Source: Zhongshania sp. (GTDB lineage Bacteria; Pseudomonadota; Gammaproteobacteria; Pseudomonadales; Spongiibacteraceae). From it: a stretch of DNA of 64,000 bases. The position numbers were made by a program, and so were the translations under genes. The notes beneath the pieces are model-generated. The model was not told the DNA's origin. It saw only the letters and a list, made by a program, of their open reading frames with translations, and searched no databases. The stretch is from assembly GCF_029212375.1 (NCBI RefSeq), contig NZ_JARGNU010000003.1:124001-188000 (forward strand). Reading direction: 5' to 3'. Shown here piece after piece: positions 1 to 64,000 of the stretch (position 1 is its first letter; each line of letters opens with the position of its first letter).

Positions 1-42
1 GATCTTCAGTCCCAAATTGAACAACAATTAAAACCGAATTAA
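1..42 (+). CDS. plsX: C-terminal end of a gene, probably plsX (partial)
   Basis: Frame 1 is open from the window edge and reads 13 codons to a TAA at 40-42, 36 bases before fabD. The fragment is far too short to identify by sequence. The call rests on the Pseudomonas-type order plsX-fabD-fabG-acpP-fabF, which the following genes reproduce exactly. PlsX is the phosphate acyltransferase that makes acyl-phosphate for phospholipid synthesis. Confidence 0.4.
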   Translation, partial: DLQSQIEQQLKPN

Positions 43-78
43 ACCTCACTATAATCACTCTGATTAAGGATAGATAAA

Positions 79-1023
79 ATGAATACGCAGCAGCTTGCCT
101 TGGTTTTCCCCGGTCAGGGGTCGCAAAAAGTCGGTATGCTGGCCGAGTTGGGCGAGGCCTTCCCTATTATAAAAACTACCTTTGCCGAGGCCTCTTCGGC
201 ACTGGATTACGATATGTGGGCGCTGGTTCAAAATGGTGAGCAGGCCCAACTTAATCTTACTGAAACTACTCAGCCGGTATTGTTGACCGCCAGCGTTGCT
301 GTGTGGCGTTTGTGGTGCGAGCAGGGCGGCTTGCAGCCTTCGTTAATGGCTGGTCATAGTCTTGGTGAGTTTTCGGCTTTGGTGTGTGCGGGTGCGCTAG
401 ATTTTGCAGACGCTGTGCGTTTGGTGCGCGCGCGCGGGCAGTTTATGCAAACTGCTGTGCCGGTAGGCGAGGGCGCGATGGCTGCGGTGCTGGGTCTAGA
501 CGATGCCCAAATTATTGAAATTTGTGGTCAAGCGTCCGCGACGGGTATTGTTGAGGCGGTGAATTTTAATTCTCCGGGCCAAGTGGTTATTGCTGGCCAG
601 GTTGCTGGTGTTGATAAAGCTATTGAGTTACTCAAAGCGGCGGGCGCTAAGCGCGCGCTGCCACTGCCGGTAAGCGCGCCTTTCCATACATCTTTGATGC
701 GACCTGCGGGTGAAAAGCTGGCTGAAGCCCTAGCGGCGCTGAGTTTAAAGTCGCCTACTATACCCGTGGTTCACAATGTTCATGGTTTGACTGAGGCTGA
801 TCCACAGGCGATTAAAACCTTGTTGGTTGAGCAGATTTACAGCGCGGTTAAGTGGGTGTCCTGTGTCGAGGCGATGACCGCCGCCGGTATCACCACTACC
901 CTGGAAGCTGGTCCCGGTAAGGTTTTAAGCGGCTTAAATAAGCGTATTGATAAATCCTTGAACTGCTTAAACATTGAGACACCAGAAACCTTGGCAGCGG
1001 CCCTTGAGGCTGTTGCTCAATAA
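79..1023 (+). CDS. fabD: Malonyl-CoA:ACP transacylase
   Basis: FabD moves the malonyl group from CoA to acyl carrier protein in the cytoplasm, supplying the extender unit for type II fatty-acid synthesis. The 314-residue product has the usual family length. Residues 12-16 read GQGSQ, the nucleophile motif GHSLGE lies at 92-97 with catalytic Ser94, and the partner histidine is His203 in SAPFHTS. The ATG at 79 is preceded by an AAGGATA ribosome site. It heads the fabD-fabG pair, with 29 bases to fabG, and probably continues an upstream plsX transcript. Confidence 0.97.
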   Translation: MNTQQLALVFPGQGSQKVGMLAELGEAFPIIKTTFAEASSALDYDMWALVQNGEQAQLNLTETTQPVLLTASVAVWRLWCEQGGLQPSLMAGHSLGEFSALVCAGALDFADAVRLVRARGQFMQTAVPVGEGAMAAVLGLDDAQIIEICGQASATGIVEAVNFNSPGQVVIAGQVAGVDKAIELLKAAGAKRALPLPVSAPFHTSLMRPAGEKLAEALAALSLKSPTIPVVHNVHGLTEADPQAIKTLLVEQIYSAVKWVSCVEAMTAAGITTTLEAGPGKVLSGLNKRIDKSLNCLNIETPETLAAALEAVAQ

Positions 1024-1052
1024 AGAATTTATAATATTTTAGGAGCGGGACT

Positions 1053-1790
1053 ATGACAGCAAAAGTAGCATTGGTAACTGGGGCGAGCCGAGGTATTGGT
1101 CAAGCAATCGCCATTGCCATTGGTAAAATGGGTTATCAAATTGTGGGTACTGCAACTACCGAAGCTGGTGCGGCGGCGATTACCGCACATTTTCAGGCGA
1201 GCGGTGTCGATGGTGTCGGCATGGTAATGAATGTATCAAACACAGAGTCAGTTGATGCAACATTAAAAGCCATTACTGAGCAGTTTGGTGCGCCAGCAGT
1301 GTTGGTTAATAACGCCGGTATCACCAAAGATAATTTAATGCTGCGCATGAAAGACGATGAGTGGTATGACGTAATCGATACCAACCTTAACTCGCTTTAC
1401 CGTTTGAGTAAGGCTTGTTTGCGCGGTATGACCAAGGCTCGCTGGGGGCGTATTATCAATATTAGCTCGGTGGTTGGCGCTATGGGTAATGCAGGGCAAA
1501 CCAATTACGCGGCAGCCAAAGCCGGTATGGACGGTTTTACTCGCGCTCTAGCGCGGGAAATTGGCTCGCGGGGAATCACCGTAAATGGCGTTGCGCCTGG
1601 TTTTATCGACACCGATATGACCAAAAAGCTGGGTGACGAGCAGCGCGAGGCCCTAAAAACTCAAATACCATTGCAGCGTTTGGGTAGCCCTGAAGAGATC
1701 GCCGGCGTTGTCGCTTTCTTGGTAAGTGACGTTGCTGGCTATGTAACGGGTGAAACAATCCATGTAAATGGCGGCATGTATATGGCGTAA
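1053..1790 (+). CDS. fabG: 3-oxoacyl-ACP reductase
   Basis: FabG performs the first, NADPH-dependent reduction of the elongation cycle. The 245-residue protein is a classical short-chain dehydrogenase: the cofactor motif TGASRGIG at 9-16, NNAG at 86-89, catalytic Ser139 and the Tyr152-x3-Lys156 pair. The C-terminal GETIHVNGGMYMA is typical of FabG rather than of other SDRs. A clear AGGAG sits at 1041-1045. It follows fabD closely and precedes acpP, so its role in fatty-acid synthesis is secure. Confidence 0.97.
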   Translation: MTAKVALVTGASRGIGQAIAIAIGKMGYQIVGTATTEAGAAAITAHFQASGVDGVGMVMNVSNTESVDATLKAITEQFGAPAVLVNNAGITKDNLMLRMKDDEWYDVIDTNLNSLYRLSKACLRGMTKARWGRIINISSVVGAMGNAGQTNYAAAKAGMDGFTRALAREIGSRGITVNGVAPGFIDTDMTKKLGDEQREALKTQIPLQRLGSPEEIAGVVAFLVSDVAGYVTGETIHVNGGMYMA

Positions 1791-1909
1791 ACATCTGTTC
1801 ATGAAGGATTTTTCCCTTCTGGACGTGAATTTTTCATATTTTGCTATGCACAAGCGGCATCAGTCGCGGTAGAATGAGCGCCGAAGTGCTGGCGATATGA
1901 AACACAATT

Positions 1910-1955
1910 TCGGTGGTCATGCTTTTGGCTGGTGGCCAAGCTTATTGACCACCGA
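1910..1955 (+). other. Nested stem-loop in the acpP leader
   Basis: A 10-bp perfect inverted repeat pairs 1910-1919 (tCGGTGGTCA) with 1946-1955. Inside the loop a second 5-bp stem pairs TTGGC with GCCAA. The structure ends about 30 bases before the acpP Shine-Dalgarno sequence (AGGAG, 1985-1989). There is no U-run, so it does not look like a terminator. It could be a stabilising or regulatory mRNA leader, or a protein-binding palindrome. The function is unknown. Confidence 0.5.
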
Positions 1956-2001
1956 GAAGCAGGCCCAAAATTTTAATATCAATTAGGAGTCACCAACGAC
2001 C

Positions 2002-2238
2002 ATGAGTAGCATTGAAGAACGCGTCAAGAAGATTGTTGCAGAGCAACTGGGTGTTAAAGAAGAAGATGTGTCTGAGTCTGCATCATTCGTAGAAGACCTC
2101 GGCGCAGATTCGCTGGACACGGTTGAACTGGTAATGGCTCTGGAAGAGGAATTTGAAACTGAGATTCCTGATGAAGAAGCTGAAAAAATTACCACTGTTA
2201 GATTGGCCATTGATTACATCAAAGCTAATCTTCAGTAA
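2002..2238 (+). CDS. acpP: Acyl carrier protein
   Basis: ACP carries the growing acyl chain on a 4'-phosphopantetheine arm. The 78-residue acidic protein has the canonical GADSLD motif, with the prosthetic group attached to Ser37, and an acidic recognition helix ([15 protein letters not shown]). It sits between fabG and fabF as in E. coli and Pseudomonas. A 211-base gap with a long hairpin precedes it and a strong terminator follows, so acpP probably has its own abundant short transcript. Confidence 0.98.
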
Positions 2239-2261
2239 GTAATATAGCGGCCTAGCCGTTT

Positions 2262-2299
2262 AAAAAGCCGTCTCTATGTAATGTAGAACGGCTTTTTTT
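2262..2299 (+). terminator. Rho-independent terminator of acpP
   Basis: The arms AAAAAGCCGT (2262-2271) and ACGGCTTTTT (2288-2297) pair around a 16-base loop, followed by a U-run ending at 2299. It lies 24 bases after the acpP stop codon and would separate acpP from fabF. Confidence 0.85.
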
Positions 2300-2305
2300 A
2301 TGCCT

Positions 2306-2352
2306 GTACGTGTGGCATCCGTATCTGAAATAGAACGTATAAAAACACGTAC
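2306..2352 (+). promoter_or_regulatory. Possible fabF promoter region flanked by inverted repeats
   Basis: An 8-bp perfect inverted repeat, GTACGTGT (2306-2313) and ACACGTAC (2345-2352), brackets a -10-like TATAAA at 2338-2343. No good -35 is seen. fabF needs its own promoter because acpP ends in a terminator, so this is where one would look. The regulator is not identified. Confidence 0.3.
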
Positions 2353-2371
2353 TTAGAGTCGGGAGAGTATT

Positions 2372-3616
2372 ATGGGTAAGAGAAGAGTTGTCGTCACAGG
2401 AATGGGTGTAATCAGTCCATTGGGAAATTCGGTTGCTGAAACCTGGCGCAATATTCTAGCAGGGAAGAGTGGCATCACCGCAATAGATCGCTTTGATGTT
2501 AGCGAGTTTGCCACCCGCATTGGGGGTGCCATAAAAAATTTCGACATTAATGATTATATGTCTGCCAAGGAAGCCAAGCGCTTCGATCCGTTTATTCACT
2601 ACGGTGTGGCAGCAGCAGAACAAGCCTTGCAAGATGCTGGTATTGAGGTCACCGAGAGTAATGCGCACCGCATTGGTACCGCAATTGGCTCGGGAATTGG
2701 TGGCATTGGTCTAATAGAAAATAGCCGACAAATTTTGAACGCGGGTGGGCCGCGCAAAATTTCGCCGTTTACCGTGCCTGGCGCCATCATTAATATGATC
2801 GCGGGGGTGTTGGCGATAAAGCATAATTTGCAGGGGCCGAGTATTGCGATCGCAACAGCTTGCTCTACTGGTACCCATAATATCGGTATGGCAGCGCGAA
2901 TGATTGCCTACGGAGACGCCGACGCAATGCTAGCCGGTGGTTCTGAAATGGCGACCACGCCAGTGGGCTTGGGCGCCTTTGCCGCTGCGCGCGCCATGTC
3001 TACTCGCAATGATGAACCGGAGCGCGCCAGTCGCCCTTGGGATAAGAATCGCGACGGCTTTGTACTTGGTGATGGCGCGGGTATGTTGGTGCTGGAAGAG
3101 TATGAATTTGCCAAGCGTCGCGGCGCTCATATACACGCGGAGCTATTGGGTTTTGGCATGAGCTGCGATGCCTTTCACATGACCTCGCCACCGGCTGATG
3201 GTCACGGTGCGCGGGCGGCGATGCAAAGTGCTTTAGATGATGCGGGCGTAAATGCCGATCAAATTGACTATATCAATGCCCACGGCACGTCTACGCCGGC
3301 AGGTGATATTGCAGAAAGCCGTGCTATTGAATCGCTGCTAGGGTCTGCTGCGGCAAAAATTGCGGTGAGTTCGACTAAGTCGATGGTTGGTCATTTGCTG
3401 GGCGCCTCCGGCGCAGTTGAAGCAATATTTTCGATTCTCGCGCTGCGCGATCAGGTGGCGCCACCAACGATTAACCTTGATGAGGTAGATGATGGCTGTA
3501 ATTTAAATTACGTGCCACACACTGCCCAGCAACGCAAAATTGAACGGGTTTTGTCCAACTCCTTTGGTTTTGGCGGCACCAATGGCAGTTTATTATTTGG
3601 TCAAGTCAGTCATTGA
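2372..3616 (+). CDS. fabF: 3-oxoacyl-ACP synthase II (KAS II)
   Basis: FabF condenses malonyl-ACP with acyl-ACP and carries out the longer-chain elongation steps. The 414-residue protein shows the Cys-His-His triad: Cys164 in TACSTGTH, His304 in [11 protein letters not shown] and His341 in VGHLLGASG, with Lys336 nearby. These positions are one residue off E. coli FabF. A GGGAG ribosome site precedes the ATG. It follows acpP as expected, and pabC begins within a few bases of its stop. Confidence 0.97.
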
Positions 3617-3627
3617 TTGGCTCGCTG

Positions 3628-4449
3628 ATGTCATTGAGTTTGGTTAATGGTCGCTTGGCTAGCAGCATTGATATTGATAGCCGCGGTTTAGCTTATGGCG
3701 ACGGTCTGTTTGAAACAGTGCTACTTAGCCAGGGTCGAGCGCTTTGGCTAGATGAGCATCTACAGCGTTTATGCCATGGCGCTCGTCGTTTACAAATTCC
3801 CTGTGATCTCGCGGCTATCACGGCAGATTGCGCGCGCCTGTTAGTTGGTTTTAGCGCTGGGGATGCCATCTTAAAAATTGTTCTCTGTCGCGGTGTTGTT
3901 GCGCGGGGTTATAACCCGCTGCCTGCAGAGACGCAGCGTATAATTAGCTTATTGCCGGCACCAGCTTCGTCTCGACAGCACTGGCAGCAGGGCGTCGGGC
4001 TAGGTGTTTGCCAGACTAAGCTCGCGCGCCAGCCGCTGTTGGCCGGAATCAAACACCTCAATCGCTTGGAGCAGGTTTTGGCGGCTGGGGAAATGCAGCG
4101 TCGCGGCTATATTGATGGTTTGGTTTTCGATGAGGCGGGCAAGCTGATTGAGACTACCCGCAGCAATGTGTTTATTGCTACGGCGGGTCGCTTGCTTACT
4201 CCCGCCTTGGATGAATGCGGGGTCAGCGGCATCATGCGCCAGCAGATTATGGTCGCGGCCGAGAAGTTGGGCTTATTAGTAAAGGAAGCCAACATTGAAA
4301 TATCCGCTTTGTACGGCGCGGATGAAGTGTTTATTTGCAATAGCGTTATCGGTATTTGGCCGGTAACTAAAATAGAATGTATGCATAAAGCTGCTGGGCC
4401 ATTATGTCGACGATTGCAGCGGGAGTTTGAGTCTCATTTCTATGCTTAA
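3628..4449 (+). CDS. pabC: 4-amino-4-deoxychorismate lyase
   Basis: PabC releases pyruvate from aminodeoxychorismate to give p-aminobenzoate for folate synthesis. It is a PLP enzyme of the branched-chain aminotransferase fold; the catalytic lysine is Lys142 in AGIKHLNR and the N-terminal RGLAYGDGLFET motif is typical. I chose the ATG at 3628 (273 residues) because the family starts just before a LVNG motif. A TTG at 3613, overlapping the fabF stop, is the alternative. Its 3' end overlaps mltG by 8 bases, so both are translated from one mRNA. Confidence 0.9.
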   Translation: MSLSLVNGRLASSIDIDSRGLAYGDGLFETVLLSQGRALWLDEHLQRLCHGARRLQIPCDLAAITADCARLLVGFSAGDAILKIVLCRGVVARGYNPLPAETQRIISLLPAPASSRQHWQQGVGLGVCQTKLARQPLLAGIKHLNRLEQVLAAGEMQRRGYIDGLVFDEAGKLIETTRSNVFIATAGRLLTPALDECGVSGIMRQQIMVAAEKLGLLVKEANIEISALYGADEVFICNSVIGIWPVTKIECMHKAAGPLCRRLQREFESHFYA

Positions 4450-5497
4450 AGTATTTAAGGCCTTATTGGCACTTATATTTCCTCTTATTCTGACGATACT
4501 CGCTGCAGTTTGGTATCTTAATTCGTATCTCAATAAGCCGTTGCCCTTGCTTGAAAGTACCGAAGTATTCGTCTTGCCAGTAGGTACTGGGTATTCAAGT
4601 ATGGTCAATTTACTGGCCGAGCGCGGCTGGGTAGAAAATCCTCAGTTATTGAAAATATACGGTCGTATTAATCCTAGCGTGGCGGAAATTAAGGCCGGTG
4701 AATATCGTTTTGAAGAGGGCATGACTATTGCCGAAAGCTTGGCGATGATGCGCTTGGGCGATGTGGTTCGGCATCAGTTAACACTGCTAGAGGGCTGGAC
4801 TCTAGTCCAATTGCTGCGCTATTTAGACGCCCAAGATTTGCTCGAGAAGCAAGAGCTTAGCTTAGACGCTGGGCTGTGGTTGCAGCTCGGTATTAGCGAG
4901 CCACTGGCAGAAGTGCCAGAGGGTTTATTTTTCCCCGATACCTACGATTATTATCGCGGCGATAAGGCGAGCTTGATTCTGATTCGGGCCTACCAGCGGA
5001 TGCAGCGCGTGCTGCAAGAAGAGTGGGAGGCCAGAGCCGAAGATTTACCCTATGCTAATGCCTACGAGGCGCTGATTATGGCCTCGATTATCGAAAAGGA
5101 AACCGGTGTTGCCGAGGAGCGCGCCGAAATAGCGGGGGTGTTTGTTCGCCGTTTGCAAACTGGGATGCGCCTGCAAACCGACCCCACTGTTATTTATGGT
5201 TTGGGCGATAGCTACCAAGGCAATTTGCGGGGCTCGCATTTGCGCGATGATACCAACACTTACAATACCTATCGCCAAAATGGTCTGCCGCCAAGCCCAA
5301 TTGCCTTAGCGGGGCGAGAGGCTATTCATGCCGCACTACATCCCGCGCCGGGTAAGTCTGTATTTTTTGTCGCGAAAGGGGACGGCACCCACTATTTTTC
5401 TCAGACCTTGAAAGAACATGAAGCCGCGGTGAAACGCTATCAAGTGCAAAAACGCCGAGCAGATTATCGTTCGGCGCCACCGCTTAAGGAGAAATAA
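4442..5497 (+). CDS. mltG: Endolytic murein transglycosylase MltG
   Basis: MltG cuts nascent peptidoglycan glycan strands at the inner membrane and is thought to end their elongation. From the ATG at 4442 the protein has 351 residues: a short cytoplasmic start, one membrane anchor at about 6-28, then the periplasmic YceG domain. The catalytic glutamate is Glu218 in SIIEKETG, the same number as in E. coli MltG, and QTDPTVIYG follows. A TTG at 4427 is an alternative start. The pabC-mltG-tmk-holB order is conserved in gammaproteobacteria. Confidence 0.93.
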   Translation: MLKVFKALLALIFPLILTILAAVWYLNSYLNKPLPLLESTEVFVLPVGTGYSSMVNLLAERGWVENPQLLKIYGRINPSVAEIKAGEYRFEEGMTIAESLAMMRLGDVVRHQLTLLEGWTLVQLLRYLDAQDLLEKQELSLDAGLWLQLGISEPLAEVPEGLFFPDTYDYYRGDKASLILIRAYQRMQRVLQEEWEARAEDLPYANAYEALIMASIIEKETGVAEERAEIAGVFVRRLQTGMRLQTDPTVIYGLGDSYQGNLRGSHLRDDTNTYNTYRQNGLPPSPIALAGREAIHAALHPAPGKSVFFVAKGDGTHYFSQTLKEHEAAVKRYQVQKRRADYRSAPPLKEK

Positions 5498-6154
5498 ATG
5501 ACCTTGCCAACCAAAGGGCGATTTATCACCGTGGAAGGCACCGAGGGCGTTGGTAAATCGACTAATATTGATTTTATTCGCGAGCTTCTCGACGCTGCCA
5601 ATATTCCGCACATTGTGAGTCGCGAGCCTGGCGGCACGCCACTGGCCGAGGAAATTCGCAATGTACTGGTGGTACCTCGCGAAGAAAAAATGTGCGAGCT
5701 GAGTGAATTGCTATTGGTGTTTGCGGCGCGCGCCCAGCACCTTGATCAACTTATTAAACCTGCGTTAGCGCGCGGGGAATGGGTGTTGTGCGACCGCTTT
5801 ACTGACGCCACATTTGCCTATCAAGGTGGCGGTCGCGGCTTGTCGCCTGATTTAATTGCGAGCCTACAAACAATGGTGCAAGGCGACTTGCGGCCAGATT
5901 GTACCTTACTGCTCGATGCACCGGTGGATGTAGGTATGAGTCGGGCGGGCGCGCGCGGCGCGCTTGATCGTTTTGAGCGCGAAAAACTGGCTTTTTTTGA
6001 AAAGGTACGGGCCGCCTATCTGGCTCAAGTAGCGGCTGAGCCAGCGCGCTTCAGGGTTATTGATGCCAGCGCCGACCTCGCTTCGGTGCAAAGTGAAATA
6101 GCCGCGGCGCTAAAGGCGCAAATCGCCGCTTGCCACGTGGCTAAACATGTCTGA
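5498..6154 (+). CDS. tmk: Thymidylate kinase
   Basis: Tmk phosphorylates dTMP to dTDP, feeding dTTP synthesis. The 218-residue protein carries the P-loop GTEGVGKS (14-21), the DRF motif in LCDRFTDAT and the lid region around DRFEREKL. The start has a strong AAGGAG ribosome site seven bases upstream, so it is well fixed. It begins at the base after the mltG stop, and its end overlaps holB by 8 bases, which points to translational coupling. Confidence 0.96.
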
Positions 6155-7136
6155 GCCATTACACGCCTATGCGTGGCAAATGTCTCAGTGGCAAGATTTG
6201 CAGCGCCTAATCAACGCCGAGCGTCTGCCTCACGCCCTTTTGCTAAGTGGCCCTAGCGCAATTGGCAAACTGCGTTTTGCCCAAGCACTCGTTGGCTATT
6301 TACTTTGTGAATCGCCGAGTGCGTTGGCGGCCTGTGGGCAGTGTCGAAGCTGTCATTTTCAAAGTGACGGCGCGCATCCAGATTGCCGCGAAATCTGCCC
6401 AGAGGAGGGCAAGCGCCAGATCGGTATTGATCAAGTGCGGAGCTTGCAGCAGTTTTCGGCCCAACACGCCCACCGTAGTGGTGGTAAAAAGCTCGTTCTG
6501 ATTCATCCCGCAGAAGCCATGAATGTGCATACCGCCAATGCCCTTTTAAAGACCTTAGAAGAGCCTGCAAGCGGCACCTTGTTGATCTTGGTCAGTCACA
6601 GCAGTAGCCAGCTGTTGCCAACCATTCGCTCACGCTGCTTGCAATTGAGCTTTGGTGTTCCCACAACTGAACTCACCGAACCGTGGCTGCGGGACTATGT
6701 TGGTGATCTGGCGACTGCTCAGCGGCTATTGGCAGAGACGGGTGGCCGCCCCCTCGCCGCGCGCCAAGTTTTTGAAGAAGATGGCTTGGCGACACGCGAA
6801 CGCTTTGATAAGGGGTTGATGGCTTTGGTTGATGGTCAGCGCAGCCCGCTGCAATTTGCCGAGGAGCTACTCGACGCAGATATATTGCAGGTTCTCGACT
6901 GGTGGGTAGCCCGCTTGTTATCGCTGTCGCGTTATCAATTGGCCGATCAGGTGCTTACGGTGAGTAGTTGGCAGCGCTTTAAGCCACTGCCAATGGTGGC
7001 TGTGATTGGCGGATTAGAACGGGCCTTAAAACTGCGAGGCAGTTTTAATCGGGGGGTGGCCTTAAACAAGCGTTTGATATTAGAGAGCTTGTTCTTAGAG
7101 TGGGCGCAATTGTGCCAAAATCGTGCGGTGCGTTAA
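6147..7136 (+). CDS. holB: DNA polymerase III subunit delta'
   Basis: Delta' is a stator subunit of the clamp loader that places the beta clamp on DNA. The 329-residue AAA+ protein has the four-cysteine zinc module (CGQCRSC then CREIC, about residues 62-78), the SRC sensor sequence in TIRSRCLQL, and a non-canonical P-loop (GPSAIGKLR), which fits the known lack of ATP hydrolysis by delta'. It overlaps tmk by 8 bases and precedes pilZ. Confidence 0.95.
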
Positions 7137-7202
7137 ACATATTGCTATGATGCCCTTGTTATTAGCCAACACGGTTATATTCCGCAGGGTGGGGTTACGT
7201 TT

Positions 7203-7553
7203 ATGAGTGGTGCGCAGGGTGCACGCAACGGTATTTTGTCGCTAACTATTCGCGATAAGGCCGTACTGTATGCGGCGTATATGCCCTTTATTAAAGATGG
7301 CGGCCTTTTTGTGCCCACAACCAAACCCTATAAGGTGGGCGACGAAGTTTTTATGCTGCTGACCTTAATGGACGAGCCAGAAAAATTGCCGATTGCTGGA
7401 AAAGTGGTGTGGATTACCCCACGTGGTGCACAGAGTAACCGCGCGGCTGGTGTTGGTGTGCAATTTGTGGGCGGCGATGGTATTGCCAACAAAAAAATTG
7501 AATCCTATCTTGCTGGCATCTTAGAATCAGACAAACCTACCCACACCATGTGA
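7203..7553 (+). CDS. pilZ: PilZ-domain type IV pilus assembly protein
   Basis: This 116-residue protein matches the single-domain PilZ encoded between holB and tatD in Pseudomonas, needed for type IV pilus biogenesis. The DxSxxG-like segment reads GGLFVPT and the N-terminal RxxxR motif used to bind cyclic di-GMP is not seen, as in P. aeruginosa PilZ. It therefore probably acts by protein contact rather than as a c-di-GMP receptor. Context makes the assignment firm; the mechanism is inferred from the family. Confidence 0.88.
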   Translation: MSGAQGARNGILSLTIRDKAVLYAAYMPFIKDGGLFVPTTKPYKVGDEVFMLLTLMDEPEKLPIAGKVVWITPRGAQSNRAAGVGVQFVGGDGIANKKIESYLAGILESDKPTHTM

Positions 7554-7589
7554 AGCCGCGTGTCGGGCTGGCTTCTCTTAAGTGAGAAG
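7552..7589 (+). other. Two overlapping, mutually exclusive hairpins after pilZ
   Basis: GAAGCC (7552-7557) can pair with GGCTTC (7570-7575), and CTTCTC (7572-7577) can pair with GAGAAG (7584-7589). The two stems share bases 7572-7575, so only one can form at a time. No U-run follows. This lies between the pilZ stop and tatD. Confidence 0.35.
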
Positions 7590-7651
7590 TCTGAATCTCA
7601 AACAAAAACGTCAAATCAGAGCCTTAAACCGAAACCCCAAACGAGAAGCTC

Positions 7652-8428
7652 ATGCTTGTAGACAGCCATTGTCATCTCGATCGTATTGATCTTAGCCCCT
7701 ACCAAGGCAGCCTTGAAGCGGCGGTTACGGCCGCTACTGAGCGCGGTGTTGAGCGTATGCTGTGTATTGGGATTGACCTTAATAATGCGCCGGCCGTTGT
7801 CGCTATAGCTGAAAAATTTTCCAATATTTACGCCTCTGTTGGGGTTCACCCCCTCGATATCAGTGACAGCGTCTGCTCTAAACAAACCTTGCTGGCGTTG
7901 GCCGATCATCCCAAAGTTGTCGCGATTGGTGAGACGGGTTTAGATTATTACTACAGCGCCGAACGCAAAGAAGACCAGCAGCAAAGTTTTGCCCAGCATC
8001 TACAGGTGTCGGCAAGTTGTGGCAAACCGACAATCGTTCATACCCGCGAGGCTCGCGCCGACACCCTAAAGCTTATCGCTGAACACGGTTCGGCGGATGT
8101 GGGTGGGGTATTGCATTGCTTTACTGAATCGTGGGAAATGGCAGAAGCGGCACTGGATATGGGCTATTACATCTCATTTTCTGGGATCATCACCTTTAAA
8201 AATGCCGCTGAATTGCGGGAAGTGGTGCGCCGCGTACCAATGTCGCGCCTCCTCGTAGAAACTGATTCGCCTTATCTAGCACCGGTGCCATATCGCGGCA
8301 AAAAAAATGAGCCTAAATATGTGGTTGAAGTCGCTGAGTGCGTTGCCGAATTAAAGGGGCTGTCGTTCGACGACGTTGCCAAACAAACCACGGCGAATTT
8401 TGATCAGCTGTTTTCCTTGGGGCGCTAA
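7652..8428 (+). CDS. tatD: TatD-family metal-dependent DNase
   Basis: The 258-residue TIM-barrel hydrolase has the TatD signatures in order: DSHCHLD with the metal-binding HxH near the start, GETGLDYYY, HTREA, LHCFTES and ETDSPYLAP. It corresponds to the YcfH-type protein that follows pilZ in Pseudomonas. Family members are 3'-5' DNases or related metallohydrolases. It ends the long fabD-to-tatD gene run. Confidence 0.92.
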   Translation: MLVDSHCHLDRIDLSPYQGSLEAAVTAATERGVERMLCIGIDLNNAPAVVAIAEKFSNIYASVGVHPLDISDSVCSKQTLLALADHPKVVAIGETGLDYYYSAERKEDQQQSFAQHLQVSASCGKPTIVHTREARADTLKLIAEHGSADVGGVLHCFTESWEMAEAALDMGYYISFSGIITFKNAAELREVVRRVPMSRLLVETDSPYLAPVPYRGKKNEPKYVVEVAECVAELKGLSFDDVAKQTTANFDQLFSLGR

Positions 8429-8527
8429 TCGCCTTTAATCCCATTTAATAAATTAAGTGCAACTAAATTGTGGGCTGAGTTAATTGCTGTTCAACATAAG
8501 CAGCCTCAAATTTCGTCGGAGATGTAA

Positions 8528-9646
8528 ATGACCACAGAAGTATTGAAAACCACTGCTTTAAACGCATTGCACCGTGAACTCGGTGCCAAGATGGTGCCCT
8601 TTGCGGGCTACGATATGCCAGTGCAATACCCGCTGGGTGTAATGAAAGAACATTTGCATGTACGTGAGGCGGCAGGGCTGTTTGATGTGTCGCATATGGG
8701 CCAAATTCGTTTGCGCGGCGAAAATATTGCACAAGCACTAGAGGCGCTAATGCCGCAAGACGTGATGGGCTTGCCGGTTGACCGTCAGCGCTACGGCTTG
8801 TTAACGAACGAGCAGGGCGGTATTCGCGACGACTTAATGTTCGCCAATTGCGGCGACAGTTTCATGTTAGTGGTGAACGCTGCATGTAAAGACCAAGATT
8901 ACCTGTGGTTGCGACAAAATTTGCCGGAATCCATCAGCATGGAAATGCTGAATGATCAAGGCTTGTTGGCACTGCAGGGGCCGGCGGCACGACAGGTGAT
9001 GGCGCGCTTGGCGCCAGAGACCGAGACTATGGTGTTTATGGATACCCGATCTTGCCAAATAGCTGGAATGGATTGCTGGCTGAGCTGCTCCGGTTATACC
9101 GGCGAAGATGGCTTTGAAATCTCGGTGGCGGCTGCCGATACTGAGGCGCTAGCGCGCTTATTATTGGCTCAAGACGAAGTTGAGTTTATTGGCCTGGGCG
9201 CGCGCGACTCATTGCGTTTAGAGGCGGGCCTATGTCTATATGGCCACGATATGGACGAGACCATTTCGCCAATATCGGCCAATCTGCTGTGGGCAATTTC
9301 AAAAGTTCGCCGGCCAGGCGAGGCTCGCGCCGGTAATTACCCTGGCGCGGCTGTCATTGCGCAGCAGCTGGCAGAGGGTACTGATCAAAAACGGGTATTA
9401 CTCGATGTAGAGGGCCGCGCGCCGGTGCGAGAGGGCGCGGAGATTGTCACCGCCGATGGCAGTGTCGTTGGTCGGGTGAGTAGCGGTGGCTTTGGGCCTA
9501 GTATTGCCCGTCCACTGGTGATGGCTTATGTGGCCAATACCGTGCTCTCTGCGGGCGATGCCCTTTTTGCCAGTGTGCGGGGTAAATTGTTACCCGTAGC
9601 ACTTAGGCAGGCTCCCTTTGTAGCGCAGCGTTATTATCGCGGTTAG
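8528..9646 (+). CDS. gcvT: Aminomethyltransferase (glycine cleavage T protein)
   Basis: GcvT transfers the methylene group from aminomethyl-lipoyl H protein to tetrahydrofolate. The 372 residues are full length. LFDVSHMGQ is typical and Asp101 in GGIRDDLMF is the folate-site aspartate, the same number as in E. coli. gcvH and gcvP, its usual operon partners, are not adjacent and must lie elsewhere if the pathway is complete. The gene is followed after 11 bases by an unrelated glycosidase. No glycine riboswitch was recognised in the 99-base leader. Confidence 0.93.
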   Translation: MTTEVLKTTALNALHRELGAKMVPFAGYDMPVQYPLGVMKEHLHVREAAGLFDVSHMGQIRLRGENIAQALEALMPQDVMGLPVDRQRYGLLTNEQGGIRDDLMFANCGDSFMLVVNAACKDQDYLWLRQNLPESISMEMLNDQGLLALQGPAARQVMARLAPETETMVFMDTRSCQIAGMDCWLSCSGYTGEDGFEISVAAADTEALARLLLAQDEVEFIGLGARDSLRLEAGLCLYGHDMDETISPISANLLWAISKVRRPGEARAGNYPGAAVIAQQLAEGTDQKRVLLDVEGRAPVREGAEIVTADGSVVGRVSSGGFGPSIARPLVMAYVANTVLSAGDALFASVRGKLLPVALRQAPFVAQRYYRG

Positions 9647-9657
9647 AGGTTGTTACG

Positions 9658-10719
9658 ATGGCTTTTACGCTCGGTGTTATTGAAGGCTTTTATGGTCGGC
9701 AATGGAGCTGGGCCCAGCGCTTTGCCTTGCCGGCGCTGCTGCGGCAATGGTCTTACGGCAGTTATATTTATGCTCCCAAAGGCGATGTGAGTTTACGCAG
9801 TGGCTGGCAGCACAATTTTGATCCCAGTCACCGCCACAATTTGCTGACCTTGGCCGAGCGCTGTCGGCGTGCTGGTATCTTGTGGGGGGTAGGTTTGTCG
9901 CCAGCTGGCTTGCAGGCTAATTATAGCGCCACCGATAAGGCGTTGTTGCGCGCTAAAATAGCAGCTATTGCCGAGCTGAAACCCGATATATTATGGGTGT
10001 TATTTGATGATCTTCCCGCGGGGAATCAATATTTGGCAGCCAACCAATTGGCTGTGGTGGCGGATATCCGCGCGCAACTTCCCAGTATCAAAATTGCTGT
10101 CTGTCCCAGTTATTACAGCTTTGACCCAATCTTGGAAACGCTTTTTGGGGCTTGCCCACCGGATTATTTTACTGAATTAAACGATGGATTAGACCCGAAC
10201 GTCGACATTTTATGGACGGGTAATCGAGTCATTAGCGAGTCTTACACTGAGACAGATATTGAGCGGGCGACGGTATTATTGGGCCGAAAGCCCTTGCTGT
10301 GGGACAACTACCCCGTAAACGATGGTCGAAAAACCAGTCGTTTTCTACACCTTGCGCCCTTTGCTGGTCGACCATGGCAGCTGGCACAACAATGTGCGGG
10401 TCATATGGTTAATCCGATGAACCAATATCATTTATCCACTTTGGTCTTGCCAACTCTGGCAGACGTCTATACTCGACAGGCTGATTATCAGCCTGAACAC
10501 GCTTTTGAGTCGCTTTTAAAGACCTTGCCAAGCGGGCTTGCTACATTATTATTGCGCGATAAGGCGCAGTTCCAGTTTGTGGGACTCGATGGCATGAGTT
10601 TGGAGCTGAAACAAAGTCTGGTGGCGGAGTATGCAACGCACCAACACCCCATTTCTTGTGAAATAGTCGATTGGCTTAACGAAGTGTATTGTTTTGATCC
10701 GGCGTGTTTAACCGATTAA
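9658..10719 (+). CDS. GH84-type beta-N-acetylglucosaminidase (O-GlcNAcase-like), cytoplasmic
   Basis: The 353-residue protein opens with GVIEGFYGRQWS, the hallmark of the NAGidase/GH84 catalytic barrel, followed by YIYAPKGD with Lys41, then WVLFDDLP with the paired catalytic aspartates Asp117-Asp118, WTGNRV and LWDNYPVND. These are in the same order as in human O-GlcNAcase and bacterial hexosaminidases. There is no signal peptide and no carbohydrate-binding module, so it appears to be a minimal cytosolic catalytic domain. The likely substrates are terminal beta-GlcNAc units, perhaps from cell-wall turnover; the true substrate is not deducible. It starts 11 bases after gcvT and is probably co-transcribed with it. 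Confidence 0.85.
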   Translation: MAFTLGVIEGFYGRQWSWAQRFALPALLRQWSYGSYIYAPKGDVSLRSGWQHNFDPSHRHNLLTLAERCRRAGILWGVGLSPAGLQANYSATDKALLRAKIAAIAELKPDILWVLFDDLPAGNQYLAANQLAVVADIRAQLPSIKIAVCPSYYSFDPILETLFGACPPDYFTELNDGLDPNVDILWTGNRVISESYTETDIERATVLLGRKPLLWDNYPVNDGRKTSRFLHLAPFAGRPWQLAQQCAGHMVNPMNQYHLSTLVLPTLADVYTRQADYQPEHAFESLLKTLPSGLATLLLRDKAQFQFVGLDGMSLELKQSLVAEYATHQHPISCEIVDWLNEVYCFDPACLTD

Positions 10720-10771
10720 TTCGTTGCGGTAGCTTGCCAAGGATTTCGTAATACGGTAGTTTTAGCACCCG

Positions 10772-10790
10772 ATGTTTACATAGTAAACAT
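10772..10790. promoter_or_regulatory. Palindromic operator candidate upstream of fadB
   Basis: Perfect 8-bp arms ATGTTTAC and GTAAACAT flank a 3-base centre (ATA). The site lies 50 bases before the fadB start. A TTTACA hexamer inside it could serve as a -35 element, so a bound protein could block transcription. Fatty-acid regulators of the TetR (PsrA/FadP-like) or GntR type are the obvious candidates, but the sequence does not name one. Confidence 0.5.
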
Positions 10791-10839
10791 GGAGTATATG
10801 GCAAATGCCGCCGCCACCAACTCAATTTGAGGAATAGTA

Positions 10840-12987
10840 ATGATTTATAAAGGCAAGGCGTTAACTGCAAAATACCTGGAAGATGGCATTGCAGAGCTCT
10901 GTTTCGACCTCGAAGGCGATTCAGTAAATAAATTTAATCGTCTGACGTTACAAGAGTTGGGCGAAGCCACTTCTGCGCTCGCAGCAGAGGCAGGTTTAAA
11001 AGGAGTGTTAGTTACCAGCGGCAAGTCGGTGTTTATTGTTGGCGCTGACATTACCGAGTTTACCGAGTTATTTAAGTTGCCAGATGCTGACCTCCGCAGC
11101 TGGGCTGTACAGGCCAATGACGTGTTTAATGGCTTTGAAGATTTACCGGTGCCGACTGTTGTTGCGATTAATGGTGTGGCACTCGGTGGCGGTTTTGAAA
11201 TGTGCTTGGCCTGCGACTTTCGCGTAATGTCGTCCGCTGCCATTGTCGGTCTTCCTGAAGTTAAGTTGGGTATCAATCCCGGTTTTGGTGGCACAGTGCG
11301 TCTGCCAAGACTGATTGGCTGTGATAATGCCATGATGTGGGTCGCTACTGGCAATCATCAGAAGCCGGATGCGGCATTAAAAGACGGTGGTGTTGATGCT
11401 GTCGTTGCGCCAGAGCAGGTGAAAGACGCAGCCCTTGATCTGCTTAAAAGTACGATTGCCGGCGATTTTGATTATAAAGCCCGCCGCGCAGAAAAAACCT
11501 CGCCAGTTAAGCTTAATGACATAGAGCGCATGATGTCGTTCACCACCGGTAAGGCGATGGTTGCCCAGCAGGCCGGCCGCCATATGCCAGCGCCGTTGAC
11601 GGCTGCTAAGTCTATGGAGCGCAATGCTGGTCTGAGTCGCGCCGAAGCGATTGAAGTTGAGATCGATCACTTCATTAAGTTGGTGCGCACCCCGCAATCT
11701 GCTGCATTAGTTGGTTTGTTCCTAAGCGAGCAGGCGGTGAGCAAGGCCGCTCGCGGTTTTGCTAAAACCGGCGGCGATGTTAAGTACGCTGCGGTATTGG
11801 GTGCTGGGATTATGGGTGGCGGTATTGCTTATCAGTCTGCCTATAAGGGCACGCCGATATTGATGAAAGATATTGCCGAAGCGGGTATTGAACTGGGCAT
11901 GAAAGAGGCTGGTAAATTACTGGCTAAGCGTGTGGCGCGGGGCCGAATGACCCCCGATAAAATGTCTGCTGTTTTGAACAGTATTCGTCCTTCGCTGACT
12001 TATGACGGATTTGATAAGCCAGACGTTATCGTTGAAGCTGTTGTTGAAAATGCCAAGGTTAAGCGAGCGGTGCTGGCAGAAACTGAAAAGCACATCCGCG
12101 AGGACGCAGTATTAGCATCTAATACTTCTACAATTTCCATTACATATCTCGCCGAAGCTCTTGAAAGGCCAGAGAATTTCTGTGGTATGCACTTCTTTAA
12201 TCCAGTGCACGCTATGCCTTTAGTTGAGGTGATTCGCGGCGCTAAAACCAGCGATAGCACTGTGGCAAAAGTGGTGAAGTACGCCTTGCAGATGGGTAAA
12301 ACGCCGATCGTTGTGAACGACTGTCCAGGCTTTTATGTGAACAGAGTGTTGTTTCCTTACTTTGCCGGTTTCGACATGTTGATTCGCGACGGCGCGGATT
12401 TCCGCAAGGTCGATAAAGTGATGGAAGGTTTTGGTATGCCAATGGGGCCGGCCTATTTGATGGACGTAGTTGGTATTGATACTGGTTATCACGCGGCTGA
12501 GGTAATGGCCGAAGGCTTTCCAGATCGCATGCGTCACGATTTCACTGGTATTTCGCAAATGATGTTTGAGGCCAAGCGCTACGGTCAGAAAAATGGCATT
12601 GGCTTTTACCGTTATGAAGAAGACAAGAAGGGTAAGCCTAAGAAGTGTGAAGATGACACCGCGTTGGCAATGGCCGCTAAAGCCAAGCAGGCCAGTGTTG
12701 AGTTGAGCGACGAGGATATTCAAGCGCGAATGATGATACCGATGTGTATTGAAACCGTGCGTTGCATAGACGAAGGCATTTTGCGTGATCCCGCCGATGC
12801 TGATATGGGCTTGGTGATGGGGATTGGTTTCCCTGTGTTCCGCGGTGGCGCGTTGCGCTATATCGATCAGATGGGCGCTAAAGCCTTCTGTGAAATGGCC
12901 GATCGCTACGCCGACCTCGGTGCGCTGTATCAGCCAACTGAGAGCCTGCGCAAAATGGCAGCCAACGGCGAAACTTTCTTTAAATAA
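10840..12987 (+). CDS. fadB: Fatty-acid oxidation complex subunit alpha
   Basis: FadB combines enoyl-CoA hydratase/isomerase and 3-hydroxyacyl-CoA dehydrogenase activities of beta-oxidation. The 715 residues match the family. The N-terminal crotonase domain carries Glu120 in GGGFEM and Glu140 in GLPEVKLG; the dehydrogenase half begins with the NAD motif [11 protein letters not shown] at about 326-336, then [15 protein letters not shown] with the catalytic histidine. It is followed after 18 bases by fadA; together they form the alpha2beta2 complex. A palindrome in its promoter region suggests repression when fatty acids are absent. Confidence 0.97.
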
Positions 12988-14181
<1,194 letters not shown>

Positions 14182-14189
14182 GCCCGGCT

Positions 14190-14226
14190 TAGTCGCATTC
14201 TTAGTGAATAATTAAGAATGCGACTA
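14190..14226 (+). terminator. Long hairpin after fadA, possible terminator
   Basis: A 14-bp perfect stem pairs 14190-14203 with 14213-14226 around a 9-base loop. It starts eight bases after the fadA stop. The expected U-run is missing (AAAATTG follows), so it may protect the fadBA mRNA 3' end or need a factor to terminate. Confidence 0.5.
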
Positions 14227-14246
14227 AAATTGTGCTGCAACGCCGC

Positions 14247-14275
14247 TTGATCGCGATCATAGGCTGTGGCACAAT
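14247..14275 (+). promoter_or_regulatory. Sigma-70 promoter for tRNA-Leu
   Basis: TTGATC (14247-14252) and CACAAT (14270-14275) are separated by 17 bases and followed by a GC-rich discriminator (CTCGTTCCTCGCGGG), as is common for stable-RNA promoters. The start point would be near 14282, about 75 bases before the mature tRNA. Confidence 0.5.
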
Positions 14276-14356
14276 CTCGTTCCTCGCGGGACTGAGCTCC
14301 TGCGATTTTGTTTGTAAACCGAGATAATTCAATATCTTAAGTCGGTTTACGGGTGT

Positions 14357-14441
14357 GCGGATGTGGTGAAATTGGTATACACGCCAGATTTAGGTTCTGG
14401 TGTCGCAAGACGTGAGAGTTCGAGTCTCTCCATCCGCACCA
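14357..14441 (+). tRNA. tRNA-Leu, anticodon UAG
   Basis: The acceptor stem GCGGATG (14357-14363) pairs with CATCCGC (14431-14437), followed by an encoded ACCA. The anticodon stem CCAGA/TCTGG holds the loop TTTAGGT, giving anticodon UAG, which reads CUA/CUN leucine codons. A long variable arm (TGTCGCAAGACGT) marks it as class II, and the T-arm reads GAGAG-TTCGAGT-CTCTC. The tRNA-Leu-tig linkage fits the neighbouring gene order. Confidence 0.96.
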
Positions 14442-14521
14442 TTTCAAAGAATTCTTATGAATGGCCGCTTCGATGCCGAAGTGGCCATTTGTGCTTATCA
14501 GATCTGTTTTGAGGACCATCG

Positions 14522-15850
14522 ATGCAAGTTTCCGTTGAAACGACTTCCGGCCTAGAGCGCCGCCTGATTGTAGGTGTTCCTGCCGCCCGTGTAGATGGCG
14601 CAGTTGATACCCGTCTCCAAAAAGCTGCCAAAACTGTAAAGCTTGATGGCTTTCGTCCTGGCAAAGTGCCAATGAGCGTAGTTCGTCAGCGTTTTGGTGA
14701 GTCAGTACGCATGGAAGTACTTGGTGAAGTGATGAATGAGTGCTTCTACGAAGCCATTCAGCAGCAAGAGCTAAAACCTGCGGGCCGCCCAGAAATTGAA
14801 CCAAAAAGCTTAGAAGCCGGTAAAGATATCGAATTCGTAGCCACTTTTGAAGTTTTTCCTGAGATTGAAGCTAAAGATTACAGCGCTATTGAAGTGAAAA
14901 AGCCTTCTGCTGAAATCACTTCTGCTGATATCGACAAAATGATTGAAAACCTACGCACTCAGCGTGCTAGCTGGGACGTAGTAGAGCGTGCGGCAGCGGA
15001 CGGTGACAAGGTTAATATTGATTACCTAGGCACTAAAGACGGCGTTGAGTTTGACGGCGGCAAGGCCGAGGGCTCAGATTTAGAGCTGGGCTCTGGTCGC
15101 ATGATCCCTGGTTTTGAAGCTGGCGTGGTCGGAATGACTGCTGGTGAAGAAAAAGTTGTCGCTTTGTCTTTCCCTGATGATTACCACAGCGAAGATCTTA
15201 AAGGCGCTGCTGTTGAGTTCAAAATTACGCTTAACTCAGTTAGTGCTCAGCAGTTGCCCGAGTTGGATGAAGAATTATTCACAGCATTCGGTGTTAAAGA
15301 AGGCGGTTTAGACGCTTTTCGCACTGAAGTAGAAAAAAATATGGCTCGTGAGTTGAAAAATGCAATTAAGTCCCGCATTAAGAATCAAGTCATGGAAGGT
15401 GTTTTGAAAGTGCATGCAGATTTGCAAGTACCAAAAGCCTTGGTAAGTCAGGAAATTGACGCGCTGCGCGGTCAGCAAATGCAGCAGTTTGGCGCAATGG
15501 CTGAAAAGCTTAACGCTGCGGATATCCTCCCTGATGAACTGTTTCGTGACAATGCTGAGCGCCGCGTAAAGTTGGGCTTGGTATTGAATCAACTGATTAG
15601 CGCTGAAGGCATTAAAGCCGACTCTGATAAAGTGCGCGCTGCATTAGAAGAAATGTCTGCTAGCTTCGAAGACAAAGATGAGATTATCAGCTACTACATG
15701 AACAACCCTCAGCAGCTCCAGCAGATTGAAGGTATGGTCATTGAAGAGGAAGTTGTTGAGAAATTACTTGAAAAATCGAAGGTTAGCGAAGAAACTTTAA
15801 GCTACGAAGAAGTAATGTCGCCACCGGCGGAAGAGGCTGAAGCGTCTTAA
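14522..15850 (+). CDS. tig: Trigger factor chaperone
   Basis: Trigger factor binds the ribosome exit site and folds nascent chains. The 442-residue protein has the ribosome-docking signature GFRPGKVP at 43-50 in the N-terminal domain, an FKBP-type prolyl isomerase domain at about 150-240 and a long helical C-terminal domain. It heads the tig-clpP-clpX-lon block of protein quality control and ends in a strong terminator, so clpP is transcribed separately at least in part. Confidence 0.97.
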   Translation: MQVSVETTSGLERRLIVGVPAARVDGAVDTRLQKAAKTVKLDGFRPGKVPMSVVRQRFGESVRMEVLGEVMNECFYEAIQQQELKPAGRPEIEPKSLEAGKDIEFVATFEVFPEIEAKDYSAIEVKKPSAEITSADIDKMIENLRTQRASWDVVERAAADGDKVNIDYLGTKDGVEFDGGKAEGSDLELGSGRMIPGFEAGVVGMTAGEEKVVALSFPDDYHSEDLKGAAVEFKITLNSVSAQQLPELDEELFTAFGVKEGGLDAFRTEVEKNMARELKNAIKSRIKNQVMEGVLKVHADLQVPKALVSQEIDALRGQQMQQFGAMAEKLNAADILPDELFRDNAERRVKLGLVLNQLISAEGIKADSDKVRAALEEMSASFEDKDEIISYYMNNPQQLQQIEGMVIEEEVVEKLLEKSKVSEETLSYEEVMSPPAEEAEAS

Positions 15851-15879
15851 TTTGCAAGACTGCTCTGGTAATCTGCGAT

Positions 15880-15918
15880 CAAGCGACTGAACCTTAGGTT
15901 CCGTCGCTTGTTTTTTTT
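15880..15918 (+). terminator. Rho-independent terminator of tig
   Basis: CAAGCGAC (15880-15887) pairs with GTCGCTTG (15903-15910), with an inner GAACC/GGTTC stem, followed by eight T residues. Confidence 0.92.
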
Positions 15919-15970
15919 CTGGTAGGTGATAAATCTGTCTACCCATTTACGATACGGAAGAGTGTTTACT

Positions 15971-16603
15971 ATGTCTCGCAACTCGATTGACGGTATCAAT
16001 AATAACTCAATTACTAGTTTAGGCTTGGTACCGATGGTCGTCGAACAGACGGCGCGGGGCGAGCGTTCCTACGATATTTACTCGCGCCTGCTTAAAGAGC
16101 GCGTAATTTTTTGTGTTGGCCAAGTTGAAGATCATATGGCTAACCTGATTGTGGCGCAGCTGCTGTTTCTTGAATCTGAAAACCCCGATAAAGATATCCA
16201 CTTGTATATTAACTCGCCAGGCGGCTCGGTAACGGCAGGCTTGTCTATTTACGACACCATGAAGTTTATCAAGCCCAATGTAAGCACCATGTGTATTGGT
16301 CAAGCGGCCAGCATGGGCGCATTCTTGTTGAGCGGTGGTGAGAAGGGCAAGCGTTTTATACTGCCTAATGCGCGCACCATGATCCACCAGCCCAGCGGTG
16401 GCGCACAGGGTCAGGCCACAGATATTGATATTCAAGCGCGGGAAATTTTGATTATCCGTGAGCGTCTGAACCATCTTATGGCTGAACATACTGGCCAAAC
16501 CTATGAAACCATTGCTAAAGATACTGAGCGCGATAACTTTATGAATGCTCAGCAATCTTGCGATTACGGCTTGGTAGATCAGGTTATGACCGACCGTAAA
16601 TAG
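15971..16603 (+). CDS. clpP: ATP-dependent Clp protease proteolytic subunit
   Basis: ClpP forms the tetradecameric serine-protease chamber fed by ClpX or ClpA. From the ATG at 15971 it has 210 residues; the catalytic triad is Ser114 (GQAASMGAF), His139 (MIHQPSGG) and Asp188, each three residues beyond the E. coli numbers. This start matches the family N-terminus better than an in-frame GTG at 15926, and GGAAG lies ten bases before it. clpX follows after 121 bases. Confidence 0.96.
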
Positions 16604-16622
16604 ATTTATTCGAGAGGTGCCG

Positions 16623-16650
16623 GCAAGTTTGCCAGTGTGGGCAAACTTGC
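16623..16650 (+). other. Stem-loop between clpP and clpX
   Basis: An 11-bp perfect stem pairs GCAAGTTTGCC (16623-16633) with 16640-16650 around a 6-base loop. An A-run follows instead of a U-run, so it is more likely a message processing or stability element than a terminator. Confidence 0.5.
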
Positions 16651-16724
16651 AAAAACGGCTAAAAGGCGTCATCTTTACCCTAAGGTGCATAAATCGCCAC
16701 GCAAATAGAACAAGGTGGGTATGA

Positions 16725-17999
16725 ATGAGTAGTAAAGACGGCACAGATGACAACGGCAAACTGCTGTACTGTTCTTTCTGTGGTAAAAGTCAGCACGAAG
16801 TCCGCAAATTAATTGCTGGGCCGTCTGTCTTTATCTGTGACGAATGTGTCGATTTATGTAATGACATTATTCGCGAAGAAGTTCAGGAAGCGGCTAGCGA
16901 AGCCGGTCGCGATAAGCTACCGACTCCCCAAGAGATAAATCACACCTTAGATCAGTATGTTATTGGTCAGGTGCGGGCTAAAAAAGTCCTTGCGGTAGCG
17001 GTGTATAACCACTACAAGCGCTTGCGCTACGGCGACAAGAATAAAGACGATATCGAATTAGGTAAAAGCAATATTTTGCTGATCGGCCCTACGGGTAGCG
17101 GTAAAACCTTGCTTGCCGAGACCTTGGCTCGTCTATTGGACGTGCCATTCACTATTGCAGATGCCACTACCTTAACTGAAGCCGGTTATGTGGGTGAAGA
17201 CGTTGAGAACATCATTCAAAAGCTGCTTCAGAAATGCGATTACGATGTAGAGAAGGCCCAGATGGGTATTGTCTATATTGATGAAATCGATAAGATTTCG
17301 CGCAAGTCTGACAACCCGTCAATTACCCGCGATGTATCGGGTGAAGGCGTGCAGCAGGCCTTGCTGAAGCTAATTGAAGGCACGGTTGCCTCGGTGCCGC
17401 CACAAGGTGGTCGCAAGCATCCTCAGCAAGAATTTTTGCAGGTAGATACCTCGAATATTCTGTTTATCTGTGGCGGTGCGTTTGCCGGCCTAGATCGGGT
17501 TATTCGCGATCGCTCTGAGAAGGGCGGAATCGGTTTTGGCGCTGAAGTGAAGAGCAAGAGCGAAGCCCGCAATGTTGGCGAGATTCTGGCCGATGTTGAA
17601 CCCGATGACTTGGTGCGCTACGGCTTGATTCCTGAGTTTGTTGGTCGTTTACCTGTTATTGCGACCCTAGAAGAGCTCGATGTTGATGCCTTGGTAAGTA
17701 TTCTTACTGAACCTAAAAACGCCCTGACCAAACAGTATTCTAAATTGTTTGATATGGAGGGCGTTGAAGTCGATTTCCGCGAAGATGGGTTGCGCTCAGT
17801 TGCCGAAAAGGCAATGACTCGCAAAACCGGTGCTCGTGGTCTGCGCTCGATCTTAGAGTCAGTCTTGCTCGATACCATGTACGATTTGCCGTCGATGGAA
17901 AATGTCAGCAAAGTGGTTATCGATGGCTCGGTAATTAAGGGCGACTCAGCACCAATATTGGTTTATAGCGAGCAACGCAAGGTTGCTCCAGAAGAATAA
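16725..17999 (+). CDS. clpX: Clp protease ATP-binding subunit ClpX
   Basis: ClpX is the AAA+ unfoldase that recognises tagged substrates and delivers them to ClpP. The 424 residues include the N-terminal C4 zinc-binding domain (Cys16, Cys19, Cys38, Cys41), Walker A GPTGSGKT, Walker B VYIDEIDK and the ClpP-docking IGF-like loop (GGIGFGAEV). It follows clpP and is closed by a strong terminator. Confidence 0.97.
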
Positions 18000-18012
18000 G
18001 CCTCGCTCTAAA

Positions 18013-18051
18013 TCCACTGCGAAAGCCTTTTTCGCAGTGGAACTCTTTTTT
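18013..18051 (+). terminator. Rho-independent terminator of clpX
   Basis: TCCACTGCGAA (18013-18023) pairs with TTCGCAGTGGA (18031-18041), followed by a T-run at 18045-18051. Confidence 0.92.
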
Positions 18052-18074
18052 GTCATAATCTTTGCTAATCAAGT

Positions 18075-18103
18075 CTTGTTTTTAACGCGCTAAGTCCCCA
18101 TCT
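18075..18103 (+). promoter_or_regulatory. Sigma-32 (heat-shock) promoter of lon
   Basis: CTTGTTT (18075-18081), 14 bases, then CCCCATCT (18096-18103). The -10 element is a full match to the RpoH consensus CCCCATNT, and the -35 shares CTTG with CTTGAAA. It lies 77 bases before the lon start and right after the clpX terminator. Heat induction of lon is well established in proteobacteria. Confidence 0.8.
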
Positions 18104-18179
18104 TAAGGTTAAGCTGTCTGTATTGCAGGCGAAATATCCACTCACTGTGGATTGTTGAAATTACATGCGAGGCATTTAA

Positions 18180-20606
18180 ATGGCCGAAAAGCGAGAAATA
18201 CAGGAGCTGCCACTGCTTCCTTTACGCGATGTGGTGGTTTATCCCCACATGGTGATTCCCTTATTTGTAGGGCGCGACAAGTCAATTCGTGCGCTCGAGC
18301 TGGCTATGGCCAGCAACAAAGAGATTGTGTTGGCTGCCCAGCGCAACCCTGACCTCGATGAGCCGGGTACCGATGATCTTTACGATATCGGTACCGTGGC
18401 CAATATCTTGCAGCTGTTAAAGCTTCCCGATGGCACCGTAAAAGTGTTGGTCGAGGGCAGCTATCGCGCTGTGCTCAATGCCGTCACTGCTGAAGAAGAT
18501 TATTTCAGCGCCGAAATTGATGTGCTGGAAGAGAGCAAAATTGGTGAAGAAGAAGCCGACGTCATGTTGCGCTCTGCGATCTCCCAGTTTGAAAAATACA
18601 TTAATCTGAGCAAGAAAATTCCCGCCGAAGTGCTAACCTCGCTGTCTGGTATTGACGATCCAGGTCGGCTTGGCGATACCATTGCTGCCCACATGAATAT
18701 GGCGCTGGAGCAGAAGCAAGCGGTGCTAGAGATGGTCGATGAACGCGAGCGTCTCGAGCATTTGATGGGGCTAATGGAATCAGAAATCGACTTGTTTCAA
18801 GTTGAAAAGCGGATCCGTGGCCGTGTTAAAAAACAAATGGAAAAGAGTCAGCGCGAGTACTACCTCAACGAACAGATGAAGGCTATTCAGCGTGAGCTGG
18901 GCGAATCTGAAGAGGGCGTAAACGAGCTTGAAGAGCTTGAAAGCCGCGTAGACAAAGCTGGCATGAGCAAAGAGGCGTTAGACAAGGCTAAGGCCGAGTT
19001 AGCCAAGCTTAAAATGATGTCACCGATGTCAGCGGAAGCCTCGGTAGTACGTGGTTATATCGATTGGCTGGTTAGTATTCCTTGGCAAAAGCGCTCTCGG
19101 GTAAAGCATGATTTGGCTCGGGCAGCAGAAATTCTCAATGAAGATCACTACGGTTTGGACGAGGTCAAAGACCGAATTCTTGAATACCTCGCCGTTCAGA
19201 AACGCGTGAAAAAAGTCAAAGGCCCAGTGTTGTGTTTGGTCGGTCCGCCAGGGGTGGGTAAAACTTCTTTGGGCGAGTCTATCGCCCGCGCCACCAACCG
19301 CAAGTTTGTGCGTATGGCCTTGGGTGGGGTGCGTGACGAGGCTGAAATTCGCGGTCACCGCCGTACTTATATCGGCTCTATGCCCGGTAAAGTTGTTCAG
19401 AAAATGTCTAAATCAGCAGTCCGCAACCCGCTGTTTTTGTTAGACGAGATCGATAAAATGGGTATGGATCATCGCGGTGATCCGGCATCGGCCTTGTTGG
19501 AAGTGCTAGACCCCGAGCAAAACCATGCCTTTAACGATCATTATCTAGAGGTCGACTACGACCTTTCAGATGTTATGTTTATCTGTACCTCGAACTCATT
19601 GAATATTCCGCCAGCATTGATGGATCGCATGGAGGTTATTCGGATTCCGGGTTACACCGAAGACGAAAAAATCAATATAGCGCGTCGCTACTTGATTCCT
19701 AAGCAGCTGAAGAATAACGGTCTCAAAGAAACCGAGGCTAGTATTGATGAAGACGCGCTGCAAGACATTGTTCGTTATTACACCCGCGAAGCCGGTGTGC
19801 GCGGGCTTGAACGGCAGGTTGCCAAAGTCTGTCGTAAAGTGGTTAAAAACCTCGCTCTGAATGGCGAGAGCGGCGCCATTGAAGTTGGATCTAGCAACTT
19901 AGAAGATTTTCTTGGTGTGCGTCGTTATAACTACGGTAAAGCCGAAGAAGAAAATAAAGTCGGTCAAGTAACTGGCTTGGCTTGGACGCAAGTTGGCGGT
20001 GAACTGCTCACCATTGAGGCGGTCTCAGTGGTCGGTAAAGGGCGCCATATAAAAACTGGCTCACTTGGCGATGTAATGCAGGAGTCTATCCAAGCAGCGA
20101 CAACAGTGGTGAGAAGTCGTTCTAAACGGCTGGGTATACCGGCTCGTTACCACGATCGCCACGATATCCATATTCATATGCCTGAAGGTGCAACACCCAA
20201 GGATGGTCCTTCCGCTGGTGTTGGCATGTGTACCGCGTTGGTATCGGTCATAACCGGCATTCCGGTGCGCTCAGATGTGGCGATGACTGGTGAGATTACG
20301 TTACGTGGTCAGGTCCTCGCAATTGGTGGTTTAAAAGAAAAACTTCTCGCGGCGCACCGTGGCGGTATAAAAACCGTTATAATCCCGTCGGAAAACGAGA
20401 GGGATCTCAAAGAAATACCTGAAAACATCAAAGCTGACTTGGAAATTCGTCCAGTAAAATGGATTGATGAGGTGCTTAATATTGCGCTTGAACGAATTCC
20501 TAAAGAAATTTCTGAAGAGGCTTATTTGGCAGGTATTGACTACAACCACAAAAGTGTGGACGGTAATGACGATATCCTCGGTGAATCGCGCGCAAACGCG
20601 CACTAG
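18180..20606 (+). CDS. lon: Lon ATP-dependent protease
   Basis: Lon degrades misfolded and short-lived regulatory proteins in the cytoplasm. The 808-residue protein has the N-terminal LON substrate domain (about 10-200), a coiled linker, AAA+ Walker A GPPGVGKT at 355-362 and the C-terminal serine-lysine protease with Ser678 (KDGPSAGVG) and Lys721 ([10 protein letters not shown]), one off E. coli Lon. It lies between clpX and hupB as in Pseudomonas, with its own sigma-32 promoter. Confidence 0.98.
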
Positions 20607-20619
20607 CCGCAGAGATTCC

Positions 20620-20648
20620 TTGACCACATCCTGCGCAGTTGGTATAAA
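20620..20648 (+). promoter_or_regulatory. Sigma-70 promoter of hupB
   Basis: TTGACC (20620-20625), a 17-base spacer and TATAAA (20643-20648) form a near-consensus promoter. The start point would be near 20655, giving a leader of about 97 bases. Confidence 0.75.
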
Positions 20649-20751
20649 TCTCACTCTTTGCGCAGGCGGCCGTCACTGTTCGTGTGCAGGCTTTTAATGC
20701 CAGCAGTGATTCGTAAAAAATTTTTTATAACAATTTAAAGGGGAAGAATAA

Positions 20752-21024
20752 GTGAATAAATCTGAGCTAATCGACGCAATTGCGGAATCTGCAGATCTGT
20801 CCAAAGCAGCGGCTGGTCGCGCGCTGGATGCAACGGTAGAAGCTATTACCAATGCATTGAAATCAGATGATTCTGTATCTCTTGTCGGTTTTGGTACATT
20901 CAGTGTAAAAGACCGTGCAGCTCGCACCGGCCGCAATCCACAGACTGGCGCGCCGATCGAGATTTCTGCTGCTAAAATCCCAAGCTTTAAAGCAGGTAAA
21001 GCGTTGAAAGACGCCTGTAACTAA
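20752..21024 (+). CDS. hupB: DNA-binding protein HU-beta
   Basis: HU bends and compacts DNA. The 90-residue protein has the HU fold signature [20 protein letters not shown], including the DNA-intercalating arm (RNPQTG). Its start is GTG at 20752 with AGGGGAAG just upstream; no earlier ATG is in frame. It follows lon and precedes ppiD, the conserved order. Confidence 0.97.
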
Positions 21025-21083
21025 GGGATATAGCCATTCCCGCGGTGTTGGGAAGTCGCTATAGGGGTTAAAACCTCTTACAG

Positions 21084-21112
21084 AAGGCGCATCGAGAGGT
21101 GCGCTTTTTTTT
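21084..21112 (+). terminator. Rho-independent terminator of hupB
   Basis: AAGGCGCA (21084-21091) pairs with TGCGCTTT with one G-U pair across an 8-base loop, followed by a T-run to 21112. It sits 60 bases after hupB. Confidence 0.8.
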
Positions 21113-21137
21113 ATGATTCAGAGTCGGATTCGCGTCA

Positions 21138-23015
21138 ATGCTGCAAAATATTCGCAATAACATCCAGGGAGCCGCGGCCAAATTTATTATCGCGCTCATC
21201 ATCGTGCCCTTTGCACTTTTTGGTATCGATAGTTTGTTTGGTGGTTCAGGGCAGGTACCCGCTGCCGTGGTTAATGGAGAGAAAATTTCCCAAGGCGAAT
21301 TACAGCAGGCAATTGGGCTGCAAAAACGCCGCCTAATTGGCATGATGGGTGATCAAATTGATCCCGCCATGCTCGATGACGCGATTTTGCGTAAGCCAGC
21401 TTTGAATACCTTAATCAAACAGCAATTGCTCTTGCAGGCGGCAGATGATGTGGGCATTGAAATTTCGACAGCCCAGTTACACTCAACCATTGCAGGTATG
21501 CCGCAGTTTCAGGAAGACGGTCGATTCTCCCAAGCTCGCTACGAGCAAGTGCTGCGCTTGCAGGGCTATAGCAGCAGTTTTTTTAAAGAGTTGCTTAAAT
21601 CCGATTTAACGATTCAACAGCTTTCAAATGCAGTGGCTGGCTCAGCGTTTGTTGCCGGCCCTGAATTGTCTAGAGCAATTGGTTTGCTGTATGAGGCGCG
21701 GGATTACCATTTTATTAAGGTTCCGCAGGCACCATATCGCGAGGCTATAAAGCTTAGCGATGAAGAAATAAGCGCGTACTACCAAGAGCACGCCAAGGAG
21801 TTTCTGAGCGAAGCAGCGGTTCGCTACTCTTATTTAGAGCTGGCCGAAGATGACTTTTTTGAACCAGTTTCAGAAGATCAAATACTTGCTGAATATCAGC
21901 GCCTCGTTGAGGCCAGCAGTGCGCAAATTGAACGTGAAGCCGCGCACATTCTTATTGAAATTAATGACGATACCAGCCGCGAAGACGCTCTGAAAAAATT
22001 ACAAAGCATTCGTGACGCGATTGTCGCTGGCGCTGATTTTGGCGACCAAGCACGGGCGAATTCTGCCGATGCGGGCTCTGCCGCTGAAGGCGGAACCTTG
22101 GGCTATACCAGTGGTGACAGTTTTCCTGCGGAGTTTGAAGAGGCATTAGCAGCTTTGCAGGTCGGTGAGTTTTCTCCTGTAGTTGAAACTGAAGCCGGTT
22201 TACACTTAATTAAGCTGTTAGATGTTCGCCAGCCAGAAGTGGCAAGTCTTGATAGTGCTCGGGTAGAGATTACAGAGCGACTTCGTCGTCAGGAGGCGAT
22301 GCCTCGTTTAATCGCCGCAGTAGAAGACTTAAAGGACCTCGTTTTTAATGCGGAAAGCCTTGCCATGCCAGCTAAGGAAATGGGTTTAACGGTTAAACAA
22401 AGCGAGTGGCAGAAAAAGTCGGACAGCAGTGGTTTGTTCGCTTTCGCCACGGTTAAAGCCGCCGCCTTTAATGCTGATCTGCGCAGTCAGGGCTTGAATA
22501 GCGAAGTCTTTGAGTTAACGCCGGAACACTTTGCGGTACTGCATGTCGAAGAGTACAAGAAGCCCGAGACGCTGCCTTTGGCGGATGTTCGGGATCAAAT
22601 CGTAATGACACTTTCGCAAAGTAAAGCCGAAGTTGCTGCCCAAGCCAAGGCCGAAGAAATTCGTACAGAATTGCTTGCTGGCAAACGCGCTGAAACTATC
22701 GCGAAAGCCGAATCGTTAACTTGGAATGCGATTGCAGCAGGTAAACGCGGTGATTTGGCCGTCGATACCGCTATTCGCAAGCGGGCGTTTGCTATGCCTC
22801 GGCCAGGCGCTCAGCCGAGCGTTAGTGTGCTGAATTTGGCAAATGGTGATCGCGTTGTATTGCAATTGTTAGGCGTTAATTATGGCAGTCAAACCAATCT
22901 TGAGCTTGCACTGGCTACGGAAGCTGAGAAAAATGCTTATCGCAATCGATCTTCTCAGGATTTTTCGGCCTATTTTAACGGTTTGTGGAAAAGCGCCAAG
23001 ATCAAAATTAATTGA
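21138..23015 (+). CDS. ppiD: Periplasmic folding chaperone PpiD (SurA-N/parvulin)
   Basis: PpiD is anchored in the inner membrane near the SecYEG exit and helps newly translocated proteins fold. The 625 residues show one N-terminal membrane segment at about 14-34 (FIIALIIVPFALFGI), a SurA-like N-domain (about 40-170) and a parvulin domain at about 255-365 (AAHILIEI ... GGTLGYTSGDSFP ... ETEAGLHLIKL). E. coli PpiD has 623 residues. It follows hupB. Confidence 0.94.
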   Translation: MLQNIRNNIQGAAAKFIIALIIVPFALFGIDSLFGGSGQVPAAVVNGEKISQGELQQAIGLQKRRLIGMMGDQIDPAMLDDAILRKPALNTLIKQQLLLQAADDVGIEISTAQLHSTIAGMPQFQEDGRFSQARYEQVLRLQGYSSSFFKELLKSDLTIQQLSNAVAGSAFVAGPELSRAIGLLYEARDYHFIKVPQAPYREAIKLSDEEISAYYQEHAKEFLSEAAVRYSYLELAEDDFFEPVSEDQILAEYQRLVEASSAQIEREAAHILIEINDDTSREDALKKLQSIRDAIVAGADFGDQARANSADAGSAAEGGTLGYTSGDSFPAEFEEALAALQVGEFSPVVETEAGLHLIKLLDVRQPEVASLDSARVEITERLRRQEAMPRLIAAVEDLKDLVFNAESLAMPAKEMGLTVKQSEWQKKSDSSGLFAFATVKAAAFNADLRSQGLNSEVFELTPEHFAVLHVEEYKKPETLPLADVRDQIVMTLSQSKAEVAAQAKAEEIRTELLAGKRAETIAKAESLTWNAIAAGKRGDLAVDTAIRKRAFAMPRPGAQPSVSVLNLANGDRVVLQLLGVNYGSQTNLELALATEAEKNAYRNRSSQDFSAYFNGLWKSAKIKIN

Positions 23016-23021
23016 TGTAAT

Positions 23022-23045
23022 GCCCTGCCTTTTTATAGGCAGGGC
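23022..23045 (+). terminator. Terminator-like hairpin after ppiD
   Basis: GCCCTGCCT (23022-23030) pairs perfectly with AGGCAGGGC (23037-23045) around a TTTTAT loop, four bases after the ppiD stop region. Only three T residues follow, so termination may be partial and allow read-through into the next gene. Confidence 0.6.
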
Positions 23046-23072
23046 CGTTTCTAATATGGATATATAAAAATA

Positions 23073-23879
23073 ATGACTTCCGCTTTGCACAAACGGGCGC
23101 TGAGTACAGGTTTTGTTGATGCTTGGTTTTGTTTTACCCGTGACCCGCGACTCACTTCCGCTCAGCAACAATACGAGGCCATACTCTCTTCTTCAGAATT
23201 GGCTCAATATCAGCAGCTTAAGCATGCTGATAACGGGTGGGACTATCTGGTTAGTCGCGCCTTATTACGCACAGTGCTTGCAGAATATTGTGAACTTGGT
23301 CCCGAAGAACTGGAATTTCAGGTAAATGATTTTGGTAAGCCAAAGCTAAGTAATTCGAGTTTAGCACCAGTAATTCAATTTAATACTGCGCATACCAGTG
23401 GTTTAACGGTATGCGTTGTTACCCGCGATCACGCTATCGGTGTCGATATTGAATGCCGAGCGGAGAACCCCGGTATTTTAAACGTGGCTGACGACTATTT
23501 TTCACCTTTAGAACTACAGGCCTTAAAAAGTCGCGAGGAAGGCGAACAGCTCGATTATTTTTATCGTTACTGGACTTTAAAAGAAGCTTATATAAAAGCG
23601 CGTGGTGAAGGTTTGTCGGTGCCCTTGCACGATTTTTCGGTGGTGTTAGGCGCTGATGGTGAGTTTGTGGAGTTCGTTGGACCGCAGGCGGAAAGCTGGG
23701 ACTTTCGCATCCTTTGCCAAAATAGTGCCTATACCGCGGCCTTGAGTATGAATTCGCAAATCAGCGGCCTAAATTACTTTAATAGCGTACCGCTAGGTCC
23801 TCAGTCAGAGCATTCAGCCGCAGACGCATTTAATAATCTGTCAGTAGTAGACAGCGCTCGTCGGCGTAGACTCGGCTAA
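23073..23879 (+). CDS. Sfp-type 4'-phosphopantetheinyl transferase
   Basis: The enzyme attaches the phosphopantetheine arm of CoA to carrier proteins. The 268-residue length and the motifs AIGVDIE (Asp125 and Glu127 bind Mg) and WTLKEAYIK (Glu171, Lys175) place it in the two-fold Sfp/AcpT type rather than the short AcpS type. It may modify AcpP or carrier domains of secondary pathways; no polyketide or peptide synthetase is in this window. A start codon at 23073 follows the hairpin after ppiD. The last 45 residues are not recognisable and may be disordered. Confidence 0.88.
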   Translation: MTSALHKRALSTGFVDAWFCFTRDPRLTSAQQQYEAILSSSELAQYQQLKHADNGWDYLVSRALLRTVLAEYCELGPEELEFQVNDFGKPKLSNSSLAPVIQFNTAHTSGLTVCVVTRDHAIGVDIECRAENPGILNVADDYFSPLELQALKSREEGEQLDYFYRYWTLKEAYIKARGEGLSVPLHDFSVVLGADGEFVEFVGPQAESWDFRILCQNSAYTAALSMNSQISGLNYFNSVPLGPQSEHSAADAFNNLSVVDSARRRRLG

Positions 23880-23900
23880 AACAACAATAAGGAGTAGATC

Positions 23901-25076
23901 TTGCACAAAATATTAACGCTGAACCAAATTTCACCAAAAGGTTTGAGTCGGCTACCAAGTAGTGATTATGAGCTGGCAGGGGAGTTCTCTGCCCCAGATG
24001 CCATTTTATTGCGCAGCCATAAGCTTCAAGCTGAAGAAATTGCGCCTAGCGTTAAAGCGATTGCAAGAGCGGGTGCCGGTACCAATAACATTCCCTTAGC
24101 GCTGTGTACTGAACGCGGAATTCCCGTTTTTAATAGCCCTGGCGCCAACGCCAATGCAGTTAAAGAGCTGGTTATTGCCGGTTTGGCTCTCGGCTCGCGG
24201 GGTATTTTGGAAGGCATTTCTTACGTAAACACCCTTGGTCATATGGCTGATGCTGGTGAAATGGCGAAGCTGTTAGAAAAAGAAAAAAAGCAGTTTAAAG
24301 GCAATGAATTAGCCGGTCGCACCCTTGGCGTTGTCGGCCTTGGCGCAATTGGTTCTATGATAGCCAATGCTGCACTGAGTTTGGGTATGGAAGTGATTGG
24401 CTACGATCCGGCGCTGTCAGTTGACGCGGCGTGGCGCTTGCCGAGCTCGGTTAAGAAAATGGATAATTTAAATAGCCTGTTTGCCCGTGCAGACTTTATT
24501 ACCTTACATTTACCGGTTTTTGATTCAACGCGTGGCTTAGTTAACACTGATTTGCTCGCGTCCTGTAAACCAGGTTGCTGCCTGTTAAACTTTGCTCGCG
24601 AAGAAATTGTTGATATTAGTGCTGTCATCCGTGCGCTTGATAATGGTGGCTTGCGGAAATTTATCACTGATTTTCCCGTTCCTGCGTTAATCGGTCGCGC
24701 CGATGTTATTTTAATGCCGCATATCGGCGCCAGCACCGACGAAGCCGAAGAAAACTGCGCGATTATGGTTGCTGATCAACTTAATGATTTTCTAAGTAGC
24801 GGCAATATTAAAAACTCGGTGAATTTCCCCAATTTGCAATTAGATCCTAGTGGCAAATGCCGTCTCGCCATAGCCAATCATAATGTGCCTAAAATTCTGG
24901 GCAGTGTTTTGGGTTTGCTGGCCGATGCCGATATAAATGTGGTTGACATGCTAAACAAAAGTCGCGACGAAATTGCCTATAATTTAATTGATCTCGGCAG
25001 TGTAGTAGATAGTGATTTACTTGCAAAACTGCGCGCGTTGGATGGCGTTATTAATGTGCGTTTGATTCAGTGGTAA
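23901..25076 (+). CDS. serA: D-3-phosphoglycerate dehydrogenase with ACT domain
   Basis: This NAD-dependent dehydrogenase opens the serine pathway. The 391-residue chain has the substrate-binding half (RSHKL, GAGTNNIP, NSPGANANAV), a Rossmann domain with VGLGAIGSM at about 149-157, the catalytic histidine in MPHIGAST and a C-terminal ACT-like domain from about 315. The start is TTG at 23901, strongly supported by AAGGAG at 23889-23894; no ATG fits. This shorter type differs from the 409-residue E. coli SerA. A related 2-hydroxyacid dehydrogenase activity cannot be excluded. Confidence 0.85.
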   Translation: MHKILTLNQISPKGLSRLPSSDYELAGEFSAPDAILLRSHKLQAEEIAPSVKAIARAGAGTNNIPLALCTERGIPVFNSPGANANAVKELVIAGLALGSRGILEGISYVNTLGHMADAGEMAKLLEKEKKQFKGNELAGRTLGVVGLGAIGSMIANAALSLGMEVIGYDPALSVDAAWRLPSSVKKMDNLNSLFARADFITLHLPVFDSTRGLVNTDLLASCKPGCCLLNFAREEIVDISAVIRALDNGGLRKFITDFPVPALIGRADVILMPHIGASTDEAEENCAIMVADQLNDFLSSGNIKNSVNFPNLQLDPSGKCRLAIANHNVPKILGSVLGLLADADINVVDMLNKSRDEIAYNLIDLGSVVDSDLLAKLRALDGVINVRLIQW

Positions 25077-25117
25077 CAGCGTACATTTAGGCAGGAGAAA
25101 CTCATCAGGAGAGCAAC

Positions 25118-25672
25118 ATGGCGTCGCTAGACAGTATTCAAGCATTGCTTAAAGGTCAGCGCGGGCTTCCTCCTATTGAGCGTTGGCACCCTGAACTCAG
25201 TGGTGACATCGATATTATTATAAAAGCAGATGGTCGCTGGATTCACGAAGGTGGCGAAATAAAACGCCATGAGTTGGTTAAACTCTTTGCCTCGATACTG
25301 CGCAGAGAAGATGACGGCGACTACTACCTAGTTACTCCAGTAGAAAAATGGCGTGTTCAGGTAGAAGATCTGCCCTTATTGATTGTCGACTTTGAGCTTG
25401 CTGATAATGGACTAGTGGCTGGAGACACGCCTAAAATAATCGTAAAAACCAATGTGGATAGTTGGTTTGAATTATGCGCAAACCATCCGCTCTCAGTAGA
25501 AACTGCGCCAGACACGGGTGAGCCTAGCCCCTCGGTACTCACTTTTCATGGCTTAGCTGCAAGAGTGAACCGCGCGTGTTTTTATCGCTTGGTAGAGCTT
25601 GCTGAACCGGTTGGCGAGTTCTTGGTTTTACGAGCGGGCGGTCAAACGTTTGTATTGGGGCCAAGTCACTAA
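25118..25672 (+). CDS. DUF1285 protein
   Basis: The 184-residue protein matches the DUF1285 family found in proteobacteria: an N-terminal segment with PPIERWHPE and IKADGRWIHEGG, KLFASILRREDDGDYYLVTP and a C-terminal VNRACFYRLVELA. The molecular function is unknown. It has no signal peptide or membrane segment, so it is cytoplasmic. It follows serA with a 41-base gap and an AGGAG-like site, and ends in a strong terminator. Confidence 0.85.
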   Translation: MASLDSIQALLKGQRGLPPIERWHPELSGDIDIIIKADGRWIHEGGEIKRHELVKLFASILRREDDGDYYLVTPVEKWRVQVEDLPLLIVDFELADNGLVAGDTPKIIVKTNVDSWFELCANHPLSVETAPDTGEPSPSVLTFHGLAARVNRACFYRLVELAEPVGEFLVLRAGGQTFVLGPSH

Positions 25673-25684
25673 ATATTTTTGATG

Positions 25685-25720
25685 CCCGCCGATGATAAGA
25701 TTTTTTATCGGCGGGTTTTT
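25685..25720 (+). terminator. Rho-independent terminator after the DUF1285 gene
   Basis: CCCGCCGAT (25685-25693) pairs perfectly with ATCGGCGGG (25707-25715), followed by five T residues. The 160 bases that follow, up to the convergent gene at 25881, hold nothing I recognise. Confidence 0.88.
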
Positions 25721-25880
25721 GGCTTTCAGTTAGCGGTCCTCGCATTAACGCTTAGTGTTGAATAATGCGGACATTATAAATCCTAACGCGATCATTACTT
25801 ATTCCCTCTCTCAATCTGGGCTCTGCTAAGGCTCATGCTTGCTGTCCTTGTTATTGATTTACATGTCGCTAGGCAAGGCT

Positions 25881-26900
25881 TTAGATAAACAGACTTGGCC
25901 GCAGAGGCGGGTAGGTCCACAATTCTCGAATACCGGCTTTGGCGGCAAGCACATCGGGTATACGGTTAAACAAGCTACTCGCCGAAGCCATATGTGAGGC
26001 TTCACGTACTACACGTACCTCCATGCTGGGCTTGCCCTGTACCTTCCAAATCATCTCCTCTTGCTCATCTTCGCGGAAATCGCGGTATTCAAAACAGGCG
26101 TTTACGGTAATACCTTGTTTGGTGGTGATTTCAACGTTCATGCGGGTGCCAACCACGGTTCCCGCCGCGAGGGTTTGTTGCAACCAATGGCTGTAGTGGT
26201 CTTGTGTCCAAACAATGGGTTCTAAATTCTCCTTAATGTCGCTAAGGTCAAGTCCAAGTGCATCTATGACGCACAAAGGAGGGATAATAGCGATGCCTGC
26301 AAGTCCGGTTTTTCCACCAACATCGTTGCTTAGGTATTCCTCCACACTCAAGCCAGCGCCGCAGAAACGCAGCAGGTGAACACCTTGGCGGGCAATATCG
26401 GTGAAGGAGGTGTGGGTCATTGAGGTGATCTCGGTATTAGGCCCTACCGACAAAATTCCAGCCCAAATACGGGTCATATCCCAGATTCCACCGCCGGTGA
26501 AGGTGACATTATTCTTAAGCGCTAGCGCTTGCAGCTTTTCGGCAATGGCGGGATTAAGGCGGCGAGGGTTGCAAGACTCTGCGCCGTGACACAGTATATT
26601 TGCGCCAGCAGACATCAATCGTTCATAAGATGGGTAGTTGACCTCCAAGCGGTCAGAAACCGCGACAAAGGCGATATCGGCCTTAAGGTGGCTATAGTCA
26701 GCCGTATCGCAGTCTTCCACCATTAAGCCAATCGCTTCTCGGCCCAGCAACAGACCGAGGTCTTGGCCAATTTTCTCGCCGGCCCGATTATAGGCGCCAA
26801 CAATCTCCCAGCCTTTGTCTAAGGCGAAGCCCGCGAGCTGTTGGCCAACAAAGCCTAAACCATAGATGGCAATACGTGGCGAGATCTGTGAAGATTCCAT
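25881..26900 (-). CDS. DapB-fold NAD(P)-dependent dehydrogenase (2,4-diaminopentanoate dehydrogenase-like)
   Basis: The 339-residue protein begins with a Rossmann motif (YGLGFVGQQL, about 13-22) and has the overall layout of the dihydrodipicolinate reductase-like amine dehydrogenase family, including CHGAESCNPRR and TGGGIWDMTRIW near the catalytic centre. These proteins act on amine or keto-acid substrates and are not lysine-pathway DapB. It is transcribed away from a TetR gene 64 bases off, so that regulator may control it. The substrate is unknown. Confidence 0.7.
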   Translation of the reverse strand: MESSQISPRIAIYGLGFVGQQLAGFALDKGWEIVGAYNRAGEKIGQDLGLLLGREAIGLMVEDCDTADYSHLKADIAFVAVSDRLEVNYPSYERLMSAGANILCHGAESCNPRRLNPAIAEKLQALALKNNVTFTGGGIWDMTRIWAGILSVGPNTEITSMTHTSFTDIARQGVHLLRFCGAGLSVEEYLSNDVGGKTGLAGIAIIPPLCVIDALGLDLSDIKENLEPIVWTQDHYSHWLQQTLAAGTVVGTRMNVEITTKQGITVNACFEYRDFREDEQEEMIWKVQGKPSMEVRVVREASHMASASSLFNRIPDVLAAKAGIRELWTYPPLRPSLFI

Positions 26901-26964
26901 ATTATTATTCCTTTGTTATGAAGTGATCGTTTCGTTTTTTAACGTTTAGCTAAGAAAAATAAAA

Positions 26965-27615
26965 ATGACTGACGAATTTCAACTAATAAGGCCCAACGAG
27001 GCGATGCGTCGCAAGCCGATGCAAGACCGCTCGAAAAAAGTCGTGGCCGCTATTGTCGATGCGGCCCATAAAATTCTGCTTGAGAATGGCAGAGAGGCGC
27101 TGTCGACGACGAGTTTGGAGGTGGTGTCGGGGGTGCCGAAATCGTCTATTTACCAATACTTTCCAAATCTTGATGCAATTGTGTTCGAGGTCTACCGCGT
27201 GGTGATGCGCGCCCAGCATCTCAAGGGCTATCGTGAGTTTCCCAGCGATCAAGTGCATACGGTCCAGTCGTTTATCCATTGGTTGCTGGATTGGTCTATT
27301 GAAATTCATCGTAAAGTTCTCGAAATTGATAAAAATCTCCTGCTCGGCCACAAGGGGTTTTGGGACGCTTGGCAGGAGCTTAATGATAATTTGGCGCCAG
27401 AGGGCTCGGCCGAAGAATTTATATACGACAAGCTAAAATCTTGCTCTGACTTTAAATCGGGTAAAAACGATTTGTTGCGAGTGCATGCCCTTGGGCGTGC
27501 TGCACAATTTATGGTTTATGCCCTGATTACCGATAATATCGAATTTATTGATGACCCCGAGTTTCGTTTAACCCTCGTAAAAATGTGCTGTGCTATTTTT
27601 TCTGAAGAAGAATAA
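26965..27615 (+). CDS. TetR/AcrR-family transcriptional regulator
   Basis: The 216-residue protein has a TetR helix-turn-helix at about 40-70 (LSTTSLEVVSGVPKSSIYQYF), preceded by a basic stretch, and a helical ligand-binding C-terminus. It is divergent to the DapB-fold dehydrogenase and lies 460 bases upstream of the sulfotransferase-DUF1214-SDR genes. It probably represses one or both. The inducer is unknown. No strong ribosome site is visible before the ATG. Confidence 0.88.
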   Translation: MTDEFQLIRPNEAMRRKPMQDRSKKVVAAIVDAAHKILLENGREALSTTSLEVVSGVPKSSIYQYFPNLDAIVFEVYRVVMRAQHLKGYREFPSDQVHTVQSFIHWLLDWSIEIHRKVLEIDKNLLLGHKGFWDAWQELNDNLAPEGSAEEFIYDKLKSCSDFKSGKNDLLRVHALGRAAQFMVYALITDNIEFIDDPEFRLTLVKMCCAIFSEEE

Positions 27616-27833
27616 ATTTAATTATTTTTAAAATTTAAACTTCATTTATTCTAAATTAACCACTTTCAATTATGAAATCTACAGTACTGTTCTTAAGGCT
27701 GCTTGGTATTAGGCCTCTTTAACCTCGCAAAACCCCTGCAAAATATAACCTCGATTTTTAGCTCAATAAAAACCTATATTAATCAATGGGATAGTCTGTA
27801 TTCCTTGTTCTTTGAAACCTGACCTGCATCTTC

Positions 27834-27863
27834 TTGTTACATGGGCTTTGGCGTTGCTATATT
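27834..27863 (+). promoter_or_regulatory. Promoter candidate for the sulfotransferase operon
   Basis: TTGTTA (27834-27839), an 18-base spacer and TATATT (27858-27863). It would give a leader of about 205 bases before the sulfotransferase gene. Confidence 0.4.
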
Positions 27864-27983
27864 GAGTCTCGTGACAATAACAGCTTAGGTTTAAGCAAAA
27901 GCAATAGATACGTCGACCTGTCAGCTGATTACGTAAATTGATGTTAAGCGCTTTAAATTAAAAATAATCGCATCAATTATGAG

Positions 27984-28005
27984 TCTTGATTTTCAAGATT
28001 TTTTT
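27984..28005 (+). terminator. Weak hairpin with T-run in the sulfotransferase leader
   Basis: TCTTGA (27984-27989) pairs with TCAAGA (27993-27998) across three T residues, then a T-run follows. The stem is short and AT-rich. It could attenuate transcription from the promoter at 27834 or be chance. Confidence 0.3.
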
Positions 28006-28074
28006 GAATTTCAGTTAGTAATGTTTTTCCTGTCAATACGCTATAACGCTGTTTAATGAAATAAGGATAATGAA

Positions 28075-29268
28075 ATGAATAGTCAAGTTGAAAGCATTGC
28101 GACGCCTGCTGGTCCGCAGGCAATTCCGTTTTATGTTGAAGATTTAATGGCTGCTGCACGGGCCGAAACAGGGCTTAGTGATTTTGGTGATTTAGGTTTT
28201 ACTACCGGCCTAGGCGTTTTATGCGAGTCGCTTCGGACTGAAGCGAATTTGCATGAGGGGGGTGTGATTGGCCAAGGGCAAGAGCTGTTGCGCTTATTGA
28301 TCAATCGTTTGCGCTATATCGACGATGTGAAAAAACATCCAGAAATTTTGCAAGAAAAAATCATCGCGCCAATCGTTGTTGCCGGTTTGCCGCGTACCGG
28401 CACCTCAAAATTGCAAAGAGTCATGTCCGGTGACCCTGGCGTGCAGCGTTTGGATGTGTGGCGCTTGTTAAACCCAGCGCCTTTCCCCGATGAAGAGGCG
28501 GGTAAGCCAGAAGGTCGGATTGCTTTTGCCAAAGTGGTTGAGGATACCTTTCGAACCCAGTTTCCAGGTTGGATGGCGCGCCACCCAATGGAAGCGGAAG
28601 AGCCTGATGAAGAATTATTTATTATGGAGATGTCTTTTGAATCGACGGTTTCCGCAATGCTCGCTCGTGCGCCAACATTCTTTGAATACTCAATGAACTG
28701 CGACCCGCGACCTACCTATAAAATTTTATTTGAAATGATGCAATATCTGCAGTGGCAAGATGGCGGCAGCAAGGGTCGGCCGTGGATTATGAAGTCGCCA
28801 GTGCATATTGGTTACATGGATATTCTTTTTGAATTTTTCCCCGATGCAACCGTTGTTCACTGTCATCGTGACCCGCTTAAAACCGTGCCGTCATTTGCCA
28901 CCACCATTCAAGAATTGCGTAAAACCAGTACCGATCAAATAGACCCAGTAGAAGTGGGGCATGAGTGGTTTGACTACTGGGCGCGGCTTACCGATCGCTA
29001 TCTTGCGGTGCGCGACAAGTTGCCCCTCGATCAAATTGTCGATGCAAAATTCGAAGAAATTTGCGACGACCCACTCGCCGTCATTAAACGAATTTATCAA
29101 AAAGCAGGCCGTGAATTAACGCCAGAGGCTATTGCAGGATGCACGGAATACGATAGCCGGCGCCCAGCAAATCACTGGGGTGAGTACAGCTACACCCTAG
29201 AGGAATATGGTTTGGATGCGCAGGAAATCAGAACACGTTTTGCCGAGTACCTAAAACTATTCCCTTAG
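28075..29268 (+). CDS. Sulfotransferase family protein
   Basis: The 397-residue protein has the PAPS-binding signatures of the Sulfotransfer_3 group: the 5'-phosphosulfate loop VAGLPRTGTSKL (about 101-112) and the 3'-phosphate segment HCHRDPLKTVPSFA (about 262-275). It lacks a signal peptide. Such proteins are numerous in mycobacteria and lipid- or steroid-degrading marine bacteria, where acceptors are mostly unknown. It starts an apparent operon with a DUF1214 gene (28 bases on) and an SDR gene. An AAGGATA ribosome site precedes the ATG. Confidence 0.85.
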   Translation: MNSQVESIATPAGPQAIPFYVEDLMAAARAETGLSDFGDLGFTTGLGVLCESLRTEANLHEGGVIGQGQELLRLLINRLRYIDDVKKHPEILQEKIIAPIVVAGLPRTGTSKLQRVMSGDPGVQRLDVWRLLNPAPFPDEEAGKPEGRIAFAKVVEDTFRTQFPGWMARHPMEAEEPDEELFIMEMSFESTVSAMLARAPTFFEYSMNCDPRPTYKILFEMMQYLQWQDGGSKGRPWIMKSPVHIGYMDILFEFFPDATVVHCHRDPLKTVPSFATTIQELRKTSTDQIDPVEVGHEWFDYWARLTDRYLAVRDKLPLDQIVDAKFEEICDDPLAVIKRIYQKAGRELTPEAIAGCTEYDSRRPANHWGEYSYTLEEYGLDAQEIRTRFAEYLKLFP

Positions 29269-29296
29269 TACTGACTGCTTACAGGAAGTATCGCTT

Positions 29297-30493
29297 ATGA
29301 ATAATGACACATTAGACGCTTGGCGAGATCTGGCGCCGATGTCGCTAGACACCCCAGAAATTTGGGATGCCTTTAGCGAGGCGGTTAATGGGCTGAAAAG
29401 CTTTGTTTGGGACGACCCCCGAATTGACAGTGAAATGGCGCGGGCAGAGGGCGTTCGTTACCTGACGCGTCTGCTTGCTGGTGCCATTCCAATGACCATG
29501 GAGGCGTGGAATCCAGATTATCCAAGTTTGTTTACCTTTTTGACATCGCGCATTCAGTATGGGCTTCCCGCTGCGGATGCCTGTTATCAATGGGCGGCGA
29601 TCCACGGCGATCACGTCTATCGCATCAAAGGCCAGCGCGGCAGTGCCCATATGTTGGATGTGGAATCCCGAGTAGGGCATTTTGCGCATATCAGCGGCTG
29701 GCAGCTGTGTGACCGGCGCGGCGATTTTGAAACTGATGACGACGGCAATATTGAAATTGTGTTGAGCCGAGAAGAGCAGCCAGGCAATTGGGTGAAAATT
29801 CCCGAAGGGCTCGGCGATATTGTGTTTCGCCAATACTTCTACGACTGGGATAAGGAAGCGCCCGCACGCTTGCAGATAAGCCGCGATGGCGCGCGTTATC
29901 CGGCACCAGCGATCAGCCCAGAGGCAATGGTAATGCGTACGCAGCTGCTTATTGATTGGCTAAAAAACCTACCAGCCTTCTTTGCGCAGCAGTTAAACAG
30001 CTATTACGCCGTGCCGACCAATACCATGATTATTGATGAAGTATCGATTGGTTGGGCTGATTTGCGTTATGGCAAGGCAGTTTACGAATGTGCTGAGGAT
30101 GAAGCGCTCATTATAGAAGTGGTGCCACCGCAGGCGACCTATTGGAGCATTCAGCTATACAGCCAGTACTGGGATGCACGGGACTGGAACCTGCGGCAAA
30201 CCTCAATTAATGGTCATCAGGCTCAATTTAATAATGATGGCGTTTTTTGTGCAGTTATTTCCCACACAGATCCCGGTGTTGCCAATTGGCTTGATGCCGC
30301 CAAGCACGCCACGGGTTTGCTGTCGCTGCGTTACTTTAGGGCTGAAACCCTGCCTGTACCATCGATTCGGAGAGTTAAGTTGGCTGAGCTTGCGAATGCC
30401 CTAGCGCCTAATTGTCCAACCGTCTCCGCAGATGAACGCAGCGAGCTGCTGCGCAAGCGAGCAGAAGCTGTTGTGCGCCGAGGCTGCTTATAA
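29297..30493 (+). CDS. DUF1214-domain protein
   Basis: The 398-residue protein has no signal peptide. Its C-terminal half (about 265-370) resembles DUF1214: it includes YWSIQLYSQYWDARDWNLRQ and a late SLRYFRAETLPVPSIRRVKL segment. The N-terminal part has an acidic, aromatic-rich region without a family I recognise. It lies between the sulfotransferase and SDR genes, suggesting one pathway, but the reaction is unknown. Confidence 0.7.
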   Translation: MNNDTLDAWRDLAPMSLDTPEIWDAFSEAVNGLKSFVWDDPRIDSEMARAEGVRYLTRLLAGAIPMTMEAWNPDYPSLFTFLTSRIQYGLPAADACYQWAAIHGDHVYRIKGQRGSAHMLDVESRVGHFAHISGWQLCDRRGDFETDDDGNIEIVLSREEQPGNWVKIPEGLGDIVFRQYFYDWDKEAPARLQISRDGARYPAPAISPEAMVMRTQLLIDWLKNLPAFFAQQLNSYYAVPTNTMIIDEVSIGWADLRYGKAVYECAEDEALIIEVVPPQATYWSIQLYSQYWDARDWNLRQTSINGHQAQFNNDGVFCAVISHTDPGVANWLDAAKHATGLLSLRYFRAETLPVPSIRRVKLAELANALAPNCPTVSADERSELLRKRAEAVVRRGCL

Positions 30494-30573
30494 ATTGATA
30501 TTTTGCTAGTGAAGTGTCACGGCGATGTCGTGGCGCATTTATTTTCAGAAAATAATGAATAAAGGAAAATACT

Positions 30574-31350
30574 ATGTCTTACATCGAAAATATGTTTTCA
30601 AACCAAGGTAAGGTCGCGCTGGTCACTGGGTCCGGCAGTGGCATGGGCGTCGCGTTTGCGCACGCGCTGGCTAAGTCGGGTGCCAAGGTGATTTGTGCGG
30701 CGCGGCGCTTAGATAAGGTGCAGCAAGTTGCCGATGAAATTAATGCGGCGGGGGGTACAGCTGCAGCACTCGCCCTGGATATTGGCGACACTGAGAGCGT
30801 AACGAATGTGTTTAATTGTGCTGAAGAAGTATTCGGCACAGTCGACATTTTGGTCAATAACGCGGGCCAAATTCAGTTTAAACCCTTTCCTGATATTGAT
30901 GATGAAGAGTGGATAAATCTGCTTAATGTGAACCTGACTGGCACGATGCGTATGGCGCGGGAATTCTCTAAGCGCTTAATTGCACTCGATAAGGCGGGGA
31001 GCATTATTAACGTAACCTCGGTCACCGGTATGCAAACCCTTAAAAACGTACCTTGCTATGGCAGTGTTAAAGCGGCTCTGAATCAATTAACCAAGCAGAT
31101 AGCTGCGGATTTATTCGACACTAAAATTCGCTGCAATGCCATTGCGCCGGGCTATTTCATGACTGAAATGGTGGATTGGTATTTTGAAACTGAACAGGGC
31201 CAAGCCGAAGTCGCGCGGCTGCCATCTAAGCGTATTGGCGATGTTAAAGAGCTAGAAGGCGCGCTGTTACTGCTTAGCAGTCAGGCCTCAAGCTTTATTA
31301 ACGGGGCAGTGTTGCCGGTTGATTATGGCCACAGTGTTTTATTGGCGTAA
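30574..31350 (+). CDS. Short-chain dehydrogenase/reductase
   Basis: The 258-residue enzyme has a glycine-rich NAD(P) motif TGSGSGMG (about 19-26), NNAG, a catalytic serine in VTSVTG and the YGSVK catalytic pair, with the C-terminal NGAVLPVDYGHS. It is classed as an SDR acting on an alcohol or ketone; the substrate is unknown. It follows the DUF1214 gene after 80 bases with an AAAGGAAA ribosome site and ends at a bidirectional terminator. Confidence 0.88.
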   Translation: MSYIENMFSNQGKVALVTGSGSGMGVAFAHALAKSGAKVICAARRLDKVQQVADEINAAGGTAAALALDIGDTESVTNVFNCAEEVFGTVDILVNNAGQIQFKPFPDIDDEEWINLLNVNLTGTMRMAREFSKRLIALDKAGSIINVTSVTGMQTLKNVPCYGSVKAALNQLTKQIAADLFDTKIRCNAIAPGYFMTEMVDWYFETEQGQAEVARLPSKRIGDVKELEGALLLLSSQASSFINGAVLPVDYGHSVLLA

Positions 31351-31368
31351 TCGAATAATAAAGCGCAT

Positions 31369-31397
31369 AAAAAAGGGCAGCCTGAGCTGCCCTTTTT
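31369..31397. terminator. Bidirectional terminator between SDR and ETF-QO genes
   Basis: AAAAGGGCAGC (31371-31381) pairs with GCTGCCCTTTT around a CTGA loop. An A-run before and a T-run after let it end both the plus-strand SDR message and the minus-strand ETF-QO message. Confidence 0.9.
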
Positions 31398-31410
31398 ACG
31401 TTTTACGTAC

Positions 31411-33066
31411 TCACATATTTGGGTAGTTGGGGCCGCCGAGGCCTTCTGGTGTTACCCAAATAATATTTTGCGCCGGATCTTTAATGTCGCAGGTTTTGCA
31501 GTGCACGCAGTTCTGGCCATTGATCTGGAACTTAGGAGTGCCTTCTGCATCCTCAACAACTTCATATACGCCAGCAGGGCAGTAGCGCTGCGCTGGTTCT
31601 GCGTATTTTGGTAAATTGTCGCGGATTGGCAGCTCTGGATCTTTTAAGGTCAGGTGGCAGGGCTGATCTTCCTCGTGGTTGGTATTTGATAGAAATACCG
31701 AGGTCAGGCGGTCAAAGGTGATTTTGTTATCTGGCTTGGGGTAGGTAATTTTCTTGCATTCTGCCGCCGGCTTCATCTCGGCGTGATCGGGGTGATCGTC
31801 GCCCAGGGTCCAAGGCAATTTACCATTAAACAAATTAATGTCGACAAAGGCGTAAGCAGAGCCCAAGAAGTTGCCCCATTTGTGCTGGGCTGGGCCAAAG
31901 TTGCGCTGATCGTGCAGCTCTTTATAAACAGAAGACTTTTCAAATTCTGTGGTGTATTCACCCAGCTCTCGGCCAGTTGCTTCGTTTTCAGTGATGGCTT
32001 TATGAACTACTTCTGCGGCGATCATGCCAGATTTCATGGCGGTGTGACTGCCTTTGATCTTGGCAAAGTTAAGGGTGCCGGCGTCACAGCCAATCAATAA
32101 ACCGCCTGGGAAGGTCATTTTAGGTAGTGACTGCAAGCCGCCTTTGGCAATGGCGCGGGCGCCGTAAGAAATACGCTCGCCGCCTTCCAGGTATTGCATA
32201 ACGGTAGGGTGCTTTTTAAAGCGCTGAAATTCTTCAAAGGGCGACAAATAAGGGTTGTCATAGCAAAGGTCGGTAATCAGACCAATCGACACTTGATTGT
32301 CTTCAATATGATAGAGGAAGCTGCCACCAGCGGCGCCATTTTCAGCCAGGGGCCAGCCCGCGGCGTGCATAACCTTGCCTTCTTCGTGCTTGGCGGGGTC
32401 GATTTTCCACAGCTCTTTAATACCCAAGCCATAGTGCTGGGGATCTTTACCTGCGTTTAGGTCAAACTTCTCCATTAGGCGTTTGCCGAGGTGGCCACGG
32501 CAGCCTTCTGCAAATAGGGTGTATTTGGCGTGTAATTCCATGCCTGGCATATAGCTGTCTTTCTCGCTGCCGTCAGCCGCAATACCCATATCGCCGGTGA
32601 CAACGCCTTTTACGCTGCCGTCTTCATGGAATAGTACATCTGACGCGGCGAAACCTGGGTAAATTTCAGCGCCCATGCCTTCGGCTTGTTCGGCCATCCA
32701 GCGGCACAAATTGCCTAGGCTAATAATATAATTGCCTTCGTTGTGCATGGTTTTGGGCACAGCAAAGCCCGGTACCTTGATCGCTTTTTCGGCACTGGTC
32801 ATATAATAAATGTCGTCGCCAGTGACGGGGGTATTCAGTGGAGCGCCTTTTTCTTTCCAGTCGGGGAATAGCTCGTTCAGCGCTGTAGGTTCGAAAACCG
32901 CACCAGAGAGAATGTGGGCACCAACCTCAGAGCCTTTTTCAACAACACAGACACTGATGTCTTTGCCGGTGCTTTCGCTCAATTGACGGATTCTACAAGC
33001 TGCCGCTAATCCGGCGGGGCCAGCCCCAACGATCAGGACATCAAATTCCATTGATTCGCGTTCCAC
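31411..33066 (-). CDS. Electron-transfer flavoprotein-ubiquinone oxidoreductase
   Basis: ETF-QO passes electrons from reduced ETF to the quinone pool at the inner membrane. The protein begins with MEFDVLIVGAGPAGLAAACR, the FAD motif, and ends with a ferredoxin-like 4Fe-4S site (RYCPAGVYE, then CVHCKTCDIKDP). I chose GTG at 33066 (551 residues) because AGGAG lies seven bases upstream and the N-terminus VERESMEFDV then aligns with the Pseudomonas protein; a longer ATG at 33096 lacks a ribosome site. It is divergent to etfBA and, with fadBA, links beta-oxidation to respiration. Confidence 0.95.
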   Translation of the reverse strand: MERESMEFDVLIVGAGPAGLAAACRIRQLSESTGKDISVCVVEKGSEVGAHILSGAVFEPTALNELFPDWKEKGAPLNTPVTGDDIYYMTSAEKAIKVPGFAVPKTMHNEGNYIISLGNLCRWMAEQAEGMGAEIYPGFAASDVLFHEDGSVKGVVTGDMGIAADGSEKDSYMPGMELHAKYTLFAEGCRGHLGKRLMEKFDLNAGKDPQHYGLGIKELWKIDPAKHEEGKVMHAAGWPLAENGAAGGSFLYHIEDNQVSIGLITDLCYDNPYLSPFEEFQRFKKHPTVMQYLEGGERISYGARAIAKGGLQSLPKMTFPGGLLIGCDAGTLNFAKIKGSHTAMKSGMIAAEVVHKAITENEATGRELGEYTTEFEKSSVYKELHDQRNFGPAQHKWGNFLGSAYAFVDINLFNGKLPWTLGDDHPDHAEMKPAAECKKITYPKPDNKITFDRLTSVFLSNTNHEEDQPCHLTLKDPELPIRDNLPKYAEPAQRYCPAGVYEVVEDAEGTPKFQINGQNCVHCKTCDIKDPAQNIIWVTPEGLGGPNYPNM

Positions 33067-33451
33067 AGACGTTCTCCTATGTATGCTAAGTAGCATTGCC
33101 CTTTAATGGGGCGATTTGTGGCTAATTAAAACGACAAATTATAAAACCAAGGGCTTTAAAACGCTACTTTAAGCGTAGTTTAATTATAAATGTTTTATGT
33201 TAAATGGAATTCGCTGTGTTATAAAAATCTATTTAATTACAATGAGTTGCTAATTTCGGTAACTATTATAGTTAGCAGGCGTATAGACAGTATTTGTGTT
33301 GTGAATACCCTACTTTTATTGACCTTAGGGCGTATACGCGTCAATATAACCGCGCTTTTTACCGAGGCATTGTCTGCTTGGATCTGATTACAGATTCGCT
33401 GCGTAGGGACAATAGCCATTTCATTCCATTTACGCGAGTACTGGGGAATCC
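33067..33451. promoter_or_regulatory. Divergent control region between ETF-QO and etfBA
   Basis: No gene is seen in these 385 bases. Palindromes include AACTAT-T-ATAGTT at 33261-33273, near the ETF-QO side, and GCGTATACGC at 33330-33339, which lies inside the spacer of the putative etfB promoter (33320-33350). This arrangement fits a repressor site, but the regulator is unknown. Confidence 0.5.
33320..33350 (+). promoter_or_regulatory. Putative etfBA promoter with internal operator
   Basis: TTGACC (33320-33325) and TATAAC (33345-33350) with a 19-base spacer containing the palindrome GCGTATACGC. The start point would be near 33357. Confidence 0.5.
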
Positions 33452-34201
33452 ATGAAGGTTCTGGTTGCTGTCAAACGAGTAGTTGACTACAACGTAAAAG
33501 TGCGTCCGAAGTCGGACGGCACAGGCGTTGATCTGAATAATGTCAAAATGGCCATAAACCCATTTTGTGAAATTGCGATTGAAGAAGCTGTTCGCCTGAA
33601 AGAGAAAGGCGTAGTGACTGAGATTGTTGCTGTGTCTATCGGCGCAAAAGTCAGTCAGGAGCAGATTCGTACCGCTCTAGCACTGGGTGCTGATCGCGGT
33701 ATTCTGGTAGAAACTGACGTAGAAGTTCAGCCCCTGGCAATTGCCAAGCTGCTGAAAGCCGTTTGCGACAAAGAACAGCCACAGATGGTTATTCTTGGCA
33801 AGCAGGCAATTGATGGCGATAACAATCAGACTGGCCAGATGCTGGCTGCCTTAACCGGCATGTCTCAGGGCACGTTTGCCTCTGAGGTTGTGGTTGACGG
33901 CGACAGCGTTACGGTAACTCGTGAAGTTGATAGCGGTTCACAGGTTGTTAAATTGTCACTGCCTGCGGTAATCACTACCGATTTGCGCTTAAACGAGCCT
34001 CGTTATGCTTCACTGCCTAACATTATGAAGGCCAAGAAAAAGCCAATGGATGTGATGACACCTGAAGAATTGGGTGTGGACGTCACTCCTCGCGTTACTA
34101 CTTTGAAAGTAGAGCCGCCAGCAGAACGTCAAGCTGGTATTAAGGTTGCGGATGTCGCTGAACTTGTTGATAAGCTGAAAAACGAGGCGAAGGTAATCTG
34201 A
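33452..34201 (+). CDS. etfB: Electron-transfer flavoprotein subunit beta
   Basis: EtfB pairs with EtfA to carry electrons from acyl-CoA and other dehydrogenases to ETF-QO. The 249-residue protein shows [18 protein letters not shown] and the family signature [19 protein letters not shown]. It overlaps etfA by one base (TGATG), so the two are translated together. A GGGGAAT sequence precedes the ATG. Confidence 0.96.
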
Positions 34202-35130
34202 TGAGTATTTTAATTCTTGCAGAACACGATAACGCCTCTATTAAAGGCGCTACGCTAAATACAGTTGCCGCTGCTAAAGCAATTGGTGGCGACATTGTAG
34301 TACTGGTTGCGGGCGAAGCTTGTAGTGCAGCCGCAGAAGCTGCTGCAAAAATTGACGGCGTTAGCAAAGTGCTGGTTGCCGACAATGCTGCTTATGGCCA
34401 CCAGTTGGCAGAAAACGTCAGCTTGCTGGTTGCCGAGCTTGGTAAAGACTTTAGCCACATTCTGGCACCTGCTTCAACCTCGGGTAAAAACACTCTGCCA
34501 CGCGCAGCGGCTTTGCTCGATGTAGCGCAGATCTCCGAAATTATCTCTGTAGAAAGCGCCGATACCTTCAAGCGCCCAATCTACGCTGGTAACGTTATTG
34601 CCACAGTGCAATCGTCTGACGCCATTAAGGTGATCACCGTGCGTACTACTGCGTTTGACGCTGTTTCTGCCGAAGGCGGCAGTGCAACAGTTGAAGCCGT
34701 TGCCAGCGCGCACGATGCAGGTACGTCTAGCTATGTTCGCGAAGAAGTTGCGAAAAGTGACCGTCCTGAACTGACTGCCGCAAGCATTGTTGTCTCTGGT
34801 GGTCGCGGTATGCAAAATGGCGACAACTTTGCCATGCTGTACTCGCTAGCCGACAAGCTCGGCGCTGCTGTTGGTGCGTCACGCGCCGCAGTTGATGCCG
34901 GCTTTGTACCCAACGATATGCAGGTTGGTCAAACGGGTAAAATCGTTGCACCAGACCTGTACATCGCTATCGGTATTTCTGGTGCGATCCAGCATTTGGC
35001 TGGTATGAAAGACTCTAAAGTCATTGTTGCTATCAACAAAGACGAAGATGCACCTATCTTCCAAGTCGCAGACTATGGTCTGGTTGCCGACTTGTTTAAT
35101 GCGGTACCTGAGCTTGATTCCAGCCTATAA
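34201..35130 (+). CDS. etfA: Electron-transfer flavoprotein subunit alpha
   Basis: EtfA binds the FAD cofactor of the heterodimer. The 309 residues contain [12 protein letters not shown] and the C-terminal FAD signature reading [20 protein letters not shown], followed by [18 protein letters not shown]. Length and motifs are normal. It follows etfB directly and ends in a strong terminator. Confidence 0.97.
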
Positions 35131-35146
35131 ACTGTAATTAGCTCGT

Positions 35147-35175
35147 AAAAAGCCCGGCTCTGCCGGGTTTTTTTT
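35147..35175 (+). terminator. Rho-independent terminator of etfBA
   Basis: AAAAAGCCCGGC (35147-35158) pairs with GCCGGGTTTTT (35162 on), with a 3-base loop and eight T residues. Confidence 0.93.
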
Positions 35176-35312
35176 CGCCTGCTGATTCTCACGTCTGTTT
35201 CTTTAGGCAAGGAATCATTGCGGGTAATACTTGTCTGGTTTATTACAAAATGTAAAGCTGGCTTTAGATTGATACTGGTCAGGTGTTATTGGATCTCAAT
35301 GAGGGAAGGAAT

Positions 35313-35882
35313 ATGAAGCAATTGGTGTGTGTATTAGCGCTGGCCTTACAAGTTGGCGCACTTAACGCGATGGACTTGCAGGCCGATAGTTCAAAGCTGA
35401 GCTTTGTTACAATTAAAAATGACGCCGTTGCCGAAGTAATGAGTTTCTCAGAGCTGTCTGGCAAAATTGATCCGGCCACCGGCGCTGCAGAGATTAACGT
35501 TGATTTAAAAAGTGTGGTGAGTGGCGTTGGTATTCGCGACAAGCGTTTGCGGGAACAACTCTTTGAAACCGATCGTTTTCCGGTCGCTAAGTACACCACC
35601 AACATCGATATGGCGCAGTTAAATAAACTGCAAGTTGGCGAGCAGTTGGCCACGAGTTTAACTGGCGACTTGAGCATGCACGGTGCTAGCGCAGCACTGA
35701 ACTTTGATGTTGTTATTAGCAAACGCAGTGACGGCGCATTTCACGCCGCAACGGTAGCGCCAGCATTGATTAATGCTAAGTCTTACGAATTGCTTGCTGG
35801 TGTAGGCAAATTGCGCACAATGGCGGGTCTTGCGAGTATTGGCTTGATGTATCCGGTGACATTTTCGGTAGTCTTCAAGTAG
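35313..35882 (+). CDS. YceI-family periplasmic lipid-binding protein
   Basis: From the ATG at 35313, which follows a GGAAGGA ribosome site, the product has 189 residues with a signal peptide of about 19 residues (KQLVCVLALALQVGALNA). The mature part resembles the YceI lipocalin-like fold: DSSKLSFVTIKNDAV at the front, then IRDKRLREQLFETDRFPVAKY. Family members bind isoprenoid or other lipids in the periplasm. It stands alone between etfA and a convergent antiporter gene. Confidence 0.82.
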   Translation: MKQLVCVLALALQVGALNAMDLQADSSKLSFVTIKNDAVAEVMSFSELSGKIDPATGAAEINVDLKSVVSGVGIRDKRLREQLFETDRFPVAKYTTNIDMAQLNKLQVGEQLATSLTGDLSMHGASAALNFDVVISKRSDGAFHAATVAPALINAKSYELLAGVGKLRTMAGLASIGLMYPVTFSVVFK

Positions 35883-35915
35883 CAGCACGTTAAAACGGCG
35901 TCTTACGTTGCGGCG

Positions 35916-37082
35916 CTAATCCCGCCGCAACTTGTCAGAAATACCAATCGGCGTAGGGTAGTTTAAAACCACGATATAAGACGACACCACAAAGCTGATA
36001 ATGGCCGTAGCCTGAATTAGATGCGACGCCTCACGGCCGATTAAGGCCATCTCTGTAGCAACATAGGCAATGAGTAGCGAAAACTCGCTAATTTGGCCCA
36101 TTCTAAAACCCAAATCCCAAGCCAGTTTTTTAGTTTCACTCATGCCGTGGATTAAGTAGCGGAAAATAACCGGTTTGAGCCCCAGCACCAGCGCGGCAAG
36201 AATAGATGCCGGTACAATAATTTCGCTCAGCAAGCCCAAGTCGAAACGCGCCCCCAGTGAAAAGAAAAACAGAATCAGGAAAAAATCCCGCAGCGGTTTA
36301 AGGCTTATCGCGATGTATTGGGATATCGGGCTGGTCGCAAGGCTAATACCACCAAGAAACGCGCCTATTTCAGCAGATAAGCCTAGGGCATGGGCGGCTT
36401 CCGTCATACCTAAGCACCAGCCGATGGCGAGCAGAAAAATATACTCGTGAAAGCGGTCAAAGCGGCTTAGCAGCGGCAGCAAAATAAAACGTACCGCTAA
36501 AAACGCAAAAGCAACCAAAGCGGGCAGGGCGATGAGGGCTTTAAAGAGGTTTGTGCCAGAAAACTCCCCAAGGCTCATGCTGAATAGAATCATTAGCACA
36601 AAGATCGCGATTAAATCCTGTAGCAGTAACAAACCGACCATCAGCTCACCAGTGCGGCGGTGGTGTAAGGCGGTAGTTGGCAGCAGTTTAATACCAATAA
36701 TCGTGCTGGAAAACATCATGGCGGCGCCAACCACCAAGCATTCATTACTGTTAAAGCCAAAGCTGGCGGCGAGGGTGTAGCCTATTAAGGCAAAGGCCAA
36801 AGAGCTAATAAGGGCGACTACCGTGGCCTTTTTAAGTGTGCTCAGCAGCGCCTTGGGCTGCATGTCTAGGCCGAGTAAAAATAGCAAAAAGATAATGCCG
36901 AACTCGGCAATCTCGGCTAGCAGCTTTACGTCTGTTACCCAGCCAGTGCCGTGGGGGCCAATAATGGCGCCGAGGGCGATATAGGCAATGAGTAGCGGTT
37001 GACGAGTGAATAGGGCGATTGAGGCGAGAACGGCCGCGCCACTAAATATTAGGAAAAACGACGATGTTAAACTCGCTTCCAC
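35916..37082 (-). CDS. CPA2-family cation:proton antiporter (Kef-type)
   Basis: The 388-residue protein is almost entirely hydrophobic, with ten or more membrane segments, and has the Na/H-exchanger layout: GAIIGPHGTGW, EFGIIFLLFLLGLDM and LLLQDLIAIFVLMILF, with the transport aspartate in the QDL motif. It lacks the C-terminal TrkA-N domain found in full KefB/KefC. Likely a K+/H+ or Na+/H+ antiporter; the ion is not deducible. Confidence 0.82.
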   Translation of the reverse strand: MEASLTSSFFLIFSGAAVLASIALFTRQPLLIAYIALGAIIGPHGTGWVTDVKLLAEIAEFGIIFLLFLLGLDMQPKALLSTLKKATVVALISSLAFALIGYTLAASFGFNSNECLVVGAAMMFSSTIIGIKLLPTTALHHRRTGELMVGLLLLQDLIAIFVLMILFSMSLGEFSGTNLFKALIALPALVAFAFLAVRFILLPLLSRFDRFHEYIFLLAIGWCLGMTEAAHALGLSAEIGAFLGGISLATSPISQYIAISLKPLRDFFLILFFFSLGARFDLGLLSEIIVPASILAALVLGLKPVIFRYLIHGMSETKKLAWDLGFRMGQISEFSLLIAYVATEMALIGREASHLIQATAIISFVVSSYIVVLNYPTPIGISDKLRRD

Positions 37083-37239
37083 GGCTTAAACCTCTTGGCG
37101 GGGCGGGTGAAACTTCATAATCACATAAGCGCGCGTGGCTAAACAATAGGCGCGTAGATTATTGGGGTTTATAAAGTCGAGACGTATAAAGCAAAATGCC
37201 GCCAATGGAGGCGGCATTTTGCAGGCTAGCCCGCTGCGC

Positions 37240-37719
37240 TTAGCGGCGGCGAAAGATCGGCAGGCTTTGATCTATTGAGGGCTGGTAGGCATCGCTAAAA
37301 TCATTAAAGCTGGCCAGTGCCTCGTCAAGTTCGTCGCTTTGCAGCGCAAAACTATTGAAGCCGCAGCGCTTAAGGAAATACAGCTGGTCCCGCATAAAGT
37401 CGCCAATCGCGCGCAACTCGCCGTTAAAACCGTGCTGTTCGCGCAATTCGCGACCATAGCTAAAACCGCGACCATCGGCAAACTTGGGGAAGTCTACCGC
37501 AATCAGCGCAAAGCTATTAATGTCGGCGCCCAAAAGTTTGGGGGACTGGTCGCTCGCTAAAAATACCGCGATACCACCAAGTGCCAGCAGTGCATCTTTA
37601 TGTGCTTGCCACAGGCTTAAAGGCACGATGACGCCGCCGGTAGTAGGCAGGTTTTCGGTGTCGCGCCAAACCTGCCAGCTATCCTCAACAACATTGAGGT
37701 CTTTAATAATCTTAGGCAT
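37240..37719 (-). CDS. DUF934 protein associated with sulfite reductase
   Basis: The 159-residue protein belongs to DUF934, encoded next to cysI in Pseudomonas and relatives. SFALIAVDFPKFADGRGFSY and YFLKRCGFNSFAL are typical. I chose ATG at 37719, which has AAGGAG seven bases upstream; a GTG two codons earlier is possible. It overlaps the cysI end by 8 bases, so the two are coupled. A role in sulfite or sulfate reduction is inferred from this linkage. Confidence 0.85.
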   Translation of the reverse strand: MPKIIKDLNVVEDSWQVWRDTENLPTTGGVIVPLSLWQAHKDALLALGGIAVFLASDQSPKLLGADINSFALIAVDFPKFADGRGFSYGRELREQHGFNGELRAIGDFMRDQLYFLKRCGFNSFALQSDELDEALASFNDFSDAYQPSIDQSLPIFRRR

Positions 37720-39355
37720 ATGCACGCTCCTTAAATGGGTCCATACCTACGCGGCGGAAGGTGTCTAAAAAGCGCTCTTCTGGCTGGCGAAGTGATACGA
37801 AGGTTTCGAGCACTTTTTCAATCACATTAGGCACCTCATCTTGGGCAAAGGAGGGCCCAAGAATCTTGCCGATCGAGGCGTCTAAGCCCTGACTGCCGCC
37901 AAGGGATACCTGATAAAACTCCTGACCTTTTTTGTCCACACCCAGAATGCCGATATTGCCAATGTGGTGGTGACCACAGGCGTTCATGCAACCCGAGATA
38001 TTTAGTTCTACTTCACCCAAATCATAAACGTAGTCTAAATCTTCAAAACGACGCTGAATAGCTTCGGCAATGGGGATAGACTTGGCATTAGCCAGCGAGC
38101 AGAAGTCACCGCCTGGGCAGCAAATAATGTCGTTTAAGGTGCCAACTACGGGGGCAGCGACCTCTAATTCAACTAGCTCTTTCCACAGCGCGAATAAATC
38201 TTGCTGGCGAACATCCGGCAGTACAATATTTTGCTGATGCGTGCTGCGAATTTCGCCAAAGCCGTAGCGCTCGCCTAAATCGGCAATCACTTCCAGTTGC
38301 TCTGCTGTCACATCGCCAGGGGCGACGCCGGTGGTTTTAAGCGCCAAGGTCACAATGCGATAGCCCGCGACTTTGTGAGCGTGGGTGTTGTGCTGCAACC
38401 AGCGCGCAAAGTCGGCATTTTCCAAGGCAAGGGCTTGCATGTCTTGCTGTGGCAGGGATTCGTAAGCTGGCGGCTGAAAGAAGGACTGAGCGCGACTGAT
38501 TTCTTCATCGGTCAGGCTCAGGGCGCCATCTTTAATATGCGCCCATTCTTTCTCGACGTCGGCTTTAAACGCCTCTGCGCCCATGGCGCGCACCAAAATC
38601 TTGATACGGGCCTTAAATTTATTGTCGCGACGACCAAGCTGGTTATAGACCCGCAAAATCGCTTCAAGATAGGTCAGCAAGTGCTTTGGCTCTAAAGCCT
38701 CATTAATCACGCTGCCAATTACGGGGGTACGCCCCAAACCGCCGCCAACAATAACCTTAAATGCGGTGTTGCCGGCAGCGTCTTTAACAATTTGCAGGCC
38801 AATATCGTGAACCATAACCGCAGCGCGGTCAGACTCTGAGCCACACACCGCAATTTTGAATTTACGTGGCAAAAACGCAAACTCAGGGTGGAAGGTCGAC
38901 CACTGGCGAATAATTTCGCAGTAGGCGCGAGCGTCTTCAACCTCGTCGGCGGCCACGCCAGAGAATTGGTCGGCAGTGACGTTACGAATACAGTTGCCGC
39001 TGGTTTGCACCGCGTGCATCTCTACTTCGGCAAGTTCTTCCAGAATATCGGGCACTTCTTCTAGCTTGGGCCAGTTCAGCTGCACATTCTGACGCGTACT
39101 GATGTGGGCATAACCCTTATCGTATTTGCGCGTAATGCTCGCTAATTTACGCAACTGCTCAGCATTGAGGGTGCCGTAGGGCACGGCGATGCGCAGCATG
39201 GGCGCAAGGCGCTGAATATAGAGGCCATTCTGCAAACGCAAAGGCAGAAACTGCTCATCGGTAATTTTACCTGCGAGATAGCGCTGGGTTTGGTCGCGAA
39301 ACTGCGCGACACGCTGACTGACAAGCTGACGGTCAAAGTGGTCGTAAGCGTACAT
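37712..39355 (-). CDS. cysI: Nitrite/sulfite reductase hemoprotein (assimilatory sulfite reductase)
   Basis: The enzyme reduces sulfite to sulfide for cysteine synthesis using siroheme and a 4Fe-4S cluster. The 547-residue protein carries two ferredoxin-like half-domains (HISTRQNVQLNWP and RSTHQQNIVLPD) and the cluster-binding cysteines in CCPGGDFCSLAN and NISGCMNACGHHHIGN. It matches the Pseudomonas CysI that is encoded with DUF934. No flavoprotein cysJ is adjacent, so the electron donor is probably ferredoxin or unlinked. Confidence 0.92.
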   Translation of the reverse strand: MYAYDHFDRQLVSQRVAQFRDQTQRYLAGKITDEQFLPLRLQNGLYIQRLAPMLRIAVPYGTLNAEQLRKLASITRKYDKGYAHISTRQNVQLNWPKLEEVPDILEELAEVEMHAVQTSGNCIRNVTADQFSGVAADEVEDARAYCEIIRQWSTFHPEFAFLPRKFKIAVCGSESDRAAVMVHDIGLQIVKDAAGNTAFKVIVGGGLGRTPVIGSVINEALEPKHLLTYLEAILRVYNQLGRRDNKFKARIKILVRAMGAEAFKADVEKEWAHIKDGALSLTDEEISRAQSFFQPPAYESLPQQDMQALALENADFARWLQHNTHAHKVAGYRIVTLALKTTGVAPGDVTAEQLEVIADLGERYGFGEIRSTHQQNIVLPDVRQQDLFALWKELVELEVAAPVVGTLNDIICCPGGDFCSLANAKSIPIAEAIQRRFEDLDYVYDLGEVELNISGCMNACGHHHIGNIGILGVDKKGQEFYQVSLGGSQGLDASIGKILGPSFAQDEVPNVIEKVLETFVSLRQPEERFLDTFRRVGMDPFKERAYA

Positions 39356-39553
39356 AGAAACCTTTGTCGTAAGTGTTTAGGCGGGTCAATACTGCTCGTT
39401 TGGGCATGTAATTAGCTTGAGCCGGTTTGTAGCGAGCTTAATGGTAAAGGCAAAGGAAGGCTTTCGCTAACGAATTTTCTGGGTAATGCTTATACGTAGG
39501 GTCGATAAGACACTTTATTGCTTGTAAATTAGCTCAACCACGGAGAGTTTTCT

Positions 39554-39562
39554 TGCTACAAT
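39554..39562 (+). promoter_or_regulatory. Extended -10 promoter for the small membrane protein gene
   Basis: TGCTACAAT combines a TGN extension with the -10 hexamer TACAAT at 39557-39562. There is no convincing -35. It lies 63 bases before the ATG at 39625. The rest of the 269-base gap to divergent cysI shows nothing else clear. Confidence 0.4.
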
Positions 39563-39624
39563 GCCCGCTGAATTTTAACGCCGAATTTCGGTTTCCCAAA
39601 TATACCCCCATTCAAGAGGCTACT

Positions 39625-39756
39625 ATGTCTGATCATACGTCTGAGCAAACCGAAGAGCAACGCGGCGACAACTTCGCTGATGCCTGCGCCGCCATCGCCA
39701 TTTTGGCCCTAGTTGTTGGTACTGCAGTGTACTGGTTGGCGGGCATGCCTTCTTAA
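39625..39756 (+). CDS. Small single-pass membrane protein, 43 residues
   Basis: The ORF starts at ATG 39625 after an AAGAGG ribosome site. It encodes an acidic, hydrophilic N-terminus (about 20 residues, rich in E, Q, D) followed by one membrane helix (ACAAIAILALVVGTAVYWLAG, about 21-41) and almost no tail. A promoter precedes it and a good terminator follows, which supports a real gene. The family is not recognised. Divergent placement next to cysI may be meaningful. Confidence 0.65.
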   Translation: MSDHTSEQTEEQRGDNFADACAAIAILALVVGTAVYWLAGMPS

Positions 39757-39807
39757 TCAGCCGCTGAGTGTGAGGGATGTGCAGATTTAAGCGCTGCCCT
39801 TAAACGT

Positions 39808-39838
39808 TAAAATCCTCGCTTTTTAGCGGGGATTTTTT
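39808..39838 (+). terminator. Rho-independent terminator after the small membrane protein gene
   Basis: AAATCCTCGCT (39810-39820) pairs with AGCGGGGATTT (39825-39835) with one G-U pair, followed by a T-run. Confidence 0.85.
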
Positions 39839-40257
39839 GTTTTGGGGCACTAAATCTACGCTCGTATTATTTGAGCTATTTCAGCATTCGCCGCTTGGCC
39901 TCACTGTTTGTAAGGGTTTGGCCTTTATAGATAGCGGATTCACCGCAAAAAATTCCTCCAATTATCAGTTTTCGCGCGGCCATGCACCTGCAATCAGTAA
40001 GTGAACAGTAAACTGGGTAATCATGCCCGATGATTAGTGTTGATGCTTTCGATTGAAGAGGGCTAGCCGTTATTTTCATGTTTGGCACAAATTCGAGTGG
40101 TAGCTCGCATTTTTTCATTGGATTTTCTCGTATACCGAAGTTTGAATGCGAATTGCGAATAAGTGCGCAATCTTCCCTGAATACGTTGAGTTAAGCCGCC
40201 CGTGGCAGCCGGAACGGTTGCTGGCAAAGCTAGTCTCATAATCATGTAGTATTCATT
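39839..40257. other. Intergenic stretch without a supported gene
   Basis: Short minus-strand frames of 60-80 codons exist here (for example 39876-40118) but have no ribosome site, no recognisable family and unusual composition. It may be decayed DNA at the edge of an AT-rich island. Nothing firm can be annotated. Confidence 0.4.
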
Positions 40258-40986
40258 TTATTTCAGAAAATAAACGACAAATACTTGTGCTCGCGCAACC
40301 ATTTTGCCGGGTTCGAAGCTCTCGCTATCGGGCCGTTGTAAATCAGCCATCGCCATTATTCGTCCCGCTTTCCCTTCTATTCGTCTACTTGGATGAAGGC
40401 TGTAGCGCTCTTCACCTCTAGTTGGTATTTCTGAAATCGAAAATGGCTTGCCGAGTGTCATCCCTTGTACGGCAGCGATTTGCGTGGCGCGATTTTTTGC
40501 GTCGGCAAAAGCTTTTACTAATGCTTCATCAGCTAAAGCCTCGCCATTTGAAACCGATAGCGTTGTATGAATTGTTTTGCTGATATTTGCGGCAATTAAT
40601 GCAGACATAATATCTTTGTATTTAGTAAAGTCATTTACCTGAATATCTACTTGCCTTGAGACTCTCGTGCCTATGGTAATACGCTCACCGCTTTCAAATT
40701 TAGTTACCGGAGTAATGTTTAAAGGGGTGGACGATATTGCATCGGGATTTATGCCTAGATTGATACAGGTATCAATTAAAATTCTTGATCTATTTTCTAT
40801 ATCATTTCGGCTGCTGGAAAGGTCCCCATCTGAGCTGTCTAGAAGAACGGAAAAATTAATCGTATCCGCGTCGACTTCAATTTCTGCGGAACCTTCTACA
40901 TATACATGGGGTTTGTCTGGGAGCGGTGATGCGATGGAATATGCTGGTATAAATATAAAAATGAAGATACTTAATATTTTATTCAT
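40258..40986 (-). CDS. SIMPL-domain (DUF541) periplasmic protein
   Basis: The 242-residue protein has a signal peptide (MNKILSIFIFIFIPAYSIAS) and the SIMPL layout: HVYVEGSAEIEVDADTINF near the start, a central RQVDIQVNDFTKY segment and the DAKNRATQIAAVQGMTLG helix. SIMPL proteins are periplasmic or envelope proteins of unclear function, some linked to oxidative stress (YggE). It lies 53 bases downstream of an SPFH-like gene on the same strand. Codon use is more AT-rich than in neighbouring housekeeping genes. Confidence 0.82.
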   Translation of the reverse strand: MNKILSIFIFIFIPAYSIASPLPDKPHVYVEGSAEIEVDADTINFSVLLDSSDGDLSSSRNDIENRSRILIDTCINLGINPDAISSTPLNITPVTKFESGERITIGTRVSRQVDIQVNDFTKYKDIMSALIAANISKTIHTTLSVSNGEALADEALVKAFADAKNRATQIAAVQGMTLGKPFSISEIPTRGEERYSLHPSRRIEGKAGRIMAMADLQRPDSESFEPGKMVARAQVFVVYFLK

Positions 40987-41039
40987 AAAAATCGTTCCCT
41001 CGGCTTATATAAATTTTGGTTGCGTAGTTAAGGGCTTAT

Positions 41040-41507
41040 TTACCTTGCTTTGCCCGCCTCTAGAATTGGCAAGCCAGCTTCTGTAGGGATATATATTCGT
41101 TCACCTTTGCCATCCTGAAGGCCTTTTATCCAAATATACCTAAGATATTCGACATTGCCCTTTAATGACTCGCCGATAATACGATTTGACTCGGCGGCCG
41201 CTTTCGCCCGCTCGATATCTGCTAAGCCTTCCGCTTTGGCGCGTACTATTTGCGCCTTTCCTTCTGCTTCGGCTAAGGTAACTCTTGCATTTGCCTGCAT
41301 CAAAGATGCAGTTTCTTTCGCCCGCGCTTCTTCGATTAATATTTGCTTCGACCACTCTGCTTCTTTAAGGGCAGCTCTTCCGTGCATCTCCATTCGATAT
41401 AAATTGTATTTTGGCCATGCCCAAAAGGACATGCCAATTATTGCTATGGTGGCAAAAAATAAAAAAATAATTGAACCAAGTGCTAGCGCTTGTTTATTTT
41501 GATACAT
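41040..41507 (-). CDS. SPFH-like membrane protein with coiled coil
   Basis: From ATG 41507, with GGAG six bases upstream, the protein has 155 residues: one membrane segment at about 8-31, then a long alanine- and glutamate-rich helix (AALKEAEWSKQILIEEARAKE and KAEGLADIERAKAAAESNRI) that predicts a coiled coil, ending in IYIPTEAGLPILEAG. Similar short proteins occur in phages and bacterial islands and resemble the tail of flotillin/HflK-type SPFH proteins, without the SPFH domain itself. Function unknown. Confidence 0.7.
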   Translation of the reverse strand: MYQNKQALALGSIIFLFFATIAIIGMSFWAWPKYNLYRMEMHGRAALKEAEWSKQILIEEARAKETASLMQANARVTLAEAEGKAQIVRAKAEGLADIERAKAAAESNRIIGESLKGNVEYLRYIWIKGLQDGKGERIYIPTEAGLPILEAGKAR

Positions 41508-41818
41508 CAGAAACTCCGGTTGCAAAGTAAGAGTTTGTGCAAAGTTTTGGGTGAAAAAATATGCTTTTGGACGGTGCTATATTGAATAGTGAGAGAGAAT
41601 CGGATGTTTCTGATTGCAAAAAATAATACAAATGATTGTAGATGTGGTTGGTGCCGTTGGAGTTGAATGTGGGCAATGATGACGCTGTTCGTAATCCCTG
41701 AACATGTTTTCACATCCTTATGCGGGAGGCCGTAATATTAGGGCCAAAAATATTTTTAAAGTAGTACTTTTAGAGTTGGGGTAGGGGTGCTAATTGACCT
41801 AAAGACGCTAAATGAACC
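41508..41818. other. AT-rich intergenic stretch
   Basis: No gene is supported here. One palindrome, AAAGTA-G-TACTTT (41758-41770), is visible. Two short minus-strand frames overlap each other and the start of the neighbouring gene and look like chance. Confidence 0.4.
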
Positions 41819-42049
41819 TCAACCCGCCTGCTTCAATACCACCTGCACAACCGTCACCACGCCGACGATAAACAAGCCGACAAAAATAATAGCAGTAATG
41901 ATGTAATTGCGTAAGCGGCCGTGTTTGAAGTCGCGCTCGCGGTTGCGGCTGCTTTGTACGCCAAAGGCACCAGAGAGTATGCTGCCGACTATTGTGAAGG
42001 TGCTTGGCTTACGTTCTTCCTTTTGTTCATCTTGCTTGTTTTCGCTCAT
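41819..42049 (-). CDS. DUF2970 small membrane protein
   Basis: The 76-residue protein has a charged N-terminus (about 15 residues), the family block SILSGAFGVQSSRNRERDFKHG and one membrane helix at about 49-71. This is the DUF2970 pattern in proteobacteria. The role is unknown. It lies 100 bases downstream of metH on the same strand and may share its transcript. Confidence 0.82.
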   Translation of the reverse strand: MSENKQDEQKEERKPSTFTIVGSILSGAFGVQSSRNRERDFKHGRLRNYIITAIIFVGLFIVGVVTVVQVVLKQAG

Positions 42050-42149
42050 GGTTTATGTCCTTTAAAGCCTATTCGCTCGCCGAAATTTTTGGGTCGCCGA
42101 GACGGGTTTTTATTCCGGCCTCGGCCCCGCCGCTAGCATCCCATATCCG

Positions 42150-45100
42150 CTATGGATCGTAATCCAAGTTAGGCGACAGCCAGCGTTCCATGGTTTTCAT
42201 TTCCATGCCCTTGCGGGCGGCGATGTCTTCCACCTGGTCTTTGCCAATTTTGCCTACGGCAAAGTAGCGCGACTGGGGGTGGGAGTAGTAAAAGCCACTC
42301 ACCGCCGCCGCGGGATGCATCGCAAGACTCTCGGTTAGGATAATGCCGGTTTCGCTGGTTGCGTTTAGCAAGCGGAACAGGGTTTCTTTCTCGGTATGGT
42401 CTGGGCAGGCGGGGTAGCCTGGCGCTGGCCGAATACCGCGATATTTCTCTTTAATTAATTCGTCGTTGCTGAGGTTTTCGTCACTCGCATAGGACCAGTA
42501 TTCCTTGCGTACCCGCAAATGCAGGTGTTCGGCAAAGGATTCGGCCAAGCGGTCGGCCAGCGCTTTCACCATAATGGCGCTGTAGTCGTCGTTGGCGGCG
42601 ATGAATTTCTCTGCCAGTTCATCTGCGCCTAGGCCAGTAGTCACTGCAAAGCCGCCGATATAATCGGTTTTACCGCTGTCTGTCGGGGCAATGTAGTCGG
42701 CCAAGCTCATGTGCGGCTTGTCGTCGGGCTTTTGCGCTTGCTGGCGCAGTTGGTGCAGGGTTTCAAGTGCTGCCGAGCCATCAGGGTTCATCACTGTGAT
42801 GTCGTCGCTGCCACTGCGCTGGGCGGGCCAGAAGCCGATAATGCCATTGGCCTGCAACAGCTTTTCTTTAATGATGCGGTCGAGCATGCGCTGGCCGTCG
42901 TCAAACAGATTGCGGGCGGCTTCGCCAACAATTTCATCGTTGAGAATTTTGGGGTATTTGCCCGCCAAGCCCCACGAGATAAAGAAGGGCGTCCAGTCGA
43001 TAGTTTCGCGCAGGGTTTCGAGGGGGTAGTCCGCAAAGGTGCGGGTGCCCAAGAAGCTGGGTGCTGGCGGCGTGTAATTGGCCCAGTCGGTCACAAAGCC
43101 GTTTTCGCAGGCCATTGGATACGTCAATAAGCGTTTTTTACCTTGGCTGCCAGCGCGGCGGGCGCGAACCCGCTCGTATTCGTCTTTGCGCTCGGCGACA
43201 AAGTCAGCCTTCATGTCTTCGCTGATCAGCTGGGTGGCAACCGCCACGCTGCGCGAGGCATCGGGCACATAGACCACGGCATCGTTCTGGTATTTTGGTT
43301 CGATCTTAACCGCAGTATGGGCCTTAGAGGTGGTCGCTCCACCGATCATCAGCGGAATGGTAAAGCCCTGACGCTGCATTTCGCTGGCAACGTGAACCAT
43401 TTCATCTAGCGACGGTGTGATGAGCCCGCTAAGGCCGATGATATCGACTTTCTCGCGCTTGGCGGCTTCCAAAATTTTGTCGCAAGACACCATTACGCCA
43501 AGGTCGATAACCTCGAAGTTATTGCACTGCAGCACTACGCCTACAATGTTTTTACCAATATCGTGAACATCACCTTTCACAGTGGCCATAAGCACGCGGC
43601 CATTGGCTTTGGCGCCAACCGCTTTACTGGCTTCGATAAAGGGGTTGAGGTAGGCCACGGCCTGTTTCATTACCCGCGCCGATTTAACCACCTGGGGCAG
43701 GAACATTTTGCCGTCGCCGAATAAATCGCCAACCACGTTCATGCCGTCCATCAAGGCACCTTCGATCACGTCGATGGGCTTAACAGCGGCGGCGCGGGCT
43801 ACTTCGGCGTCTTCTTCAATATAGGTCGAGATGCCTTTGACCAGGGCGTGTTCGATGCGTTTTTCAACTGGCCATTCGCGCCATGTTAGGTCTTCTTTGT
43901 TTTCGGCGGTGGAGCCGTCGCCACGGTATTTGTCGGCAATATTCAGCAGACGCTCGGTGCTGTCATCGCGGCGGTTGAGAATAACGTCTTCGACGTGATC
44001 CCTAAGTTCTTTCGGCAGGTCGTCGTAAATCGCCAATTGGCTGGCGTTTACAATGCCCATGCGCATGCCAGCTTTAATAGCGTGGTAAAGAAATACCGAG
44101 TGAATCGCCTCGCGCACGGGGTTATTGCCCCTGAATGAGAAGGAGACGTTAGAGACCCCGCCGGACACTATCGCGTAGGGCAGCTCTTTTTTGATGTAGG
44201 CAGTGGCTTCGATAAAGTCGACGGCGTAGTTATTGTGCTCGTCGATGCCGGTGGCCACGGCAAAGATGTTGGGGTCGAAAATAATGTCTTGCGGCGGAAA
44301 GCCGATCTCGTTGACCAGAATATCGTAGCTGCGTTTGCAAATTTCAGACTTGCGTTTAAAGGTGTCGGCTTGGCCGTCTTCATCAAAGGCCATCACCACC
44401 ACGGCGGCGCCGTATTTCATGCAGGCGCGAGCGCGGTCGCGAAACTCGTCTTCGCCTTCTTTCATCGAAATGGAGTTAACGATGGGCTTGCCTTGAATAC
44501 ACTTCAGGCCCGCTTCAATTACTTCCCACTTAGAGGAGTCGACCATAATCGGCACCCGGCAGATATCCGGTTCCGAGGCGATTAAGTTTAAAAAGGTGAC
44601 CATGGCATGTTTGGCGTCGAGCATGCCTTCATCCATGTTGATGTCGATCACCTGGGCGCCGTTTTCAACCTGCTGGCGGGCAACCGAGAGGGCAGCGTCG
44701 TAGTCGTTTTCTAAAATCAGGCGTTTAAATGCCGCTGAGCCGGTGACGTTGCAGCGCTCGCCCACGTTCACAAACAGCGAGTTGGCGTCGATATGAAAGG
44801 GCTCTAAGCCAGATAGGCGGCAAATAGGTTCGCGCACTGGGAGCGGGCGAGGTGCAATGCCGTCCATCGCTGCGCCAATGGCTTTGATGTGCGCTGGCGT
44901 GGTGCCGCAGCAGCCGCCGACTAAATTAAGAAAGCCGCGCTCGGCAAACTCTTTCAGCTCGCCGTGCATATCTTCTGGGGTTTCGTCGTATTCGCCAAAT
45001 TCATTGGGCAGGCCAGCGTTGAAATGGCCGCTAAAATAGCAGTCTGACGCTTCGCAAAGTTCTTCTACAAAGGGGCGTATCTCGCTGAACCGGCGGCCAC

Positions 45101-45848
45101 AGTTGGTGCCAATGATGAGCGGCTTGGCGTGGGCAATGGAGTTCCAGAACGCGGTTGGCGTTTGTCCAGATAAGGTGCGACCACTGGTGTCGGGGAAGGT
45201 CACCGAGATCATGATTGGCCGTTCGTCGCCGGTGTCTTCAAAGTATTGCAGCACTGCATAGACAGCCGCCTTGGCGTTGAGACTGTCGAAAATCGTCTCA
45301 ATCATTAGAATGTCGGCGCCGCCGGTAATCAGACCGCGAGTAGCTGCGTAGTAATTCTCTACTAATTCATCAAAGTGAGTATTGCGCGCGCCGGGGTCGT
45401 TTACGTCTGGTGAAATAGACGCGGTGCGCGGGGTGGGCCCAATAACACCGGCAACAAAGCGGGGCTTGTCGGGGTTGAGCGCAGTTGCAGCATCTGCCAC
45501 TTCACGGGCCAGTTCAGCGCCAGCACGGTTTAACTCTTCGGCAATTTCTTGTAGGTCGTAATCGCCCTGGGCGATGGCGGTGGAGTTAAAAGTGTTGGTC
45601 TCAATAACATCGGCGCCAGAGTCGAGGTAGGCCTGGTGGATTTCGCGAATAACGTCGGGGCGAGTTAGGGTGAGCAGGTCATTATTGCCCTTGAGATCGG
45701 TGTGGAAATCGGCAAAACGCGCACCGCGATAGTCAGCTTCTTCCAGCTTGTAGCTTTGAATCAAGCTGCCCATAGCGCCGTCAATCACCAGTATTCGGTT
45801 TTTGAGGGCGGTAGTAAGTTGGGCGGTGCGAGAGGTAGACTGACTCAT
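42150..45848 (-). CDS. metH: Cobalamin-dependent methionine synthase
   Basis: MetH moves a methyl group from methyltetrahydrofolate through cobalamin to homocysteine. From ATG 45848 it has 1232 residues (E. coli 1227). Domains in order: homocysteine-binding with zinc cysteines Cys250, Cys313 and Cys314; pterin-binding (about 350-620); the B12 module with [10 protein letters not shown], whose histidine near 762 is the lower cobalt ligand; and the C-terminal AdoMet activation domain with [16 protein letters not shown] precedes this ATG; a longer frame from 45908 lacks support. It is divergent to nfuA. No cobalamin riboswitch is seen in the leader. Confidence 0.97.
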
Positions 45849-45997
45849 GAATATCCTGATAATTTTAAACGTAATAAGCAAAAGCGCTGCACGGACTGTG
45901 GCCGGCATGGGCTTCGTGGTAAACTACGCAATTCTAACAGATACTCGGCCCAGCATAGAAATTGTTTGGCAAAACAGCGGTATATACAGAGGTAATT

Positions 45998-46600
45998 ATG
46001 TCTACAGAGCAAACAGCCGTTAATTTGACGATTACAGAGTCTGCGCAGGACTATCTGGCCGAATTGCTAGCAAAGCAAGACGACGTCATTGGTGTGCGGG
46101 TGTTCATTACGCAGCCAGGTACGCCTAAGGCGGAAACCTGTATTGCCTATTGCCGCGACGGCGATCTAAACGACGCCGATATCATTCGGGACTACCCCAA
46201 GTTTAAGGCTTATTTTGATGGCCGCAGCGTGCCATTTTTAGACGAAGGTTTTATCGATTACGCCAGCGACCGCATGGGTGGCCAGTTAACCATTAAGGCG
46301 CCAAACGCCCGTCTGCCAAGGGTTAGCGAAGACAGCCCGCTGGAAGATCAGATTAACTACGTGCTTTACAACGAAGTGAATCCATCTTTGGCTGCCCACG
46401 GCGGCGAAGTATCACTGCTGGAGATTACTGAAGACAAACTGGCGGTACTCAAGTTTGGTGGCGGCTGTCAGGGTTGCGGCATGGTTGATGTTACCCTTAA
46501 AGAAGGCGTTGAAAAGACGTTGCTAGAGAAAGTGCCAGGCCTAGCCGGTGTTAAAGACAGCACCGATCACACTAATACCGATAATGCTTACTTTAAATAG
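45998..46600 (+). CDS. nfuA: Fe-S biogenesis protein NfuA
   Basis: NfuA accepts 4Fe-4S clusters and delivers them to target proteins. From ATG 45998 (AGAGG upstream) the product has 200 residues: an A-type carrier-like N-domain lacking the cluster cysteines, and a C-terminal Nfu domain with Cys157 and Cys160 in [15 protein letters not shown]. coli NfuA is of similar size and layout. It may serve the nearby Fe-S enzymes such as CysI, but no direct link is shown. Confidence 0.95.
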
Positions 46601-46714
46601 TCATAAAGCCGGCTAGCTAGTTACTCGCTGTTAGGGTCGGATTTTAAGGGCTGGCTAGATATTAGTGCGAATCCCGACTCCGTTCAGTGGGTCGGGCATA
46701 TCAAGGAAATCCCC

Positions 46715-47131
46715 ATGCAACTTCAACACTCGCGTACCGATATTCAAGTGCGTTTTTCGGACTTGGATATTATCGGCCATGTCTCTAATAGTTATTACGC
46801 CCAGTATTTTGACTTGGCGCGGGTGACGTTTTTTCGGCAAATTGCTAAACAGCTCGGCCGCGAGAATCCCGCGCATGTGGTGGCGAGTGTCAAAATGGAT
46901 ATGTTGCGTGAGATTTGCTTTGACGACACCGTTGTTGTTGATACGTGGTGCTCGCATGTTGGCACCAAAAGCATGACCATTGAGCACCTAATTTATGCTA
47001 ATGGTGAAAAAGCCACTACCTGCCAAACGGTATTAGTGGGTTTTGATCGCGAAACCCGCACGTCAAAGGCCTTGCCGACCGATTGGGAAGCCAGCGATGT
47101 TAGCGGTGTTATTCCGCCCCGCAAGGATTAA
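46715..47131 (+). CDS. Acyl-CoA thioesterase (4HBT/YbgC type)
   Basis: The 138-residue hotdog-fold protein has the N-terminal motif VRFSDLDIIGHVSNSYYAQY, in which the aspartate after DL is the expected catalytic residue. It should hydrolyse acyl-CoA thioesters; the chain length is not evident. An AAGGAA ribosome site is present. It precedes a YchJ gene by three bases, so they are likely co-transcribed. Confidence 0.85.
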   Translation: MQLQHSRTDIQVRFSDLDIIGHVSNSYYAQYFDLARVTFFRQIAKQLGRENPAHVVASVKMDMLREICFDDTVVVDTWCSHVGTKSMTIEHLIYANGEKATTCQTVLVGFDRETRTSKALPTDWEASDVSGVIPPRKD

Positions 47132-47134
47132 GTT

Positions 47135-47599
47135 TTGCACTGTTATTGCGGCAGTGGCCTCGGTTTTCTGGAATGCTGTGAGCCTTATATTAGCGGTGCG
47201 CGGCTAGCGCCGACCGCAGAGGCCTTGATGCGCTCACGCTACAGTGCGTTTAGCGCTGGCAATGCCGCGTATTTATTGGCAAGTCTTCATCCCAGCAAAC
47301 GCGCGTCAGAAAGTCTCGAGAGTTTGAAACAGAGTTTTAGTGGCACGCAGTGGTGCAGTTTGCGGATTATATCTTCAAGGAATGGCGTTGTCGGGCAGGC
47401 CAGTGGCGAAGTTGAATTCGTTGCTTTTTATCGCAGTGGCGAAGAAATTAGTCAATTACATGAGCACTCGCGCTTTGTTTGCGAAAACAATCAGTGGCTA
47501 TACTGCGATGGCGACATGTTGCCGGCGTTGAAATTAGGTCGCAATGATGACTGCTGGTGCGGCAGCGGCCTGAAACTAAAGAAGTGCCATCCTGACTAA
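47135..47599 (+). CDS. YchJ-family SEC-C motif protein
   Basis: The 154-residue protein carries two SEC-C zinc motifs: HCYCGSGLGFLECCEPYI at the start and CWCGSGLKLKKCHPD at the end, with AEALMRSRYSAF between, the YchJ/UPF0225 pattern. The start is TTG at 47135 with AAGGA eight bases before; an upstream ATG is not available in frame. SEC-C modules bind zinc and proteins. The function of the family is not established. Confidence 0.85.
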   Translation: MHCYCGSGLGFLECCEPYISGARLAPTAEALMRSRYSAFSAGNAAYLLASLHPSKRASESLESLKQSFSGTQWCSLRIISSRNGVVGQASGEVEFVAFYRSGEEISQLHEHSRFVCENNQWLYCDGDMLPALKLGRNDDCWCGSGLKLKKCHPD

Positions 47600-47634
47600 G
47601 GGACTGTGTTCCTTTCCGACAGAGTAGCGTATTG

Positions 47635-48378
47635 ATGACAGTAATAAGAGTTTTGTCTTATAACGTCCACAAGGGCTTTTGCTCGGCAAACCGGCAGTTT
47701 CTCTTAGACCAAATTCGCGAAAGTATTCGCAGTGTTGATGCAGAACTGGTGTTTCTTCAGGAAGTGGTTGGCGAAAATAGCCAACACGCGGCGGAGCTTG
47801 AAGACTGGGTTGATGAGAGTCAGTTTGAATACCTCGCCGATACTGTGTGGCCACACTTTGCCTATGGTAAGAATGCGGTTTACGACCACGGTCATCACGG
47901 CAATGCCATTCTTAGTAAATACCCCATTATTAGTAGCGAAAATGTCGATATCTCACTGTATCGCCGATCCCAGCGGGGTTTGTTGCTAAGTGTAATTGAA
48001 CCGGGCATCTATGTAATTTGTGTACATATGGGCTTGTTGGGCTGGGAGCGCCACCAGCAATTTAATTTGCTCACTAAATTAATAAATGAAAAAGTACCCA
48101 AAGATGCGCCGCTGATTATCGCCGGTGATTTTAATGATTGGAGCGGCGCCCTGCATTTGCGGTTTAAACACAGCTTGAAGCTGCGCGAAGCCTCGCTGCA
48201 GGCCAATGGTAAACTCGCCAAAACCTTTCCGGCTAAGCGGCCAATATTGCGACTCGATCGTATTTATTTTCGGGGTTTTCAGGCGCTCTCTGCCAAGCGC
48301 TTAAGCGGTGAGCCGTGGCGCTCGCTGTCGGACCACTGCGGGCTATACGCCGAGCTCAAACTGCACTTGCCGGTGTAA
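47635..48378 (+). CDS. Endonuclease/exonuclease/phosphatase-family protein
   Basis: The 247-residue protein has the EEP fold motifs: LSYNVHKG at the start, VFLQEV with the metal-binding glutamate, IIAGDFNDW and SDHCGLYAE with the catalytic histidine. It resembles YbhP-type proteins. It could act on nucleic acids or phospholipid head groups; the substrate is unknown. ATG at 47635 follows a possible TTG one codon earlier. Confidence 0.82.
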   Translation: MTVIRVLSYNVHKGFCSANRQFLLDQIRESIRSVDAELVFLQEVVGENSQHAAELEDWVDESQFEYLADTVWPHFAYGKNAVYDHGHHGNAILSKYPIISSENVDISLYRRSQRGLLLSVIEPGIYVICVHMGLLGWERHQQFNLLTKLINEKVPKDAPLIIAGDFNDWSGALHLRFKHSLKLREASLQANGKLAKTFPAKRPILRLDRIYFRGFQALSAKRLSGEPWRSLSDHCGLYAELKLHLPV

Positions 48379-48409
48379 TAACAAAAGCAGACTGCTAACA
48401 GCGTTAAGC

Positions 48410-48440
48410 AAAAAAAAGCCCCGATAAATCGGGGCATAAA
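48410..48440 (-). terminator. Strong minus-strand terminator
   Basis: GCCCCGAT (48418-48425) pairs with ATCGGGGC (48428-48435) with a two-base loop; on the minus strand a run of eight U residues follows. It would end the candidate small RNA or any read-through from the DAHP synthase gene. Confidence 0.88.
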
Positions 48441-48480
48441 AACCTTGAGCATCAAGGTGTAGAAGCACCTGTCTTACGCT
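48410..48480 (-). ncRNA. Candidate small RNA downstream of the DAHP synthase gene
   Basis: On the minus strand, beyond the terminator of the DAHP synthase gene, a separate transcription unit of about 71 bases is suggested. It has a promoter-like pair (48487-48515), two short alternative stems (CACCT/AGGTG at 48455-48470 and CCTTGA/TCAAGG at 48443-48457), then a strong terminator (8-bp GCCCCGAT/ATCGGGGC stem and U8). This is the classical layout of a bacterial trans-acting small RNA. No start codon with a ribosome site is present. No known family was recognised. Confidence 0.45.
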
Positions 48481-48486
48481 GCGATG

Positions 48487-48515
48487 CTTATCTTGGATCA
48501 CCTAGATGACGTAAA
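48487..48515 (-). promoter_or_regulatory. Putative promoter of the candidate small RNA
   Basis: Read on the minus strand, TTTACG (48515-48510) and GATAAG (48492-48487) are 17 bases apart. Each hexamer matches four of six consensus bases. Support comes mainly from the terminator at the expected distance. Confidence 0.35.
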
Positions 48516-48518
48516 AAT

Positions 48519-48546
48519 GAAAAAAGCGCCCGAAGACGCTTTTTAT
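48519..48546 (-). terminator. Terminator of the DAHP synthase gene
   Basis: AAAAAGCG (48521-48528) pairs with CGCTTTTT (48537-48544) around an 8-base loop; the minus-strand copy ends in a U-run. It lies 24 bases after the stop of the synthase gene. Confidence 0.85.
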
Positions 48547-48569
48547 ACTGCTATGTGCGCTCGTTGCTA

Positions 48570-49649
48570 TTAACGTGCGCGTTTTGGCAGTACGTCTTTC
48601 AAACGCTCGCGCATAGTGCGCAATGCGGTTTCAGTTTCGTCCCAGCCAATACAGCCATCGGTAACCGACACGCCGTAAGCAAGCTTGGACAGATCTTCGG
48701 GTATGCTTTGGTTGCCGGCGTTGATGTTGCTCTCAACCATCAAGCCAACAATCGAGGTATTGCCCTCAATCACTTGGTTAGCCACATTTTCGATAACCAG
48801 CGGCTGCAATTGCGGCTGCTTGCTCGAGTTCGCATGGCTGCAATCGACCATGATGTTGAGCGGAATACCGGCCTTGGTCAATTCTGCTTCGCATAATTTA
48901 ATATGCACTGAATCGTAGTTGGGGCCTTGGCTGCCACCGCGAAGCACTATGTGGGTGTAAGCGTTGCCGGTGGTGTGAATAACCGCCACTTGGCCTTCGC
49001 CGTTAATGCCCAGAAAGCGGTGGGGTTTAACTGCTGAACCAATCGCGTTAACCGCAACGGTTAAGCCGCCGTCGGTGCCGTTTTTAAAGCCAACCGCAGA
49101 AGACAGGCCACTTGCCATTTCGCGGTGGGTTTGTGATTCGGTAGTGCGTGCGCCAATGGCAGACCAAGCAATGCAGTCTTGCAGGTATTGTGGCGAAATT
49201 GGGTCGAGGGCCTCGGTAGAGGTCGGTAGGCCCAGCTCGCTGATGTCGAGTAGTAATTTGCGACCAATGTGCAGACCTTCTTCAATTTTGAAGGTGTCGT
49301 TCAAATACGGGTCGTTGATTAAACCTTTCCAGCCCACAGTGGTGCGGGGCTTCTCAAAATACACGCGCATAATAATAACGAGGGTGTCGCTGACTTCATC
49401 GGCCAGCACTTTTAAGCGCTTGGCATAGTCCATCGCCGCGTCAACATCGTGAATAGAGCAGGGACCAACAACCACAAACATGCGGTGATCTTTACCGTCG
49501 AGAATATCTCTAACGGTATCGCGGCCCTGGGTCACGATCTCTTTGGCGCGATCGCTCATTGGCAGCGCGGCTTTTAAACGTGCTGGGGTAATCAGCACTT
49601 CCTGTGCGGTGACGTTTACATTTTCAATTTTTTTTTCGATGCTAGACAT
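48570..49649 (-). CDS. aroG: 3-deoxy-7-phosphoheptulonate synthase, class I
   Basis: The enzyme condenses phosphoenolpyruvate with erythrose 4-phosphate, the first step of the shikimate pathway. The 359-residue protein matches the AroFGH class: VVVGPCSIHD near residue 60, MRVYFEKPRTTVGWKGLINDP, GARTTESQTHREMASG and IMVDCSHANSSKQ. Which aromatic amino acid inhibits it cannot be told from the sequence, so the symbol aroG is by similarity only. Two terminators follow. Confidence 0.93.
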   Translation of the reverse strand: MSSIEKKIENVNVTAQEVLITPARLKAALPMSDRAKEIVTQGRDTVRDILDGKDHRMFVVVGPCSIHDVDAAMDYAKRLKVLADEVSDTLVIIMRVYFEKPRTTVGWKGLINDPYLNDTFKIEEGLHIGRKLLLDISELGLPTSTEALDPISPQYLQDCIAWSAIGARTTESQTHREMASGLSSAVGFKNGTDGGLTVAVNAIGSAVKPHRFLGINGEGQVAVIHTTGNAYTHIVLRGGSQGPNYDSVHIKLCEAELTKAGIPLNIMVDCSHANSSKQPQLQPLVIENVANQVIEGNTSIVGLMVESNINAGNQSIPEDLSKLAYGVSVTDGCIGWDETETALRTMRERLKDVLPKRAR

Positions 49650-49781
49650 AAGCCTTCCGGTTAGGCGGATAGTATAAAATACGCTAAGCCGACCATTCTA
49701 ACTGAAAATAGCGGCAATTGAATATCCACGGTGGCTTTGCCTAGGTAAAATACGGCCAAATTAAAGAGAATAGTGTGAGTG

Positions 49782-50066
49782 ATGCGAAAATATAGCCATA
49801 GCTTGGCGTTGGGGCTGTTAAGTGCCGCGCTATTTACTTGCTCGCTGGCGCTACTGGCGGAAGAGGAGGCGGCGTTGCCAGTGGTGAAACTGTCACCACA
49901 AATTCGCAGCAGCGCTCCGCAAGGCGAAGCCTACGCCGACCTGGATTGTGAACAGTTATCTGGCGTAAAAGCAGAATCAGCAGGCCAACAGCGTGCTTTG
50001 GCGGCTCGAAAACAACAGTGTCTGGAGCAATACCGGCAGTTTATCCCCAATACAGGTTTGCGTTAA
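49782..50066 (+). CDS. Secreted small protein of unknown function
   Basis: The product has 94 residues from ATG 49782 (a GTG lies one codon earlier). It has a signal peptide of about 27 residues (ALGLLSAALFTCSLALLA) and a mature part with DLDCEQLSGVKAES, RALAARKQQCLEQYRQFIP and two cysteines. A weak lipobox (LFTC) is possible. No family is recognised. Its TAA overlaps the ATG of rlmD by one base, so the two are co-translated. Confidence 0.65.
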   Translation: MRKYSHSLALGLLSAALFTCSLALLAEEEAALPVVKLSPQIRSSAPQGEAYADLDCEQLSGVKAESAGQQRALAARKQQCLEQYRQFIPNTGLR

Positions 50067-51397
50067 TGAGTAAGCAGCGTCACCACATCAACACCTTTAA
50101 ACCAGCTAAAAAGCCGAAGCCTGCCCTAGACACCGCCGTACTAAAATTGCATATCGACAGTTTGGCCGATGACGGCCGCGGCGTAGCCCGTCACGACAAT
50201 AAAGTGGTTTTTGTTGGTGGGGCACTGCCTGAAGAAACCGTCGATGCCCAATACTTTCGCCGCCACAAGCGTTATGACGAAGCTAAGTTGCTTGCCGTAT
50301 CTACTCCGGCCGAGCAGAGAGTTGACGCGATTTGCCCTGTTTACCAGCGCTGCGGCGGCTGCCAATTGCAGCATTTAAACTACCCCAGCCAAGTGAGCTT
50401 TAAGCAACAGCGTCTGCAGCGGGTATTGGCGGCAGCGTCTGCTAATACCGAGAGCGCTACCTTGCCTGCGGCAATCACCGGCTCAGAACTTGGCTATCGT
50501 CACCGCGCGCGCCTTAGCTACCACAATGGCGTTTTAGGGTTTAAAGCGCAGGCCAGCCATGACTTAGTTAAAATTGAGCACTGCCCCTTGTTGGCAGCGG
50601 AATTGAATGGGGTTTTAAGCCAAAGCACCGCAGCCATCGCCGAGTTTTTGGGCGACAAAGCGACGGCAGAGGTGGTGTTAAGCCTAAGTGACGATGGCCG
50701 CGTAGCCCTAAAAATAAAGAAAGAAGGCTTTGTCGATGCAAAGCGCAGCGCGGTTTTGGCAGAGCAGCTAGTCGCCCCAGCGTTTTTACACAGCATTGAA
50801 GGCAGCAAAGGCGCAGCTTGGCGGGGTGAAAACGCGCCCCTTATTTATCCGGTGAGCGAAACGCTGTCGCTGCCATTTCAGCCCAGCGATTTCACTCAAG
50901 TAAATATCGCGGTGAATCAACAAATGATTCAGCAGTGCATGGCATGGCTAAAGCCCGAGACAGGCGAGCTAATCAGCGACTATTTTTGCGGCCTGGGTAA
51001 TTTCAGCTTGGCCTTGGCCAGTGCAGGAGCGCGCGTTATTGGCGTTGATGTTGGCGAGGCCATGTTGCGGCGCGCCAGCCAACAAGCGAAAACACTGGGT
51101 TTAGCGATTGAATACCGCAACGCCGATTTATTTGATGCTGAAAATATTGTTTTAGATGTCGCTAGCCACAAGGTGCTTCTCGACCCACCCCGCGCTGGCG
51201 CCAAGGCGCTGTGCGAAGTGTTGGCGCAAAGTAAAACCGTGCAAACCATTGTTTACGTCTCTTGCGACCCAGCGACATTGGCGCGAGATTTAGCAATATT
51301 GCAGGAGGGCGGTTTTGTAGTGGCAGATGCCGTAGTGGCAGATATGTTCCCGCAAACGTATCACTTGGAAAGTTTGGTGCATCTAATTCGCAATTAA
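50066..51397 (+). CDS. rlmD: 23S rRNA (uracil-1939-C5)-methyltransferase RlmD
   Basis: RlmD methylates U1939 of 23S rRNA with S-adenosylmethionine. From ATG 50066 it has 443 residues: an N-terminal TRAM domain (KLHIDSLADDGRGVARHD), the 4Fe-4S cysteines in ICPVYQRCGGCQLQH and EHCPLL, the SAM motif DYFCGLGNFSLALA, DPPRAGA and the catalytic cysteine in VYVSCDPATLARD. An upstream frame from 50018 overlaps the preceding gene and is not needed. It is the last recognised gene before the cassette region. Confidence 0.93.
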   Translation: MSKQRHHINTFKPAKKPKPALDTAVLKLHIDSLADDGRGVARHDNKVVFVGGALPEETVDAQYFRRHKRYDEAKLLAVSTPAEQRVDAICPVYQRCGGCQLQHLNYPSQVSFKQQRLQRVLAAASANTESATLPAAITGSELGYRHRARLSYHNGVLGFKAQASHDLVKIEHCPLLAAELNGVLSQSTAAIAEFLGDKATAEVVLSLSDDGRVALKIKKEGFVDAKRSAVLAEQLVAPAFLHSIEGSKGAAWRGENAPLIYPVSETLSLPFQPSDFTQVNIAVNQQMIQQCMAWLKPETGELISDYFCGLGNFSLALASAGARVIGVDVGEAMLRRASQQAKTLGLAIEYRNADLFDAENIVLDVASHKVLLDPPRAGAKALCEVLAQSKTVQTIVYVSCDPATLARDLAILQEGGFVVADAVVADMFPQTYHLESLVHLIRN

Positions 51398-51624
51398 GCA
51401 GCCCTAGGCAGGGGACTTATTCTCGGCGTGACTCTGCGATAATCTGGTTACCTGATTGCGCTTAAGCATCCGAATTGTCAGTAGCGGCTGCTCTGCACGC
51501 ATCCCCGTTGCGGCAAACCTTTATTCTTAACACCAAGGTCGCTATTCGGGGAAAATGCCTGTGCCGTATTCTAGGCTTCATACCTTGCCATTTTGGCCCC
51601 TAGGCGCCATCACCCTGAGTTTCC

Positions 51625-51734
51625 TATGTCGTCACGCTGAACTCCCTACATCGTCATTCTGAACTCCCTACATCGTCATTCTGAACTCCATACATCGTCA
51701 TTCTGAACTCCATACATCGTCATTCTGAACTTGA
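51625..51734. repeat. Five tandem copies of a 22-bp unit
   Basis: Copies start at 51625, 51647, 51669, 51691 and 51713. The core TCGTCATTCTGAACT is the same in copies 2 to 5; copy 1 differs at a few bases. The copies are head to tail without spacers, so this is a tandem repeat and not a CRISPR array. Confidence 0.92.
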
Positions 51735-51815
51735 TTCAGAATCCATATACCACCGCACTAATTCAATCTGCAAAAGCAGATGCCGGATCAAATCCGGCGT
51801 AACGCCATTGCCACA
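51720..51815. repeat. REP-like palindromic element
   Basis: The last tandem copy runs into ATTCTGAA-CTTGA-TTCAGAAT, an 8-bp hairpin, and 50 bases on there is GCCGGAT-CAA-ATCCGGC, a 7-bp hairpin followed by GTAACG. Units of this kind (hairpin ending near a GTCATTC or GTAACG border) are dispersed in many proteobacterial genomes. The tandem unit at 51625 looks like an amplified part of it. Confidence 0.65.
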
Positions 51816-52085
51816 CTGGCAGCAGTCGCTGTTTCCGCGCCATCGAGCAAATTGAACAAGAGAGTTCTTCCCATTAACACATTGGCGAATCACTTAACTC
51901 ATTGAACTTTATAAAAAACGCGATATGATCAAGGGAAAGGAATGCTTGGCAGAAATAAAGGGAAGTAATCTTCATTTGACCGCCGCTCGCTAATAGCGAA
52001 GCCGTCACATCATTGAATTTCCTAGAATTTTTCAATTAATGTTAAAGCCCGCTCCTTGATAAGGGGGCCAAAGTGATATATGGCG

Positions 52086-52112
52086 CGAGTCGTCATAACA
52101 AAACTGTTAAGC
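52086..52112 (+). other. attI-like recombination boundary of the first cassette
   Basis: The sequence ATAACAAAACTG is followed by TTAAGC; the crossover would fall between G52106 and T52107 in GTTAAGC, a match to the integron core site GTTRRRY. The preceding AACAAAACTG resembles the AAACAAAG that borders class 1 attI. It could be a true attI remnant or a secondary insertion site. Confidence 0.5.
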
Positions 52113-52125
52113 AAATGGAGCGCAT

Positions 52126-52413
52126 ATGACAGAAGATTCATATTTAAAGCAATGGACAGAGCTAAAAGAAGGGAGCGGCATTGAAAATGCTTCATTTATT
52201 TCAATAAAGCTATTCATCACTGGAGCTTTTCTCTCGATCCTAGTTGCTTTGCTAATATTCTTCCAAGTCCATTCTGCTTTCGTTGCAATAGTATCTGTAG
52301 CTATCGGCTGGGTTATTGCAGAAAGAAATGCATTGTTGTCAAAAATTGCGTTATGGCCAAAACTAGAGAAGTATCTCAATTGGGAATTAATATATGAGCA
52401 TGTTTCAAAATAA
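52126..52413 (+). CDS. Cassette 1 protein: two-TM membrane protein
   Basis: The 95-residue protein has a short acidic N-terminus, two membrane helices (about 25-46, LFITGAFLSILVALLIFF, and about 50-66) and a short cytoplasmic tail ending in NWELIYEHVSK. No family is recognised. A TGGAGCG ribosome site precedes the ATG. It is the only gene of the first cassette (52107-52523) and its composition is more AT-rich than the surrounding chromosome. Many integron cassettes carry such small membrane proteins. Confidence 0.65.
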   Translation: MTEDSYLKQWTELKEGSGIENASFISIKLFITGAFLSILVALLIFFQVHSAFVAIVSVAIGWVIAERNALLSKIALWPKLEKYLNWELIYEHVSK

Positions 52414-52416
52414 TCT

Positions 52417-52529
52417 CTTAACAAGTTTGTCCAGTTGACGTTTTGGTCTTTGCTCCGTTTTGGGGTGGCCTCGCCACTTTACCCCAAAACTCCACTACAA
52501 CCAAAACGCAACTGACAAAAGCGTTATAA
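52417..52529 (+). other. attC site of cassette 1
   Basis: An R'' box CTTAAC (52417-52422) and R' box GCGTTATAAG (52521-52530) bracket an imperfect palindrome. The left arm 52426-52447 (22 bases) pairs with 52500-52519 (20 bases), leaving two bases unpaired (a C at 52431/52432 and A52438), which matches the extrahelical bases of attC. An inner 10-bp stem GTTTTGGGGT/ACCCCAAAAC (52457-52466 with 52481-52490) tops it. CTTAAC is the exact complement of GTTAAG at the start of the same cassette. Confidence 0.85.
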
Positions 52530-52543
52530 GTCAGAGAGAACTC

Positions 52544-53833
52544 GTGGGTAAGAAGAGCCGTATCTCCGAAAATTACTCGATAGCGGAAATGCTTCAGCTG
52601 ATCGAGGCCGCTGGAAGTATTGAAAGCCTATACCGTTCAATTCCGCTTCTGCAGCGTGTATTTCCGGGGTTCAAAGGGACAGCGGACAAACTGGCAGAAT
52701 TGAAGGAACAGGCAAAAGACATGCTAGTGCCTGATCGGTTCAATGATCTGTTTTCTTCAGTTGGCTGGATCGCGTACGAGTCTATGAACCTTCAGACGAT
52801 GAAGGATGCGATCACCATCTGTGAAGGCGGCGGCCTTGACGCCGCTGAAGTGTTTTTGGCCGAGTCCTATGATTCAGAGACCCTGAAATGGGGAATTCAA
52901 TGGTTCAATGGGCATCCCGAATTTCGGAAGAGAATCCGTCTGGCTGAACTTGCTAGAGACGACTATCTGCAAGGGAGGTATCACGCATGTGTGCCGCTGA
53001 TTCTCAGTTTGCTCGATGGGTTGGTCACGGACGTTTCGAAGCATGTCGGTTTTTTCGCTGAAAACGCTGATCTCACTGCATGGGATTGCATTGCAGCCCA
53101 TGAATCTGGGCTTCAGTCGCTTGCATCGTTGATGACAAAGGGTCGGAAAAAGACAAATGAGCAATCGGTTTCCGTTCCTTATCGTCATGGCATTTTGCAC
53201 GGTCGCGAACTCGCGTTTGATAACCGCATAGTTGCAGCAAAGTCGTGGGCTGCTCTTTTCGCAGCAAGGGATTGGGCGATAGTAATATCCAAAGGAAAGA
53301 AAGAGCCTAACCCACCCCGTGAACCGACATGGAGTGAGCTGTTTGCGTCGGTCCGTAAGAACCAAGAGTTCAAGCGGCAAATTGATGAGTGGAGCCCGCG
53401 GGCAGCTTCAGAGTTGGAGCATTTGCCCCACAGCGGTGCTCTAGAAGCATTGCCTGAAGAATCTCCAGAGCGCGCTGTTGCGGAGTTTATGGACAATTGG
53501 TCAAACGGACGGTTCGGGCCAATCGCAGATGCTCTTCTTTACTTCACTGATACGACAAAAGGGAAAAAGGCTGGCCTTGCTAGGCAAGACTTCGGTGAGC
53601 GACGGCCAAATTCATTTCGCATAACTGGCGTTGAGGACCAAGCCTCATCTGCTGCTCAAGTGCAAGTGTCAGCTGTATTTGATGGGGTTGCAGGCTCCAT
53701 TGAAATTGAACTTGGCGTCAGAGCAATCTATCAAGGCGAAAACAACGACCCGCTGGTTCGCGGCGATCCGAACGGAAGCTGGCGAATCGTGCAGAACTCA
53801 TTTAGCTCGGTGCTGTACCGTGCTGATTTATAA
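52544..53833 (+). CDS. Cassette 2 protein with HEPN-like RX4H motif
   Basis: GTG at 52544, preceded by AGAGAGAA, gives 429 residues and lies just inside the cassette boundary at 52524; an upstream in-frame start at 52460 would fall within attC. The helical middle part contains YRHGILHGREL, with Arg214 and His219 spaced as in the RX4-6H active site of HEPN nucleases. The C-terminal third (about 310-429) looks like a separate alpha/beta domain, perhaps NTF2-like. No clear family. Nucleolytic activity is inference. The stop codon lies in the R'' box of its own attC. Confidence 0.65.
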   Translation: MGKKSRISENYSIAEMLQLIEAAGSIESLYRSIPLLQRVFPGFKGTADKLAELKEQAKDMLVPDRFNDLFSSVGWIAYESMNLQTMKDAITICEGGGLDAAEVFLAESYDSETLKWGIQWFNGHPEFRKRIRLAELARDDYLQGRYHACVPLILSLLDGLVTDVSKHVGFFAENADLTAWDCIAAHESGLQSLASLMTKGRKKTNEQSVSVPYRHGILHGRELAFDNRIVAAKSWAALFAARDWAIVISKGKKEPNPPREPTWSELFASVRKNQEFKRQIDEWSPRAASELEHLPHSGALEALPEESPERAVAEFMDNWSNGRFGPIADALLYFTDTTKGKKAGLARQDFGERRPNSFRITGVEDQASSAAQVQVSAVFDGVAGSIEIELGVRAIYQGENNDPLVRGDPNGSWRIVQNSFSSVLYRADL

Positions 53834-53926
53834 CAAATCGCTGCAGCTGACGTCTGACCCGCCGCCTACTTTTGCTGTCGCAAAAGTAGGCGGCGCCTCA
53901 AACGCAGTGGAGCGCAGGCGTTGAAC
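53828..53926 (+). other. attC site of cassette 2
   Basis: R'' TTATAAC (53828-53834) is the exact complement of GTTATAA at 52523-52529, where this cassette begins. The R' box is GCGTTGAAC (53918-53926), matching GTTRRRY. Between them an inner 16-bp perfect stem pairs 53860-53875 with 53880-53895 around a TGTC loop. Confidence 0.88.
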
Positions 53927-53928
53927 AT

Positions 53929-54618
53929 ATGGATCCAAAGAAGCTATTTATTGACGACCGTCTGAAGGGGATCTGCACTTATTGCGGAGGTGTGCCGAAT
54001 TCACGTGACCACATCCCGTCAAAGGTTTTATTGGATGAACCGTATCCGGAAAATTTGCCAGTTGCTGAATCATGCGCCTCCTGCAACCAAGGATTCTCGG
54101 CTGCCGAAGAATATCTCGCCTGTCTTATTGAATGCGTGATACATGGTACGACAATTCCAAACGAAAATTTTAGGCCGAAGATATATGCCACTCTCAACGC
54201 TAGACCATCGCTTGCGAGTAGAGTTGAGAAAGGAAAACAAATAGATAGCAACGGAAATATAGTATGGCAGCCGGAAAACGAGTGCGTTGAAGAAGTTATT
54301 TTAAAACTTGCCCGTGGTCATATTGCTTATGAACTCGCCATTCAGCGTGTTGACGATCCAGAATTCATAGAGATTCTCCCGTTGCCTGCAGCAACAAGAG
54401 AGCAGCAAGATGATTTTTTATCGTTACCTGCCAGTCATCTGTATCCAGAGATTGGCAGTCGTGCATTTGTGAAAGTGCTTACCGGTAAACCTAGTGCTTT
54501 TGAGAATTGGTTTGTTGTTCAAAACGACAGGTATCAATATGCCGTAGGCCAATCCGAGGGGGACTGGGTGAAAATAGTAATAAATAACTATTTAGCTTGC
54601 CATGTCGTATGGAGCTAA
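53929..54618 (+). CDS. Cassette 3 protein: HNH-type zinc-finger protein
   Basis: The 229-residue protein starts with an HNH-like module: CTYCGG (Cys16, Cys19), RDHIPSK (Asp27-His28), NLPV (Asn42) and SCASCNQGF (Cys49, Cys52, Asn53). This fits a beta-beta-alpha metal nuclease fold with a structural zinc. The remaining 170 residues match no family I recognise. ATG 53929 lies nine bases inside cassette 3 (53921-54688), so translation may depend on a neighbouring promoter. A nuclease role is likely but untested. Confidence 0.75.
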   Translation: MDPKKLFIDDRLKGICTYCGGVPNSRDHIPSKVLLDEPYPENLPVAESCASCNQGFSAAEEYLACLIECVIHGTTIPNENFRPKIYATLNARPSLASRVEKGKQIDSNGNIVWQPENECVEEVILKLARGHIAYELAIQRVDDPEFIEILPLPAATREQQDDFLSLPASHLYPEIGSRAFVKVLTGKPSAFENWFVVQNDRYQYAVGQSEGDWVKIVINNYLACHVVWS

Positions 54619-54623
54619 GAGTG

Positions 54624-54692
54624 TATAGCAATCGCAAGCACACGGATCAAATTACCGCTGCACTACAATTTTCTCTGTGTTGCGGGCGTTAT
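54624..54692 (+). other. attC-like site of cassette 3 (degenerate)
   Basis: An R'-like GGGCGTTATCC (54684-54694) and a left TATAGCAA (54624-54631) bracket arms CGCAAGCACACGGA (54633-54646) and TCTCTGTGTTGCG (54672-54684) that pair with one or two unpaired bases. The R'' box does not match the cassette start GTTGAAC, so this site is less certain than the first two. Confidence 0.6.
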
Positions 54693-54829
54693 CCTCATAA
54701 AAAACTAATACTACTGATCTTATGTCTATGCTCAATTTCGGCTTTTCAAGTCAGCGCAGGAGAGATTATTTGACAGACTTGGTTAAAACCGAATGTGTCG
54801 AGCCGCTTAAGTAAATTAACGCCGTTATA

Positions 54830-55675
54830 TTATTGGTGAATCGCGCTGTGGTTATGCTCGCTATTTGGCTGGTGAGCGCTTTTATGAATAAGCATTGTGT
54901 ATAGCGGGTAGAGCGCTAAGACGGTCAGCAGACCGGCAAAGCCGTAGCGGGTGAGGGGCTTTTTTAATGCGCAGCGCAGGCCGCCACTCAAACTGCCGAT
55001 GCTTAATACCGCTGGTGCGGTACCCAAGCCAAAACAGGCCATGAGTATTGCCGACTGTATCGCACTGCCGCTCAGTGCCGACCACGCGAGGGCACTGTAT
55101 ATAAGCCCGCAGGGTAAAAAGCCCCACAAACCGCCAATGGAGATGGCTTTGGCGGGCGAGTCTACGGGAATAAAGCGTTTGCTTACGGGTTGTAATTTCT
55201 GCCAAACGCGGCCGCCTAGTTTTTCTAACATCATTGCGATACGGCTCCAGCCGGCGACAGACAGCGCCATAATAATGAGCATGACACTGGCGAGTATCCG
55301 CAGTGCTTGGCTGATAGGCATGAGATGCGCCGCCGCTAATGAGTCTGCCGTTGCAACGGATCCGCCAAGGATGGCGCCGAGGAATGCATAGCTTGAAATG
55401 CGGCCGAGCTGAAATAGTAGGCTGTAGTAGATGCTTTGCAGGCTGTTGGATGATTTGCTTTTGGCAATTAATACGCTGCTATGGTGTTGTGAAAGGTGTT
55501 GTGGGTGGTGTTGTAGAACGTGTTCTGGAGCGCGTTGAACCGGCGCCGCGGTGCTTGAGGCGCCCAGCAAACCGGCGATACCGCCGCACATAGCTACACA
55601 GTGGGGGCTGCCAACTAAACCCAGTAAAAATGCTGCTGAGTAACTTAATGCCTCGGGGATTACTTCAGGCATCAT
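54830..55675 (-). CDS. TauE/SafE-like membrane protein of the cbb3 cluster
   Basis: The protein has about six membrane helices with the family motifs GSPHCVAMCGGIAG near the start and LWGFLPCGLIYSALAWS in the middle, as in the sulfite exporter TauE/SafE-DsbD_2 group encoded beside ccoS in gammaproteobacteria. From ATG 55675 it overlaps ccoS by 11 bases and has 281 residues. A loop between helices 1 and 2 is rich in histidine (HVLQHHPQHLSQHH) and the C-terminus ends HSAIHQ. A part in copper supply to the oxidase is plausible but inferred. Confidence 0.8.
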   Translation of the reverse strand: MMPEVIPEALSYSAAFLLGLVGSPHCVAMCGGIAGLLGASSTAAPVQRAPEHVLQHHPQHLSQHHSSVLIAKSKSSNSLQSIYYSLLFQLGRISSYAFLGAILGGSVATADSLAAAHLMPISQALRILASVMLIIMALSVAGWSRIAMMLEKLGGRVWQKLQPVSKRFIPVDSPAKAISIGGLWGFLPCGLIYSALAWSALSGSAIQSAILMACFGLGTAPAVLSIGSLSGGLRCALKKPLTRYGFAGLLTVLALYPLYTMLIHKSAHQPNSEHNHSAIHQ

Positions 55676-55847
55676 TGTCTGAGTCTCGCTTGGGTTGTGG
55701 TGCTGAATTGCGCGGCTTGGTGTCTTCGTCAAACAAGATACGCTCGCCTTCGCGATCTAAATCTTCAAATTGCTCATTGCCCACCGACCACCAAAACAAA
55801 AATACGGCCAAGCCAAAAAAGACCAAAGCGATGGGTAATAGAATCAT
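55665..55847 (-). CDS. ccoS: Cbb3 oxidase maturation protein CcoS
   Basis: CcoS is a small membrane protein needed to insert heme into cbb3 oxidase. From ATG 55847 it has 60 residues: one membrane helix (ILLPIALVFFGLAVFLFWW) then NEQFEDLDREGERILFDED, the CcoS signature. A longer frame starting at 55958 overlaps ccoI and is rejected. It starts four bases after the ccoI stop. Confidence 0.9.
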   Translation of the reverse strand: MILLPIALVFFGLAVFLFWWSVGNEQFEDLDREGERILFDEDTKPRNSAPQPKRDSDNDA

Positions 55848-55851
55848 TAAA

Positions 55852-58302
55852 CTAGCCACGATGTACCCCACTTGCTGCGAGCGAGTTAAGCGCTTGTGGC
55901 TTGGCCTCGGGCAATTGCAGACGGTCGTTATTGCGGGTGGTGCCGATTCGCAGGGCATTTAACACCACCGCTAAGGAGCTAAGTGACATACCCAGCGCCG
56001 CCAGCCACGGCGGCACCAAACCCATGGCCGCTAGGGGAAGGGCGAGTAGGTTATAGAGTAGCGCCCAACTGAGGTTTTGTATCAAAATACCGCGGCTTTG
56101 TTTGGCTTTGCTAAACAGGGTGGCGATACTTTGTAGGCTGTTATCCAGCAGCACCACATCCGCTTGGGTGCGGGTTAATTGGCTGGCGCTGCTCATGGCT
56201 ACCGAGATATCGGCACCGGCAATAACAGGGGCGTCATTAATGCCGTCGCCCACCATCATGACCACGGCGCCTTCGGCTTGTAGCTTTTTAACATGAGCGA
56301 GTTTTTGCGCTGCACTGCGGCCAGCTTGAAAATCTTCAATGTTGAGCATGCCGGCAATTTGGGCCACTTGCCCAGAGTTGTCACCGCTGAGTATTTGGAT
56401 TTGCATTCCGGCGTCTTGCAAACTTTGCACTAGCTCTGCGGCGTCGTGGCGAATTTCATCGGCGAGTTGAAAGTGCGCTAATAACTGGGTGTCGTCGGCG
56501 AGATAAACATTGAGATGGGGGCTATCATGCTTTGGGTTTACACCGCAAAACGCGGCACTGCCAATGCGGTAGTGGCGGCCATTGATACTGCCACGAATTC
56601 CCGATCCGCTGAGTACTTCGCCGTTTTCTAGGGTGAATTCAAGGTCTGCTTTGTGTTCGCAATGAAAGGCGTGGGCAATCGGATGTTGTGAAAGCTGCTC
56701 TAGGCTGGCGGCGATCCGGCGCGCCGTGGGTTCATTTATATCGCCAAATAAACGACAAGATAAAATATGTGGGCGTCCTTCTGTGAGGGTACCCGTTTTG
56801 TCAAAGATAATGTGACTGACATTGCGCAACTGTTCTAACACGCTGCCATTTGTTAAGAGTACGCCGTGTTTGCCCAATGTTTTAATCGCAGCGGTATAGC
56901 TGGCGGGGGTTGCCAGCGACAGGGCGCAGGGGCAGCTAACAACTAATACCGACAGCGCAATAATAAACGCTGAGTCGCCGTCGTGGTTGAACCAATAGGC
57001 AAAACTGACGCCGCTTATTAGCATTACCAATAGCACAAAATGGCTAGCTAAGCGGTCGGCCAGTTGCGCCACGGCGGGTTTGCTGGCTTGGGCTTGCTCA
57101 AGCAATTCAGCAATTTTAGCCCAGCCGGTATTGGCCGCGATGGCGCTCACTTCAATGTCAAGGTTGCCATCGATATTGCCGCTGCCCGCCATAACGACGT
57201 CGTTTGGCCCGCAGTTGGTGGGCAGAAATTCGCCGCTAAAGGCGCTGCTTTCCACGCTGCTTTGGCCGCGACGAATAATGCCATCTACCGGTATTACTTC
57301 GCCGGCATGAACATTGATAAGCTCGCCTACCGCAAGTGACTTCACCGATGTCCACTCAAAACTACTGCTGCCGAGGCGAGAAATTTTACGCGCTGATAAT
57401 GGCAGCGAGCCGCCGCAATGCTGGTACTGGCTGACCCGCAGTTGCAAATAGCGGCTCAGGAGCAGAAAAAACGTGAACATACTAATAGTGTCGTAATAGA
57501 CGTGTTCGCCCTGATTTACTGTCGCAATCACGCTGCCGATGTACGCCGCGCCTAAGGCAATGGCAACAGGTACGTCCATACCCAAATGCTTATGGCGTAC
57601 AGATCGCCACGCGTTTTTGAAAAACGGTTGCGCGGCGTAGAGTAGCACCGGTGTGGTAATCAGCAGGCTAAATAGCCTGAGCAGGGTGCGGGTGCTGTCA
57701 TCGATGCCTTGAAAGTCGCCAGCGTAAAGGCCGATGGCAACCATGCCAACTTGCATCATGCCGATGCCTGCGACACCTAAGCGCCGGAGCAGGCCGTCCA
57801 TTTCCTCTTGCAATTGACTGTCGCGGTTAGTCGCCGACCAAGGTAGGGCTTGGTAGCCAAGGGTACTAAAAGCGGTGAAGAGTGCGCTGGGTTTAAGCTT
57901 TTCTGGATTCCACTTCAAGGTGGCAACGGCATTTTGCAGGTGCACGCTAATAGATTCGACGCCGTCAATGTTTTGTAGATGATGCTCAATTAACCACGCA
58001 CAGGCGGCGCAGCGCAAACCACCAACACTAAAGCGGCTGACCCAATATTGGTCGTCGCGGCGGGAAAATTCTTCGATTAGGGCGAGATTGTCAAAGCGAC
58101 GGTAATCGTCATTGCCCTCGTTGGGCGTTATGGCCGTGCCAGCGCGCAGCCGGTAATAATCGCTCAGTCCGGCAGTGAGAATACATTCTGCAACCGCTTG
58201 GCAGCCACCGCAGCACAGTTGTTGCTGCTCATCAGCAATGCGTAAAGTGAAGTTGGCGCCGGTGGGAATTGTTTCACCACAGTGGTAACACCTCGCGCTC
58301 AT
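55852..58302 (-). CDS. ccoI: Cu-translocating P-type ATPase CcoI
   Basis: CcoI exports copper across the inner membrane for assembly of cbb3 oxidase. The 816-residue protein has an N-terminal cysteine cluster (CYHC at 5-8, CCGGC at 30-34), a heavy-metal domain with LRCAAC (Cys98, Cys101), eight membrane helices, the CPC motif in VVSCPCALSLATP, DKTGTLTEG, QHPIAHAF and GDGINDAP. It overlaps ccoH by four bases (ATGA). Confidence 0.95.
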   Translation of the reverse strand: MSARCYHCGETIPTGANFTLRIADEQQQLCCGGCQAVAECILTAGLSDYYRLRAGTAITPNEGNDDYRRFDNLALIEEFSRRDDQYWVSRFSVGGLRCAACAWLIEHHLQNIDGVESISVHLQNAVATLKWNPEKLKPSALFTAFSTLGYQALPWSATNRDSQLQEEMDGLLRRLGVAGIGMMQVGMVAIGLYAGDFQGIDDSTRTLLRLFSLLITTPVLLYAAQPFFKNAWRSVRHKHLGMDVPVAIALGAAYIGSVIATVNQGEHVYYDTISMFTFFLLLSRYLQLRVSQYQHCGGSLPLSARKISRLGSSSFEWTSVKSLAVGELINVHAGEVIPVDGIIRRGQSSVESSAFSGEFLPTNCGPNDVVMAGSGNIDGNLDIEVSAIAANTGWAKIAELLEQAQASKPAVAQLADRLASHFVLLVMLISGVSFAYWFNHDGDSAFIIALSVLVVSCPCALSLATPASYTAAIKTLGKHGVLLTNGSVLEQLRNVSHIIFDKTGTLTEGRPHILSCRLFGDINEPTARRIAASLEQLSQHPIAHAFHCEHKADLEFTLENGEVLSGSGIRGSINGRHYRIGSAAFCGVNPKHDSPHLNVYLADDTQLLAHFQLADEIRHDAAELVQSLQDAGMQIQILSGDNSGQVAQIAGMLNIEDFQAGRSAAQKLAHVKKLQAEGAVVMMVGDGINDAPVIAGADISVAMSSASQLTRTQADVVLLDNSLQSIATLFSKAKQSRGILIQNLSWALLYNLLALPLAAMGLVPPWLAALGMSLSSLAVVLNALRIGTTRNNDRLQLPEAKPQALNSLAASGVHRG

Positions 58303-58841
58303 TTCGCCTCCGAGCGGCTGCTCTGGTCATCGCTTAGCTCGCCCAGAGTGAATTGCTGCGTGTGGTCAGTGTCAAAGTGTGACTTTAGTCGCCAACGACT
58401 GTCCTTGTTGTCGAAGGATTCCAATGCCAAATACCAACGCCCTGAAACATCTTGCGGGAGCTGTCCGCTGTAATGGTTCGCGCCATTATTAATGAGCACA
58501 GTTTTAAAATCGCGGTCTTCGCTGGTGGGGTGTTGCCAGCGTAAAAGCAGATGTTTGTAGCTGGGGAGGGTGGTACCGCGCAGCGTGATTTCAATATAGC
58601 CCTGTGCTAGTTTTCCTGTTGCGCTGAGTTGCATTAGGCGCGCGGCTTCATCTTGTTCGAGGTAACGGTTTATTGCTAAGCCATCTTTGTAGTAATCGTC
58701 GCGCACGAGGTTGTCGCCGTGGGTTATGGCGATGACTAAGGTTGAGATACTGGCGATAACAACGGTGCCAGGTAGGGCAATAAGGAACCAAGGCCAAAAT
58801 TGCCGATACCACTTACTCGGCTCATTGCGTTCGTTTTGCAT
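58299..58841 (-). CDS. ccoH: FixH/CcoH cbb3 oxidase assembly protein
   Basis: The FixH-family protein is anchored by one membrane helix (WPWFLIALPGTVVIASISTLVIAI) with a periplasmic domain starting NLVRDDYYKDGLAINR. From ATG 58841 it has 180 residues; ATG 58853 is an alternative, while an upstream frame to 58919 overlaps ccoG and is unlikely. It sits between ccoG and ccoI as in Pseudomonas. It stabilises early oxidase assembly intermediates. Confidence 0.88.
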   Translation of the reverse strand: MQNERNEPSKWYRQFWPWFLIALPGTVVIASISTLVIAITHGDNLVRDDYYKDGLAINRYLEQDEAARLMQLSATGKLAQGYIEITLRGTTLPSYKHLLLRWQHPTSEDRDFKTVLINNGANHYSGQLPQDVSGRWYLALESFDNKDSRWRLKSHFDTDHTQQFTLGELSDDQSSRSEAK

Positions 58842-58863
58842 ATAAAAATCCATCGCGTTGAGC

Positions 58864-60321
58864 TTATTCGGCAGGGGCAAAAAAGCGACTTTCATGGCTA
58901 ACAATGTCGTCTTCGGCATCTAATCGTTGCGCCTGAAATTCAATGTTAAATGGGCCGCGCACTTGTTGCTGAGCTGCCAGTCGCAGGGTGATGGGAATAT
59001 CAACTACCTCGCCACTCAGTATTTGAAACTCCACCGAACCGACGAGTTCAACGGTGTGCGGCGCGGATACAGATAGCTGATAGCGATGGTTGTTTTGAGT
59101 TTTATTCGCGACTTTTAGGGTGTATCGATTGTCGATATCACCTTGCTCGGTTTTGTAATACAGCGCCTGACGGTCGCGCAGCACACTGAGTTCGATAGTT
59201 TCGCGAGCCACTATGCGGTAGGCCAACAGGCCACACATTACTACAACCGCAACAATGTAGGCTATTAGGCGGGGACGCATGATTTTAGAAGGCTGGCCGT
59301 TTAAGGCGTTCTCGGTTGTGTAGCTAATTAAGTTCTTAGGGTAGTTCATTTTTTCCATAACGGAGTTACAGGCGTCGACGCACAGGGCGCAGCCGATACA
59401 TTGGTATTGCAGGCCATTGCGAATATCAATGCCCGTAGGGCAGACTTGCACGCACAACTCGCAGTCGATGCAATCACCTAGGCCGACATCCGCAGACTTG
59501 TCCGTGCGTTTGCGAGAACCCCGCTGCTCACCGCGCTTAGGGTCATAGGAAATGATCAGGGTGTTCGGATCGAACATGGCAGATTGAAAACGCGCGTAGG
59601 GGCACATGTACAGACAAACTTGTTCGCGCAAATAGCCAGCATTGCCGTAGGTAGCTAGGGTGAAAAACGCAATCCAAAAGCCAGCCCAGGGGTTAACAGA
59701 AAAGGTGAAGAAGCTGTAGCTGAGATCTAAAATAGGGGTGAAGTAGCCAACAAAGGTAAAGCCGGTATAAAACGCCACCGTTAACCACATGCTGTGCTTA
59801 AGAACTTTCTTCGCAAATTTGTTTGCGCTCCACGGCGCAGCATCTAATTTGATACGCTGATTGCGACTGCCCTCAACTTTTTGCTCAATCCACATGAATA
59901 TGCTGGTCCACACGGTTTGCGGGCAACTAAAGCCGCACCATACCCGCCCCGCGAAATTGGTTACCGCGAATAAAGTAAAGGCCGCGATGATAAGCACCCA
60001 AGCGAGCATACTCAGATCTTGCGGCCAAAATGTAAAACCCAATACATGAAATTGCCGAGCGGGAAGATCGAACAGCACCGACTGTCGGTCGCCCCACTGC
60101 AACCAAGGTAATAGAAAATAGCCAGCCAACAGCGGCCAGCCAGTTAAGGTTCTAATGCGTTGGAAAAAACCTTCGATCTTACGGGTGTATATTTTTTCTC
60201 GCTTTTGATAAAGATCGAGTTCCGATACTTCCGCAGGAACGAACTCTTCAACAGGAATTCGATCAGGGCTGTTGGCCTTGTCTGATGTGAGCCGTGCGGA
60301 AGCGGAATTTTCTGCATTCAT
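58864..60321 (-). CDS. ccoG: Cbb3 oxidase accessory protein CcoG
   Basis: CcoG is a membrane ferredoxin-type protein with cupric reductase activity in related bacteria. From ATG 60321 it has 485 residues with several membrane helices, VWCGFSCPQTVW, an 8-cysteine ferredoxin section (CIDCELCVQVCPTGID, then CIGCALCVDAC) and a C-terminal periplasmic domain. It lies between ccoP and ccoH, the standard order. Confidence 0.93.
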   Translation of the reverse strand: MNAENSASARLTSDKANSPDRIPVEEFVPAEVSELDLYQKREKIYTRKIEGFFQRIRTLTGWPLLAGYFLLPWLQWGDRQSVLFDLPARQFHVLGFTFWPQDLSMLAWVLIIAAFTLFAVTNFAGRVWCGFSCPQTVWTSIFMWIEQKVEGSRNQRIKLDAAPWSANKFAKKVLKHSMWLTVAFYTGFTFVGYFTPILDLSYSFFTFSVNPWAGFWIAFFTLATYGNAGYLREQVCLYMCPYARFQSAMFDPNTLIISYDPKRGEQRGSRKRTDKSADVGLGDCIDCELCVQVCPTGIDIRNGLQYQCIGCALCVDACNSVMEKMNYPKNLISYTTENALNGQPSKIMRPRLIAYIVAVVVMCGLLAYRIVARETIELSVLRDRQALYYKTEQGDIDNRYTLKVANKTQNNHRYQLSVSAPHTVELVGSVEFQILSGEVVDIPITLRLAAQQQVRGPFNIEFQAQRLDAEDDIVSHESRFFAPAE

Positions 60322-60381
60322 ACTAAGTTTGTCTCGGCAGTGCTGCATTCATGGCTGGTCGCGAATCGCGGTTTTTAACAA

Positions 60382-61275
60382 TCAGGGTTTACTGTCATCT
60401 ACAGATTTGCTCAGCTGATACACGTAGGCGGTTAACAGGTAGATTTTTTCTTCGCTGAGTTTGTCGTGGTGGCTCGGCATTTGTCCGCTACGCCCCTTGG
60501 CAATACTTTGTTTGATCCGGCCAGCATCGCCGCCATATAACCAAATATTGTCGCTCAGATTAGCGGCGCCCAGCATTTGATTGCCGCGGCCATCAGCGCC
60601 GTGGCACCCAGAACACAGCATCGTAAACTGTTGCGCGGCAGGGCTGTCGCTGTCCGCTTTGGCACCACCCAAATTCATAACGTACTCGGTCATTGACGTT
60701 AATCCGTCGTTGCCGAGCATAGCGCCCCAAGCGGGCATGCTGCCGCTGCGTCCTTGGGTAATGGAGGCCCGAATTTGCTCGGGCGCGCCGCCATACAGCC
60801 AGTCCTTGTCACTGAGGTTTGGAAACCCATAGCCGCCCTCGGCATTTACGCCGTGGCAGATTGCGCAGTTATTGGCGAATATTCGTTTGCCAAGCCGCAT
60901 GGCTTTTTTGTCGTCGCCAAGGGCTGGGATGTCTTTGCTCATAAAGTCTTTATAAAGCGACTCGGTGGCGAGTTCGGCTTGTTGAACTTCGTTTTCCCAT
61001 TTGCCAACCGAGGTCCAGTGCAGCAAACCAGGAAAATTACCTAAGCCTGGATACGCTATCAAATAGCCAATCGCAAATACGATGCTGGCCACAAACATTT
61101 TAAACCACCACGAGGGAAGGGGGTTGTCGTACTCTTCAATGCCGTCGTAATTGTGTCCCGTAGTTTGGTTTTCTTTGGTGCTGGTGATCTTCCGATTACT
61201 AAATAATAGCCACGTAATAAGGGCGATAGAGATAGTTGTTAGAACAATGATCCACATACTCCAGAAACTACTCAT
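60382..61275 (-). CDS. ccoP: Cbb3 cytochrome c oxidase subunit III (diheme)
   Basis: CcoP is the diheme cytochrome c subunit. From ATG 61275 it has 297 residues: two N-terminal membrane helices and two class I heme sites, NNCAICHGVNAEGG and LCSGCHGADGRGN. GGAG seven bases upstream fixes the start, and it overlaps ccoQ by eight bases. Longer frames to 61359 lie within ccoQ. Confidence 0.95.
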   Translation of the reverse strand: MSSFWSMWIIVLTTISIALITWLLFSNRKITSTKENQTTGHNYDGIEEYDNPLPSWWFKMFVASIVFAIGYLIAYPGLGNFPGLLHWTSVGKWENEVQQAELATESLYKDFMSKDIPALGDDKKAMRLGKRIFANNCAICHGVNAEGGYGFPNLSDKDWLYGGAPEQIRASITQGRSGSMPAWGAMLGNDGLTSMTEYVMNLGGAKADSDSPAAQQFTMLCSGCHGADGRGNQMLGAANLSDNIWLYGGDAGRIKQSIAKGRSGQMPSHHDKLSEEKIYLLTAYVYQLSKSVDDSKP

Positions 61276-61459
61276 TGTGGTTCTCCACGTCTTTTGTGGC
61301 TGGTTTGCGCTTGCGCTCGATATCGTCGTCGGCAAAAGGCAATAGTGCAGCATCTTCAAAATAATTTTTGCGGCTTTTGCGGAATACGCTAATGCTTAAG
61401 CTTATAAAAGTGATAAATACCAGCAGTGTTGCAATTGCTCTTAGGTTGTCTTGGTCCAT
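61268..61459 (-). CDS. ccoQ: Cbb3 oxidase subunit CcoQ
   Basis: The 63-residue protein from ATG 61459 (GGAGG nine bases upstream) has one membrane helix (ATLLVFITFISLSISVF) and the conserved FEDAALLPFADDD tail typical of CcoQ/FixQ. It helps stabilise the oxidase. It lies between ccoO and ccoP and overlaps ccoP by eight bases. Confidence 0.9.
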   Translation of the reverse strand: MDQDNLRAIATLLVFITFISLSISVFRKSRKNYFEDAALLPFADDDIERKRKPATKDVENHNE

Positions 61460-61475
61460 GGTTTCCGTCCTCCGC

Positions 61476-62084
61476 CTAGCGTTTGTATTTGAGCAGGGTG
61501 CCGAGCTGCTGCAAATAGGCCACCATGGCATCAATTTCTTTTTTACCTGCTACTTGCTCTGCGGCGCCAGCGATGTCTGCGTCGGTATAGGGCACGCCGA
61601 CTTTGCGTAATGCAGCCATTTTCTTGCCGACCATGTCGCCTTCTATCTCGTTATTAAATAGCCAGGGGTAAGCGGGCATGATGGATTCCGGCACAACGGC
61701 GCGAGGGTCAAATAGGTGGGCGCGATGCCATTCGTCGCTATAGCGTTCGCCGACTCTGGCCAGATCTGGCCCAGTGCGTTTTGAGCCCCACAGGAAGGGG
61801 TGTTCATAGACACTTTCACCCGCCACAGAGTAGTGACCGTAGCGTTCTGTTTCAGAGCGCATAGGGCGGATCATTTGCGAGTGACAGACATGGCAACCTT
61901 CGCGAATATAAATATCACGGCCGGTTAGCTGCATTGCATTAAGGGGTTTTAATCCCTTGATAGGCTCGGTGGTTTCTTTAATAAATGCTAGAGGCACTAG
62001 CTCGACTAAAGCGCCAAAGCTAATAGCAATAATGATGAAAATTATCATTAAACCAATATTTTTCTCTACGAGATCGTGATTCAT
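61476..62084 (-). CDS. ccoO: Cbb3 cytochrome c oxidase subunit II (monoheme)
   Basis: CcoO is the monoheme cytochrome c subunit. The 202-residue protein has an N-terminal membrane anchor ([21 protein letters not shown]) and one heme site, [17 protein letters not shown]. It overlaps ccoN by four bases (ATGA). Confidence 0.96.
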
Positions 62085-63514
62085 GCCGCCACCTCCGCTG
62101 GGCTATTAGCTACTGCAAGTGCTTCGCCATTACGAATGGTTTGCCACACATTCCATGCCATCACCAACATGCCGAACAGGAATATACTGCCGCCAATGAA
62201 GCGAACAATGTAACCAGGGTGGCTGGCCACCACCGATTCTGCAAAGCTATAGGTCAAGCTGCCGTCGCTGTTATAAGCGCGCCACATTAAACCTTGCACA
62301 ATACCGTTAACCCACATGGAGGCGATGTACAGCACCGTGCCGATGGTCGATAGCCAAAAGTGAAAATTAATCGCCGGAATACTGTGCATTTTTTCTTTTT
62401 CGAACAATACCGGTATTAGGTGATAGATGGTGCCGATAGAGATCATTGCCACCCAGCCCAGCGCGCCTGAGTGCACGTGGCCAATAGTCCAGTCTGTGTA
62501 GTGCGAAAGTGAATTGACGGTTTTAATCGCCATCATTGGGCCTTCAAATGTCGACATGCCGTAGAAAGAGAGCGACACAACAAGGAAGCGCAGAATGGGG
62601 TCGGTACGCAATTTATGCCAAGCGCCAGATAAGGTCATCATGCCGTTGATCATGCCGCCCCAAGACGGCGCTAGCAGGATCAGTGACATCACCATGCCAA
62701 GGCTTTGTGCCCAGTCGGGTAGGGCGGTGTAATGCAAATGGTGGGGGCCAGCCCAAATGTAAACTGACACCAGCGCCCAAAAATGCACGATGGATAAACG
62801 GTAGGAATACACCGGCCGCCCAGCCTGCTTGGGTACAAAGTAGTACATCATGCCTAAGAAACCAGCGGTTAGGTAAAACCCAACAGCGTTGTGGCCATAC
62901 CACCACTGCACCATGGCATCGACCGCGCCAGAGTAAATAGAATAAGACTTAGTTAAGCTAACCGGCACGGCCAAACTGTTAACAATATGCAGCACAGCCA
63001 CGGTGATGATAAAAGCGCCGAAAAACCAGTTGGCTACATAAATGTGCGACATGCGGCGTTTCATGATGGTGCCAAAAAAGACAATGGCGTAGGCGACCCA
63101 GACGAGGGTGATAAGAATATCAATTGGCCATTCTAATTCAGCGTATTCTTTTGTGCTGGTGTAGCCCATTGGCAGCGTAATGGCCGCCAGTACAATAACC
63201 AGTTGCCAGCCCCAAAACACAAAGGGGATAAGTGGACCGCCAACTAGGCGAGCTTGGCAGGTGCGCTGCACAACATAGAAAGACGAACCCATTAGTGCAC
63301 AGCCGCCAAAGGCAAATATTACGGCGTTAGTGTGCAGGGGGCGAAGTCGTCCAAAGCTGAGCCAAGGGGTGTCAAAATTTAGCACTGGCCATATCAGTTG
63401 GGCGGCAATAAGCACTCCCACGGACATGCCGACAATACCCCAGACGACTGCCATGACGGTGAACATTTTTACCGCGCGATAATCGTAGAGAGGTTGTGGG
63501 ATTTGAGAGTCCAT
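62081..63514 (-). CDS. ccoN: Cbb3 cytochrome c oxidase catalytic subunit I
   Basis: CcoN reduces oxygen at a heme b3-CuB centre and pumps protons. From ATG 63514 (AGGAA upstream) it has 477 residues with about 12 membrane helices. Histidine ligands are visible in [35 protein letters not shown] and [11 protein letters not shown]. It heads the ccoNOQP-GHIS cluster. No FNR/ANR box (TTGAT-N4-ATCAA) was seen in the 107 bases upstream. Confidence 0.97.
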
Positions 63515-63621
63515 TTGGATTCCTTTGGATTTAAGGTTAAAAACTATTTGCGGTCTGTATCGCCGCATCTGATAGGGATGCCGCTCTTGCCGTGTGGCTT
63601 AGTTGGCGTTAGATTGCGGCC

Positions 63622-64000
63622 TTAGCCGTCTACAAAAACCGGTGCAAGGCCCATCTCCCAAAGAATGACAACACCGCCCATTAGCGCCATAAATATCACC
63701 ATGCACACCCCGACAACGGCAGAGGCATAGAGAAAGCCGCGCTCGGCAGGAATATTCATCACAATGGGGATGCCCACATAAAGCAGGTAGACCGCCCAGC
63801 TTAGGCTGGCAATACCGACGAGCATGTCTAGCCAAAAAATTGGAAAGAAGCCTGAGAGTCCGGCAATAAAGAGCGGCGTGGCGGTATAGCTCGCCACAAC
63901 CATGCCTTTGGTCATGGTCGACTCGCTGCCATAGGTTTCGGCCATCCAGTGAATGAAATAGCCGATAATCGCCAGCGCGCCGAGCATGGCTATGTAAAAC
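63622..64000 (-). CDS. YIP1-family membrane protein (partial)
   Basis: The frame is open to the window edge, so the N-terminus is missing. The visible part is about 126 residues with several membrane helices (FIAGLSGFFPIFWLDMLVGI and GFLYASAVVGVCMVIFMAL) and the YIP1-family layout. The function of bacterial members is unknown. It is 107 bases upstream of ccoN on the same strand. Confidence 0.65.
   Translation of the reverse strand, partial: FYIAMLGALAIIGYFIHWMAETYGSESTMTKGMVVASYTATPLFIAGLSGFFPIFWLDMLVGIASLSWAVYLLYVGIPIVMNIPAERGFLYASAVVGVCMVIFMALMGGVVILWEMGLAPVFVDG

Follow-up and report, generated by a model that had tools for sequence, protein, structure and literature searches.

Integrons are usually described as consisting of one intI gene, one attI site and one array of gene cassettes. 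Arrangements that deviate from this scheme include CALIN and SALIN, i.e., attC clusters or single attC sites without a neighbouring integrase gene (PMC9024848), which are also documented in Shewanella (PMC9229058) and in Xanthomonas, where attC-bearing cassettes lie away from any intI at recurrent loci (PMC12444791). In the delta-attI-type cassettes of mobile integrons, attI sequence occurs at positions other than the customary one next to intI, as fragments of 14-18 nt, one of 244 nt and, once, a complete 65-bp attI1 (PMC12901181). Chromosomal cassettes without intI have further been associated with attG sites, which are non-classical (cited in PMC12901181 and PMC12444791).

The locus reported here lies within the window, the 64-kb stretch of the Zhongshania sp. 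genome that was analysed. Its attC cluster without neighbouring intI fits the usual definition of a CALIN, as a preliminary description had proposed, but that designation is incomplete, as it missed both an attI-promoter unit ahead of the cassettes and the dispersal of this unit through the genus as a family of its own. The locus shares attI, a putative promoter and attC cassettes with sedentary chromosomal integrons, and its attI family is found beside intI in the same genome and in relatives; unlike them, it is devoid of intI and belongs to many small platforms rather than to one array. It differs from a complete integron in the absence of an adjacent intI; a putative attI is present, as are attC cassettes, two of the three with matching ends. 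In contrast to the delta-attI-type cassettes, whose attI fragments replace attC on the 3' side of the ORF (PMC12901181), the window has a 260-bp unit with a putative promoter on the 5' side that would receive cassettes. Unlike an attG, the site is predicted by homology to be a classical attI. We found no description of dispersed attI units lacking intI in the literature searched, whose reach left out most subscription papers, and none on integrons of Zhongshania among the papers judged by titles and abstract openings.

Gene cassettes and attC sites of the locus

The coordinates of the locus and its flanks are given in Table 1. A covariance model of attC (R3), trained on 25 sites all from other genomes, placed the three expected sites at ranks one to three among its matches on both strands of the window, whereas the next-best match has an E-value of 0.48; these E-values are only rough owing to a short calibration. 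The preliminary description, which had suggested a search with an attC model, proposed three plus-strand genes with an attC-like palindrome behind each, and these are borne out: all three ORFs are present, inverted repeats are found at attC1 (28-nt arms at 52439/52481, 75% complementary) and attC2 (25-nt arms at 53851/53880, 88% complementary), and the R' positions assigned by the model coincide with the proposed boundaries, G52106 and G54688. The second site drops out of the R3 matches at E ≤ 0.1 when the speed filters are on (46 sources searched). The proposed correspondence between the two ends of each cassette holds for cassettes 1 and 2 but not for cassette 3, which may have been altered or fused given its poor end match.

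An earlier model, R2 (48 positions, loop removed), was unable to span long loops and was replaced by R3; on the window it recovered attC3 alone (E 0.0076). Finders that relied on plain arm pairing, or on folding with default settings, were dropped, being either too noisy or blind to obvious sites, and a simple arm-pairing scan returned many weak matches in the window (32 on one strand and 29 on the other). An explicit R/L box rule, used as a seed finder on 218,766 bases, gave 34 matches on the strand of the unit, compared with 12 on the opposite strand.

Table 1. Features of the cassette locus and its flanks in the window
Feature	Position	Strand	Basis or remarks
rlmD, left flank	50018-51397	+	TIGR00479, 270.7 bits (cut-off 183.55)
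Predicted orphan attI unit, with Pc-like promoter, leader and core	51853-52112	+	Homology to L014 15322-15582, beside intI
Pc-like sigma-70 promoter, TTGAAC-16-TATGAT	51902-51929	+	9/12 consensus letters; place conserved in aligned copies
attI core, TCATAACAAAACTGTTAAGC	52093-52112	+	Crossover after G52106; conserved end of copies, end-match data
Gene cassette 1	52107-52523	+	attI crossover to attC1 crossover; ends GTTAAGC / TCTTAAC, match 6/7
ORF of cassette 1 (P0001, 95 aa)	52126-52413	+	No family match; hydrophobic stretches by eye
attC1 (R'' of cassette 1 to R' of cassette 2)	52416-52529	+	R3 34.4 bits, E 3e-6
Gene cassette 2	52524-53920	+	attC1 crossover to attC2 crossover; ends GTTATAA / TTATAAC, match 7/7
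ORF of cassette 2 (P0002, 429 aa from GTG)	52544-53833	+	No family match
attC2 (long hairpin in variable part)	53828-53926	+	R3 18.1 bits, E 0.044 for the 64 kb (speed filters off); weak alone
Gene cassette 3	53921-54688	+	attC2 crossover to attC3 crossover; ends GTTGAAC / GTATAGC, match 4/7 only
ORF of cassette 3 (P0003, 229 aa)	53929-54618	+	ORF list; cysteine pairs and DHIPSK
attC3 (array end)	54623-54694	+	R3 46.3 bits, E 2.7e-9, top match of window
300-aa protein gene, right flank	54830-55732	-	ORF list; under family cut-offs
ccoS, right flank	55665-55958		Over cut-off
Heavy-metal P-type ATPase gene, right flank	55852-58302		Over cut-off

An attI unit dispersed through the genus

A gapless alignment of the region upstream of cassette 1 with the promoter-attI region next to the intI of the same genome has 232 of 261 positions identical (89%) and stops sharply at its left end. 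Based on this homology and on the cassette junctions, we assign the region as a predicted attI. The match to the Pc-like promoter is by itself at chance level, as shuffles of the region average 0.8 such sites. A search for a conserved leader RNA was negative, with 7 predicted pairs and a covariation term of -0.14, and Rfam gave one match up to an E-value of 5, far under its cut-off.

Matches to the unit, some of them partial, number 90 in 16 of the 18 genomes of the genus, with at least two in 14 genomes, and the unit is also present in other families. At least 2.5 kb of upstream sequence was covered for 45 of 46 unit copies, and no IntI match was detected upstream of 40 of the 42 copies that had not been fetched for intI. 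Downstream, an attC on the same strand follows 30/46 copies (25/40 orphans), so that most of the stand-alone units in these related marine bacteria are loaded, and the genes they carry differ. Among the 16 copies without a detected attC are some that run into the end of a contig or have no GTT core. Over the 46 copies, the ends of successive cassettes match exactly (7/7) at 49 of 67 junctions, compared with 3.6% upon random pairing. At the attI itself, 27 copies could be tested for the first-cassette end match, which is exact in 20 of them, and in 16 of 22 when copies beside intI or an intI remnant are excluded.

Five pairs of copies have a common left flank followed by a different first cassette, namely, the window copy and L041, L037/L043, L049/L060, L052/L055 and L051/L074. 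In the tree, the two members of each of the first four pairs stand as sister rows (support of 96/78 for the window copy and L041), and L051 and L074 fall within one four-row group. Different first cassettes are found at the same orphan attI in two genomes. A comparison of rlmD across the 18 genomes of the genus found it to be 94% identical in each of two genomes, G002 and G011. In the sister genome G002, rlmD is also followed by the window's unit, with another first cassette, and its contig C4 resembles the window from 54807 onward. In G011, unit and cassette are absent where G002 has both, and rlmD is followed by other genes than in the window. The comparison of related strains, which had been suggested as a check on the cassette reading, therefore reveals variation at the predicted boundary and not a fixed order of the three genes.

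Integrase genes in the genome and genus

The impression that no integrase gene is visible is correct for the window but does not extend to the genome. A whole-genome search with TIGR02249 found one match over the cut-off, on another contig (C24:44278-45216; 415 bits versus a cut-off of 265), and none on the contig that carries the window (C13); nor is there an IntI match in the 2.8 kb upstream of the window unit. This intI has an in-frame TAG as the ninth codon after its ATG, a start shared with G005, and a predicted 312-aa frame from a TTG scores 410 bits and covers nearly the whole profile. The intI of G005 has an internal stop. In 4 of the 18 genomes of the genus, no intI exceeds the cut-off, and three of these four carry 5, 9 and 10 units. 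Judging from these sequences, intI appears to be decaying in the genus. A LexA-like box is seen in front of intI in a relative. A model of the unit, R1, has matches on the intI side at 10 of the 36 intI loci to which it was applied (8 distinct loci, given two same-genome pairs), including those of Spongiibacter thalassae, Porticoccus, other Porticoccaceae and Microbulbifer; as 26 of the 36 loci have no match, attI of this family does not lie beside every intI.

An orphan integron platform and its possible origins

We consider it quite probable that this segment represents an orphan integron platform, i.e., an attI with its Pc detached from intI, into which attI x attC recombination has brought three cassettes. 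The detached attI would serve as the landing platform, the integrase would be supplied in trans by the intI locus on C24 or its ancestor, and Pc may transcribe the first cassette or cassettes. The premature TAG of this intI, the internal stop in the intI of G005 and the four genomes without intI over the cut-off lead us to allow for a present or a past supply in trans, without claiming that it is current. The unit as a whole would be copied to new loci in one piece. More tentatively, and on somewhat less than even terms, one intI per cell may serve as many as ten or so free-standing attI-Pc platforms across the chromosome, the platform itself being a mobile unit; cassettes would then be shuffled between, and expressed from, many loci instead of one array.

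Each orphan platform could instead be the relic of a complete integron at that locus that lost intI, which would make action in trans needless. Though IntI remnants beside some units (L240, L241, L065, L318 and L319) and the decay of intI agree with such an origin, we regard it as unlikely, since nearly all the units examined upstream lack an IntI match, the sharp left end of the window unit abuts sequence unrelated to the intI promoter, a similar boundary is seen by eye in a second family, and it would be unparsimonious for as many as ten complete integrons in a genome to have shed intI, almost without exception, at one boundary. Somewhat less doubtful, but still improbable, is that the unit is cargo of a small MITE-like transposable element with its ends just outside the unit and the cassettes inside. 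A common extra left end lies about 38 bp upstream of 14/46 copies and in 0/500 random windows (up to 11/30 mismatches allowed), sequence like GTTGAGGCTGTAGAAAAACC occurs downstream of units in 13 of 15 loose matches, the two ends are partly similar in inverted sense by eye, and the difference between G002 and G011 is one of presence and absence. However, no transposase could be tied to the unit, and a stricter motif retains the right end in only 2/46 copies; the search did not establish inverted ends for the unit, and a target-site duplication is unreadable because the empty site has diverged. Such carriage could also be the means by which the orphan platforms proposed here spread.

A reading in which the repeat ahead of cassette 1 is not attI but a promoter repeat of the ordinary kind, and integration of the cassettes took place at non-classical sites resembling attG, is very improbable. 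Cassettes are on record as inserting into genomes at attG (cited in PMC12901181 and PMC12444791), but the repeat holds the position of attI beside intI in several genera, and first cassettes start at its end with exact R'' boxes in most testable orphan copies. Since attG insertion involves a target that is neither attI nor attC, the homology of the unit, the R1 matches on the intI side and the junctions led us to set it aside. Chance palindromes amid ordinary chromosomal genes, for which the abundance of weak arm-pairing matches and the weakness of attC2 might speak, retain practically no probability: this reading is refuted by the R3 ranking, with precisely the three expected sites on top, and by the matching cassette ends, and gene turnover at the attI boundary also contradicts it.

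Within the orphan-platform interpretation, landing site and promoter appear from their sequences to form a dispersed, mostly intI-free unit. Such units offer an origin of CALINs other than decay, which is open to test, and a way for one integrase to feed many chromosomal addresses. IntegronFinder 2.0, by its own statement, does not detect attI outside class 1 (PMC9024848), and software without an attI model would report loci of this kind as attC clusters only. If one integrase does serve many platforms, many CALINs elsewhere may be live landing sites invisible to current software.

Products of the cassettes

The three products had been characterized as unrecognised or only partly recognised, and none of them matches a family of Pfam, NCBIfam or PADLOC at E ≤ 1; matches to PHROG are weak (best E 0.18). 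The cysteine pairs and DHIPSK motif of P0003 are, in our view, reminiscent of HNH nucleases, with an E-value of only 0.36 against the PHROG HNH family. A protein 78.9% identical to P0003 is encoded on a plasmid of Pantoea dispersa, with no attC nearby (0 R3 matches in 5,684 bases). Matches to P0002 were found in 2 of 293 genomes of the order, namely the genome that encodes it and a second one, where two partial matches reach 35% identity. A longer frame of P0002, starting from a TTG at 52460, is also possible.

Three cassettes and their attC sites

The window spans bases 124001-188000 of C13, a 294-kb contig in a draft assembly of 3.80 Mb and 29 contigs. ORF calling places three plus-strand genes there, with rlmD on their left and, on their right, a block that includes ccoS and a gene for a heavy-metal P-type ATPase (flanking gene names tested by profile search). 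The attC sites were sought with R3, a full-length covariance model containing no site of the own genome. Its 25 seeds came from arrays of other genomes and were picked by box spacing and arm pairing without use of the cassette-end match; a coding-like candidate was removed by eye, and L037 was excluded because it is an own-genome locus. The seed arms co-vary, with pairing in 88.6% of 325 cells and both sides changed in 98 (29.3 in shuffles), which is partly built in, as the sites were selected for pairing. Over both strands of the 64 kb, the top three matches of R3 are the three window sites, all on the plus strand, with rough E-values of 2.7e-9, 3e-6 and 0.044, and the fourth has a rough E-value of 0.48. 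The observation of three genes each followed by an attC site is thus confirmed. The agreement of cassettes 1 and 2 with their own attC, claimed in the preliminary description, also holds, at 6/7 and 7/7 letters respectively, so these two keep the circular-cassette rule and cassette 3, with 4/7, breaks it.

The products had been described as unrecognised or only partly recognised, and none of the three proteins has a match in Pfam, NCBIfam or PADLOC at E <= 1. The cassette 2 protein has a counterpart in one other genome of the 293 searched (35% over part of its length). That of cassette 3 weakly resembles HNH-type proteins (PHROG, E 0.36), as does its motif in our reading, and has no PDB match. 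Relatives of the latter occur on nine plasmid records; the best, on a plasmid of Pantoea dispersa, has 78.9% identity, and no attC was found near it.

An attI unit and an integrase on another contig

The cluster had been taken for an integrase-less, CALIN-like one. This interpretation is partly supported: the locus fits the definition of a CALIN, with no intI beside the cassettes, but an attI unit upstream and an integrase gene on contig C24, the only one in the genome above the TIGR02249 cut-off (415 bits versus 265), had been missed. The stretch directly preceding cassette 1 is identical at 232 of 261 positions, without gaps, to that between the C24 intI and its first cassette (locus L014); the alignment ends abruptly on the left, beyond which the flanks are unrelated. 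The unit contains a sigma-70-like promoter, whose place is conserved in the copies and whose match alone is no rarer than chance, and a conserved leader, and its right end, ATAACAAAACTGTTA, is the start point of cassettes. We identify it as attI because of its L014 counterpart and because R1, a sequence model 160 positions long and built from the right part of 38 unit copies, matches on the intI side of integron loci. The CALIN locus also belongs to a dispersed family of attI platforms and is, in our view, more interesting than first stated.

The C24 intI and that of the same-genus genome G005 share an ATG, and in C24 the ninth codon after it is an in-frame TAG; the G005 gene has an internal stop. 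A 312-aa frame from a downstream TTG covers positions 6-314 of the 315 of the profile, and the protein is 94% identical to the IntI of Zhongshania sp. BJYM1 NODE_32. The G005 sequence TACTGTATAAAAATACAGTA resembles a LexA box.

Features of the window and of the loci compared
Feature	Location	Remarks
Tandem 22-bp repeat (about TCATTCTGAACTCCMTACATCG)	window 51610-51741	left of attI unit; similar repeats left of several other units
attI unit	window 51853-52113
Promoter TTGAAC-16-TATGAT	window 51902-51929	in unit
intI	C24 44278-45216; gene at L014 14267-15259	minus strand in L014
intI-side array	L014 15587-19664	genes include GNAT acetyltransferase, Imp-YgjV membrane protein, DUF3800 protein
Group II intron reverse transcriptase	L014 16621-17952	in C24 array; TIGR04416, 407 bits
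TACTGTATAAAAATACAGTA	L045 (G005) about 7563-7582	between intI and attI unit; equivalent place in own genome less symmetric
Two attI units	L047 (G005) 2904-3160, 4718-4966	1.8 kb apart, attC sites between
Sole cassette at orphan attI	L042 (G002) 3438-4022	product weakly HEPN-like (E 3e-4, below cut-off)
Two tyrosine recombinase genes	own genome, C7 81445-81912, 88887-89354	equal score and frame length, 7.4 kb apart

Dispersal of the unit

A 271-bp unit query matched 14 of 57 genomes, own included, namely 13 of the 18 of the genus and, weakly, one outside it. R1 gave 90 matches, some partial, across 16 of the 18 genus genomes (at least two in 14) and none in three sister-genus genomes. It matches the intI side at 10 of 36 intI loci tested, from eight distinct genomes (L109/L178 and L108/L146 being same-genome pairs) of the genus, Spongiibacter thalassae, Porticoccus, other Porticoccaceae and Microbulbifer, and does not match at the other 26. 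Among 12 genomes reached via named loci, eight have no unit match and four do: Spongiibacter thalassae (4; judged by its unit coordinates to be G001 of the genus set), the Porticoccaceae MAG G058 (9), another Porticoccaceae MAG (2) and Microbulbifer marinus (2). An order-wide search with stricter filters found the unit in 19 of 390 genomes, four of them outside the genus.

Most copies stand without an adjacent intI. We examined 46, of which 42 are the window copy and loci chosen for the unit (the stronger matches of the 271-bp query, not every copy) and four (L014, L240, L241, L244) were chosen for intI. No upstream IntI match was found for 40 of the 42, at least 2.5 kb upstream being covered for 45 of all 46; the other two have a full-length match (L045) and a short piece (L065). 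The four chosen for intI comprise two full-length IntI and two remnants. One of the nine copies in G058 adjoins a full-length intI (L285/L304), the rest having no IntI match within the stretches covered, at least 1.5 kb per side, and G195, of another family, has IntI remnants at two of four copies (L318, L319).

Cassettes at orphan sites and their turnover

R3 found 73 attC sites at E <= 0.1 in the 46 sources, which include the 25 seeds. A same-strand attC lies downstream of 30 of the 46 unit copies, and of 25 of 40 after removal of the six beside intI or a remnant. At 49 of 67 junctions the next R'' box is the reverse complement of the preceding attI core or R' box at all seven letters (one mismatch in 12, two in three, three in three), against 3.6% exact under random pairing; the two units of L047 make one junction appear twice in the count, and some junctions take in two cassettes where an attC went undetected. 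At the attI itself, the first cassette shows an exact end match in 20 of 27 cases (orphans, 16 of 22). We conclude that site-specific recombination brought cassettes into these attI sites.

Comparison with related strains, as the preliminary description had proposed, revealed in G002 a unit after rlmD that is 92% identical to the window copy and is followed by a different first cassette. Contig C7 of G002 stops 517 bases further, within what by eye is one end of the L014 group II intron, and contig C4, which carries the cbb3 flank from 54807 on, starts with its other end, followed by an attC; we infer that the two contigs join at the window-orthologous locus. The intron ends were also seen by eye in L041 and L236, and they break G002 contigs inside the orthologous array. 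A common left flank with a different first cassette recurs in four more locus pairs (L037/L043, L049/L060, L052/L055 and L051/L074). In the unit tree the window copy and L041 (support 96/78) and the first three of these pairs stand as sister rows, L051 and L074 belong to a single four-row group, and the window copy groups with the intI-side copy L014 (91/92). One and the same cassette takes first place at two different loci, L037 (own genome) and L052 (G017). G011 lacks both unit and cassette where G002 has the unit and one cassette; identity there is 89% both along 7 kb of the right flank and in a 72-base piece of the left.

Proposed loading and spread of the platforms

The simplest account is that of an attI-Pc platform without intI, which would be loaded by an integrase encoded elsewhere. 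The in-frame TAG in the C24 intI speaks against present-day loading in the own strain. An intI above the cut-off is absent from four of 18 genus genomes, three of which carry units (G002, 5; G017, 9; G009, 10). Decayed or absent intI alongside units suggests that some strains may have active platforms and others frozen ones.

As to spread, an extra left end is common to 14 of the 46 copies, versus 0 of 500 random windows, and several arrays end in a common right sequence, which a stricter motif finds at only 2 of the 46 copies. A second family has its own set of unit copies and, by eye, a sharp left end. Terminal repeats and duplications of the unit were sought at the copies, and neither was established. 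At the right ends of L049, L060, L061 and L241 the arrays stop at GTTGAGGCTGTATAAAAACC, after which a common stretch, by eye, opens a transposase-like frame, broken in L060. The pair of tyrosine recombinase genes on contig C7 of the own genome is possibly a duplicated element.
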